Under the pieces are notes generated by a model. It was not told where the DNA came from. It did not search any database and saw only the letters and a list, made by a program, of their open reading frames with translations. From Physcomitrium patens (lineage: Eukaryota; Streptophyta; Bryopsida; Funariales; Funariaceae), in assembly GCF_000002425.4 (NCBI RefSeq), contig NC_037257.1, positions 18,391,001 to 18,455,000 of the forward strand: a DNA stretch of 64,000 nucleotides. The letters run 5' to 3'. The translations under genes were made by a program, and so were the position numbers. Below, one piece after another: positions 1 to 64,000 of this stretch (positions within the stretch are counted from its first letter, which is position 1; each line of letters opens with the position of its first letter).

Positions 1-278
1 ATCCTGTATTCCACGTGTCTCTTCTTGAACCATATAAGACAGTGGATATACAAGGAAGAAGACAAATGCCACCGCCTCCTATAGAAGTAGATAATAATGA
101 AGAATTTGAGGTGGAAGAGATATTAGACTCAAGGCGGCACCGAAATAAGCTGGAATATCTTGTTCATTGGCGCGGATATGATATTAGTGAATTCACATGG
201 AAGCCATCCAGGAATCTAAGAAATGCATCAGCTAAAATCAAAGTTTTTCATCAACGACATCCATCAAAACCAAGATGA
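1..278 (+). CDS. Pol C-terminus with chromodomain, partial (A1)
   Basis: This is the last part of the Gypsy polyprotein, entered mid-gene and ending in TGA at 276-278. The chromodomain is recognisable from the EFEVEEILDSR start, the LEYLVHWRGYD core and the TWKP motif. A3 has the usual TWEP at that place, so E to K is a change here. In chromoviruses this domain follows integrase and is thought to steer integration toward marked chromatin. No stop interrupts this fragment. The stop codon is followed by a 94-nt gap to the ATG of the third frame, the same spacing as in A2 and A3. Confidence 0.9.
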   Translation, partial: PVFHVSLLEPYKTVDIQGRRQMPPPPIEVDNNEEFEVEEILDSRRHRNKLEYLVHWRGYDISEFTWKPSRNLRNASAKIKVFHQRHPSKPR

Positions 279-372
279 AAATCTCTCTTATAAAAGAGAC
301 AAGATTGAGGCAAGATAACATTCAATTTCCTATCCTTGTTTGTAACTTCTTTGCATTTGTGACGCTAATTAG

Positions 373-795
373 ATGGAGAGCCAACAACCAGCAGATTCAA
401 CTCAAGAACCTTCGTTTGCTGACCTGCCGGACAAGACATTATGATTGTCACAACCTTCAAGACAACGCAATCGAGATGAAGATCTTCAAGAACGACATGT
501 TCTTCCTCGAATAGATGGTGAGATACAATGCGTTTGGTATCATGATTTGGGAAGGGACTCTCGATGTTTGGTGATTTTGCTAGAGGTAGGAACAACTCCT
601 GATGGTGTTCCGAATATTCTATTCGAAGGTAGTTACGAAGGCCTCAACAATGATCAAATAACTGGGTGGTCTTCCCGCCCTGATATGGGATACTACCGAT
701 GGTTGAGAGGCCCTATCAATCATCTTCGAAGAGAACAGAGATTAGAGTATGTAGCGAATACAATTCGTCGCATCATAGATTTTCTCAACATATGA
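373..795 (+). pseudogene. Third reading frame after pol, family A (copy A1, one stop)
   Basis: A 141-codon frame starts with ATG at 373 and ends in TGA at 793-795, between the chromodomain and the polypurine tract. It is interrupted once, by TGA at 442-444 (codon 24), where the other two copies have CGA. Length, start and stop are the same in all three copies, and each copy has a different single stop. The predicted protein is soluble-looking, with no signal peptide or membrane segment. It has a basic N-terminal part and a well-conserved C-terminal half with motifs such as VGTTPDGVP and GWSSRP. I recognise no family. It is not an envelope gene by these features. Confidence 0.7.
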
Positions 796-822
796 TGACC
801 GCTCCTCGTGGAACTCGTCTCT

Positions 823-833
823 AGAAGGGGGGG
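823..833 (+). other. Polypurine tract (A1)
   Basis: AGAAGGGGGGG lies 3 nt upstream of the 3' LTR. This is the expected primer site for plus-strand DNA synthesis. The same tract sits at the same distance in A2 and A3. Confidence 0.85.
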
Positions 834-836
834 TAA

Positions 837-1389
837 TGTCATGGCCATAATCATGTAAGCTAATAATTACATATAGAAATAGGTAGAAGTAAGTAAAAGT
901 AGATAAAAATAAGTTAATTCTATAATATTTAATATAGAAGCTTCCTAGAAACTTCATAGACGCTACTTTGACTTCATAGGTGTCTTTAATTGACTTTTTG
1001 GATTAGAAACGTGGTCAACAAGTTGGCCATGTGCCACACATGTTGTTAGCTTGAAGATCAAGCTAACTATGTGGCCCACACGTAGAAAAACTTGCCTTGT
1101 AAGTCAAGGCATGTGTCCTACAAAGTCAACACATATTGGAGGTCCTATAGAACGTCGCCACGTAGCCCCTAGTTAGATAGTATATATAGAGACAAGAGTG
1201 AAGGCTTCTTCACTCTTGTCAACTCCTTTCTTGCTTCCTGTCTAGTTTCAAGGGTCTCTAGTTTTCTTGTCTTGTGGCAATAGCCATTCTAGTTTCCATT
1301 TAATATACATACGTATTTATATTTTGACTTATTATATCGAGATAGCCTTTTTGTGTATATTTTCCCTCATCGAGTCTTTGTCCTTGACA
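837..1389 (+). repeat. 3' LTR of A1
   Basis: A 553-bp LTR starts TGTCATGG and ends CTTGACA. It is nearly identical in layout to the LTRs of A3 and closer to them than to A2, whose last 100 bp differ. It contains a TATA box at 1181-1189 and a 13-bp perfect inverted repeat with a GCTT loop at 1191-1220. Confidence 0.93.
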
Positions 1390-1880
1390 TAAGGCTGCTA
1401 TAGTAGCATTTATGAAATGGGTGCCGCGATCGCTAACCAATTCCTTTGGACACTCAAATCAAGTAATAATATTATCGTATAGAAACGTGGTCACCGTACT
1501 GGCATTATCATTGCGGGTAGCAATAGCCTCCACCCATTTGGTTACATAGTCTGTGGTGATTAAAATATACCACTTTTGTCCATGTCTCGATGTTGGTGCA
1601 ATGGGTCCAACATAATCAATTCCCCATTTCTCAAATCGTGCCTGTGCCAAGATTGGTACTAACGGCATTACTGAAGTACTCGTGGGTCGATCAATTCGTT
1701 GACAGGGATCACAATGACGAACAAATTGGTGCACATCAGAAAACATTATGGGCCACCAATCTCCGGCTATTAAAGCCTTGCAAGCAATACTGTCTCCCAC
1801 AAAATGTCCACCACAACTATCCAAATAACATCTTTCCAGAATTGTACAAACTTCACTTTGAAAGATGCAACGACGTAAAA
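1390..1880 (-). pseudogene. Integrase, truncated (family C)
   Basis: On the minus strand the frame shows the zinc-binding end (CDPCQ), the first catalytic Asp in KWGIDYVGPI and the second in VSDRGTHFIN. It then stops at the A1 insertion, so the third catalytic residue (Glu) is missing here. One stop lies at about 1459, between the two Asp motifs. A TGG-type context suggests simple decay. The gene is broken by both the stop and the A1 LTR. Confidence 0.85.
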
Positions 1881-2049
1881 TTCCGTCCCGCCCTTATTTG
1901 TACAAGGCATCTCCAATCATGGTATACGATGCACTTTTTAAAATCAGATGCTTCTTTAGTTTTTCATTATAAGAAATAGAAAAAGTCTGAAACGTTAGAT
2001 ATTGGATCAATTCACCATATTTAGGTGTAATAACATCCACAACAAATAG

Positions 2050-2589
2050 TTATACATCCAAAAGAGCATCGTTTATCAGCTCATTACCTAATATATCAGA
2101 TAAACGGGATAAGTGATCTGCATTGGCATGTTTCTTTCCTGGTCGTACATTGATAGTAAAATTAAATTCTTGAAGTAATAATACCCATCGAGTAATGCGT
2201 CCATTCAATTGAGGCTTATTAATCATGTATTTGAGGGCATCATGATCCACATAAAAGACAAAGAGATACCCAAGCAAATAGTGTCGAAATTTCTGAATCG
2301 AATATATCATACCCAACGCTTCTCGTTCAGTAGTAGTGTAATTACGTTCGGCAGCCACCAATTGCCAACTAACATAATAGATAGGATGATCCAGACCCTG
2401 GTCATCCTTCTGACTTAGCACCGATCCAATAGCCACATTGGATGCATCAACATACACATGAAAGAGCTCGATCCAACGAGGGGCCACCAATATTGGTGTA
2501 GAGATCAATTTTGACTTCAATGCTTCAAAGGCCACAGTACACTCTATGGTCCAGATGGGACTAGTCCCATCTAATGGAGGTTTCTTCAA
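2050..2589 (-). pseudogene. RNase H domain (family C)
   Basis: The minus-strand frame carries the Gypsy RNase H pattern: VYVDASNVAIGSVLSQ near the start, TTTEREALGMIYSIQKFRHYLLG in the middle (Glu), and FYVDHDALKYM (Asp). It ends with the GKKHANADHLSRL connection to integrase. Acidic catalytic residues look present. The frame is separated by stops from reverse transcriptase upstream and integrase downstream, so it could only have worked as part of an intact polyprotein. Confidence 0.88.
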
Positions 2590-2667
2590 TAAGTTCGTTA
2601 AAGGTTGATAAATAACTGCAAACGACTGAATAAATTACCAATAATAACTGACATGGCTGATGAATCC

Positions 2668-3948
2668 TCAAACACCGGAGACCGTCACTGGTCTGGGCAA
2701 GTTCATTATATGTGTCACTTTGTCCGGATCCGTAGCGATACCACGGCTAGAGATTATATGTTCCAATAATTTTTCTGACGGAACACCGAATTGATACTTA
2801 TCCGAGTTCAACAATATCCCAAACTTAGCGCACTGAGCCAAGCATTTGCCGAGACAATTAAGATGATCTTGTTTTGTACTGAAGATACAGAAGTCATCTA
2901 AAAAATTCTCCATAAATAGTCGGAGATAGTCTTGGAAGGCTTGAGTCATCACTCTCTGAAACGTGGCTGGGGCGTTACATAACCCAAAAGGCATCACGCG
3001 ATAAGTGAATGTGCCCCAATCCGTAGTAAAGGTCGTCTTGAGCTGGTCTTCCATTACAATTTGAACCTGATTATATCCAAAAAATCCATCTAGGAACGAA
3101 TAACATTCATGACCTGCTACAGCATCTAATATACTATCTGTTAAGGGCAATGAGAAGTAATCTTTCTTGGTGGCCGCATTAAGTTTTCAAAAATCCTGAC
3201 AAATTTGGATTTTCTCATTCTTTTTTGGCACCATCACGATTGGAGAAACTCACTCACTATTTGGTACCGGGTAAATAAAACCAACCGCAAGAAGCTTGTC
3301 CAATTCCTCCTTCACCATGAGGGAATATTTAGGATTAAGGCGATGCTGCCTCTGCCGTACTGGTTTAGCGTTCTCATCTAAAATGATACGATGCTCACAG
3401 ACTTCAATGAGGATACCTTTTAAATCATCATAAGTCCAAGAAAAAGCGGATTTATGATGCAAGAAAAATTCGGTCCAACAGGTCAACTCTTGTTCCTTAA
3501 TAACTTCATAGACCTTAATTGTTCGAGATTTTGCTGTGGTCGCCAAATTGATAGTTTGACATAAAAGTGCAATGGCGATATTTTGTTTTAACCCCCGCGC
3601 TGGTTTAAAGTCAGTCGATAAGTTTGACATGTATGAAGTACTGAATCTTGTGTCCAGGGCACTAACATGGTGCACATCATACTTGGTCATCCAATCAGTA
3701 CTAACATAATCCGAGTTTTCCGAGTCCGTCGGGTATATCAAGTACTCCCTCGGACCTCCACATTGGTACACCACTCCAGGATGTAGTGCTGCCTCCACGG
3801 GCGCCTCTGTAATTGGTGCCACTACGTCATCATCGGAGCTAAGCTCATCGTCCAACGTTAATGCAGATGCTGGCAATTGAGACTCCCCGTGATAGTATAC
3901 TGGGTATATTTGTAACACCATTTTGTCTTTGTCCTTGCCAATTGTCAA
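2668..3948 (-). pseudogene. Reverse transcriptase and upstream linker (family C)
   Basis: The region from 3948 to 3250 encodes the acidic linker after protease and the start of reverse transcriptase (PVRQRQHRLNPKY, VKEELDKLLAVGFIYPV). A stop at about 3250 falls before VSPIVMVPKK. From 3150 to 2668 the palm continues with FFGYNQV, RVMPFGLCNAPATFQ and the catalytic box NFLDDFCIFS. FLDD replaces the more common FMDD or YVDD. Several in-frame stops make it non-functional. Confidence 0.87.
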
Positions 3949-3996
3949 AGTACCCCAACCCCAATCGTTCTTGGCCTTTGCTTGATAAAGCCAAGA

Positions 3997-4851
3997 TCAT
4001 CCCAATAAAATTGGATATGATAAAGTTGAATGTTGTAACCGAAAGACGATATAGTCGATTTCATATGCAATACCGGTAATCATAGTTTGAACACTCCGTA
4101 AGATACCCATTGGTTTAACCCGGCTATGATCTGCCATTCGTAATACCAATGTCGTAGGTAGCAATTGCTTTAGATCCAAGTCCTCCATTGTATCCGCATT
4201 CATTAAATTTACATTAGAGCCACCATCAACTTGTACCCCTGGAATTAAAACGCCATCGATTGATACATTGATTGTTGGTGCTCCCGGATCTGGGTTTAAG
4301 CTAACTTTATGAATTTCTTTAGTGTGGGATCTTCGTCATATTAACGCTAAATTCAATGTAGATTGACATTCCGATGCTACAGCCAAAAGTTGCTTCATTG
4401 TAATTGAAGGCTGAATAACATCCAAATCCCTCAGAATGTCGTAAGGTTCCATAATGAAAGTAATTTCCAATGCTCTTTTACGTTTCATTGGTTTCGATTT
4501 TACTTCGTTCGGCAGCAATTCCTTCCTAATAATTGGGATTGCCGTTGGTAACTTCGCCAACTTGTCTACCACTAAAGGTTTCTTTAATACATAAGATCTT
4601 TTACTGGGCTGTACAGGTATTGGTACTTGATTAGTTGGGATCGATCTTGATGGTCCTAGTAAATTGGCACATGGGACTGAATTGGATTCCTGAGTCCATT
4701 GAAGTTTCAATATTGGGATACGTCCCAATACTGATATTGATTCGTTTAGCCCCGTGGACGGCACTACTTGCTCTCCTGCGATTGGTTCATCCATGTCTTG
4801 AATTAGATTCTTGTCTTTTTCTTGGCCTCTGGTAAGCACTGCGTTCACCAC
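3997..4851 (-). pseudogene. Protease-like region (family C)
   Basis: This minus-strand stretch lies between the zinc knuckles and reverse transcriptase, where the retroviral-type aspartic protease belongs. The best candidate active-site region is the VQVDGGSNVNLM stretch near 4205-4240, in which DGG(S) replaces the usual D-[ST]-G. A flap and a C-terminal ILG box (SYPILLG) follow at about 3997. At least one stop (near 4336) separates it from the preceding linker. The call rests on position plus these weak motifs. Confidence 0.65.
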
Positions 4852-4875
4852 CTCGACACGATGTACTGGTGAGTC

Positions 4876-5406
4876 TCATTGAACAGGGCCTTTATCTTCC
4901 GCCGGTTGGCTTGTTTGCATTTGTTGGTCCCAGTTATTATAATTAAAGGGCGCATTGCACTGCTGATAAGTATGACCAGACTGCTTACAATTTCCACATA
5001 TTGGAGCATAGTCATCACTGGCCCTTGGATTAGAACATTCACTCGTATAATGTCCGATTTGTCTGCAACAATAGCAATGAAGTGGTCTCCTGCCACTTCC
5101 TTCAGGGATAATGGGTGTCTTTACTGGTATATAACGGCTAGGTCTGTTCCATGTCGGATGAATAAAGGATCCTAGTTGACCCATTGTTACTGTAGAATCT
5201 CGCATTGGCTTCGTCATGGGTGGATATTGATGGTATCCTGATTGGTTCATCGCCAATCCGTGAATATTGGATACACCTTCTTGGTGAAATTCAGAGTTGA
5301 AAAAATTAGAATAATTCTTGTTTAGCTTATTCGCTCGATTTCCATTCCAACCAAACCTATTATTCGTCTGTACTTGATTGACATCCCACGAAGTTGGTTG
5401 AGTCAT
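4876..5406 (-). pseudogene. Gag nucleocapsid with two CCHC zinc knuckles (family C)
   Basis: Two CX2CX4HX4C knuckles are intact on the minus strand, CYCCRQIGHYTSEC and CGNCKQSGHTYQQC. They would bind RNA in the virus-like particle. A third, upstream knuckle at about 5510-5560 is lost: its Cys, Cys and His positions all read Tyr (YSNYKGQGYLVTKC), keeping only the last Cys. The frame is separated from the rest of gag by a stop near 5485. Confidence 0.85.
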
Positions 5407-5484
5407 TATCTGGTTATTGAGTTGTTGTTGCTTCTATAAATTCCAACAATTGGTGGTAATATACTTGCCCCCACAAAAGGTACA

Positions 5485-6922
5485 TTATAGAGTCATTTGG
5501 GGTGGTGAAGGACATTTTGTTACTAAATAACCTTGCCCCTTATAATTGCTGTACCAAACATTAGGACGCATATTGATTGGTTTATGCCTTTTTTCTTTAT
5601 CTTTGATCAGATTCACAGCCAATTCATCCATTTTTTTCGTCAATGTTAACAGCAATGACTCATTAAGATCCCTTGATACTAATACACTTGACAATTTTTT
5701 TGTAGGTATTGGTTTCTGATACGCTGAATAAGGCACATATGGATGTGATGATGATGGTGGTACAGCTTGTAATGGAACGGCATCCACTATTCTCTGTAGA
5801 ATTATACCATAATGATTCCTCCTCAAATAACTTTCCGATGAGTCATTCCAGTTTGTCATTTGATAACCTCTTTGAGATGGAATCATCGTGGCTCCAATTG
5901 TTAAGTTCTGGTCATAGTGACATTTCTCCCGTATTTTTGCTCGCTCAAGAGATGATGCAATGGTGGCTGATTGGGCCTCCTTTACAAACATTTTCAATTC
6001 TGGTGGGTGTAGTCCATTAACCAATATGGACAACACAAATGATTCTGATATTTGGTTATTTGGCCATTTTCGAAGTATATCCACTACACGACCATAATAT
6101 GACTGTACCGCTTCCCCTGGTACCATTTTGCTGTTCATTAATTTTTCTCTAAGACGTTCTTCAAAACCAATTGGTCGAAAATGGGCTAAAAATGTATTTT
6201 TCAATGCCTCCCAATTGATAAATTATCCGACAAGTTGGCGGTTATACCACTCAAACGCTGTGTCTTTCAATGTCGCTGGCAGCCATCTCAACCAAATGTC
6301 TTCTGTTCTTCCATTATTGACTACACATGCCGTCAAGAATTGAAACAAATGTTGATCTAGATCCGCACCTGGGAAACCCCAAAAAGTAGGTAATGGCGCG
6401 ACGCTAGTCGTTCGATCACCCACTGCACCCATTTGAACTGCAATCGAAACTGCTGGTCCTCCGGACGTCATTAAAGATGCCAGTGTTCTGCTCAATTTCT
6501 TATTAAAATAAAAACTGTCTCCCGTAAAAGTCTTTTTTGGACTTCCAGGCCTTCCCGATTGACTATTATTATCCCCAAATAATTTTACTGGTTGAATATG
6601 AGGTGAAAATGACAGGTTTTGATATACTCTGAATTGGTCTTTATTGGCAAGTGATTTATGCTGATCTTCAGAACCAGTCTTGTTAGGATCGGACGTATTT
6701 CTAATTGAGAAGATACCCAGTGGGGTACCTAATTCCTCTGTGCCTTCCTCGTTTTCCGTTAACGGCTTTGAGAGGTTTGATGGACTATTAGCAGCGCTCC
6801 TCGCGAGTGCTCTTGGCAATTTTTTTAACGATATGTACTTTTGAAATATTAAAGGTCGATCGTCTTTTGGGTACGATCGAATATGCCGACAAGCATGCAA
6901 CCACGACTTAATCCAACTTTAT
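5485..6922 (-). pseudogene. Gag capsid region (family C)
   Basis: Two open stretches (6900-6223 and 6204-5485, minus strand) are separated by one TAA. Together they encode the retrotransposon gag fold: LPTFWGFPGADLDQHLFQF, WLPATLKDTAFEWYNRQL, INWEALKNTFLAHF and the FVLSILVNGLHPPELK region. No convincing ATG is seen, because a stop precedes the open stretch at about 6923. The true start is therefore lost or lies further upstream. Confidence 0.85.
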
Positions 6923-7160
6923 TGATGCTTCTTTTTCAATTTGTAATCTCGCTCATTACGCAACAAATTTCTTGCTTGCGATCTCTCTATTCTTTCCTTT
7001 GATTGTTTTATTGTCTTTCCTGTTAAATTCTCACTCTTAATAACCATACTCTTTCTTCAAACACTACTGAAATCGTCTTCCATTGCCAATTTTCTCACAC
7101 GTTTGGTAATTAATTCCTAACACTCAAAGCTATTATCACTCCCTCGCAGTGGCAACAAAA
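6923..7160 (-). other. Leader between LTR and gag (family C)
   Basis: This is about 240 bp of untranslated leader of the family C element. No reading frame of note was seen. Confidence 0.6.
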
Positions 7161-7924
7161 TGTGATTGCTCGTTTTACTTATTCCGGAAGAAACCTCCCA
7201 GCATAAACCTGTATAAGGGGATTCGAACACGGGAAATGACTAGTTGCTTAAGCGTTCACGTTAGGGTCACACAATCAATTAACTCCTGAATGTATCGTCT
7301 CTATTTCCAATATCTGAACACACAAAGAAACTATAATCTCTTCCTTCACTTTATTCGTCTCTTCCTTACAGCAATTTAGTCATACCAATAATTGCTATTT
7401 CCACCAATATATTCACCGTCATAATCTCCAACTGTAATACTACGCCCTCACAACTTTCAACACACAATTATCCTCATTCCAATCTCAGAAATTCTTCACA
7501 CAGAACTGCCATTCACATTACAGTGTTTCACACACACAAACTCATTCTCTTTGCTGAACTACAATCAGATTTCAGCATTCAATCTTTCTTCTTCTCAAAT
7601 AATATCAATCACATTTCCATTCCATAATTCACTTCACAATATTTAGAAACTTTCAATCCTCTTATTCAAAGTAAATAACAAACAAAAGAAAAGAGGTAGC
7701 ACCAAGCTTATCCAGGCTCACAACTCTCACAGTCTGGCATTTTCGTCCCCTCTCCCATCCTCCTTATACTACTCCGAGATACCAACTCCTATACTACAGA
7801 TGATAACTACTTTTCTTGACTATTCATCTTTTCTACTTGATGAACCACCATTTCAGCAGTTATCTATCCTTGTTTACACTATACACTAGGTATCTACATT
7901 CTGAAAATAACTACTTATTCTACA
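7161..7924 (-). repeat. 5' LTR of family C
   Basis: The proposed LTR is 764 bp and on the minus strand starts TGTAGAATAAG and ends CAATCACA. Its outer edge is supported independently: the sequence from 7925 on matches 40149 downward, while 7924 and lower does not. A TATAAGG motif lies near 7766-7772 on the minus strand. No second LTR is in the window for comparison. The sequence just inside (TTTTGTTGCCACTGCG) is not a standard tRNA primer site. Confidence 0.75.
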
Positions 7925-8410
7925 GAACTATTTAATATAAGTTGACCAAGTATAAAAAAAATTATTTTTTTTGTCTCCAAATCCAAATTATTGTTTTTTT
8001 TAGTCTACATCTTAAATTATTCTTATGAAAACTTGTATTAAATTAAATATATATATATATATATATATACATATATATTAGTAATTAAATAAAGATATTT
8101 TAGACTATTTATCAAATCAATTAGTCATTGTTGCAAACTTATATTAGAAAAATAAATTAATAATAAGAATAAAAAAAACTTTTTAAGTACTTTTTCATAA
8201 AAAAATCCTTTAAATTAAAATTAATCTAATATTAGCATATTAAATGAATTATTATTTAATATAATAGAATAATAAATTTGACATTCTTTAATATAATTAA
8301 GTTAAAATAATTATTATAATACTTTTGATTTAAAGCCAAAAAAACAATATATCAAACGATTTAATTGATGGCTTGCAATTTTTTTATATATTACAACTAC
8401 ATCAATGTCT
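7925..8410. repeat. Duplicated segment B, left copy (inverted to 39663-40149)
   Basis: This 486-bp AT-rich segment is the reverse complement of 39663-40149, with small differences. It includes an (AT)n run at about 8048-8068 matched by one near 39998-40026. It ends at 8409-8410 (CT), where it joins segment A with 2 bp of microhomology. No gene is present. Confidence 0.9.
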
Positions 8411-8881
8411 AATAAATCAAACCTACAAAAATGAGAACAATCATAACATCTTCAATAGTAAAAAAAAAACGTGGTATATAAGCAAAAGATTCAATAGTCT
8501 AGATTGAAGATTATATCATTGAATGATACACATCTAATGATTTAGTGAAGATTTACCAAAATGACATACTAGTACAATTATATTACAACTTTATGAATCT
8601 ACATCAAATGAATGTTGGACTACTATAAGTCCATGAAACAAATAGTCAAGATGTAGATAAAATAGAGAATCAAGATATCTGCAAGGAGACTTGAACTTAT
8701 AGCAGGGTGTTAATAAAAAGTACATATTCAATACTTGTATACATGGTAAATGTATACTCACCTATTCAAAGTTAAATTAATTACTATGGAAGCTAATGGC
8801 ATCACAACTTTGTATATATGTTTGTGGCTTTGCTTCATATATTTATATTTTAACCTTTCATCAAACAAGGAGACACTAACA
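8410..8881 (-). repeat. LTR-like repeat inside left segment A, truncated
   Basis: The reverse complement of this stretch starts TGTTAGTGTCTCC and resembles 50257-50640, most clearly around AAGCAAAGCCACAAA and GATTAGGTGAGTATAC. The right-hand copy (53632-54140) continues past the point where this one is cut at 8410. I read it as a diverged LTR of the Copia-like family G. Confidence 0.5.
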
Positions 8882-9169
8882 TATAGATAAGTTTGTAAAT
8901 TGTTTCAATGCATTTTGCTAATAACTAAATCCAATGTATTTAATTAATTCTATCTCACAATTGACCTATTCATGTACAATCTTTTTACTACATCTCTTTG
9001 TCTTTAGGTTCCAAAAGTTGGCATATAAGAATCACCCTTCCAAATCCCATTGATACAAAGTTTTTGATAAAATCATGACCATTATGTATTATGTGTTGAG
9101 TTACTTTTTGATTGTGGAGTAGCATGCTTGTGCAACACCAAAAATGAAGACATTCCTTCCCTAGTTATG

Positions 9170-11146
9170 ACTACCCCAATTGCCAAAACTTGAGTTTTAA
9201 AATCACCCTCAAACACGCTATTGCACTGCTGGCAATGATAAAAAAATCAACACAATTTTGTAACGGAGAAAACCACCTAAACGAAAGGTCTGTAACGGAG
9301 AAAACATATTGCGACTTGTACAGAACGTTGTGTTTGACAAAAGTGAAACCCGTTCCAACAGACTTCTCACAAAGTGGTGATGGTGAACTGGAACATGGTT
9401 TTCTGCTTCCTCTCATTCCGGCCGACGACGCCATCCTCGTTTTCGGCGTCCAAGGCCACGATGGCCGCCATGTTCCGAGATGCAATGCCCATCACGCGTT
9501 GGTTTTGCGGTCCGTGGCTACTGCTCAGTGGTGGGAGGCGAAGACGTATCACTTGCCAGGAACAACACCTGCGGACGCGACGAGAGAGGATTGAGGGCAT
9601 GGCTTGGTGCATTTGTCGGTACGATGTGTGATGTGTGCATTTGACTGCTCCACATGTCAACGGCTGATAAGCACTGATAACTGGAGGCGGATTGTTGCGT
9701 GGCAATTCCCGAGTGTCGGCGCGGGTTCCGGGTCAGCGGGGGAAAAGTTAGTTGAAGTGTCCCGAGTCCCCTACATAGTTCTTGTCGTGTGAAATTGCAC
9801 GGAGGCAGCAGTTGGGCGTGGGTTTGCGAAGTGGGGCGGGGGCAGGATATGGAGGAGTTGACGGTTTCTCGCTCGTGTCTCCGCATCCAGTGCGCCTCTA
9901 GAGTTGTGCGTGGTGCCCGAAGCGTCCGTGTCAAAATCCATAAGACGGTGTTCTCGTGTAAAAACTTGTCGAGCAGTGGAATTGTCATCCAATCGTGTCG
10001 GACAAGGTAGAAACGCTCCGAGGATGTGAATCTGGTCCGTCCCAGTGACAGACAGTTGCCGACAATGCTGCAAGCAGCAGCAGCTACCCGTCGTGACAAA
10101 ACACAAACAAAAGTCTGAACCACACAGTTGTGACGAATGACCCAGCGACTCGCAAAGATACGTTCAAACGCACATGTAAAAAGGATTCGAAATGAGCGTG
10201 TGCGCTTGGGGGAGTCTGCAAGCTGAAGGCTACGCAAGCGCAAAGCTCGGCCTCGAGCGAGCCGCCAGTTTCGTGTGTGACTTGCAGACGAGAAGGAAAT
10301 CCAAGAAGAAGAAGAAGCTGGAGAACATGATTCACGGATTTTGAAATTGCCGCGATTGGACAACCGGGACCCCGGTTTGCAATTGAAAGTGGAGTACAAA
10401 GTGGGACAGCCCCAGATCGTTAGTTCACAACCAACACAACCAAGGCAGCGTGATTGCACGTTCAGCTCCTCTCAGGTTTCCGGTTCTACGTCTTGCATTC
10501 GGGAGATCGGACAGCTGAACCCCCGCACCATCTCCAATCTCATCGTCGCATTTCTGTGACTAGCGGTGTGATCTTCTCATGGACCACCACCTTCAGTACA
10601 CCATGCTGAACGCCAGGTGCAGGGCCCCGGCTACATCCTCCGCCACTACACCGATGAACAGCAGCTGCAGCATGGACACCCACATCCTCGATTGCCTCAC
10701 AACACATTCTGGAGCGACCAGGGGTCCGCCGAGGTTTCCACGAGGTTTCGATGCTCCGAACGTCACATGCAACTCGGATCGGGAGCCAAGGTGTGGGTGC
10801 AAGGAATGGGCCTGCCCCATCTGCAACCGTTAAACCTTTCCAGACCATCTCAGGCGTGATGCGGTTGATGAGGAAGTAGTGAGCCTGGTGGAGTCCATGG
10901 ACCAGCGAGTTTCGTTGTCGTCAAAGCCACGCGCACGCACCCAGCGGCCATAGAATTCGGTGCGTGAGAGCGTGTAGGTAGTGTACAGATATCGAGTGTA
11001 TATAGAATTCACGATTCGTTGATTGATTGATTGCTTGATTGACATCAGGGAGTGGTGCCTGTATCTCCGCACCTGACTGCCTTGATAATAACGACGCCAG
11101 TGCCTTGAGATGTTGTGCGAGGCCGAGATGAATACACTTCGCTTCT
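9170..11146. other. GC-rich core of left segment A, no gene assigned
   Basis: GC-richer DNA carries long open stretches on both strands, including 313 codons on the minus strand (10459-9518) and about 134 codons on the plus strand. Open frames in all directions are expected at this composition, and none shows a domain I recognise. It looks like the remains of a gene or its promoter and exons. Because both copies are practically identical, comparing them gives no information on selection. Confidence 0.5.
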
Positions 11147-11280
11147 TTCATGTGCTTTGAGTTTTGAAATGTTGCAAATTATCCATCTTTAAACAAATTG
11201 ATTAGTTTTCTAATAGTATTTTTTTTTCTTTAAAGAGGGCATATTATCCCTCTTTGTAGAAATTTTCATTTGATATTAGA
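11147..11280. other. Short unassigned spacer
   Basis: AT-rich sequence between the end of segment A and the first recognisable family A-like sequence. Nothing identified. Confidence 0.4.
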
Positions 11281-11559
11281 GGTTATAGATTACCTTCTTG
11301 TAATTTGACTTGTGGATTTATTAAGTTGTTTGAAATGGAAGGAGAAATCATGGATACTACAGTTGGAAAAAGTAAGCACACATTTGTAATTGTTGCAGAT
11401 ATTCACAAATTTGTTAACACTCTTAGAATAAAAATTTCATGCATGACCAACACCAATCATAGAAATACTAATCCTATGCCTATGAAAGATGTTCAAAATC
11501 TAAGGTGAGAAGTTGTGTAATTGAAGGAAGTATTTTTTTGACAAGTAAAAGAGAAACAT

Positions 11560-12360
11560 AGATTAGTATGCTCAATAAGTTTGATAGAATAAGATCAAAA
11601 TTTTGAGGATTTTTGGAACAAGTCAAAATTTTGAGGATTTTTGGAAGTCTATTTAAGGTTGCATTCTTTCTAATATCCTCATGGATTTATTGAAGTTGGG
11701 TTTATAGCCGCATTTCTATTTAAAAGTGCTTTCTTTTGGTTTGCACCATTAATGAAAAAATATTTACAACTCTTTTATGATTTAAATTTATTCTTAGAAG
11801 TATTTATAGCCACATTCAAAGAAAAAGATTGAAAAAAAGTAGTAGAGACCAAGTTCTTATCTTTATAACAAGGATCACAATTAGCCACTATATATGCTGC
11901 TAAATTCCAAAACCTTGCTTGTAACATGAATTAGAATGACCAAGCTCTCATCAATCAATTTTTATATGTATTGAAGGATAACGTTAAAGATTTGCTATTG
12001 ATAATACCAAAAATAGAATATTTAGAACAATTTATTCTTCAAGCTATTGCATGCATCAATTGATTATTTGAAAGGCATCAAAAACAAAGACTTAGCCGAA
12101 GTAGAATAAGTCAAGTAATAATGTCAATTCTTAAGTTTCCACAAACTTATTTATCAAAGACAAAACCAATGCAAATTGATATAGTACATTTTAAATTCCT
12201 TATTAAATAAGAAAAGACTTGATATCATAAAAAAAGATTTGTGCTTATATTATGGAGAATCTAAAGATACTACTGAAGATTGTTTAAAAAAGCAATGCAA
12301 TCACAAAATGAGGAACATAATTGCTAAAAAAGACAATGTGTCAAAAAATAAGTTTTTCTA
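11560..12360 (+). pseudogene. Gag remnant (relic D)
   Basis: Translated pieces match A3 gag: the NKFDRIRSKF-like start, the QFL(Y)VLK stretch and a zinc knuckle near 12240-12300 reading CLYYGESKDTTEDC. The knuckle keeps three metal ligands at most, since the second Cys is Tyr. Frameshifts and stops occur throughout. Confidence 0.75.
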
Positions 12361-12375
12361 CCTACAGTAAGAACG

Positions 12376-12738
12376 GTGTGGGTAGAATCATATGCAATAC
12401 CTAGTAAAGGTCATGTTCTCTCATTAGATCCCTCACCTTATTTTATAATAGATGTATATTTAGGACCTAAAAATCACAAAGCCTTTAAATTATTAGATTC
12501 AAGAGCCTCAGCTTCTTTCATGGACAACAACTTTGTCAAGAAGTTAGAAATATCTTTAGTCAAGAAAACTAAATGTATACATGTAGAAGTTATAGATGAT
12601 TGGTTGTTATTTCTTGGAGATGTTATTCATGAGATTATTCCTTTTGATGTAGCAATTAAATATCATAATAATGTAATGATATTTAATATAATAAGATATT
12701 CTTCTAATGAAGTTATTTTAAGATTATTATCATTATAA
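12376..12738 (+). pseudogene. Aspartic protease remnant (relic D)
   Basis: An open stretch of 120 codons aligns with the A3 protease. It keeps the SLDPSPYFII lead-in and the segment around the active site, but the D-S-G triad reads DSR (LLDSRASASF), so the catalytic Gly is lost. The start shown is just the first open codon, not a real initiation site. It ends early at a TAA where A3 continues with GLSWLEKYNPQ. Confidence 0.8.
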
Positions 12739-13039
12739 AAATATAATCTTTAGATAGATTGGATTTTTTTAACTTTAATTTTTTCTATAGTTTAATTTAA
12801 AATTTTGATAGTAAAATAGAAATAGATAAATCTAATACATCCAAACCCTTATCAATAGATGTAAGAGCTTTCATGCATGTGGCAAAAGAAGACTCATCTT
12901 TTGTTATATATGCCAACATCTATTTTTCATGGTAGAAAGACGTTAAGTGATATTTCTATCTAATATCTAGATTTTGAGGATATTTTTGAAAAAAAAATGT
13001 AGATATTTTTCTAAAATATTAATTTTATGATTTTTCAAT

Positions 13040-14300
13040 TGATATACAAGAAAGAGCTCAACTAACATTTAAACCAATCTATAACTTATTGCAAAATGAA
13101 TCAGCTACACTAAAGAAATACATTGACAAGAACTTAGCTAAGAAACTTCATACACCATTTGAAATTCCTAGCATAAGCTTCTATCTTATTTGTGAAAAAA
13201 AAAGATGGATCTCTATAGATGTATATAGATTATTGAAGATTTAACAAGATTACCATGAAGAATAGATATTTCCTACCTTTGATTTTAAAACTTCTTGACC
13301 AACTCAATCAAACAAAGATCTATACAAAAATAGATCTACAAGGACCATATAACTTGATCCATATTAAAGGAGGATATGAGTGGAAGATTGCTTTCTAAAT
13401 TAGATATAGATATTTTGAATATAATGTCATACCTTTTGCACTCATGAATGTACCAATTGTATTTCAACATCTTAGGAATGATGTCTTTTGTGAATTTCTT
13501 GATAGTTTTGTCATTTATTATTTAGACAACATTCTAATCTATTCTAAGAATATAGAAGAATATAATCTTCATGTTAGTCATATGTTACAAAAACTTAGAG
13601 ATAGAGGATTATATGCAAAGATAGAAAAGTTTATATTCCACACTAGTCAAGTTGAGTTCTTAGAATATATCATTTTCAACAAAAGATTATTAATAGATCC
13701 TAAAAAGGTCCAAAATATCATAAATTGGAAGGTCTCAAAAATAGTAAAAAATGTACAATGTTTTTTGAGATTTGCCAATTATTATCAAATCTTCATTAAG
13801 ATTTTTTTTCAAATTGTAACTCTTCTTAAATATCTGACATGTAAAGAAAAATTTAAGTGGAGTAAAGAAGTTGAAATATCTTTTGAAGCCTTAAAAACAC
13901 CATTTATTTTTGTACCAATTTTGTATTATATCAATTTTTTTAAGGTGTTCTTCATAGAAATAAATGCATTAGACTTTGCGATAGGTATTGTTTTATCACA
14001 AATAGAAGTTGATGATAAGTTCTATTTGATAGCTTTTTATTCTAAGAAATTTTCAACATCCAAGATTAATTACGAGATTCATAACAAAGAACTTCTTACA
14101 ATTGTGGATTAATTTAAGAAATATCATCATTATCTAGAAGATGCTTCCTATCTAATTATTATATATATGGATTACAAGAACTTCAAGTACTTCATATTGA
14201 CATGTATTTTGAATTATTGCCAAGCTTGTTGAAGTATGTTCTTATCAAGATTTGATTTCAAGATCACTTATAGACCTAAAAAATAACAAGGTTTATCAGA
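13040..14300 (+). pseudogene. Reverse transcriptase and RNase H remnant (relic D)
   Basis: The longest open part (13444-14112) encodes the second half of reverse transcriptase and the first part of RNase H. The catalytic box reads YLDN instead of YLDD, so a catalytic Asp has changed to Asn. RNase H begins at FFIEINALDFAIG, where A3 has the D of TDA, and continues to NYEIHNKELL. Upstream, the fingers (VKKKDGSL-like) and palm are recognisable with frameshifts. Confidence 0.83.
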
Positions 14301-14339
14301 TGTTTTTTTTAGACATTCTTAATTTTCACTAAAAGAAGG

Positions 14340-14795
14340 AAATACAACTCTTGGTCAACAATGAATGATCCTCTTAAAGCCAAAGTATTTATATTTTTGA
14401 GCAATAAAATCAACATTGATTGTTGATTCAATCTTTATAAAGTAAATTCAATTAAGTATGTCTTTTGATCTTTTTGTTTATGATATCAAAAATAATTCTT
14501 TTAAGTCTCATGATATTTCAAAATTTGAGTTCAAAAATAATCTATTCTACTTTAAGAAACAATCATACATTTCAAAATGCAACGTATGATTATGTGTTCT
14601 TTAAGCTTGTCATAACTTTTCAACACCCGAATATTTTAGATACAATAAGATTTTGAAGCTAATATCAAGAAATTTTTGGTGGCCTCAAATAATGAAGGCA
14701 CTCAAAGACTTTGTACAATCATGTAATATTTATTCAAGATCAAAAACTCTTTGTCATCAACTTTATGAACTTCTTCCAACAAGTAATAATTTTGA
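14340..14795 (+). pseudogene. Integrase N-terminal remnant (relic D)
   Basis: Pieces in several frames match the A3 region from KSTLTVDS to CSRSKIPRH, including the SHDISKFEFKNN-like stretch. Sequence similarity ends just after the zinc-binding part of integrase. The catalytic core is missing. Confidence 0.75.
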
Positions 14796-14799
14796 TCTA

Positions 14800-16110
14800 T
14801 CTTGTTGAGATACTTATCTCATTGGAAAGGCAGCACAAGTCAATAGAAGACATATTACACAAGAACATAGTGGTGATGGTTGAGTTGGACCAATTCATCA
14901 CTAAGAATGCAACCTTGATAGGCAAGGAAGAAATGGATGTGCACTCAATCTAGATGAAGAAGGTTTTAATGCTACCCATGTTGCATATGCCAGTGCAATA
15001 CAAAACTGCACTAAACCTCCCAAAGGTGGTCGAGGGGTTGAAGCAATTGTCCAATTTAGATCCCATAGTATTGTCTATGATTGAGGAAAGTCCGGAGTAC
15101 AAAAGAGTTAAATATAATATGGATGTGCATGAAGACTTCATGGTAGGCTGGGAAATTTTGGGGTCCGACCCGATAGTGTGAGTGCACACATGGACTCTGC
15201 TGTCACTAGCTCTAGCAGAGAGAATCAAGCCGGTGTTGACGATTAACAAAATAAATTGATGCTTCTTGAAGTTGCAAGAGAGCGGCGAGATTTAGTACCA
15301 AACATTCCAGCAAGTGATTGTGAACAAGCTGGGATTATCTCATGAACGTGGGGTGGTAAATTCTAATAGGTTTTTCACGACAAGAGCGAGTAGGCTAAGC
15401 TTTGATATCATGAAGAAATATATGAGGCTACGGCAGGATTGCTCGGAGTGTAACAAGGTTTTGTACAATGCGAGTCCTGAGAAATAGTGTTTCAACGATG
15501 GTGTTGCGCATTCTCAATTGACCTTATCACAAGGATCCGCTACGCTTGTGCGAGACTCCCCATCGGAAGGACTTGCGGTGCGGCCCGCACAGTCTGCAAG
15601 ATTAACCATCCTTGACCAACTGTTCCACAAGGACTTCAACAAAATATTAAAGAAACTTGCCTCGTCTCGAGAAAACGGGTCGCAGAGACTCAGTGAGCGC
15701 AGACGTGATCATTGTAATGTCCGAAGACGCGCTGATGGGGGACGTGCAGGTGTATCCGGAGAAGGGGACAGAGTCGTTTTCAGCGGGTCTGCAGGGGTGG
15801 GCTTTCTCGTTGACAAACTTCGCAAAGATACTTGCGGGAGGTTCAGAGTGCACAGGAAGAAGATAATGGAAAGGCTGTGGGGCGAGCATTTTTTTGATCC
15901 GGCTAAGAAGAGGTGGACGTCAATAAACAGGGGGTCTGCAAAGTGCCAGCGCGGGTTTGTGCGGGTTTGTGCAGATCATGAGCAACGTTTACATGGATGA
16001 CCAGAAGAACAAGCTGTGGCCGATGTCAGCGAAGCTGAACTACGAGCTAAGGTATGAAGAGAAGGAGCTGGTGGAGAAGGCGCTTATAAAGAGGGCAAAC
16101 ATATTGAGCA
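14800..16110 (+). pseudogene. Translation elongation factor 2 pseudogene, pieces out of order
   Basis: Eukaryotic EF-2 is the GTPase that moves the ribosome along mRNA. Three EF-2-like pieces are visible on the plus strand. Piece I (about 14805-15180) matches the middle of the protein: ELDQFITKNATL, then NLPKVVEGLKQLSNLDPIVL and HEDFMVGWEI. Piece II (about 15185-15325) matches the earlier GTPase region: LAERIKPVLTINKI and YQTFQQVI. Piece III (about 15706-16110) continues with ALMGDVQVYPEKGT, GLQGWAFSLTNFAKI, MERLWGEHFFDP and DQKNKLWPMSAKL. So the middle piece precedes the earlier ones. Stops, a 9-bp tandem duplication near 15950 and frameshifts make it non-functional. No introns are needed for the reading, but I cannot prove retroposition. 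Confidence 0.85.
15330..15705. other. Unidentified insert inside the EF-2 pseudogene
   Basis: About 375 bp separates EF-2 pieces II and III and does not match EF-2 by eye. Reading frames are short. It could be another captured fragment or an intron-like or filler sequence. Confidence 0.4.
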
Positions 16111-16149
16111 AGTTGCAACTGCTACTAACAATTACTACCAACAACTGAA

Positions 16150-16640
16150 GGTCGACATCTTGTGAGGAACCAGCTCACATGAGGGAGGCGTTATCGCTCA
16201 AGCAATTATCGAGTATTTGTCACAAATTGTTATGCTATAAGGTCTCATGCTTTTGCAATTGGTAGAGGTGCTGGATTACCGGATTGGGTATGTAGTAGAG
16301 CTACTGAACTTCTTGCCTTGAAGATTATGTGCGAGTTTAGAATTCATGTCAAGAAGAATCTGATTTAGATGTCTCACAAACCTATGAAAATAAAGTGGAT
16401 GAGGTTCATGGAAATAACAATTCCTACGACAAGAAACTTGCAATTGGGCTTGATGAAGTAATTGAGGATGCAAATTGCAGTGCTGAGGCACTGACCTCAC
16501 ATAAAAGACACTACATGCAAGTTGATCGATCGATGCATCTTCAATGGCATGCAACAATCAACTCTTTAAAAGGTTCCAAGAACAAAATCTTTGTTAGAAA
16601 AGAACAAATTGAGTAATAACAACTTCTAAGTCCTCAAAAG
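16150..16640 (+). pseudogene. Fragment of unknown origin, possibly MutS-like
   Basis: A stretch near 16190-16320 reads AIGRGAGLPDWVCSRATELL, reminiscent of the C-terminal GLP-x-x-V-x-x-RA helix of MutS homologues. The match is short and the frame is broken soon after. The following 300 bp show no clear homology. Treat the MutS link as a guess. Confidence 0.25.
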
Positions 16641-18960
16641 TTTATTTGTCAAAGCAAGAACCTAAAAAAATTAATACGATTTGATTTAAGTGATTAAAAA
16701 ATAAAAAAATAAATAAAAATAAAACTATTAAAAATTTCTGTATTTATATTATGAAAAAGCAATTCATAAGATACAAGATCATGATATCAAATCAACTAAA
16801 TTTAAGATAAAGGATACAAATTAAATATAATAAAGTAAAAACATAAAGATATCTAATTATAATAAGAATATTGCAATTAAAAAATTTTAGACTACAACTA
16901 TGAAATACAAGTTTATGCTACTACAAATTCTTATAACTTCTTTTAAATCTCTTATATTTATTAAAACCTAAGGTTGTGAATTTTTAATTAAAGTGCTTTT
17001 AGATGCTAGAGCCTCTATACATTTTAAAGATACAAACTTTGAACAACAACAAAAATTAATACTTTTAAAGTAGATTTGACTTACTCCAATAGAGATATTA
17101 ATATTCAACTACACACATTTGGAAATAATATAGCATAAACCAAGAAATTGAAAGTAATATTATAAAAAAAAAATTAGACATATTCTTTAATATCATTCAA
17201 TATCCTCCTAATTTACTTGTAATTGGTCTTATGTGATTTATATTATAGAATTTTGATATTGATTAAAAATTATAAAATATTGCTTTATAATTTAGTCCAA
17301 ATGTCAACAAATTATCTCAATTTTATTTGTTGGAGCTAAAGAGTTTATGTAAGCTACAAAAAAAAAATGATTTGTTTCTTATTTATAAAATATAAAATCT
17401 TTATTTAAATAAAAATTACAATATTATCTTAGAAGAATATCAAAAATATCAAGATTTTTTTTTAAATATTTATATATTAAATAATTGTGTAATTAATCTT
17501 CAAGAAAGAGCTTAACCACTATTTGGACTAATTCACAATTTGTTGCAAAATAATCTTACTACTTTGAAAGAAAATATTAATAAAAATCTTACAAAGAACT
17601 TCATTCAACATTCAAAATCTCTTATAAGAACACTATTCTTTTTTATAAAGAAAAAAGATTGATCCTTGCAAATAAATGTACATTATTATAGACTTAACAA
17701 AATGACTATAAAAAATATATGACTTTTAATTTTGATATCAAGGTTCTTTAATCAATTGAGTGAAGCTAAAATCTATATTAAGTTAGATTTATAAAGAGCC
17801 TAAAATTTAATATATATTAAAAAATAAAATAAATAGAAGAAAACATTTTAAAATAATTGTGGTTATTTTAAATATAATGTCATATCTTTTGGACTTATAA
17901 ATATTTCAAATACTTTTTAAATTTTGATAAATGATGAATCTTTAAATTTGTAGATTATTTTATTATATATTATTTAGATAATATACTTATATATTATTAT
18001 GATATAAAATAATATAAAATATATATTTAATTTTGTACTACAAAAAATAAAAGATGCAAGTTTTTAAGCCAAGATAGAATAATGTATATTTTATTCAACT
18101 TAAGTAGAATTTTTGAAATACATCGTATTGAATTATTATTAAATATTTACTAAGAATTTTTCTTAAATTATTATTTTTTTGTAAAATTAACTTTCAAAAG
18201 AGAATTTAAATAGAGTAAAGCTACAAAATTAACAATTAAAGTTTTAAATATAATATTTACATCACCTTTTACATTATGGTATTCAAAATGTTTAAAGCTA
18301 TTTTTAAAGAAAAAAATTCATTATACTTTGCTTTAAATGCAAATTTATCACAAATGAATATTGATAGTAAACTAAACCTTTTTTTTTATAATATCTATGA
18401 ATAATATGGACTGTTTGTGATATTATATCTAATTCAAGTCCTCACTTTATATCAAGATTTTAGAAGATACTCTTTAATATAATAAAATTTGATTTTAAGA
18501 TATCTTCAACTTTTCATTTTCAAACTAATAGACAAATAAAACTTGTGAATCAAGTATTAAAATAATATTCATAGAGTACCATCAACTATCACCAAGATAG
18601 TTAGATAACTCTTTTGCAATTAACAAAAAATTCATATAATAATATAATATATTTTTTTTATTTAAAAAATTATATTTTTTACTAATTTTGATTATCATCC
18701 ATAATTTTTTAATTTTGAATTTTTAAATTTATAATTAAAAGAGGATTAAAAAATAAATAATAAAAAATAGTATTTTTAAGAAAAAAACAACTTTTATTCA
18801 AGGTTGATGACAAAATGTGGAGACTATGTTGTAATATCAAGACCAAACAATCTTATGAGAAGTGAGGTTATTAAAGATTAACTTGTTTATTATTTGAAAA
18901 TAAATTAATCAAGTTGCATAATCAAAATGTCTTGCTATTGAAAATTTATCTATGCATGTA
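16640..18960 (+). mobile_element. Relic of a family A-like chromovirus (E), very AT-rich
   Basis: Only scattered protein pieces survive. These are a protease piece (LLDARASIHF, about 17000), reverse transcriptase (SKSLIRTLFFFIKKKD and FKYNVISFGL, about 17600-17900), an integrase end (SSTFHFQTNRQIKLVNQVLK, about 18490-18560) and the linker before the chromodomain (about 18790-18960). Order and strand match family A. GC content is far lower than in A1-A3, in line with long-term C-to-T decay. No LTRs were found. Confidence 0.8.
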
Positions 18961-20048
18961 AAATAATTAGATACTTAAGTTTCTACAATATTTTTACCTT
19001 CAATAAATATGCTCTAAAAATTATTCTTCATCTGCTTCCTATCTCCTAACAAATTATATTCTCTAATGATCTCTACAATGACACTCTCTTATTGGCTCCT
19101 CAATTCTTAGTCAAACTTTTATTTGTCCATTCTCCTTCTAGTGCCCCTTAATGTGTTGTTCACACTTGTCACCTATCATTTCAAAAGAAAAAGATTTTGC
19201 AGATTTTGTTGAAAAAATCAACTCTTCTTCTTGGAACAAGATACATTCTTCGGCAAACGTCCACTTGGGGAGATCTTCATTATAAAATTCTTCGAAATCT
19301 GCTCCTGAACCATCGTTCTCCAGTAACACCCCGTCTTGGATATGGAGCCTCAAACGAGAGGGAAGGTATTGATACCACTGGATTTCATTAAGCTACCAGT
19401 GCAGGGCCATCAGCTGATTCGGTGCGAAGTTGACTGTCCCTGAAGCACAAATGGTGCACAATTGCTAATCCGTTGTGGAACTTTAACACTGTCGCCGTTT
19501 GATGTGCACAGCTGTTGCGATATCAGAATTCACAATGCCAAGAGCTATGATCTCAGCATTGGAGTGACCCACGTCGTGAGTCCAGAGCTTGCTCCAGATT
19601 AGCTTTGTGATCTCTGGATGCTTATTGCTGAGACAGCAACGATTCAAATGCTTTTTGATGATAAGATTCACGGAATTGTTGTATCTGGAGATGAGGAATA
19701 AGTCAACAGTGGTTTGGACACTCAGGATTTTGTATGCTCGGGTAGAACTGGGAAGTGGAGCGCAGGATTTCATCAGGGTCGCGTGGAACATCTTCGACTC
19801 GATTACGAAAAGCTAATGCATTACAGAATGCTGTTTTCAAAAGTATAGAACAGAATGCTGTTTGTTTGCAATAAAGTTTGGATACTCGGACCCCCTGCAG
19901 CTCATAGATCAGAGAGATTAAAAGCATGAGAAGATCAGCACGGAGGATTTCTCACATTCCTATACTCCACTGAACATTTCACAGTAATTGGTGTAGAAAG
20001 TCTGGGCCACGAGTTAGACTTCATTCGGCGAGTTTTACAGACGAACTT
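18961..20048. other. Island with gene-like composition, no gene assigned
   Basis: AT-rich flank up to about 19130, then GC-richer DNA. Minus-strand open stretches of 102 codons (19791-19483) and 71 codons (19353-19138), both preceded by possible ATGs, may be exon remnants. I recognise no domain. Confidence 0.4.
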
Positions 20049-20303
20049 CTATAACCCGAAACGATTCCCACGATGCCCGATGACACAGGTTGGAAGCGCG
20101 TCCGAGACAACAGTAGCGGCAGACACAAGTGACAGAGATCCATACTCGTAGGTGGAATTTTTTTTTCTTATATAGAGTTCCTTTCCATGGTACGTATATC
20201 CACCCTTAATGCGGGCGCAGCATGTTCCAGTTGAAACCCCCTTGTGGGCTCCAAGCATGATCACCATTGTCAATAAAATGTCGAAAGCTGTCTTCACTGC
20301 CAT
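20049..20303 (-). CDS. Small putative secreted protein (84 aa)
   Basis: An ATG at 20303 opens an 84-residue frame. The N-terminus (MAVKTAFDILLTMVIMLGAH) has the basic start and hydrophobic core of a signal peptide, and the rest contains three Cys (a CC pair and a CVIG). No family is recognised. It sits about 320 bp downstream of the GH63 gene on the same strand. It could be a real small gene, a first exon, or chance. There is no second copy to compare. Confidence 0.3.
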   Translation of the reverse strand: MAVKTAFDILLTMVIMLGAHKGVSTGTCCARIKGGYTYHGKELYIRKKNSTYEYGSLSLVSAATVVSDALPTCVIGHRGNRFGL

Positions 20304-20728
20304 TATTCTAATTCAAATCTCGAATTGCTTGGGGTTGCTTCTTCATGTTACTAACTTCTATACTAATCACTTATTCTTTAACCAGTTATAACTTACGACA
20401 TTCCTCATTAATACTTCCTCACCCACAAGATCCTGCCCACAGGTTCGCCGTTGCCGTAGCCAAAATGTTGTTCCGAGAAACTCTGTCAATCATAAGTTAG
20501 GTCTGTCTGTTGTTGGTGTCTGTATGTTAAGCTACTTGTCGGTTCTGTCAAAGAGAGTATCAAGCAGTTGTTATTACCAATTACTTCTTCAGTCAAGCGA
20601 TCTTCAGGCATGTCAATATACAAAAGCCTGAGACCGGACTTCTCGCATGGCAGGATGGTGTTCGTGTGGGATCGCATTTGTTTATATGAGTGAGCGGTTT
20701 CTACGGTATTTGTATAGTTGGTCGTCAT
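20304..20728. other. Intergenic stretch 3' of the GH63 gene
   Basis: About 425 bp between the stop codon of the GH63 gene and the small frame at 20303. It presumably holds the 3' UTR and terminator of the GH63 gene. No clear poly(A) signal was singled out. Confidence 0.4.
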
Positions 20729-22661
20729 CTATGAAGAAGGGACGGCTTTGCTGAGCCAAGCGAGGCACATCGCGGCAGTCCACGAGAAGCTGCCACCGCC
20801 TGCTGGTTTGCCGTCAGTGGGGTCATAGTACTCGTAAATGCCAGACCCAAGAAGTTCATAGGTGTCGGATTCGACGCGCTGCGCAAGGGAGTCGAATCCG
20901 TAAGCACGAAGGCCATCGGTGATCATCCAGTTCACGATGGCCCAGATGGGTCCTCTCCAGTAGCGGAGAGCTTCGAAATCGGCTGATTCAGGGTCGTTGC
21001 TAGGGATTCCGTATTTGACGCAACTCAACCACCGTTCCAGGGTGCCAGCGAGTTCCTGGGCTTGTGTAGGAGTAGCAATCCGGGCGAAGAGAGGCAGGAA
21101 ACCGGCAGATGTGCTGGCATTCAACAACTTCCCCGTCAGCTGATCCTTGGACTTGAACATCTTTGCCTCAGGGTCGTAAAGACTGCTAAACGCTGCACGA
21201 GTACTTTCCAGCCATCCATCAATCTCAGGGAGGACGTCCAACTCTCCAAGCAACTCGGCCAGCCATCTGCCACAAACCAAGGGTGAAAAGTGAGCGTCAG
21301 GAAAGCGAACCTCCATGATGGCTGAAATTTCGAACCGAAAGTGGAAGTAGAAAGAATAAAAGATCTTCGAGGATCATTCCTACCTAAGGGAGAGATTGGC
21401 GCGGTAGAGGACGCTGTTAGTGCACAAATCGGTGACACGGAAGGGGGACAAGTAGTAGAGCTGGTTGCAATCGTAGTCCACGGCGCGAAAGCGGTAGACG
21501 AGGGTAAGAAAACGATCGTACTCGGCCTGGCTTGGGCGCATGGAGCTGTTCACATGGGTCAAGTCTGCCCTCACGTATGGTGGAATATCATCGACGGGGA
21601 CGTTGCGGAGCGGCTCGTCCCATGCGGGGCTGTTGTCCATGCCACTCTCCCAAGGGTGCAGAGTGGCTACCAGACCAGTGTTCTCGGGATCGCGAGCGGT
21701 TTTGAACCAACGATGCCATGAAAGAAGTTTGGGGAAGAGCTCTCTCACTTTCGTCAAGGCCAGTTCCTTATTCACGGCTTGCTCGAAAAGATTTCGTACT
21801 GTTATGGCAGCCACAGGTGGTTGGGTGATGCCTGTAGATTTGCGCGGCTTCTCCACGGAGCCCCAAATCTCAGGGCCAGGGAAGTAGGTGGTGGAAGGCT
21901 TGTGGAAAACGATATGGGAAACCATCCCATCGTCCCACTGCGCGGAGAAGAGCTTGGTCATCTCCTCCCATGCGCGTGCTTCGTCAAGCGTGGCCCACCC
22001 CATCGCCACCAACGCGGAGTCCCAATTCCATTGGTACGGGTACAGTCCCTTCGCGGGGATCGTGTAGCCCCCTTGATCATTGTCAATCAAAATTTCGCGC
22101 GAGTCTGACAGCAGAGTTTGCAATTTCTTGTATGCATAACTTTGACATTCATCACTGCATCCAACACCGCAACCCAAAGAAGAAGGGATGAATTAAAAAA
22201 TCTTGTCAGAAATAGTCACTATAAACGCAGACGCAACCATGTCCGAGAAAGACGAGAATTGACGACCTTGGTGGAAAATGCCGATGCAGCTGCATTAACG
22301 GAAAAATTCTGTTTCTGCTTAGGATTGATCATGTTGTTGCAAACATTCAAGAACACATCATCACCCAAAACTGAAGCATGCATTCGACACGAACATCGTC
22401 GATCTCGAAAAAGTTATTGTCCCATTCTCCACCAACTGTTCACGTTCATCCAGTTGTGTGGTGGACTTTACTTGTCAACTCGACCTAGTTTTGACAGGAC
22501 AATTTTATTTCTTGACAGCTGCTGATTATCACTTACGTAAGATCGGCCCTCTTGGCTCCAGGAACCGCCGCTGGAGTCGAGTAGTCCAATGCCCCTCCAC
22601 ATCCAGGGCGTGCCGGTGCCTCAGTGGCCGGTATCGTCGACAACATTGCAACTGGCGCCAT
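20729..22661 (-). CDS. GH63 glycoside hydrolase, probable mannosylglycerate hydrolase (3 exons, 477 aa)
   Basis: Proposed exons on the minus strand are 22661-22537, 22154-21384 and 21266-20729. The introns are 382 and 117 bp, with donors AC|GTAAGT and AG|GTAGGA and acceptors TGCAG|T and GGCAG|A. The phases fit exactly, giving 477 residues, close to known plant mannosylglycerate hydrolases (about 490 from memory). The (alpha/alpha)6 barrel motifs run in order: QWNWDS at about 83, QWDDGMVSHIVFH at 114, HPWESGMDNSPAWD at 208 (candidate acid Asp215), YWRGPIWAIVNW at 401, GIYEYYDP at 442 (candidate base Glu444) and FSWTA at 459. The enzyme would release mannose from mannosylglycerate or a related solute. 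Substrate is inferred from family resemblance. It is the only clearly intact gene in the window. The first 42 residues are weakly supported beyond the splice fit. Confidence 0.88.
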
Positions 22662-23342
22662 GTCTCGTCCCCAACCTCCGCGTTTTCAACCCAGCAGGAA
22701 CACTATAGCCGATCAGTTCTTCGCCCGCCTCCCAGTGTAACCTGGATCGCACGTCTCCACCCAAAATATTCGATAACAACACCGTAGCAGCCCGCAAACC
22801 ATGCCACTGCCTTCAAGGCAAGTCAAAGAAAATGAAAAAATACAACGGAAATCAAGCTCTCGAAGAACTTCTCCGAAGAGAATTAAAAAAAAAAAAAAAA
22901 CAACAACAACAACAACAACAATGCAAATCGCACACAAAGAAGTGTGAATTGCAAGACACAGTAGTGTACGCAAATAACGCAAATAACGCAAATAACGGAT
23001 GCAAATGGAGGAGTGAACGCAACAGGCCACGAATGATGAACAAGTGAGGGCAGGGTGGCTACTTAAAGCAATTGGGAGCCACCTTGTGGATAAGAGTTAC
23101 AAGAGTCCACCAAGACATGAATGCCCCTGTTCTGGAAGCTCAACATTGACACCCAACAGGATGAGACTGAATCTTTGCGGCGAATAATAAACATGTGTAC
23201 ACTGGAATTTTCTTTATTCTCAACCGATGCTCTCTTTCTCTTGAGGATGCCCTGTCCTGCAACCTCTCTGCAGCACTTCTCGGACATCGCAGCTACGCCC
23301 CCGAAGAGCGGCCGTGTGCTGTTGAGGTGCCATCCATCGCCT

Positions 23343-23360
23343 CCCCCCCCCCCCCCCCCC
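23343..23360. repeat. Poly-C run (18)
   Basis: Eighteen consecutive C. The length may be unreliable in sequencing. Confidence 0.9.
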
Positions 23361-23689
23361 GCAAATGGAAGGGAACGACATCGCCGCCCCCTCACAAGCG
23401 CCAACCCGTCCCCGTCCTCTGGTCGGAAGACGAGAACACGTCCCTTAGGCTCCCCTCACCGCAGAATGCAGATGCCGTCCTCCGGTCAGAAAACTCGAAA
23501 ACAAGATAGTGCCTTACCCGACGATTCGACGGGCGAGGCATCACCCGCGATGGGAATAGCTTCGGGCTCGTTGAATCCGCCCGTCGTTCAGCAGGGTGGG
23601 GCGCAACCCCCGAGGTTGGTACCCCGGGCCGGGTCCCGGAGGGGGAATCTCGCGACGACCCGCCCTCGGGAGCCGCGCCGGTGCCACAC

Positions 23690-23840
23690 CTACCTGGCTA
23701 CGCTCGGGTATCATCGACAGGTCCGGGTATCCCGATGCTTCGGCGTATTCGTAGCAGACACGACCTTGGTTGCGGAGAGACCAGCGCCATTTCCCACGTC
23801 GAGCAGCACCACTACTGCGCTTAATCAGAGCTTCTTCTTC
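23690..23840 (-). other. Possible internal exon, minus strand
   Basis: A minus-strand stretch reads about 40 residues (KWRWSLRNQGRVCYEY, then SGYPDLSMIPERSQ). It is flanked by an acceptor-like CCCGCAG at about 23840 and a donor-like CAG|GTAGGT at about 23700. The protein is not recognised and no partner exons were found. Confidence 0.25.
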
Positions 23841-24330
23841 TGCGGGAATCGTCCTCACATGTTAGAAAGGCATCCATCGTTGTAAAAGCTCCTAGATCTT
23901 CCCCTTAGCCTCTCCACTAAGCTCGAGAGGCAAGTGGACGTTTCCTCCGAAAGACGCCATCTCGTTGTCCTTGGAACGCAACCTCTGCAAATTTTGACGT
24001 AGGCATAGTGAGTCTTCTGTCCAGATTCTAGCTACCTTTGCTCACACAGGCTGTGTTGTTTTCCGGATCCTTTAGCTTTTCGTTAAGCCTTTTGCACCAT
24101 CGAAAGGACTGACGATTATTAAATGGGTTGTGAGTGGGTGTTTCCACCCAAAAGGGTGCAGCGATGGCCATACAATATTGATGCTGCTCCTGCAACTTGT
24201 CATTGTGGGTGAAAGGGGAGGAGTGTGGGCTAGAAGGGGAAGTGAAGTGGTTACGGTCTCACGAGAAGCATCGCTCCACCCTCCCCATTTAAAAGCCCTC
24301 AACACATGAGGCATGTGGCAACCCCAACTC

Positions 24331-26022
24331 GGTTCTTAAACGATGAAGAAACATGAACAAGATGAACAAGAAGTAAGGAATTAGTGGTGGTGGTGGTGGT
24401 GGTGGCTGTGGGCCTCAGTGATTCTGGCTCTGAAATCCACAAAATTTAATTGTAAACATGTATTCGTTCAGATATAACTGGTTTAGGTTCATGTTGATGT
24501 TGAACATCCACAGATAAATATATATACATCATGCCATATAAGTGGTATGTTTTTACAATGTATTGTGTTTTAATGATGAAGAACTTCTATTTTGTATAGT
24601 AAGAGCTTTATTGTTGTGCAAATAATGTTGCACAATAGATTTGGTATGCATGTGTATTTATGATATGTGTAAGTATATATAGATATATATATATATACAC
24701 ACAAAAAAAAGGGTAGAAACTCTTGCCTTTGGGCATAAAAAAGTTGTAATATTTTAAGTTGCCAAGTCATTAATCAACAAATCTTAAAGAAAGGTTAATC
24801 CAAAAAAAAAAACAAACAAACAAACAAACAAACAAACAAACAATAAAAATTTGGATATCAATGGAACCATTTATGTTTTTTTAATATTGGTTGCAAAAGA
24901 AATTTTTATTTATTCAACAATTAAAATAGGCAATATTTGGAGAAGTGGATTGTGAAAGAACAACATATTGTTCTACATTATGAAAAGACAACATACATTT
25001 TTACATCATGAAAGGGCAACACATGTTTTTGGCCAATGAGAAGGCTTCTTTACCACTTTGACTTATAGCTAAACTCCCTTAAGTGTTTTACCAAATGGAC
25101 GCAATTCTATTATATTATAAATATACACATATCTTACTGTACTAACTCTTTGAATGATTTTATATTTTCACAGTGTTATTGAACTAATGTAATTGCCTGC
25201 ATAATAAATAACAAAAAGAAATAAATGTAAGTGAAGAAGATGAAGGCTGATTATTTGATAAGAGTCAGATCTCCTTCTTTTTCTTTTTCTCTTTTTCTTT
25301 TTCCCTGAGATGACAATTTTTTATTTCCAACCAGTGGTTCACAAAAACATTTTTACTCAGAATCCAAGTTACCCATGTAAACATGCAATTGCAATGATAC
25401 AGAAGTGAGGAATACATGGAGATGGTTCAGAAGAACATCCTGCAGAAATGTAAAATTTATAATGAAGATTGTTCATAGCATTCTAAATACCAACCCATCT
25501 GTGAACAACAACAAAACATACTTTTACAGTAAAATTATTCCACTACACCATTAATATCAAGATTAGAAATGAGATTAATAAAGGAGTGTCTTGTGCATTA
25601 TAGACTCTAGCTCTTGTGTTGACAACTACATGAATAATGGAATGACAAAGATTTGAGGGTACCCATAGATTTCCTCATAGTCCTCAAAATTGACTCTTGA
25701 TCATTGAATCAATGTCATCCACCTTGTATTTAACTCCACATCTCCATCTACACTGCATTCTCCTTTGAAGTGGTAGAAATACATGCATGTGTCTTTATAT
25801 AGTTTAACTTTATGTTAAACTCTATATTGGATGGATAGACCAATAAATTGATACATATTATTTAATTTTTTTTTTTTATGTGTGGTCATTTAATTTATTT
25901 TAATGTTTTTTTAGATTAATTTGTTTGTGAAACATTTCAAGATTTAGGATTTGTATGTGAGAAGATGCAATGTATTTTATATACACACATATATATATAT
26001 ATATAGATAGATAGATATAGGG
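24331..26022. other. AT-rich intergenic region
   Basis: No gene seen. It contains simple repeats: (GGT)n at 24384-24405, (CAAA)n at 24811-24843, a TATA-type run near 24676-24700 and a CT-rich run at about 25277-25305. Confidence 0.6.
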
Positions 26023-26196
26023 GAATGTTAAATAGACCCACACTTGATGAAGAATATGATAATCATGATGAATGTGGTTGGTTTTTATTGGTTGCAAATC
26101 CAATAGTGGAGAAATGAATCTAGAGGCCATTTTTGTTTTTCATGATAGTGGGATGGGTGGATTAAATTGGTAAAAACTTGGGTCTATTTAACATTC
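26023..26196. mobile_element. MITE-like element with 18-bp terminal inverted repeats
   Basis: GAATGTTAAATAGACCCA at 26023-26040 is an exact inverted match of 26179-26196. The 174 bp in between have no coding capacity. Both ends sit in (TA)n runs, so a TA target is plausible but the duplication cannot be told from the microsatellite. Size and structure fit a non-autonomous DNA transposon. The superfamily is not clear. Confidence 0.7.
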
Positions 26197-26750
26197 TTGT
26201 TTATATATATATATATATATATCAGAACAAAATTGCGTAAAATGTGCCTTCAACAAAAAAAATTAGTGCTGGAGATAGTTCTAGAATAATAGAAAATGAA
26301 CAAATGTAGACATGCAACAATGCATCGGTTCAATCTAACCAAAGATCACTAAGAAAGATATCTTACACATGGTTGCAAAGTACAAGAATTGGTGCAAGTA
26401 GACAATGCTTGTAGAAAAGTAGAACAAGTTTATGATGTCAAATCACATTGTTGCATGTGAGAAGATGAGAAATGTAAATTAAAATAACTAAGAATTTGAC
26501 CAAATGAAATGTCATGCTCTCCCAAGCTCTACGTGCCCCTGTGTATGCAACTTTTTATGTGTAATAAACTTGAATCTATGTGACTTGCCACATTTTGCTA
26601 CTAGTGTGAACAGATCTTTTGTTTTTGTTTGTTGAAGTGAGAGGTATCTATTTGAGTTTGTGCTCATTCATTCAAACTTTCTTATATTCATCTGCATGTC
26701 CATTCATCTTGGCAGTCTGATATTTTCTTTATTATATCTAAATGACTTGT
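26197..26750. other. AT-rich intergenic region
   Basis: (AT)n at about 26201-26221, then unremarkable sequence. No gene seen. Confidence 0.5.
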
Positions 26751-29700
26751 TTTAACACCTTACTCCTTGAGAAAAAGCAAGGACCCTGCATTCCAGTACA
26801 TGTATACACATACCATGAATACTTATAAATATGCATATATAAGAAGGGGTATGAGAGTACATAAAATAGGCAGAACTATTTTTGCCCTTCCATAACTGGT
26901 TGTTAAGCCAGCAGAAAGAAGAGTAGCTTGCTATGTAGTGGTTGCCTTTCAAAGGAGAAAAGAAACTAAAAACTAAACTAATCAGTGCAACATGAAGTGA
27001 AGGAATTACAGAAGCAGATGCTTGTCTGCGACATTGTTCCAACATTTTGTCGTCATTGGGAAAGTTGTCATGTAAATTCTTACAACACAGTGCTAAAAAA
27101 AGAATGAATGGCATGAGGAGGGGGGGTTTACAGCAATTCGAATGGCATGAGGCCAGGCTTGTTGCCCATTTCCATCCACAGGAAGAGTCAACAACGGGGG
27201 AATGGGACTGGGACCGACTCTGCTGCTAATCTAGGGCTGCTCGTCGTTGGGATGCGAGCTTCCTCTCAAAGCCAGGCAGCGCTCACACGTCACTGTTTTT
27301 CTGACCCTCACTTCATGGAAACGGCACTCCGCTTGCCAATGCCAGGGTGTGCCAGCACTCCGCCTTTTTTACTTGTACGATGTTACAACTGGGTTTTTCT
27401 TTTTATTTTAACGGTGACAGATTTTTCAGCATATACCCTAAATCTCCGGAGATTATGTCATATCGTGCAAACTACTGCAATGTACCTGGCTACAGTGCCG
27501 GTGTCACCAATAATGGTAGCGTAATGTGCTGTGTTTAGAAGCTCTTGCTTTACTCAGCTCAGTTAGTGATTATTCGAGTGGGCGTAATGGAGAAGAGTAT
27601 TTTTTTATCCATGCGGATCTCGACTTGTTTTTTTTTTTTTTTTTTTTTTTTTTCGAGTTGCTTCAGATGCGAGCGGTGCCACTTGTCGTGAACGAACAGT
27701 GTGCTGTGCTGGAAGCGCATGATGCACAGACTTGAGTTGAATAATGCCCTGCTCTGGATGTCCCCACTCCCCTGAATTCCTCGAAAAGGTTATTCCGTCG
27801 ACTTCTGCGTGCTGCATGCGAAGTATCGCTAGTCTTGGCGCTTTACTTCGAAGTCTAGATTCAGATGGAAATGGGATGTGGGGTCCGGAGCTCACTGAGA
27901 AACTTTTTATATGTGTAGGCTCAGGACGCACCATATACAAAGTCAAAAAAAATTGCCTCCCGATGTGTCAAGCAGCGATGTTATAAGTAACTTCTGCCGC
28001 TCTCGATAGGCTAAGCAGGGGTTTGTGATAATCTGGATTGATTTAGTGAATAATAACAAGATTAATGGGCAATCAAAAAGGAGATGGGGTCGGCAGCCAC
28101 ATGGGAACCTGGAGTTGGGGAGGAATTTGCCAGAACTTTGGGCTAAAACAGGAGACCGGGAGGTGGGGGAGACGCGGCGCACGATTAGTGCTGTGTGCCA
28201 TGATAATGGCGACAAAGCGCGTGAAAGCTCCTCTTCCCACCTTTGCAGAATCATGGTCCGGGGAGGCTACCGTCGCCATCTCTCGTCTCCCCATCTGGAC
28301 GGGACGGGGTCCTCTCCTCCTATCCTCCGAACCGCTCTGGGTGTTACCCTCATCGTGAATATTTCACCTGTCATCATCGTCAGTGCTGCAGCACTACTTC
28401 TGCTTCACCAAGTGAGCCTCTCGTCATCAGCGCTTGGTTAACGAGGACCTCTTTACTCACGCACAAACTCATTCTTACCACTTTATCTACGCAGAGAATC
28501 GTACACAAGTCCAGTCCAGGTTGCCGCCGAGACTAGGCCACGCTCCATAACAGCCTCTTACCTTCATAACGGACAATGTAGATTCCGCACACGAGGATCA
28601 ATCACCAGTTTGGAAAATTGGGTATGCAGTGGTTTGGTTCTGGAGAAAAAGCAGTCAAGATGGGTGAAAGATCTCCAGAAAGCGCTCATTTGCATTATTT
28701 GAAGGGGAAAAAGAGCGGGTGAACAGGCCCTTCTTAATTTGCAAACATTATTTTCCCTTCCCGGTACAGAACCCACTGTCTGCAAACCCTAATGCTGTCC
28801 CTGGACAAATGGGGTTGTCGGCTGCAAGGTCTCTGTGGCTATGATCGAACCATAACAGTTCGCCATTCATTCTCTCCTTAGAAACACCATCGCCCCATTT
28901 TGCAAGCCGATACTGTAACAAAAACCCACAATAATCACGGGCGTCACCGAGGTCGTCTGGTCTCACCCAAATTTTCACTGGGTGTGAATGGGTCCTTACG
29001 GTCCCACGCCATCTCATTGCTTCCCCACTGTATTCTGCGGTGAAGGGACCACACCACACTGCCAGATTCAATCCTCAGAACGCTACACATTACATCATGA
29101 AATAATATATATAATTTATTTATTATTTTGACCATCCATTGTAATTTTTTTTTAAGAGTATACCTTTTTAACATGCAATTGGTGATGGCAGAGTACAACC
29201 AGCCGTGTGGTATTTCTCGGTCAAGACAGAGACCTTCACCAAACAGAATTACAAAAAGAAAAGCAAAAAAAAAAAAAAAAAAAAAAAAAATGAAGAAGAA
29301 GAAGAAGAAAGGCTCGGCTCTGATGATGGCTAGGTTTGTCGATGACAGCCATACGACACCATACTTGCATTATTTTTTGGGTTCAATGTACGCGCGACAG
29401 GAGCCGAGCATTCCGAGCCTCACTGAAGCCTGAAAACGGAGACGGAATCCGTGATGCATCAGCCCACCGAACACGAATGATTCATCCGAGATATGCGACC
29501 ACTGTTGTGGTGAGGAAGCGGAGAGAAAAAAGCCGTGGTTGCATGATGCTTGTAAGAAAGAAAGAAACAGAGGGAATTAGAAGCCCCACCTCAACAGTCA
29601 AAAAAATGCTTCTCCCTTCATCTCGCATCACCTGGAGTTAAAATCCAACTCGTGACGAGGTGGCCACCATCGCCACTCGTTTCTGCTTAGAATCACAAAC

Positions 29701-30110
29701 CTCGCACGCCTTTCTGGAACCAGCAGTTGCAGCTTTTTCAACCAATCTGTGACTGTTATCTTTGTGTGCACTGCAACGAGAGATTGCCACTCCGTTGTTC
29801 CACTATGACAGCGCTCCTTCTTTCTTTTGCCATTGAGAAATATCCCACTGCAGACAGAGTCCACAGTCTACATTGACAGGCCATGCTGCTGGTGCGGAAG
29901 CCTCCCTTTCGTGTTGGTTGAGCCGAAGAAGTAGAAGAAGAAGAAGCAGGAATGGTTGTTTCTCCACCATAAAAGAACAGCTGCAAAAGCACCGCTGTGC
30001 CGAAAGCTCACAACAAGAATAAGAAAGCCACTCGCTCATTCACTCACTCCTCTCTAAAACCCACATGGCCATGTTGTGGAATTTGCAACAGTTGTCTTTC
30101 CACCCAATGT
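26751..30110. other. Island with gene-like composition, no gene assigned
   Basis: Mixed GC content with many medium open stretches on both strands, for example 28025-28441 plus and 29071-28748 minus. None shows a domain I recognise and none has a convincing exon chain. Homopolymers punctuate it: T26 at 27628-27653 and A26 at 29265-29290 followed by GAA repeats. It may contain non-coding transcripts or decayed genes. Confidence 0.4.
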
Positions 30111-32906
30111 TACAAATACGGTGCAGACAATATGTAATGATATGTTCAACGCATGTTACAAGTTAGATGTGCAGCGTAATTAAAAAAGAAAAAAAAAAAA
30201 AAAAAAAATCCTGCTGATTGAATGCACTCAATATTTGTAATGCAATCAAAGAATGTTACAAATTAGGTGCATAAAAGTATGTGAAATGAAATAAAAAAAT
30301 ATCAATTTTTTAGGATAAAATGAGGATAATTCTTTAAAGAGTTTTAGAAATATTGTGGTAGAAGCAGCAATTGTAGGAGTTGCATCTGTAGTGATTGTTC
30401 ATAGATTCTCAAAGTCACAAATTTTAGAATTGATAAAGGAAGAAAGAAGTCAATCTACTTAGAAGAGATTGAACCTCGTGCGTTTCTTTGGAAGTTTATC
30501 TAGCCCCTTTTTTTTTATTTTATTTCTATTTTTAAATCTAGTGTTCGTTAATTTTCAAGATGTGTTTATATTTTTTTTCATGTATCCTGGTCTTAAGAAT
30601 GGTTTTTGAGCTACTAAATATTACTCTTGAAATTAATTTAGAATCATTTACATTGCACGGAAACTCATCACAGTAAGGTTGACAGGACAGCAAGTTTCAG
30701 TTCTAATATAAAAGTTTCTTAAACTAGCTTGTTAGCCACTTCAAATCAGTTCAAGGAGAGCTTCTTCAAGCGACTTCAAAAACATTTCTGCTTTTCAGGG
30801 GAGCCAATCTTGGTGCCAAGTCAGTCATGCTGTGAAAAAAGCACAAAGTTTACACTTCAGGAGTGTGATTTTGTGGCATAATACAGTTTTCTCTGGAGAT
30901 GCAATTGTGGGTCCTCTACAAAATAATTAGAAGCATAAAAATATACAGAGTTGGATGAAAGAAAGCTTTGTTGAGGGTGGATTGAAAACAGGTTTCTGGA
31001 CCAACTTGTTGTTTGTCTTTAAGTGAGTCTTCCCCTCATGGGTTCGTTAAATGCTGACACCTTATTTTTACAAATTGGTGGTTGCATGATTTGACTGTAG
31101 GTTCAATAATCAGAGTGCTTCTGCAACAGCTATTTGGGTTTTTTCTGTTTGTTCGTTTGTTGTTGCATGAGGAAGCATTATTTTGTCTGAATAAAGAAAT
31201 AAGTACCAAAATCTCTATCTTATTCTGATTTTCCTAATAAAAGAAACGCAAATTATATACATGCTCCAAAAGTTTTTTTTATAAGACTTAAAATGATTAT
31301 TTCTCTGGCTCTTAGAGCTGCTACCTCACTGGGGGACCAAGCTCTGGGCTGGAAAACCTGGAGATGTGTGTCCACCAGCAATTAAGCGATTTTCTTACAA
31401 AATTGGAATTTCTCAACAGTCAATGAAATGCCATACAAAACAAAAAACTGAACAAATATGTAAAATGAAAAAACAATGAAAAAAATAAACAGCGTTGCCA
31501 GTCAACTGCTTTGGTTTGTGTGTCCATCTGTGGTTTTTCTACCATTGCAAAACAGTGTCAGTAACAACTTGATGTGACTATAATAAAAATTTGGGAAAGG
31601 CAACACAGAAACCAAAAATTCTAGGTTGTACATATATCAACCTCTTTCTTTCGTTTTTTTATTTTATTTTTTCCTTTCTTTTTGTGGGATATGGACAGCT
31701 CAGATGGTGGATTTTGCTACAAGACAAAAACAAAATGTAGTACAAAATCATGTCTGCAAATTGTGGAGTTGCCAGTCTGGTTCATGTATCCTGCATTGAA
31801 CAAAATCAGGTTCATATGGTCATCACTACCCCACTCTCCAAACAATAGCCACTAATCACACAAATTGTGGATGAAAGACTAAGTGGAAGGATTGTTTCCT
31901 TTGTCATGGTTTGTGTGTCACACTTCTAATCCAAAACAACACTTGAACATGTTTCTTCTTCTTCTTCTACTTCTTCTATTTCAATGTTGTAGCCTGTACC
32001 AATGATTTGGACTTGTGGTATTTTGAAAGCTTTGAAAAGTGTGCAAATTTAGTGTTGGCTCAATTTTTATTGACGCCTCTGTCCCAAATGTTAGTGATTT
32101 TATGTGTCACTAGTTCTACACTTGTTACAAATGTGCAAAAAGTTATGTGTACCACTAATGCCTCCAATTTTGTTGTTTGTCATATGCTTCACCACACACA
32201 ACTTTAACTTTGTGACCCCACCAATTAACCTACTTAAGCTTAGATACATGAATTATTTTCATGTATAAGGTTTCAGAATGGCACATCTTTATGTTGCAAG
32301 ACTAGAAACTTGTTGTTTAAATACATTCTGATTTTCTACAGAAGCTATGAAAAAACGCAACATGTTAACGAGATTCACAACTTTCATTAGTAAAAATAGT
32401 GTACAAGAAAAACATATCAAACAGTACTTTTATCTAAATTTAGTTAAAAATTAACGATTTGTTTTGTAGAAGAATGTAAAGGTATTATGTATATCTCTTT
32501 TAAAAATAGTATTAGAAACTTGGTGGAGAGTGTATATAATTAGTTAATTTTTATTATTTTTATATTTGAAGCATAAAAAAAGGTTGATTTTATATTTTTT
32601 TATTAATATTAAATATGTGTATATGTATATATAGAGCTAACAACCCTATTAAGATCATCCTCTCTTACAATAAGATTCTGTTATAAAATTTTTAAAATAA
32701 TGGTTTAATGTGTCTAAACATATGTTTACAAAATTGATCCTAAAAACTCTTATAACAAAGATTGATACAGTGTTGTATAAATTATTATACATCTTTACAT
32801 TGTTGTTATCTTAGAATTATCAAGCTATCAGAACATGAAGATTAAGTTTAACTTATTCTTTGAATTCAGGTTTATCTTGGACTTGTTAAAAATAATACTC
32901 TTAAAA
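30111..32906. other. AT-rich intergenic region
   Basis: No gene seen. A-rich run at 30182-30208. The short plus-strand frame at 32007-32207 is not supported by anything else. Confidence 0.5.
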
Positions 32907-33373
32907 ATTACATTCACATGCAATATTCTGCATGAGAATATAATTGTTAAGAATGTAATGATTAAGAATTAAGAATGTAATGATTAAGAATTAAGAATGT
33001 AATGATTAAGAATTAAGAATGTAATGATTAAGAATTAAGAATGTAATTATTAAGAATTAAGAATGTAATTATTAAGAATGTAATTACATTCACAATAATT
33101 CTTAATAATTCATAATATTCTTATTTGTTAAGCTATCAGAACATGAAGATTAAGTTTATTAATAATTCTTAAGAATTATTAATATCATATAATAAATCTT
33201 AAGAATAATTACATATTATTAAGAATTATTACAATGTAGTAATAGCTTAAGAATTATTAGTCTTCATGTTCTGAGCTTAATAATTACATTTTTAACATTC
33301 TTAATTCTTAAAAATCACATTCTTAAAATAATATTCATAACAATTACATTCACATGCGATATTCTGCATGAGA
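32907..33373. repeat. Repeat cluster: 22-bp tandem array between 31-bp direct repeats
   Basis: About six copies of a 22-bp unit (AAGAATGTAATGATTAAGAATT and variants) run from 32949 to 33080, the last two carrying a G-to-T variant. A 31-bp sequence, ATTACATTCACATGC followed by R-ATATTCTGCATGAGA, occurs at 32907-32937 and 33343-33373. Another 28-bp sequence occurs directly at 32823-32850 and 33131-33158 and, shorter and inverted, near 33260-33280. The array is palindrome-rich. No spacers or protein genes accompany it. Confidence 0.85.
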
Positions 33374-33630
33374 AAAAGGAAAAAAGAAAAGAAAAGAAAA
33401 GAAAAATAATCAGTATTTATTAAAAATCAAGGAAATCTATACAAAATCCTTGTGTCTTACAATTTGGTTAATGTCAGATTGATTTGTAGAAATTACATTA
33501 AATAAAATACGTAAAGAATCATAGTGTTTTATATATTTTTAAAATATATGAATTCAAAGTAGAGTTATGGTAGGTTGAGTGGGTGACTCGTTTTTATAAT
33601 TTTTTTTTAAAATGACACACAAGACAAGAG

Positions 33631-33666
<36 letters not shown>

Positions 33667-34812
33667 ATTTTTTCCGTTTTAATATTATTTTTCTTGCACA
33701 GGAAAATTTTAACTTCAAATAAATAGTATCTACAAAGAATTTTTAATCTATTTTGTGCAACAGATAAAATTTCCATCTTAATTTTTTGTTACTATGTTCA
33801 AAACCAGGCAATATAATACCCTATCACATTGATTTATTTCTTTTTCTTTCTTTAATTCATTACTTTTAATGTTGTGTTGTTATTAGCATCTTGACATATC
33901 TTTGTTTGTTTGGTAAAGTAACCTTCAATATTTTACCATTGCATCAAGGTAGCACATCCAATAAAGGATTATAACTTTATTTTAAATCAGACATGTAAAA
34001 AAATCACTGAGACAGTTGATTATTACAGTTAAAAAAAATTAAAAAATATAGGGATATATTAGCCACATATTAAATTATTATTATTATTATCAGTTTTGTG
34101 ATCATTATTATTTTCATATTGATTGCAATAGAAAAAAATTACAAAGATTATATCAAAAAAATTGAAAAAAGCTAATATTGTAAGTAAAAAAAAGAAATAT
34201 GTTTTTATTTTATTTTTGCTAAGAAACATTAATTTATCTGATTTATTAATCAAGGCAGAATACATAAAACCCAAAAAATCTTGATATAGTTATTAGTTTC
34301 ATCTACAATCAATCTAGCTGATAAACTTTAATAATAAGATTTTATACTTTATAAAGTTAATAGCAAGGTTTTTTAAAATAAAAATAGTACTATTTCAAAC
34401 ACAAGTATTGAATTAAATTAAAATTTGTAGAAATATCCTAGTTAATTCAAAATAATCTCTATATTAAATCTACTTTTTGATTTGGATATATATTTTTTAT
34501 TTCTTTAAATTAGCTTGTATTGAGAATAATTCAAGAAATTTGGATAAAAAATATTTCTCAAAAATACTTAAAATAACATAATCAAACTCAAAATAAAAAT
34601 ATTAAAATTTTAATTCTATTAATTCTTTTTATCGTATACTTTAATATATGTCTAAAATTTTCTAACTAAGAATAAGATAGATTTTAGCTCTTTATTTAGC
34701 TATGTTATTATTTTTAGTTACAATTAAAAGGCCCTTGCAAAAAAATTAAAAATTTATTACTGTTTTTACTTGCACAGCATTACACACCTAAATAAAAATT
34801 TAATACTATGCT

Positions 34813-34844
<32 letters not shown>

Positions 34845-35400
34845 ACTAAAAGCATAAAATGTACTTAGGACATACAATGTGTTCAGTGCATCTTTTAAAT
34901 TTCTAAAATCTATAGTTTAAGTAATACAAAGATTTTTTAAAATTTAAGGAATAGATCTATTGACATAAATTTATTATATATACCAGAATGAATTATTTTA
35001 GAATGTTAAAAAGTGATATGTTAAATTAATCTTTTTCTTTCTTTGCAAAATTGTTTTACAATCACTAGTGTTCACCAACTTTAGTGACTCCTAACTAATT
35101 ATCAACACCTTTAAATAAAACGCTATTTTAATGTAATTTTTGTTAATATAATCAAAAAGCTTGTATTTGCTTAAAATTTCTAAAATTTGTATGATGCAGA
35201 AAACCTCAAATGTCAACCTGAAATCTTATTGGCTTGTATTTTTTAAAAGGAGTTGCAAAACAATAAAGAGCACTTTTACTCTACTTTATTTATTTATTTA
35301 TTTATATATTTTTATCCAATCTCTTTGCAAATGAAATTGATTTTAAACTAATAAATAATTAAACTATATTGAAGTGGTACTAATAAGCCAGTTATAAACA
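33374..35400. other. AT-rich intergenic region
   Basis: No gene seen. (AT)n runs at 33631-33662 and 34814-34839. Confidence 0.55.
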
Positions 35401-38100
35401 ACAACAAATGGCAAGTGAATGCATTTGTCAAGCAGATCAACCAAGTGAATTCCATGTCTTCCTAGAGGTTTCTAGCCTCTGCAATCATGTGGCTGTTTGA
35501 AACAATCTACGTTTCAATATTGGTAAAACAAAATGAGAACTAAAAGCTAAATTCACCGAAGATGCAGTAAGATTATACAGCAACAACTCTGAGATATTGT
35601 CTCTCACATGATGATAATTGTGTAGCGGTGATCAGACCAAAGGCGATACAATAAGCAAAGTAAATGCAACATGAGCTGCATCGTCTCCACTGCAACAAGC
35701 TTTGCTCGCAAGTCATCACTGGCTGTGCATTCTCATCCCCATGTCCCTGGTCCCCCTAGAACTTGCAACACTGAACATCGATTCTGCTGAGCCGCCGAAG
35801 TGCGTTTTTGATAGAATAAATGAACTCACATTTAGTGCTTGCGACAGTCTTCGTGATGATCGATTGGGAGAAGCTGGTGATTCAGAGCTGATGTTGCACA
35901 GATGGAGAGCTAGATTAGGAATTAAAACAAAAATCATGGGAAATGAAAACACAGTCAAACTTCTGGGGAATGGATTCTTCGTGCGAGTGCACTGAGAGGG
36001 AAGGTGGCTGACGATGCAACCTCACGTGTATCGTATTAATCTGCGCCGCAGAGGTTCACACCACTTCAACAAGAGGAGCCATGTTCTGCAGAGGCCCGCG
36101 GCCATGAAGACTGTTTTCTTGAGACATGCTGCCCAGTTTCCAACTCCTGATTTTCGTTCCTGGAACTGGGCTGGTGGGAAAAGCCAATGGGCCTCAATCT
36201 ACATTTTCCATTTGGTGTGAGGAAGAAAAGGATGGTCGCACGAAGACGACAGTGACAAGGAAGACCATGTTGCAGGAAATCGTCGCGGGCTACATTTCGG
36301 TCGAAACCAGAAGCAATCCGAAACCGCGTGTGTGAGAGAATCGTTCACGTGAATCTGGGCTCAAATCTGCCAAGCCAGGACCATTTCCGTTGTTCCCTGC
36401 CAGGAGCCGTTGGGTATGCTCCCACCTCAAGAAGATAAAGCCTGATATGCACCAGAAGCAGAGGGAATTGTTCGGATTCGGGCACAATTCCGCTGAGACA
36501 TGTGCATGTCCGAGTTCCAACGATTCTCTCACATCATGCGCACCCGACGTGGCCCAATTCGAAGCTTGAATTGCCGCTACTGAGTCAAGCAAACATCAGC
36601 TCGAGGTTCACGGCATGAACCCACCTCCTAGACGATGCATGTGCAGCAGTGTCTAGCCGCCCCATCCCCTTTACCTTGATCGTACCCATGGAAATCGTCC
36701 TGTCGCCACTCCTTCGTTCAGTCCACTAGGCTAACGGTGCACATCTGAACTAGGATGATGTTGTGCTGCACTTCTGCATCTGAGAATCCGCCCCAGAACT
36801 TGAGGATGATGACGATGCGCACGGAGTTCCATGGCGATCTGTAGAGGAAATGCCAGCAATTCGTCGTCCTCGCATACTCCTGGTGAAGAATTCTTGTTCG
36901 TAATTATCTAGCCCAACATGGTGGTCGTCCCTATCTGGTCCGATGTCATTCAATCTGCCTCGGTGCGTTGCGACTAGGCCACTGCTTCCTCCAAAGCTCC
37001 ACTCTCCCAAATGGATCATGGTCGTCAGAGGCTTTTGATATTTTTGGGTGAGTTGGTGGGTCTCTTTCTATGGGATTCAGCGAATCAGGAATATTTGCTG
37101 TTTGCAGATTGCCGTGGACGATGGGGAGGCCCCCGGTGGTTGCGACAATGACTTAATCTTTCAAATTCACTACATCTGCGTTTGCGCTCGCGGCGACAAT
37201 GACTCACATATTCGTTGACATGTGGTTGTGAGCACTCTATCTGAGAATTTTGGCAATTGGGGAGAAGATGATTTATGGAGTTGCAACTTCGTCTTCAACA
37301 GATGAAGATCTGTCAATCTGCATTCGTAGTTACGCAAAAACCCTTCAACGTTGTTCCAGTTCTGTGATCGTCGTGGTGACTATTGATCACTCTGTTCTAG
37401 TCAATACTGAAGCTCCGAACCCAGCTCACAAGATACGAACCAAACATTATTCAGAAGATGGATTCACGTTTCCACACTACATGTTCATGTCGACGCTTTT
37501 CCACGTCACAACAAGGACCCACTGCACTATCCACCTGGAACATGAGGGGTTGACTCATGAGTCGATGTTTCGTAGAGCAGAGAAGTATCAGATACTGCAG
37601 TGATGTACCCCTCTCGGAATGTGAGCATGAGACCTGAATCACCTGCTAAAACGGATTCAGTGTGTGACTGAACCGCGGCCGAAGTCCATGCAAGCACATC
37701 TTCTCCGTGTTGCGGTGAAGTTTCGAACGATGCATCGTTCCCATTATGGAAGTTCAATTCGACGTCGTTTCATAAATCACAACACTGAAGGCTAAGAAAC
37801 TAACTCTTAGCATCAGTTGCACATCAGTGTGTAACAAGCAAGAAGCACATCACGAGAAGCTCTAAACTGCCGCTAAACCCCCGTTTGTGCGAGCAGAAGA
37901 GCATCGATCTTCCTACGAAGTTGGAAGCTACCAGAGACACGAGGGGGAAGCAGATCTCAGCCGGCTTAAGTGGTGGCAACAACTCGTTGAAGATCACCGT
38001 TCCAAAGCTTCGGATGAAGCTTACAGCGATCTGAAAGCTTGCCAGAAGTGATGCTGGAACACCACTTCAAAACACATCACTGCAAAATTGACTCATGCTT
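35401..38100. other. Island with gene-like composition, no gene assigned
   Basis: GC content rises and several open stretches of 70-117 codons appear: 35702-35995 plus, 36592-36290 minus, 37019-36750 minus, 37250-37603 plus and 37757-37527 minus. The minus-strand ones read most like protein (for example SVLAGDSGLMLTFREGYI at about 37640-37590) and could be exons of one decayed minus-strand gene. I recognise no family and could not chain them with good splice sites. Confidence 0.4.
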
Positions 38101-39662
38101 AATGTTTCATACACCAGAAAAGATCCATCAGATTTTTGAGTATTCGTATAGATCTCGGCATGCTTCGATGTAAAATATTCGACAGGCAGTTTGCCACAAA
38201 CCTCGGAATTATGGAACCACAATATTTGGTGGTAAGTTCTTTTTGCTTAGTTTGCATTTGGCTTCTACTATGTTGTGAGGAGATGAATCTATTGAAGTAG
38301 GATTGGAAATTGGTTTCAAGTTGATTAATTTGGTTCGTATTTTGTTTGATCACTTCCAAACATGTTGGTAAAATATTTCAATCAGTTTGTATATAGTTTG
38401 AAACTAGATTGGAACCAGTTTGGTACAGGTTTAAAAACCAAATTTGAATTGCTTTTAGAATCAGATCAATGTACATATTTTCATCACCGTATGGGCTTGG
38501 TGAGCAGAGAAAGTGTTAGCGTTCAATGAAAATAGTGCATTTGGATAGATCACACTGAAAATATAAAAGTACAATTAAGGAGAGAAGATCTGATGCTAGA
38601 GCTTGACCTCTTGAGTCAAAGTTTAGGAATGAACACTACCAAAGAATAAATAGTAGTATATAATGAAGACAAGAATTGGGTACATTCTTCAATAGCAATT
38701 ACAAATCATGCTAATTGATTCAAAGAGTAAAATAACAATACTGATAGAAATGGCATATTGAAGCCACTTGCAAGATTTCTTATAATAGTTACACGTGATA
38801 CTTTAACATAAAATTTGTCCCTACACTAGTTCAAATTTAATGTAGTTGAGGCATGTTTTATTTGAAATTTGATATATTGATTATTATATTAACAATATTA
38901 ATATGACATTTGTAAGCATATTAACATGGTCTTTTGTATACTTATTTTAATCATCCATTCTTTTTGGAATTAGTACTAAACAATCCACATAGAATTCATT
39001 TGCTAAAACATAGTCTTAATTTTGAAGAATATTAAGAGAGAGTGAAATATGCTTTTAAAATATGATTAAGTTCTATTATTTTATGGAAAAATATTTATCA
39101 AAAGCTAACAATAATGTTGGCTGATTGATTAAAATAAAACTTAGCAAATTTTTAAACTTTTAGTACAATAAATGTCTTTTTAGCAATAATAAATTAAAAA
39201 ATACCATATATAAATATCAATATATATTTTAAATTTATTTTAATTTAAAAATAATTAATATGAAATTACATAAAAACCTTAAACGCTTATTATTAGTATT
39301 TACAAGTTAAGATCATTAGCAAATAAATATGATGATAGTTATTTTATTGACACATATCTATAAAAGATGCCCAATAAGTTATAATTTTAAATAAATTTAA
39401 ATAATAAAATCACTTTAATATCTAGTTATATATAAAAATATATTTTTAAAATTAGTATATAAATAAAAAAATAAAAAAATAAAATATTAAATAAATATTA
39501 AAAGAATTTTAATATTGAATAATAATAAAAGTTGTTTTAGTTTAAAATAAACTAAAAATAAATTATAAATAAAAATATGCTTAAATCATATTCTTAATAA
39601 AAAAGATTAATAAAAAATAATAATGAACTTAATGATCTTACTCATTAAAATACACACTTATA
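38101..39662. other. AT-rich intergenic region
   Basis: Very AT-rich, with short TTTGG/AACC-type repeats near 38310-38450. No gene seen. Confidence 0.5.
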
Positions 39663-39991
39663 AGACATTGATGTAGTTGTAATATATAAAAAAATTGCAA
39701 GCCATCAATTAAATCGTTTGATACATTGTTTTTTTGGCTTTAAATTAAAAGTATTATAATAATTATTTTAACTTAATTATATTAAAGAATTTCAAATTTA
39801 TTATTCTATTATATTAAATAATGATTCATTTAATGTGCTAATATTAGATTAATTTTAATTTAAAGAATTTTTTTATGAAAAATTACTTGAAAAGTTTTTT
39901 TTATTCTTATTTTTAATTTATTTTTTTAATACAAGTTTGCAACAATGACTAATTGATTTGATAAATAGTCTAAAATATCTTTATTAAATTA

Positions 39992-40029
<38 letters not shown>

Positions 40030-40149
40030 ATTTAATACAAGTTTTCATAAGAATAATTTAAGATGTTGACTAAAAAAAAATAATAATTTGGATTTGGAGA
40101 CAAAAAAAATAATTTTTTTAATACTTGGTCAACTTATATTTAATAGTTC
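39663..40149. repeat. Duplicated segment B, right copy (inverted to 7925-8410)
   Basis: Reverse complement of 7925-8410. Homology ends at 40149 exactly where the family C LTR starts in the left copy (7924), so this is the uninterrupted version of that insertion site (AGTTC at 40145-40149). Upstream of 39663 the sequence continues without similarity to the left copy. Confidence 0.9.
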
Positions 40150-42600
40150 TTAAATTTTTTTTTGCTTGTATCAACTAAAAATTATCTATTATAGTTACTA
40201 TTTATTGGCATGTACCTTGGTGAGATTTAAAAAAAAAAAAAGAAAAGAAAAGAAAATCTTAAATTTAAAATATGTTAAAATAAACATCAATATTGTAGTG
40301 TTTTTGAATGGCAAAAGAAAACTATAAAAATCTTCTTTTATTAATAAGATCTTTCATGTAGCTTTTTAGTATAGATCATCATTATAAAGAATAATATCAA
40401 ATAAAGTATAACTTTTGTAGCAATATCCAATTTAATATGCCAAATTCCACCTTGATCTGATTGGTAGATCTCTACATATCATAGAAATCCTATCCAACCC
40501 CAAACTGCCAACTTCCAATATGTTCTTGTATCAAAACCTAGATATCTTCCAATTGCACTATTAGCTTATCACAAAATTTTACATACACTTAGAACATCTA
40601 TTGAACCAAGTACTCTCAAAATCTGAACTGTAGATGAGACACCAATTTAATGAACTAGGTGAGAGTACTAGCCCTAATTTCATTGAATAAATCCCAAGTT
40701 GCAAATGTAAACCCTGAATTCCAACAAAAATTACAAAGTCCAAACAAATCCTACCAAAACCAGCCTTACAACTCCAGAAAAGCTCCAACCTAGCTCTCGA
40801 TTCTTAATCTCCAAACTTTGAATGCCTCCCAATTTTACCTGAGTTAGTCATTTTTATGGCTAGAGATCTCATTTCGATTTTGTCTTACAAATTGTTGACC
40901 CCCGCATATCAATCTAACATATCTTAAGATTCTTTTTAGCCCAATCTTGCCCTAAACTTAATCCTAGTATCAATCATACTAAATATTTACATCTTCTAAT
41001 CTAAGTTTATCAATTTAAAGTTTTTTTAAGATGGTAAAAATATTTATACACCTAAGACATTAAAAATACTAACCAACCATCAACCTACTAACTACTAAGA
41101 CAAGAAAATAACCTAAGAGCCTTATATAAAAGCCATATTTAGATACCTCAAATTATTATCAAATCAACATAATAAGATATTAAATAAAAATTTAATTTTA
41201 ATTATAGTTTCAATATGTAGTGGTATTACATCACAAAAACATCATCTAATCTAACCATGTGAAAATGATTGCTAAGGTGCTCAACATAGTGGTAGCTTGT
41301 ATCTGAATCTATGATTTAATCTACTCTACCTGCTTTGGCTACAAACACAACCAAAGCTGAGTCAAGAGCTTTATTTTTTAAGGTGAGTATTATTGTATAA
41401 CATGAATTTCAGCTTGAAAATATATCAAGTACCTAACTTTGGAAAGTGAATAAAAAAAATACAACAATAAGATCTTAATAAGTCTAATAGAAGCTTCAAT
41501 AAGTTCTAATTAAATCTTAGTAAACCTAATCAAACTTTAACTAATCCAAATGAAGTTTAAAATAAATTACAAAAGAAACATTAAGAAGCCATAATTTTTT
41601 TATCTATTTTTATTTTTTTAAGTAAATAAAAAATTTAAATAAAATAATAAAATAAAATATTTAAAGAAATAAAAAAGAACCTTAAAAAAATCCTAAGTAA
41701 ATTTTAGATAAATTCTAATCAAACTTACATTTTGCTTCAAAAAAATCCCTAATAAATCTTAATCAAATCCTAATTAATCCTAATCAATTCCTAATAAAAT
41801 CCTAAATAAATCTTTAAAAACTTTCTAATGAAATCTTAACCAAATTTTAATTAAATCCTAACCAAAATCTTAATCAAAATCTTATTTAAATCCTAATAAG
41901 TCCTAATTAAATCTTAAACAAATCCTAAATAAATCCAAGAAAATACTAAATAAATCCTAATTAATTCAAATAGTCATTTTAAAATCTCAATAACTATTAT
42001 TCGAACCGTTGATTTCAACTAAAATTTCTCTCACATTTCAATCCACAAGAAAATAACAAGCACATATAGTTTGAAGAAAATCGAATTCACCAATTCAAAG
42101 AAAAAGCTCCTAAAACTCTTGGATGTCGATTGTTCTTCTTTTCTTACTAGAATATTATTCTTTTAGTAGCAATTTCTCTTTGTTGAACTATTAAATTGCT
42201 CTATAAACTGATTGATGTGTAAATAATTAAGTCAAAATTTCAATCATCAAATTTTTCTTCAATCAAATTAGTGGATATTATAGGATTGCAAAAATTCTCA
42301 TTGTTTCTAAATTTCAATTATTTAAGACTCTAATTCAATAAAACTCTCATATCTTTTGATGTAATTGATTGATTGATATTAAATTCATAAAATATATTTA
42401 AAAAAAATATAGTGACAAATTCACAAAATTTCATCCATACATTTGCTACAATATTCATACAATCCTTGAATTTATAATCTTCTTTTTGGTCCTCAAATTC
42501 CAAATCCATTGAATACATCTTTCACTTGGAAAAGCCTTCAAAATTTCAATGTGCCTTCAAATCACTTCAAACTAATGCCCAAAATTTTTTATTCAAGTCT
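40150..42600. other. AT-rich region with degenerate tandem repeats
   Basis: No gene seen. From about 41480 to 41980 a degenerate repeat of 10-13 bp with core AATCCTAAT or AATCTTAAT recurs dozens of times, mixed with AAATAAATC spacers. The 69-codon minus-strand frame at 40788-40579 has no support. Confidence 0.5.
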
Positions 42601-43594
42601 TCTTCCTAATGGTTTTCTATGAGCAATAAAAGAACCTTAGAATTACTACAGGTGGATGGTGTTGTGCCTCAGGGTCTGATTTCAACCTTGGTTCACATCA
42701 AATCTTATTTGAGTATCAATTCTTGGTACTTTGAGGCAAGTTTTGCTTAAAATATATTCTTAGTTTCTTCTTAAAGATGTCTATATGATTCATTTTTTTA
42801 ATCTATTTTTTTCATTTTTATTTTATTTGTGGCCTTACAAAGTAAGTAGAAGTAGTTTTATTTTTATAAAAAGGCAACATTAACACTAAAAGTTTTTATT
42901 ACATTCCTATCACTACTCCATGTTTTGCTACTATATCTTTCTACTAGGCTCTTGAATAATAAAACCCATATTTTTATCTTCCACCATATAATTGTGTTAC
43001 TACACAGTAATATAGTTGAGTGTTGAATTTCTAAAATATTTTTGAAAAATGAGCTTCAAGAATGCTACTTAATCTTATTGATATGTGATCAAGTGCCATT
43101 GCAAAGTATATAGGTTTTAGTACATTACAATTGCATGTGGTATGTTCTTTCTCCAAACAAAAATGATTGATGATTTTGCTCATAGTAAAGAGTGTGCAAA
43201 GTGAATAGCCTTAATATCCATTTAAGTTGTTGTAACTTTTTCTTGTAAATCTACTTCTTCCTTGGTTGTTTTTTAAGATATTCTAAAGTACACCACACAT
43301 GCTTTTTTGTCATCTTTTTTTTAATCAACTATTTCTTTTAGAGTCATTCTTTCTACAAGTAATAGACCATTGAGTTCATCTAGTTACAAAACATGTCTTT
43401 TATTTTGAACAATTGTCCCAAACATATTAAATTTTTTAGGCAAGTTAATAAGAATATTTTATTTATTGAGCCTTCTTAATAATTTAATCTATGAGAATAG
43501 GATTTGTTGATTCTACTACATCAACAATGTCGTCTTTAAGCAAGCCATTTGTCATGACATCTAGTCAGTTTGCTTAGTTTGAAATATCACTTAC
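42600..43594 (-). mobile_element. Copia-like relic G, gag part (continues beyond A2)
   Basis: Minus-strand translation shows SDISN, LDVMTNGLLKDDIVDVV and then LPKKFNMFGTIVQNKRHVL followed by LDELNGLLLVERM. This is the pattern of a Copia-type gag: an LP-x-x-F/Y stretch followed by a hydrophobic LLL-x-E helix. Stops and frameshifts are frequent. Copy A2 splits it, and the leader and LTR resume at 49979. The distal boundary near 42600 is uncertain. Confidence 0.5.
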
Positions 43595-44154
43595 TGTCAC
43601 GGACATAATCATGTAAGCTAGTAATTACATATACAAATAGGTAGAAGTAAGTAAAAGTAGCTAAAAGTAAGTTAATTCTATAGTATTTAATATGTAAGCT
43701 TTTTAGAAGCTTCATAGATGCTGCTTTGACTTCATAGGTGTCTTTAATTGATTTTTTGGATTAGAAACGTGGTCAACAAGTTGGCCATGTGCCACACATG
43801 TTGTTAGCTTGAAGATCAAGCTAAGTATGTGGCCCACACATAGAAAAACTTGCCTTGTAAGTAAAGGCATGTGTCCTATAAAGTCAACACATATTGGAGG
43901 TGCTATAGAATGGTGCCACCTAGCCCTAGTTAGATAGTATATATTGAGAGAAGAGTGAAGGCTTCTTCACTCTTGTCAATTCCTTTCTTGCTTCTAGTTT
44001 GATTTCAAGGGTCTTTAGTTTTCTTGTCTTTTGGTAATAGCCATTCCAGTTTCTCTTTCAATATATATACTTTTTCATATATATTTTGTTACTTCTCTTT
44101 GACTGAAGGCTCACTTGTCTGAATTGTTTTTTCATCGAGTGCTTGTCCTTGAAA
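43595..44154 (+). repeat. 5' LTR of A2
   Basis: 560 bp, TGTCACGG at the start and GAAA at the end where GACA is expected. TATA motif at 43938-43945. Inverted repeat at 43948-43977 with one mismatch. Confidence 0.93.
43969..43979 (+). promoter_or_regulatory. Predicted transcript 5' end, self-primer sequence (A2)
   Basis: ACTCTTGTCAA lies 31 nt downstream of the start of the TATA motif (43938). It is the exact reverse complement of TTGACAAGAGT at 44157-44167, just inside the LTR. Confidence 0.6.
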
Positions 44155-44156
44155 GA

Positions 44157-44167
44157 TTGACAAGAGT
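44157..44167 (+). other. Proposed self-priming primer-binding site (A2)
   Basis: TTGACAAGAGT starts 2 nt after the LTR end. It does not begin with TGG, so it does not match a tRNA 3' end, but it pairs fully with the LTR sequence at 43969-43979. A TATCAGAGC sequence, resembling part of the initiator-tRNA primer site, lies about 20 nt further on. Confidence 0.6.
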
Positions 44168-44366
44168 ACACCTACAATATCAGAGCTTTGTCTAATCTTG
44201 ATTAAAAGTAGATTACCCTTTTTTTTTGATAAGATATAAGCATATTAGAAGTTGCGGATTACCCTTTTCTAAACTGATATTGTCATTAGTATTTTCTTTG
44301 TTCTCAAGTCCTCTCTTCTTTTTGTCTTGAGCGATATAAGACATCTTCTCTCTTTAAAGTGTTATC

Positions 44367-45292
44367 ATGGCAGAACTTCTTGAAATGAAGAGTACAATGG
44401 CACAAATGCAAGAGCAATTGAGGGAGTTAATGCTTGCGATGCATCAACTCAATTTACCACTACAAGGAGCAACAAGATTGGCAGGAAGTGAAGATATAGA
44501 GCTGCTTCAATATCTATACCAAACCATGTCTTTTCTCCTATGGTGGAACGCCCTTCAAATGTTAGAGAATCAAGAATTACCCTACTCAAGAAGTTTGATG
44601 GCACCAGATCCAAGTTTCGAGGATTTATCAATCAAGTGCAACTTGTGATTGAACTTCAACCCCAAAGCTATCCAACTCTAGGATCACAAGTTAGATTCAT
44701 TGGTATGCTTCTTTCAAGTTCAGCACTATCGTGGTTTTTATCTTTTCTTGAACAACGAGATCCAAAATTGGATAATCTAGAGGCTTTTCTGGCAGAGTTT
44801 TGATCCATGTATGGAGAACATGATGCAAATCGTGTTGCAACCAATAAGATCCATATTTTACAACAAGGTAATCGATCAGTAACGTTATATGCTTCACAAC
44901 TTCGACAACTTTTAACTGATATCAAGTGGGATGATGCTGCACTTATTAGCCAATTTCTCTATGGATTACAATATGAGGTAAAAAAATTAATGCTCAACTT
45001 ACCTGATCCTTAAACATTGAGTCAAGCAATTGACTTTGCTGTAAAGTGCGACAATCACCTTTTTGAATTCCAATCTGAGAACCGTACAAGCGGACCTCAG
45101 CGTTACTATAATTCAATGGCAAGACCAACACCTCTTCAACACATACATTCGGAAGTAGAGGATATGCAAATTGATGCAGTATGTTTCAAACCTCTTATTG
45201 AGCTAGAAAAGACTCGTCATCGTCAAGAAGGATTATATTTATATTGTGGAGAACCAAAGCACACTACTCAATATTGTCCAAAGAAATGACGC
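44367..45292 (+). pseudogene. Gag (A2)
   Basis: ATG at 44367 begins MAELLEMKST, with a predicted coiled-coil N-terminus. A 10-nt deletion near 44510 relative to A3 shifts the frame. The capsid region then continues (KFDGTRSKFRGFINQVQL, SALSWFLSFLEQ). TGA at 44801-44803 (CGA in A3) and TAA at 45011-45013 (CAA in A3) interrupt it. A zinc knuckle CX2CX4HX4C (YCGEPKHTTQYC) lies at 45240-45285. The protein would form the virus-like particle. Confidence 0.88.
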
Positions 45293-48200
45293 AATCACAA
45301 AATGAGGAGTATGGCTGTGAAAGAAGACAATATGTTGGAAAACGAGTTTGTCCAGCTATAATAGGGATCGTGCGGCTGCAACCTTACACAACATCTAGTA
45401 AAGGTCCTATTCTCTCCTCAGAGCCCTCTCCTTGTTTTACATTAAATAATATTTTAGGACCTAAACATTACAAAGTCTCTGTCAGGTTAGATTCAGGAGC
45501 CTCAGCGTATTTTTTAGATGAAAAATTTACTAAAAGACATAACATATCTTTAGTAAAGAAAACTAAACCTGTTCATGTAGAAGTCATAGATGGTCGTCCA
45601 TTGTCATTCGAAGATATTACTCATAATATCCTTGCTATAGAAGTAATAATCAATGGTCATAATAGTTTTGTAGTATTTAATATCATTAGATCTCCCTCTA
45701 ATCCAGTCATTTTAGGTTTATCGTGGTTAAAAAAATACAACCCTCAAATAGATTGGATTTTCCGAACTCTTACTTTCTCTAAAAGTATAACTAACAGTGT
45801 AGTTAATCAAGTAGAGAGTCATAAGTCCAGTTCAATTAAACCCGTACTTATAGGTGCAAAAACTTTCTTGCATGCTGCTATGAAAGAATCACCATATATT
45901 ATTTATGCTACACCCGTTTCTACTGGTGAAAAGACTTCAAGTGGCATTCCAAGCCAATATCAAGAATTTCAAGATGTATTTGAAAAAAAAAATGCGGATA
46001 CACTCCCGAAACATCGTCCCTATGATTGCTCAATTGACCTTCAAGAAGGAGCACAACCGCCATTCGGACCAATCTACAGTTTATCACAAAATGAGTTGGC
46101 TGAATTCAAGGAGTATATTGAAGAAAATCTAGCCAAGAATTTCATACGCCACTCTAAATCTCTGGCAGGAGCTCCAATTCTATTTGTGAAGAAAAAAGAT
46201 GGATCATTGCAGATGTGTGTTGATTATCGAGGACTCAACAAGATTACCATGAAGAAGAGGTATCCACTACTTTTAATATCTGGACTTCTTGATCAGCTGA
46301 ATCAAGCTAAGATCTATAAAAAAAATAGATCTTTGCGGAGCATACAATCTAGTATGCATCAAAGAAAGAGATGAATGGAAGACTACGTTTTGAACTAGGT
46401 ATGGACATTTTGAATACAACATCATGCCTTTTGGACTTACAAATGCACCAGCAGCTTTTCAACATCTAATGAATGATATTTTTCGAGAGTTTTTGGACGA
46501 TTTTGTAGTCCGTTATCTACATGACATCTTGATCTATTCTAAGAATCCAAAAGAACATGAACTTCATGTTCGTCGTGTGTTATAAAAATTAAGAGATGCA
46601 GGACTCTATGCCAAGATAGAAAAGTGTGTATTCCACACTACTCAAGTCGATTTCTTAGGTTACATCATTTCAAATGATGGACTTATGATGGATCCTTAGA
46701 AAGTTCAAACTATTATAGATTGGAAGATCCAAAAAACGGTAAGAGATGTCCGATGTTTTTTGGGATTTGCCAACTACTATCGGATCTTCATCAAAGACTT
46801 CTCTTGAGTTGCAGTTCCACTTACACGTTTGACTTGTAAAGACAAACTCCAATGGAATCAAGAAGCAGAAGTTGCTTTTGAATCTTTGAAGACATCGTTT
46901 GTTTCTGCATCAATCTTGTGTAGTGTTGATTTTTCCAAAGCATTCTTTATGGAAATAGATGCATCAGACTTTGCTCTGAGTGCGGTTTTATCACAAATGG
47001 AAATAAATAAAAAATTTCATCCAGTAGCCTTTCATTCAAGAAAATTCTCAACAACAGAAATCAATTATGAGATCCACGACAAAGAACTTCTTGCAATTGT
47101 GGATTCTTTTCAAGAATGGCATCATTATCTAAAAGGCGCTTCCAGTCCAGTCACTATGTATACGGATCACAAGAACTTCAAATATTTTATGTCAGCATGC
47201 GTATTAAATCGTCGCCAAACTCGTTGAAGCATGTCTTTATTAAGATTCGAGTTCATCATCACTTATCGACCAAGAAAACAATAAGGTTTGTTCGATGCCT
47301 TGTCTAGACCTTCTTATCTTGTACCAAAAGAAAGAGATGCAGCTTTTGAGCAACAAAGAACGGTTCTCTTGAAGCCGGAGCAATTTCATCTTCGAGCAAT
47401 AAAATCAACATTGACTGTTGATTTAACTTTTCTTAAGCAAGTCCAATTAAGTATGTCTTTAGACCCTCTTGTTCATGATATCAAGAATAATTCTTCTAAA
47501 TCTCATGATCCCTCTAAATTTGAATTCAAGAACAACCTACTCTATTTTGAAGGATGCCTATATGTTATAGAAGGACAAGCACGTTTACGTATTCTTCAAG
47601 CTTGTCACGACTTCCCAGCAGCAAGACATTTTGGATATAATAAGACTTTAGAGCTGATATCTAGGGATTTTTGGTGGCCTCAAATGTGGAAGGCAGTCAA
47701 AGATTTTGTACAATCATGTGATGTTTGCTCAAAATCAAAAACTCCTCGTCATCGACCTTTTGGACTTCTTGAGCCATTATCCATTCTAGAACAACCATGG
47801 TCTTCTGTTTCTATGGATTTCATCACGTATCTTCTAATCTCATGTTCTTATGACTCTATATTCATGATAGTAGATTGTTTTATCAAGATGGCATATTTTG
47901 TACTATGTACAAAATCTATCACTGGTGAAGAAACAGCTAAGCTCTTTCTTGACAATATCTATTGCTATCATGGATTACCCAAGGATATTATATTAGATAG
48001 GGGAACTCAATTTGTATCAAGATTTTGGCGGACTCTTTTCAAGATTCTAAAAGTGGATATAAAACTATCTTCGGCATTCCATCCTCAAACTGATGGACAA
48101 ACGGAGCGTGTTAATCAAGTTTTGGAGCAATATTTAAGATGTACCATTAACTACCAACAAGATGATTGGACAACTCTTTTGCCATTGGCAGAGTTTGTTT

Positions 48201-48859
48201 ACAATAATACAGTATATTCTTCTATAAAACAAATACCTTTCTTTGCTAATTATGGTTATCATCTATGACTTGATATTTTTGACTTTTCAAAAGTTGATAA
48301 TCATGCTGCAAAAGATTTGGCAATTCATTTATCAGAGCTACATGCAACGATGAAGGCGCAGTTAAAAGAGGCTCAAGAACAATAAAAGGTCAATGTGGAT
48401 GTCTATCGAAAGGATCAACCATCATTCCTCTTGGGTGATAAGGTATGGCTACTTTGTCGCAATATCAAAACAACTCATCCTTGTGACAAGTTGGACTATC
48501 GAAGGCTGGGACCATTTTCTATTTCTGCACAAATCAATCCAATTGCATATCGTTTACATCTACCGAAGTCAATGAAAATCCATCTAGTATTCCATGTGTC
48601 TCTTCTTGAACCATACAAGACAGTAGACATACCAAGGAGACGACAAGCTTCACCTCCTTCTATAGAAGTGGACAATAATGAAGAGTTTGAAATAGAAGAA
48701 GTCTTAGATTCAAGGTGGCGCCGAAATAAATTAGAATATCTTGTCCATTGGCACGGATATGATATTAGTGAACGCACATGGGAGCCAATAAAGAATCTTG
48801 GAAATGTAGCAAAGGCGGTGGAGGCTTTTCATCCATGACATCCATCAAAATCAAGATGA
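45264..48859 (+). pseudogene. Pol: protease, RT, RNase H, integrase, chromodomain (A2)
   Basis: The polyprotein is in a -1 frame relative to gag. The order is protease (LDSGASAYFLD, about 45490), reverse transcriptase (VKKKDGSLQMCVDYRGLNKIT), RNase H (EIDASDFALSAVLSQ), integrase zinc domain, catalytic Asp in SMDFIT, LDRGTQFVSRFW and Glu in the TERVNQVLEQ stretch, and a chromodomain (EFEIEEVLDSR, RTWEP). The RT box reads YLHD instead of YLDD. Breaks include a 1-nt insertion near 46320 and stops at 46391, 46583, 46697, 46805, 47225, 47281, 48267, 48383 and 48836 (approximate for some), mostly CGA-to-TGA or CAA-to-TAA. Integrase second Asp keeps its place (LDRG, with S to L before it). Confidence 0.9.
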
Positions 48860-48953
48860 AAACCTTCTTTATAAAAGAAACAATATCTAGGCAAGATAAC
48901 ATTCTACTTTCAATTCTTGTTCATAGCTTCTTTGTAGTAGTGACGCTCAGGAG

Positions 48954-49376
48954 ATGGAGAACCAACAACCAGCGGATTCGATTCAAGAGCCTTTATTTGC
49001 TGACCTATCGGACGAGACATTACGATTGTCACAACCTTCAAGATGATGCAATCGAGATAAAGATCTTCAAAAACGACATGTTCTTCTTCGAATAGATGGC
49101 GAGATACAATACGTTTGGTATCACGATTTGGGAAGGGACTCCCGATGTTTGGTGATTTTGCTAGAGATAGGAACAACTCCTGATGGTGTTCCAAATATTC
49201 TATTTGAAAGAAGTTACGAAGGCCTCAACAATGATCAAATAACAGGGTGGTCTTCCCGCCCTGGTATGGGACACTACCGATGGTTGAGAGGCCCTATCAA
49301 TCATCTTGGAAGAGAACAAAGATCAGAGTATGTGGCGAATACAATTTGTCGCATCATAGATTTTCTCAATATATGA
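48954..49376 (+). pseudogene. Third reading frame after pol, family A (copy A2, one stop)
   Basis: This has the same 141-codon layout as in A1 and A3, starting 94 nt after the normal pol stop (48857-48859). TGA at 49044-49046 (codon 31) replaces CGA. Against A3, the last 83 codons show about 7 synonymous and 5 non-synonymous differences, fewer amino-acid changes than expected without selection. The function is unknown. Confidence 0.7.
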
Positions 49377-49403
49377 TGACCGCTCCTCGTGGAACTCCTC
49401 CCT

Positions 49404-49414
49404 AGAAGGGGGGG
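49404..49414 (+). other. Polypurine tract (A2)
   Basis: AGAAGGGGGGG, 3 nt upstream of the 3' LTR. Confidence 0.85.
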
Positions 49415-49417
49415 TAA

Positions 49418-49978
49418 TGTCACGGACATAATCATGTAAGCTAGTAATTACATATACAAATAGGTAGAAGTAAGTAAAAGTAGGTAAAAGTAAGTTAATT
49501 CTATAGTATTTAATATGAAAGCTTCCTAGAAGCTTCATAGATGCTGCTTTGACTTCATAAGTGTCTTTAATTGACTTTTTGGATTAGAAACGTGGTCAAA
49601 AAGTTGGCCATGTGCCACACATATTGTTAGCTTGAAGATCAAGCTAACTATGTGGCCTACATGTAGAAAAACTTGCCTTGTAAGTAAAGGCATGTGTCCT
49701 ACAAAGTCAACACATATTAGAGGTCCTATAGAACGGTGCCACGTAGCCCTTAGTTAGATAGTATATATAGAGACAAGAGTGAAGGCTTCTTCACTCTTGT
49801 CAATTCCTTTCTTGCTTCTAGTCTGATTTCAAGGGTCTTTAGTTTTCTTATCTTTTGGCAATAGCCATTCCATTTTCTCTTTCAATATATATACTTGTTT
49901 ATATATATTTTGTTACTTCTCTTTGAGTGAAGACTCACTTGTCTGAATTATTTTTTCATCGAGTTCTTGTCCTTGACA
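49418..49978 (+). repeat. 3' LTR of A2
   Basis: 561 bp, TGTCACGG to TTGACA. TATA box at 49762-49770 and a perfect inverted repeat at 49772-49801. About 94 percent identical to the 5' LTR by eye. Confidence 0.93.
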
Positions 49979-50256
49979 CTTAAAAGTCTTAATGCAAAAA
50001 TTACTCTATCAATTTCTTCCATTTATAACAATATAATAGTTGTTGTTGTAATCATTTGTTTTTTTATACACTCTTGCAATGTTCTTCTCACTTCATCACA
50101 AGCACACTTTTGACCTATATACTTTTTTATAACTCTAATCATAACTTATAATCCTAATATATAAAACCATTCTTTTAACAATACAATTTTAGAACTAAGC
50201 TCAACAATAAAAATAAAAATGAAACTTGTCCTTGGATTAGAAGTGATGTCATACCA
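49979..50256 (-). mobile_element. Copia-like relic G, leader and gag start
   Basis: Minus-strand continuation of the relic interrupted by A2. Next to the LTR edge, TGGTATGACATC (50256-50245 on the minus strand) resembles the initiator-tRNA primer site TGGTATCAGAGC. The beginning of gag (MEEIDRVIFALRLL) runs to the A2 edge and continues at 43594. Confidence 0.5.
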
Positions 50257-50640
50257 TGTTAACTTGATAAAAAAAAAAAAAGATATATTTATGAAGCAAA
50301 CCCACAAAAATATGTACAAAACAATGACAATACTTAGCAACCACAATAATTATACTAACCCTTATTAGGTGAGTATACATTTGGTTTGTATACAAATACT
50401 AAAGCAACATTTTATACTAATAGCCTGTTGTAATTCAATTTTGGTATATAGATTGCAATTTTAATAAAAATCCAGGTTCTTAAAGTTAATTTATGTATCA
50501 TGCCCATTACTTTTATTACTTTAGTTCTTGCAAAGTAATTTTCTTACAAAATGATGAGTAAATGAACTTAATGCTTCTATTCAAGCTTCAAATACATATT
50601 TTTGTTTTTTTTGTTATCTTTAAATTTGGTGTACCAACCC
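50257..50640 (-). repeat. Diverged LTR of relic G
   Basis: The plus strand starts TGTTAACTTGATAAA and resembles the LTR-like repeat at 53632-54140, especially GAAGCAAACCCACAAA, TTAGGTGAGTATACATTT and, at the end, TTTAAATTTGGTGT. The end coordinate is approximate. Confidence 0.5.
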
Positions 50641-51366
50641 ACAATCAAATATACACTAGAGGACATTTTTAATGCACCTTAGAGTCAATTTCAATACCTC
50701 TATTATCATTTCTAGAATATTTGTCATCAAACATCAACCTTTATAAGATTGGCAAAGACACCAACACACAATTAACTCATCCAAACTTCAACATGATACA
50801 AAAATCAACAAAGAATTTCTTCACCAACACACTTATTCATGACATCACATTCATTACAACTCAAGAATTAGGATGTGTTGAAACCAACATCCAACACCAA
50901 AGACTAGAAAATCTCTCTTTTCCAAACATTCGTTGGGATGTTACAATAATGAATATGCACAAAGTTTCATCATTGGACTACTAAACACACCATGCCAAAC
51001 ATGTATTAAGTAATCTTCATCAACTCCCTCAAATACAATCCAATAAAGTGCAATCCATTCCATTACACCCCAACTTACAAATCTCCCTGAATGCACCTCA
51101 AAAACCACATTGTGACACATGAATATCCCAAAACTTGTAATCATTCAAAAATGAAATTCCCCGTTGACATCTCCCACAACAAGTCTACGTTGTTGCATGA
51201 GATCGCATCACCCTCATCCATCCAATTACCAATCACAATCTTCACATGCACTAAGCACAGGTATTGATGCCGAGAACTCCACCTTCACTTTCACCAACCT
51301 AAACAAAACAAAAAACAAAGGCCACAAAGGCTGCGAGATCTGGGAATCAAATTCGGTGCACATCCG
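50641..51366. other. AT-rich region before segment A
   Basis: No gene seen. Short open frames at 50721-50984 plus and 51144-50941 minus have no recognisable content. Confidence 0.45.
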
Positions 51367-53342
51367 AGAAGCGAAGTGTATTCATCTCGGCCTCGCACAA
51401 CATCTCAAGGCACTGGCGTCGTTATTATCAAGGCAGTCAGGTGCGGAGATACAGGCACCACTCCCTGATGTCAATCAAGCAATCAATCAATCAACGAATC
51501 GTGAATTCTATATACACTCGATATCTGTACACTACCTACACGCTCTCACGCACCGAATTCTATGGCCGCTGGGTGCGTGCGCGTGGCTTTGACGACAACG
51601 AAACTCGCTGGTCCATGGACTCCACCAGGCTCACTACTTCCTCATCAACCGCATCACGCCTGAGATGGTCTGGAAAGGTTTAACGGTTGCAGATGGGGCA
51701 GGCCCATTCCTTGCACCCACACCTTGGCTCCCGATCCGAGTTGCATGTGACGTTCGGAGCATCGAAACCTCGTGGAAACCTCGGCGGACCCCTGGTCGCT
51801 CCAGAATGTGTTGTGAGGCAATCGAGGATGTGGGTGTCCATGCTGCAGCTGCTGTTCATCGGTGTAGTGGCGGAGGATGTAGCCGGGGCCCTGCACCTGG
51901 CGTTCAGCATGGTGTACTGAAGGTGGTGGTCCATGAGAAGATCACACCGCTAGTCACAGAAATGCGACGATGAGATTGGAGATGGTGCGGGGGTTCAGCT
52001 GTCCGATCTCCCGAATGCAAGACGTAGAACCGGAAACCTGAGAGGAGCTGAACGTGCAATCACGCTGCCTTGGTTGTGTTGGTTGTGAACTAACGATCTG
52101 GGGCTGTCCCACTTTGTACTCCACTTTCAATTGCAAACCGGGGTCCCGGTTGTCCAATCGCGGCAATTTCAAAATCCGTGAATCATGTTCTCCAGCTTCT
52201 TCTTCTTCTTGGATTTCCTTCTCGTCTGCAAGTCACACACGAAACTGGCGGCTCGCTCGAGGCCGAGCTTTGCGCTTGCGTAGCCTTCAGCTTGCAGACT
52301 CCCCCAAGCGCACACGCTCATTTCGAATCCTTTTTACATGTGCGTTTGAACGTATCTTTGCGAGTCGCTGGGTCATTCGTCACAACTGTGTGGTTCAGAC
52401 TTTTGTTTGTGTTTTGTCACGACGGGTAGCTGCTGCTGCTTGCAGCATTGTCGGCAACTGTCTGTCACTGGGACGGACCAGATTCACATCCTCGGAGCGT
52501 TTCTACCTTGTCCGACACGATTGGATGACAATTCCACTGCTCGACAAGTTTTTACACAAGAACACCGTCTTATGGATTTTGACACGGACGCTTCGGGCAC
52601 CACGCACAACTCTAGAGGCGCACTGGATGCGGAGACACGAGCGAGAAACCGTCAACTCCTCCATATCCTGCCCCCGCCCCACTTCGCAAACCCACGCCCA
52701 ACTGCTGCCTCCGTGCAATTTCACACGACAAGAACTATGTAGGGGACTCGGGACACTTCAACTAACTTTTCCCCCGCTGACCCGGAACCCGCGCCGACAC
52801 TCGGGAATTGCCACGCAACAATCCGCCTCCAGTTATCAGTGCTTATCAGCCGTTGACATGTGGAGCAGTCAAATGCACACATCACACATCGTACCGACAA
52901 ATGCACCAAGCCATGCCCTCAATCCTCTCTCGTCGCGTCCGCAGGTGTTGTTCCTGGCAAGTGATACGTCTTCGCCTCCCACCACTGAGCAGTAGCCACG
53001 GACCGCAAAACCAACGCGTGATGGGCATTGCATCTCGGAACATGGCGGCCATCGTGGCCTTGGACGCCGAAAACGAGGATGGCGTCGTCGGCCGGAATGA
53101 GAGGAAGCAGAAAACCATGTTCCAGTTCACCATCACCACTTTGTGAGAAGTCTGTTGGAACGGGTTTCACTTTTGTCAAACACAACGTTCTGTACAAGTC
53201 GCAATATGTTTTCTCCGTTACAGACCTTTCGTTTAGGTGGTTTTCTCCGTTACAAAATTGTGTTGATTTTTTTATCATTGCCAGCAGTGCAATAGCGTGT
53301 TTGAGGGTGATTTTAAAACTCAAGTTTTGGCAATTGGGGTAG
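51367..53342. other. GC-rich core of right segment A, no gene assigned
   Basis: Same content as the left core. Long open stretches occur on both strands, including 313 codons at 52054-52995. No domain is recognised and no splice chain is convincing. It may be a decayed or unrecognised gene. Confidence 0.45.
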
Positions 53343-54101
53343 TCATAACTAGTGAAGGAATGTCTTCATTTTTGGTGTTGCACAAGCATGCTACTCCACA
53401 ATCAAAAAGTAACTCAACACATAATACATAATGGTCATGATTTTATCAAAAACTTTGTATCAATGGGATTTGGAAGGGTGATTCTTATATGCCAACTTTT
53501 GGAACCTAAAGACAAAGAGATGTAGTAAAAAGATTGTACATGAATAGGTCAATTGTGAGATAGAATTAATTAAATACATTGGATTTAGTTATTAGCAAAA
53601 TGCATTGAAACAATTTATAAACTTATATATATGTTAGTATCTCCTTGTTTGATGAAAGGTTAAAATATAAATATATGAAGCAAAGCCACAAACATATATA
53701 CAAAGTTGTGATGCCATTAGCTTCCATAGTAATTAATTTAACTTTGATTAGGTGAGTATACATTTATCATATATACAAGTATTGAATATGTACTTTTTAT
53801 TAATACCCTGCTATAAGTTCAAGTCTCCTTGCAGATATCTTGATTCTCTATTTTATCTACATCTTAACTATTTGTTTCATGGACTTATGGTAGTCCAACA
53901 TTCATTTGATGTAGATTCACAAAGTTGTAATATAATTGTACTAGTATGTCATCTTGGTAAATCTTCACTAAATCATTGGATGTGTATCATTCAATGATTT
54001 AGTCTTGAATCTAGACTATTGAATCTTTTGCTTATATACCACGTTTTTTTACTATTGAAGATATTATGATTGTTCTCATTTTTGTAGGTTTGATTTATTA
54101 G
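51367..54101. repeat. Duplicated segment A, right copy (inverted to 8409-11146)
   Basis: Reverse complement of the left copy. The core 51367-53342 is almost identical to it. At 54101 the left copy jumps to segment B, while here the LTR-like repeat simply continues, so this side looks original and the left side looks like the joined product. Confidence 0.93.
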
Positions 54102-54140
54102 TTGCTTGTACCTTGTTATTGTCTTTGAATTTGGTGTTTT
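53632..54140 (-). repeat. LTR-like repeat related to 50257-50640
   Basis: Starts TGTTAGTATCTCC on the plus strand. It shares several blocks with the diverged LTR of relic G and ends with TTGAATTTGGTGT. Probably a solo LTR. The end is approximate. Confidence 0.5.
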
Positions 54141-55648
54141 TAACTAGAATACTTTATATTTATGTGGATTTTTTAAAACACAATGGTATGCATTATCTTA
54201 TCTTTGGTGATTAAGATCAATTTTTGTAGGTGCGTTGTTGTATTGTGGATCGGCTATCATGTGAAAATTATGTTTTTGTATATTTAATACACAATATACT
54301 AGACAATATGGTAAAAGTCATGTTAGTGGATTTTATTTGGTTATAAGATGTAGATAGATTACTACTCCAAAAAGAGGTTGTTTTAAAGAGCATGTATTAG
54401 AATTTATATAACTTTATTTTCTTTTGATAGTGACTTTTGAAGTTGGTTTTATTGGTAGTAATTTTTATACATTTAGAGTCACCTTAGTCAGATATTTGTG
54501 ATCCTTGAAGTCTTATTTTGTTTCTTTTAATTGATGTCTAGGGTATATATTATGTAGAACTTATAAGAAAAAGGAATGGAGAGAGATTTTGGTAGCAAAA
54601 CAAGAAGTTATGACATCCCTGTGGATGAACAGAGATGGATGATGAAAATCTCCATTTCTATTGGCTAAAAATCATGCCCAATGGACTTCAAGGAGGCTGT
54701 CTGAGGCCTTTTTAGGGATTAGGATTATTCCTTCAAGGTCATTTGAACTTTAAAGGCTAAGATCAGAAAGTTTAGGTTTTTGGCTATGGTTTTGGTGAAA
54801 ATATTGTGTGATTTGGAATTTATATGAAAGAGATATGGGCTCTCAAAGTTAAGGTGTTGATTTTGTACCTATTGTCACTCTTTTGGACATAATGTGCGCG
54901 TACATAAAGCAATAATAGATCAGCAACCAGAGTTGGAGAGAAAATATTTTTGGCTACATTTTTGGCATATTGTTTGATGGATTCTAAGTTGGAATAAAGG
55001 AGATATTGGAGGTTGAAATTAGTGCTTGTAAATCTAAAAGTAGTAAGTGACTAGATTCACTAGTGGTTGTGTTTTGAGTTATATCTTGAGTATTTTGACG
55101 AGATTTTGGCTCAAAATTTCTAAAAATGTATATAGTGATATTAATAAACTTTTTTTATAAATTTTGTTGCATTTGGATTTTTGATTTTGAGATATGAAGA
55201 AAATAGTTTTTGAATGCTTGTAGATTAGGGTTTAGAATACCTTCTAGGATATTTAAGATGCTTGAAGATCAATAATAGATTTATAGTTCAAGTTTTCTTA
55301 TAGTGAAGCTTAACAATAGAATCTATGCTATATAGAAAATTGAAAAAAATTGGATAGTTGGATCAAGAGATATAAATTTTTAAAGTTTAGGATAATAATA
55401 TCTTTTGTAGGAAGAAAATATTTTGAAGGATTTTGTTATAATTTGAGCTTTTGTGCAAAATAAAGGGATTTTTGGGAGCTAAGACATCATATATAAGCCA
55501 AAGCTAAATTCTCTACATCTAGATACTTAATGTATTCCCAGTTTGCAAATCACGCCATACGACAACTAGTAAATCCGACGTGAAATATCTGATGTAGAGA
55601 GTTTTGAAGAAATATTTTGATTTTTATTATGGTTTGAGAATAAATAAG
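54141..55648. other. Probable LTR and flank of family F element
   Basis: AT-rich, no reading frame. Its position just upstream of a primer-site-like sequence and gag suggests that the last part is the 5' LTR of family F, but no second LTR is in the window to define it. Confidence 0.4.
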
Positions 55649-57429
55649 TGGTATTAGAAACTACATTGAGGCATCACTATTATAGCTTGATTCTGCTACA
55701 ACTCAAATATTAAGTATTTTCTTTTTATATGTAATAACAATAAGCAGTGGATCATAAAGAAGTAATGGCTACCAAAGCCTTATAATCTATTGTTGGATTA
55801 TTAGATCAATTTGATGGAAGAAACATCTCTAGGTATTTGAAATATTTTTTTCAAAAGATGGAGCTCAATAAAGTACCAGAAAAGGAATTGATCTTAATAT
55901 TTAAGCTTATAGTTGTACTAGAGTTTTAGGAGTGTATACAAGAGATTATTGAAACTCATGGAGAAAAATAGGAAGATTTTATCCTTCAACTAAAAGAAGA
56001 GTATTCTTTAAAAGATGCTAAAAAGGTAACTAAAAAATCATTCAAGGAATAGATTAATAAATTCAATAAGGGATTGGTTGCAACAAAGTCATTTTAAAAA
56101 TTTGAGAGACATTTTCTTCAATTATCTTGAGTAGAAAAACTTACTCTTAAAAATAACAAGGTGGAGCTATTCTTTCAATTGGCCAACAATAAATTATAGA
56201 AGGAATTGGAATTATTATTGGAAGATATTACAAAAGACAATAGACTCACAACTGACTGGAAGGTGTCTGAAGTAATGGAAATACTTGCTAAAAGAAAATA
56301 TCAGGAGAATAAGATTGTAGAAAAATAAGAAACTAGGCCTCTATCAATCATAATATCTCATAGGCAACTACCAGAAACTATTATACCAATATCTATTGCT
56401 CCAATTCCTATGTCTATAGTTATATCACAAAAAGATGCAATTGGGGAGTTGGTGAAAAGAATGAAAGACTTACAAATCAAATTAGAAAAGCTAGAAGAAA
56501 AAGAAAGAAATTTTGAGAACAAATATGTATCAAAGCTAGGATATATACAAAGATGTATTTGGTGTAATAGTATGGAGAATCTTCACAAGGAATGTGGAGA
56601 TTTTGTTGATACTTTGTAATAGGGAGTAATTTTATGGAAGGATGGAAAGATCGCCTTACAAGATATAAGTGAGTTCCTTAAAACTAACTTTGGAAGGAGA
56701 GGAATGAAGAAGGTTTTGGATGAATATTTATCTTAGCAATCTATAGCATTGGGAGAGGCTATCACCAATGGCATAAAGATAGGAAGAGAGAAGCAAGATA
56801 TCTTTGATAAGTATGTAGAGGCAAAAAATTTATGGAATCATGCTATGACCAATATGGATAAAGGAAAAAAAAACAAGAGAAGAATTGCTTAAGATAGCTA
56901 CAGTAATCAAGAATGCTACAAGGTGGGATGATCTTATTGATGTCATATCCATACATGTTTATTTGACAAAATTCCAACATGAAGCTTTGGTAGAATTAAA
57001 AAAGGATAGAAATATAATAGATGAAAACCTTGAGGAGCCAAATAACAAAAGAAGTTCTCATAGGAATGAAAAAGAAAATCAAAATAAGAAGACACTTATA
57101 CTACAAGGTAGTAGACTATTAAAAATTGGACCATCAACATCACACCCTAGGAATGTACCACTGCAAAAGAAAAAATAGAAGCTAATAAAAATAGAGAAAA
57201 GAATAAGCTTGTTGCTTACACATTACAATTAGACATTGAAGCAACTACAAATTTAAAAGGGATGCTAAAAAAAACGGTATTGAATGCCAAAATGGAGATT
57301 ACTTTGCAAAAAATTTTAGGCATTACAAAGAAAAATTTTCATGATATCATTATTGACATTATTAAATAAAAAAATATAAATAAATTGATAGGAGGATCTA
57401 CAATGTCTAATGCCTTGGATATAATATTG
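55649..57429 (+). mobile_element. Family F Gypsy element, 5' part (interrupted by A3)
   Basis: TGGTATTAGAAA at 55649-55660 resembles the initiator-tRNA primer site. It is followed by gag from about 55765 and the start of the protease region. A3 is inserted at 57430, and TATTG at 57425-57429 is the target copy. Reading resumes at 63802. Many stops and frameshifts show that the host element was already dead or has decayed since. Confidence 0.8.
55765..57424 (+). pseudogene. Gag and start of protease region (family F)
   Basis: ATG at 55765 starts MATKAL followed by a stop, then GLLDQFDGRNISRYL, a gag start typical of another Gypsy lineage. A coiled-coil stretch (KRMKDLQIKLEKLEEKE) precedes a knuckle at about 56555-56600 reading CIWCNSMENLHKEC, where the expected His position is Asn. 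A second half (56885-57178) is frame-shifted. It ends with NALDIIL at the A3 insertion. The frames contain at least eight stops. Confidence 0.75.
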
Positions 57430-57981
57430 TGTCACGGCCATAATCATGTAAGCTAATAATTACATATAGAAATAGGTAGAAGTAAGTAAAAATAGATAAA
57501 AGTAAGTTAATTCTATAATATTTAATATAAAAGTTTCCTAGAAACTTCCTAGACGCTGCTTTGACTTCATAGGTATCTTTAATTGACTTTTTGGATTAGA
57601 AACGTGGTCAACAAGTTGGCCATGTGCCACACATGTTGTTAGCTTGAAGATCAAGCTAACTATGTGGCCCACACGTAGAAAAACTTGCCTTGTAAGTCAA
57701 GGCATGTGTCCTACAAAGTCAACACATATTAAAGGTCCTATAGAACGTCGCCACGTAGCCCCTAGTTAGATAATATATATAGAGACAAGAGTGAAGGCTT
57801 CTTCACTCTTGTCAACTCCTTTCTTGCTTCTAGTCCAGGTTCAAGAGTCTTTAGTTTCTTGTCTTGTAGCAATAGCCATTCCAGTTTCCTTTTAATATAC
57901 CTACTTGTTTATATTTTGACTTATTATATCGAGATAGCCTTTTGGTGTATATTTTCCCTCATCGAGTCTTTGTCCTTGACA
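57430..57981 (+). repeat. 5' LTR of A3
   Basis: 552 bp, TGTCACGG to TTGACA. TATA box at 57774-57783 and a perfect 13-bp inverted repeat with GCTT loop at 57784-57813. Confidence 0.95.
57774..57815 (+). promoter_or_regulatory. LTR core promoter: TATA box, palindrome and self-primer sequence (A3)
   Basis: TATATATAGA at 57774-57783 is followed directly by GACAAGAGTGAAG-GCTT-CTTCACTCTTGTC (57784-57813), a perfect 13-bp dyad. ACTCTTGTCAA (57805-57815) begins 31 nt after the start of the TATA box, where plant transcription usually starts. It is complementary to the sequence just inside the LTR. The start site itself is inferred. Confidence 0.65.
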
Positions 57982-57983
57982 GA

Positions 57984-57994
57984 TTGACAAGAGT
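57984..57994 (+). other. Proposed self-priming primer-binding site (A3)
   Basis: TTGACAAGAGT starts 2 nt after the 5' LTR. It pairs over all 11 nt with ACTCTTGTCAA at 57805-57815. In the Tf1/sushi group, 11 nt of the mRNA 5' end fold back and prime reverse transcription in this way. No TGG start of a tRNA-type primer site is found at the LTR edge. A TATCAGAGC motif at 58005-58013 is the only tRNA-like alternative, 23 nt from the LTR. Confidence 0.65.
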
Positions 57995-58193
57995 ACACTT
58001 ACAATATCAGAGCTTTATTTTTTCTTGAGTAAGAGTGGATTACCCCTTTCTCTTGACAAGACATAAGCGTATTAGAAGTTTGTGGATTACCCACTTCTAA
58101 ACTGATATTGTTCTTAGTATCTTCTTTGTTATCAAGTCTTTCTTTTCTTTTGTCTTGAGCAATATCAAACAAATTTTTCTTCTTAGTGTCATT

Positions 58194-59198
58194 ATGGCAG
58201 AGCTTGTTGAAATGAAGAGTGCAATGGCACAAATGCAAGAGCAAATGAGGGAGTTAATGCTTGCGATGCATCAACTCAATTCACTAATACAGGAAAGAAC
58301 AAGAATAGCAGAAAGTGGAGATATAGAGATGATCGGAGCTGCTTCAACATCTACAACAAATCACGTTCCTTCTCCAATTATACAACACCCTATAAGCACT
58401 AGAGAACCAAGAATTGCATTACCTGAGAAATTTGATGGTACGAGATCAAAGTTTCGAGGATTCATCAATCAAGTACAATTGGCAATTGAACTTCAACCGC
58501 AAAGCTATCCAACTCCAGGATCACAAGTCAGGTTTATTGGCACTCTACTTTCTGGTTCTGCATTATCGTGGTTTTCGTCTTTTCTTGAACAACGAAATCC
58601 AATATTGGACAATTTGGAAGCTTTTTTGGCGGAGTTTCGATCTATGTATGGTGAACACGATGCAACTCGTGTTGCAACAAATAAGATCCGAATTTTGCGA
58701 CAAGGAAATCGCTCAGTAACAGTATATGCTTCACAATTTTGACAACTTGCAATTGACATCAAGTGGGATGATGCTGCACTCATCAGTCAATTTCTTTATG
58801 GATTGTAATACGAAGTAAAGAAATTGATACTCAATTTACCTGATCCTCAAACTTTGAGTCAAACAATCGATTTTGCGGTAAAATGTGATAATCGACTTTT
58901 CGAATTTCGATCCGAGAATCATTCACGAGAACCTCAACATTATTACTCAATGGCAACATCAACATCTTTGCCAAACGTACATTCAGAAGTAGAAGACATG
59001 CAAATTGACGCGGTACGTTTTAAACTCCTAACTGAGCAAGAAAAGATTCGTCGTCGTCGAGAAGGATTATGTTTATATTGCGGAGAACCTAAGCACACTG
59101 CTCAATAATGTCCAAAGAAACGACGCAACTATAAAATGAGGGGTACGACGGTCAAAGAAGACAACATGTCGGAAAACGGATTCGTCCAGCTACAATAG
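58194..59198 (+). pseudogene. Gag (A3)
   Basis: ATG at 58194 opens a 334-codon frame closed by TAG at 59196-59198. The N-terminus (MKSAMAQMQEQMRELMLAMHQ) looks like a coiled coil. The capsid shows KFDGTRSKFRGFINQVQLAI and SALSWFSSFLEQ. A CX2CX4HX4C zinc knuckle (CLYCGEPKHTAQ, then C after a stop) is near the end, followed by a basic patch. Stops are TGA 58740-58742 (CGA in A2), TAA 58806-58808 (CAA in A2) and TAA 59106-59108 inside the knuckle. Gag forms the particle shell. Confidence 0.9.
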
Positions 59199-62100
59199 GG
59201 ACCTTGCAGCTGGAACCTTGTACAATTCCTAATGAAGGTCCTATCCTCTCCTCAGAACCCTCTCCTTGTTTTATAATAGACTTATATTTAGGACCTAAGA
59301 ATTACAAAGCCTCTGCTTTATTAGATTCGGGAGCCTCAGCATGTTTTTTAGATGAACAATTTGTTAAAAGTCGTAAAATATCCTTTGTATAGAAACCTAA
59401 ACCAGTACATGTAGAAGTCATAGATGGTCGTCCCTTGTCTTCTGGAGATGTCACTCATGAAACTCATCCTATAAAAGTAACAATAGACGGTCATGATAGC
59501 TACATAGCTTTTAACATAATTAAATCCCCGTCCAATCCAGTTATTTTAGGTTTATCCTGGCTAGAAAAATATAACCCTCAAATAGATTGGAATTTGCCTA
59601 AACTTGACTTTTCTCAAAGCGTTATTAATAGTTCTACCAACCAAGTAAAAAATTATAAGTCTAGTATAGTAAAACTCGTACTGATAGGTGCAAAAGCATT
59701 TATACACGCAGCAAAAGAAGGATCAACTTTTGCTATTTATGCTGCACCTATTTTTGAAAATGTAAAGACTTCGATTGGCATTCCAAGTCAATATCAGGAG
59801 TATCAAGACGTTTTTGAGAAAAAAAATGCAGATATTCTTCTTGAGCATCGCCCATATGATTGTTCAATCGACCTCAAGGAAGGAACTTAGCCACCATTTG
59901 GACCAATTTACAGTTTTTCGCAAGATGAGATGGCTGAACTCGAGACATATATTGACGAGAATTTAGCGAAGAATTTCATATGCCATTCAAAATCTCCAGC
60001 AGGAGCTCCAATTCTATTCGTAAAGAAAAAAGATGGATCTTTACGAATGTGTGTTGATTATCGAGGACTCAATAAGATCACAATCAGGAACAGGTATCCA
60101 TTACCTTTGATATCAAGACTCCTTGACCAGTTGAATCAAGCTAAGATCTATACAAAAATAGATCTAAGAGGAGCATATAATCTAGTACGGATCAAAGAAG
60201 GAGATGAATGGAAGACTGTGTTTCGAACCAGGTATGGACATTTCGAATATAATGTCATGCCCTTTGGACTCATGAATGCACCAGCTGCTTTTCAACATCT
60301 CATGAATGATGTATTTCGTGAATTCTTAGACAATTTTGTCGTCTGCTACCTAGACGATATCCTGATTTATTCTAAGAATGTTGAAGAACATGAAATACAT
60401 GTTCGTCAAGTATTACAAAAACTTAGAGATGCAGGATTGTACGCCAAGATGGAAAAGTGTGTATTTCACACTACTCAAGTTGATTTTTTAAGATACATCA
60501 TTTCAAATGATGGTCTCATGATGGATTCTAAGAAAGTCCAAACAATCATGGATTGGAAGATTCCAAGGACAGTAAGAGATGTCCAATGTTTCTTGGGATT
60601 TGCCAATTACTATCAGATCTTCATCAAAGATTTCTCACGAGTTGCAGCTCCACTTACACGCTTGACTAGTAAAGATAAATTCCAATGGAATCAAGAAGCG
60701 GAAGCAGCATTTGAAGCCTTGAAGACATCGTTTGTCTCTGCACCAGTCTTATATTGTGTTGATTTTTCCAAGGCATTTTTTATGGAAACAGATGCATAAG
60801 ATTTTGCCTTGGGTGCAGTTTTATCAAAAATGGGAACAGATGACAAACTTCATCCGATAGCTTTTCATTCAAGAAAATTCTCAGCAACCGATATCAATTA
60901 TGAGATCCACGATAAAGAACTTCTTGCGATCGTGGATTCCTTTCAAGAATGGCGTCATTATCTAGAAGGCGCTTCTATTCCAGTCACTGTGTATACAGAT
61001 CACAAGAACCTCGAGTATTTCATGTCAGCTCGCGTGTTGAATCGTCGTCAAGCTCGTTGGAGTATGTCTTTGTCAAGATTCGAGTTCATTATCACTTATC
61101 GGCCAGGAAAACAACAAGGTTTGTCTGATGCACTATTTAGACGTTCTTATTTTGCACCAAAAGAAGGAGATGCAGCTTTTGAGCAACAAAGAACGGTCCT
61201 CTTGAAACCGGAGCAATTTCATCTCCGAGCAATGAAATCAACATTGACTGTTGATTCAACTTTACTCAAGCAAATCCAGTCCAGTATGTCCTCAGACCCT
61301 CTTGTTCATGATATCGAGAATAATTCTTTCAAGTCTCATGATCCTTCTAAGTTCGAGTTCAAGAATAATCTATTATATTTTGAAGGACGCCTATATGTTC
61401 CAGAAGGAGAAGCACGTTTACGTGTTCTTCAAGCACGTCATGATTTTCCAGCAACAGGGCACTTTGGATATAATAAGACTTTGGAACTCATATCAAGAGA
61501 TTTTTGGTGGCCACAAATGTGGAAGTCAGTCAAAGACTTTGTACAATCATGTGATATTTGTTCAAGATCAAAAATTCCTCGTCATCGACCTTACGGACTT
61601 CTTCAGCCATTACCTATACCAGAACAACCATGGTCTTCTGTTTCTATGGATTTCATCACAGATCTTCTAAGCTCAAGATCTTATGATTCTATATTTGTGA
61701 TAGTAGATCGTTTCACCAAAATGGCACATTTTGTGCCATGTACAAAATCTATCACAGGTGAAGAAACAGCTAAGCTTTTCATTGATAATATCTATCGCTA
61801 TCATGGATTACCTAAAGATATCATATCAGATAGGGGAACTCAATTTGTGTCAAGATTTTGGAGGACCCTTTTCAAGATTTTAAAAGTGGACATAAAGCTA
61901 TCTTCGGCTTTCCATCCTCAAATTGATGGACAAACAGAGCGCGTAAACCAAGTCTTGGAGCAATATTTAAGGTGTACTATCAACTACCAACAAGATGATT
62001 GGACAACCCTTCTGCCATTGGCAGAGTTTGCTTATAATAATACGGTACATTCTTCCACGCAACAACACCTTTCTTTGCCAATTATGGCTATCATCCACGA

Positions 62101-62691
62101 CTTGATACTTTTGATTTTTCAAAAGTTGATAATCCTGCAGCAGAAGATATGGCAAATCGGTTGTCAAAGTTACATGCAATAATGAAGACGCAATTGAAGG
62201 AAGCTCAAGAACAACAAAAGATAAACGCAGATCTATATCGTAAGGAGCAACCACAAATCAACGTGGGTGATAAGGTATGGCTACTTCGTTGCAATATCAA
62301 GACTACTCGACCTTGTGACAAGTTGGACTATCGTAGGCTTGGCCCCTTTTCTGTTTCTAAACAGATCAACCCAATTGCATATCGGTTACATCTACTGGTG
62401 TCAATGAAGATCCATCCTGTATTCCACGTGTCTCTTCTTGAATCATATAAGACAGTGGATATACAAGGAAGAAGACAAATGCCACCGCCTCCTATAGAAG
62501 TAGATAATAATGAAGAATTTGAGATGGAAGAGATATTAGACTCAAGGCGGCGCCGAAATAAGCTGGAATATCTTGTTCATTGGCGCGGATATGATATTAG
62601 TGAATGCACATGGGAGCCATCCAGGAATCTAGCAAATGCATCAGCTAAAGTCAAAGTTTTTCATCAACGACATCCATCAAAACCAAGATGA
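59135..62691 (+). pseudogene. Pol: protease, RT, RNase H, integrase, chromodomain (A3)
   Basis: The frame is -1 to gag and overlaps its end by 64 nt. Domains in order are protease (LLDSGASACFLD, about 59320), reverse transcriptase (VKKKDGSLRMCVDYRGLNKIT, VMPFGLMNAPAAFQ, YLDDILIYS), RNase H (ETDA, EIHDKELLAIV, YTDHKNLEY), integrase zinc finger (H-x-H then CDIC), catalytic Asp in SMDFITDL and ISDRGTQFVSRFW, Glu in TERVNQVLEQYL, then the linker (NVGDKVWLL) and chromodomain (LEYLVHWRGYD, CTWEP). Stops at 59390, 59888 and 60797 and a 1-nt shift near 62065 break it. Apart from these, catalytic residues are intact, which makes it the best reference for the family here. Confidence 0.93.
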
Positions 62692-62785
62692 AAATCTCTC
62701 TTATAAAAGAGACAAGATTGAGGCAAGATAACATTCAATTTCCTATCCTTGTTTGTAACTTCTTTGCATTTGTGATGCTAATTAG

Positions 62786-63208
62786 ATGGAGAGCCAACAA
62801 CCAGCGGATTCAACTCAAGAACCTTCGTTTGCTGACCTACCGGACGAGACATTACGATTGTCACAACCTTCAAGACGACGCAATCGAGATGAAGATCTTC
62901 AAGATCGACATGTTCTTCCTTGAACAGATGGTGAGATACAACGCGTTTGGTATCACGATTTGGGAAGGGACTCTCGATGTTTGGTGATTTTGCTAGAGGT
63001 AGGAACAACTCCTGATGGTGTTCCGAATATTCTATTCGAAGGTAGTTACGAAGGCCTCAACAATGATCAAATAACTGGGTGGTCTTCCCGCCCTGGTATG
63101 GGACACTACCGATGGTTGAGAGGCCCTATCAATCATCTTCGAAGAGAACAGAGATCAGAGTATGTGGCGAATACAATTCGTCGCATCATAGATTTCCTCA
63201 ACATATGA
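62786..63208 (+). pseudogene. Third reading frame after pol, family A (copy A3, one stop)
   Basis: ATG at 62786, 94 nt after the pol stop and in a different frame, opens 141 codons closed by TGA at 63206-63208. One stop, TGA at 62921-62923 (codon 46), replaces CGA. The C-terminal half is intact and almost identical to A1 and A2. It has no transmembrane or signal segment. Position and conservation make it a candidate accessory protein. Plant Gypsy elements are known to carry additional reading frames, but I do not recognise this one. Confidence 0.72.
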
Positions 63209-63235
63209 TGACCGCTCCTCGTGGAACTCGTCTCT

Positions 63236-63246
63236 AGAAGGGGGGG
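63236..63246 (+). other. Polypurine tract (A3)
   Basis: AGAAGGGGGGG, 3 nt upstream of the 3' LTR. Confidence 0.87.
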
Positions 63247-63249
63247 TAA

Positions 63250-63801
63250 TGTCACGGCCATAATCATGTAAGCTAATAATTACATATAGAAATAGGTAGA
63301 AGTAAGTAAAAATAGATAAAAGTAAGTTAATTCTATAATATTTAATATAGAAGTTTCCTAGAAACTTCCTAGACGCTACTTTGACTTCATAGGTGTCTTT
63401 AATTGACTTTTTGGATTAGAAACGTGGTCAACAAGTTGGCCATGTGCCACACATGTTGTTAGCTTGAAGATCAAGCTAACTATGTGGCCCACACGTAGAA
63501 AAACTTGCCTTGTAAGTCAAGGCATGTGTCCTACAAAGTCAACACATATTAAAGGTCCTATAGAACGTCGCCACGTAGCCCCTAGTTAGATAATATATAT
63601 AGAGACAAGAGTGAAGGCTTCTTCACTCTTGTCAACTCCTTTCTTGCTTCTAGTCCAGGTTCAAGAGTCTTTAGTTTCTTGTCTTGTAGCAATAGCCATT
63701 CCAGTTTCCTTTTAATATACCTACTTGTTTATATTTTGACTTATTATATCGAGATAGCCTTTTGGTGTATATTTTCCCTCATCGAGTCTTTGTCCTTGAC
63801 A
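63250..63801 (+). repeat. 3' LTR of A3
   Basis: 552 bp with three differences from the 5' LTR (near positions 102, 129 and 145 of the LTR, all A/G). The TATA box and inverted repeat (63604-63633) are identical to those of the 5' LTR. Confidence 0.95.
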
Positions 63802-64000
63802 TATTGATGGAACAAGAAGAAGTTGAATTGGCTGAATGTTGCACAAATAAAAAGGTTCAATTTTCTTTGGATGAAGACAAGATTGATGATAAGAGTCCTA
63901 GTAACTATACTAAGGATCATTGGACCAGAGCCACTACAAAAATTCTAATAAAGATGAGAGTCTTGATAGATCTAGTAATTGCTTTCATTCACCATGGATC
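63802..64000 (+). pseudogene. Protease region of family F, continued
   Basis: After the second TATTG target copy the frame continues from NALDIIL into MEQEEVELAECC, SNYTKDHWTRATTKIL and VLIDLVIAFIHHGS. The last part corresponds to the start of a retroviral-type protease, where D-H/S-G-S is expected. Here HHGS replaces it, so the catalytic Asp is missing. The window ends here. Confidence 0.72.

Follow-up and report, generated by a model that had tools for sequence, protein, structure and literature searches.

The window analysed here, a stretch of 64,000 nt of the Physcomitrium patens genome, contains two copies, A3 and A2, of a chromodomain LTR retrotransposon family that is referred to as family A (Table 1). 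The LTRs of A3 share 99% identity over 558 aligned nt, and the element is flanked by the target duplication TATTG (57425-57429 and 63802-63806). The Pfam matches of A3 are those of a Ty3/gypsy element, with the reverse transcriptase (RT) before the integrase and a C-terminal chromodomain; the coding region of this copy itself is broken into several frames. Elsewhere in the window, a frame on the reverse strand (21383-22192) matches mannosylglycerate hydrolase, with 92% identity over 97% to a P. patens protein, and a tandem array with a 22-nt AT-rich unit is located at 32925-33100.

For the placement of family A among related elements, an RT tree of 28 rows was built by a quick method with few named references. 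The RT of A3 groups with elements of Cryptococcus, Rhizoctonia and vertebrates, apart from three Tanacetum rows that were assumed to be chromoviruses. The SH-aLRT value was 88 for the set without Tanacetum and 99 for the nearest set of A3. The Cryptococcus RTs P0031 and P0043 are 61-64% identical to that of A3.

Table 1. Features of the family A copies A3 and A2 in the window (+, forward strand)
Feature	Position	Strand	Basis or remark
5' LTR of A3 (TGTCACGG...TTGACA)	57430-57981	+	LTR comparison
TATA box of A3 (TATATATA)	57774-57781	+	31 nt before predicted RNA start
Palindrome, U3 arm	57784-57796	+	pairs with 57801-57813
Palindrome, R-side arm, overlapping the self-primer	57801-57813	+	pairs with 57784-57796
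Putative self-primer of A3, predicted first 11 nt of the RNA (ACTCTTGTCAA)	57805-57815	+	
Putative primer binding site (PBS) of A3 (TTGACAAGAGT)	57984-57994	+	2 nt after 5' LTR
Predicted leader RNA structure downstream of the PBS	58001-58111	+	closing stem 58001-58010 with 58102-58111, two inner hairpins
Gag fragment of A3 (DUF4939, Retrotrans_gag)	58101-58742	+	Pfam
Reverse transcriptase (RVT_1) and start of RNase H, A3	59891-60799	+	Pfam
RNase H, integrase zinc finger and core, A3	60800-62182	+	Pfam
Integrase C-terminus with SH3_Tf2-1 and chromodomain, A3	62041-62691	+	Pfam
3' LTR of A3	63250-63801	+	LTR comparison
Putative self-primer of copy A2	43969-43979	+	complementarity
Putative primer binding site of copy A2	44157-44167	+	complementarity

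The 11-nt pairing and its maintenance in family A

The sequence TTGACAAGAGT of A3 is the exact reverse complement of ACTCTTGTCAA in the 5' LTR. The original prediction had described this 11-nt complement for both copies, and both pairs were found again, the pair of A2 being identical in sequence and lengthened to 12 nt. The spacing of 31 nt that had been given from the start of the TATA box to the primer was likewise confirmed. Only the position of TTGACAAGAGT, described at the time as inside the 5' LTR, has to be corrected to 2 nt downstream of it. In a shuffle test with 20000 dinucleotide-shuffled LTRs, a perfect complement, at any place in the LTR, to an 11-mer beginning 0-5 nt downstream of the LTR was obtained in 19 of 20000 cases for A3 and in 32 of 20000 for A2, the position 31 nt after the TATA box not being demanded. 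Minimum-energy folds calculated from the predicted RNA start pair all 11 nt in A3 and A2.

Further copies were collected by an RT search of the 470-Mb host assembly, by which 130 of 43715 first-look candidates were scored; many of their frames comprise 1185 or 1187 residues. The leaders of 20 long-frame copies, with pol frames of these two lengths, were hand-picked from the scored list as the family A sample. Both 11-nt sites are intact in all 20 of them, among which are three copies that have TATGAGAGC downstream and a group whose U3 arm is different. Over 22 rows (the 20 long-frame copies, A3 and A2), 0 of 11 columns are variable in the primer and 0 of 11 in the PBS, against 74 of the 160 columns between them. 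It had been proposed to check the family A copies for paired changes: the pairing was kept in 20 of 20 long-frame copies, but the two sites are invariant among them, so that this set holds no covariation. Folded from the predicted start, 19 of the 20 leaders pair all 11 nt in the minimum-energy structure; the best fold of the remaining one is without the helix, and its mean pair probability is still 0.79. The distance from the TATA box to the primer amounts to 31 nt in all 23 family A rows.

Eight leaders, six A-like and two C-like (for family C see below), were obtained from a 200-kb sample of the assembly, from which 3' LTRs and fragments were left out because they are without a PBS. Exact pairing was found in two of the eight leaders. 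The six A-like ones comprise these two, one leader with a single G-U pair and three with 10 standard pairs. Read by eye, R195k, an old copy near 195 kb in the sample, is paired at 10 of 11 positions, and the C-like leaders at 10 of 11 (143 kb) and 8 of 11 (199 kb).

Likeness to this old copy, and not the reading frame, was used to choose the rows of a decayed third group with sites similar to those of family A, referred to as group E, for which 20 of 40 listed places were sampled. All 11 nt are paired in 5 of these 20 rows, or in 9 of 20 if G-U pairs are counted, with one row that was misplaced through an indel (L113) taken as a miss. The TATA box lies 31 nt before the primer in 20 of 20. Primer position 7 varies in group E without covariation, 7996 of 10000 shuffles doing as well. 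An extra two-sided change at this position, hinted at by the copy at about 195 kb, was therefore ruled out as the group E rows show decay only. The pattern of this group looks like the decay of dead copies and gives no added support for the pairing.

Two-sided changes in family C and in a related contig

Family C is a second family beside family A, with an RT that is 68% identical. The search for its members yielded 130 scored copies from 41600 candidates, and the 20 copies with the longest stop-free frames were used as the sample. One family C element, on the reverse strand of G000:C1 at approximately 12127849-12143700, has a 3' LTR that is split by a nested insertion, the 1336-nt LTRs of which are 99% identical.

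By a script that takes the best complement of the PBS as the primer, the family C primer AGTCTCGACAA and site TTGTCGAGACT were found to be paired at 11 of 11 positions in 18 of the 20 copies; the other two (L067 and L076) have one mismatch each. Located by the upstream context alone, the primer lies 32 nt downstream of the TATA box in all 20 copies. Variable columns over the 20 rows number 1 of 11 in the primer, 1 of 11 in the PBS and 44 of 119 between them. Families A and C differ at 3 of the 11 positions, and all three are altered in primer and PBS alike, the other eight being the same in both families: from A to C, the C-G pair at position 2 is replaced by G-C, the U-A pair at position 6 by C-G and the U-A pair at position 8 by A-U, changes that are not unique to the PBS since the U3 arm of the palindrome listed in Table 1 can pair with the primer as well. 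According to a hand calculation, the odds that 3+3 random changes agree in place and letter are 1 in 165 x 27.

The same primer and PBS as in family C, paired exactly, are present in contig L053 from a non-host source, whose RT is 75% identical to that of A3. Here the site is situated 2 nt after the LTR end, and the distance from the TATA box to the primer is 32 nt. A blind scan of the 2155 nt before the RT for complements of at least 10 nt, 80-700 nt apart, returned this place alone. As family C and L053 share the pair sequence, they are not independent of each other, and the two-sided evidence represents one step, family A versus family C and L053.

Positions 1-3847 of L053, a contig recorded under an uncultured cyanobacterium, hold a chromovirus near family C. 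Five further contigs with matches to gypsy RTs (L054-L058) are recorded under bacteria (bins and two strains) and for this reason look like eukaryote contamination, as does L053. When the blind scan was applied to these five, L054, L055 and L058 were without any 10-nt pair, L056 showed a single pair with a spacing of 586 nt, and L057 showed two, with spacings of 586 and 639 nt. No such pair was identified as a PBS in these contigs with unplaced LTR ends. Scans of viral contigs with the RT revealed no relatives.

Priming of reverse transcription, the palindrome and the leader

Self-priming is the best explanation for family A, and with high probability this family is a chromovirus of the Tf1/sushi/Tcn1 branch that acts in this manner. 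The reading of the original prediction is supported by the upkeep of the pairing in 20 of 20 long-frame copies, by the remaking of both sides in family C and L053, by the spacing of 31 or 32 nt and by the grouping of the RT. From these observations we infer the following order of events. The RNA of A3 most likely begins at 57805, a start that the TATA distance of 31-32 nt would fit. Its first 11 nt would fold back onto the site 2 nt past the 5' LTR, where by analogy with Tf1 the RNase H of the element would cut after base 11. The freed 3' end would then prime minus-strand DNA through the 2-nt spacer into U5.

Pairing of the RNA 5' end with the region after the LTR might instead serve RNA cyclisation, packaging or translation control, and each of these functions predicts the same pairing, the same upkeep and the same folds. 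However, at 2 nt from the end of the LTR the site is where a PBS would be expected, no other PBS was seen, and self-priming has been reported or proposed for relatives in this branch; we regard such a function in place of priming as improbable.

Priming by a tRNA or a tRNA half at or near the site, with the match to the RNA start being secondary, was considered as well. Its starting point is CAATATCAGAGC, about 20 nt downstream, which resembles the initiator-Met site of plants, TGGTATCAGAGC. Downstream of the PBS, TATCAGAGC is present in A3 and in the majority of the 20 family C rows. Tekay, CRM, Reina and Galadriel, the tRNA-primed plant chromoviruses, have a PBS that adjoins the LTR, starts with TGG and is complementary to a tRNA 3' end, whereas A3, A2 and family C are without such an LTR-adjoining TGG site. 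The TGG needed for the CCA of a tRNA 3' end is absent from the 39 nt after the A3 LTR and, in the rows of family C, from the 24 nt that follow the PBS. Moreover, a leader stem is predicted in which AATATCAG forms one strand and CTGATATT the closing one, and TATGAGAGC is found in 3 of the 20 family A copies. L053 has ATATTGG with CCAATAT in place of AATATCAG and CTGATATT, the letters of the closing stem thus differing between family A and L053 with the pairing still predicted. Three of the 11 nt distinguish the site of family A from that of family C, and each site fits the RNA start predicted for its own family. On these sequence comparisons, a tRNA primer at or near the site is considered very unlikely.

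The leader fold, consisting of the closing stem and two hairpins, is predicted in A3, A2, C75, C80 and L053, and C61 folds otherwise. Both inner hairpins of A3 hold a GGATTACCC motif. The predicted stem would account for TATCAGAGC; a relict of an initiator-Met tRNA site was rejected as the origin of this sequence, which is a predicted leader-stem strand and, in L053, is altered together with its partner.

Across the predicted RNA start, a palindrome of 13 pairs with a 4-nt loop was identified, and A2, family C, group E and L053 have it at the corresponding position. Standard pairs at all 13 positions are shown by 22 of the 23 rows of family A, 13 of the 20 of family C, 5 of the 20 of group E, and L053. 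The U3 arm carries the three two-sided differences between families A and C that were found in the PBS, plus one change from U-A to U-G, so that U3 arm, primer and PBS are all altered together between the two families. The standard pairs in these rows would also be expected if the RNA started upstream of the U3 arm, with the 13-bp hairpin at its 5' end and the PBS match as an alternative fold. Against this, the U3 arm begins just 10 nt after the start of the TATA box, which is too close for a usual transcription start, and the primer begins 31 or 32 nt after the TATA box in the measured rows; an upstream start therefore has little probability. Finally, chance, or shared old sequence without function, can be set aside almost completely, as family C differs in sequence with all three differences two-sided, even though a few of the shuffled A3 LTRs gave an 11-nt match.

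Under self-priming with the RNA start at the primer, U3 would be contained only in the 3' end of the RNA, and hairpin formation would be confined to that end. The palindrome may thus make the self-primer a two-state element, free at the 5' end to bind the PBS and locked in the 13-bp hairpin at the 3' end. Priming would then proceed only from the RNA's own 5' end, and R would be open from base 12 for strand transfer. We put this forward as a tentative and rather doubtful proposal.

Relation to known and proposed self-primed elements

The original prediction had named no earlier description of self-priming for a plant chromovirus as known. This does not hold, since the available text of PMC6317226 (REXdb, Neumann et al. 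2019) describes most Tcn1 elements of mosses and club-mosses as having no tRNA sites and predicts self-priming for them, and for no other plant chromovirus group. Family A resembles this Tcn1 clade, as it appears there, in its non-seed plant host, its nature as a chromodomain gypsy element and an LTR complement of 10 nt or more that begins 0-5 nt downstream of the LTR. A stretch defined in this way was found in A3, A2, the long-frame A copies, family C and L053. The prediction of PMC6317226 was made at the level of the clade and, in the text available, without a covariation test. Self-primed elements of this sort are already known, and it is the covariation evidence and the palindrome that are added here. 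The former lends support to self-priming of reverse transcription in a land plant. The open-licence literature on plants, mosses and P. patens, taken without supplementary files and as far as accessible, yielded no test of self-priming in moss.

Among fungal elements, self-priming has been proposed for Tcn1 of Cryptococcus neoformans in the portion of PMC7175516 at hand; its host is a fungus, as opposed to the moss host of family A. Tj1 is likewise treated as self-primed in the accessible part of PMC4600332. The plant Tcn1-like element SM-Tcn1 of Selaginella has a chromodomain, as does family A, and the sections available of PMC2864245 (Novikova et al. 2010) report neither priming mechanism for it. 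The present results bear on this point.

Family A is very likely RLG1, as suggested by host, domains and copy number. RLG1 is described in the available part of PMC7466625 as the most abundant transposable element of P. patens, a chromodomain gypsy family of 5092 complete elements with expression in protonema. A parallel to the proposed priming is offered by Tf1 and Tf2 of Schizosaccharomyces pombe, with which family A shares the complementarity of the predicted first 11 nt of the RNA to the PBS and, in A3, the SH3_Tf2-1 match. In Tf1, bases 1-11 of the RNA anneal to the PBS, and the RNase H cleavage falls between bases 11 and 12 (PMC7175516, text available in part). Self-priming of Tf1 has, according to the same text and PMC4600332, been shown by experiment, whereas family A is known from its sequence alone. 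With the abundant family RLG1 being reported as transcribed in its moss host, the mechanism of fission yeast becomes testable in plants.
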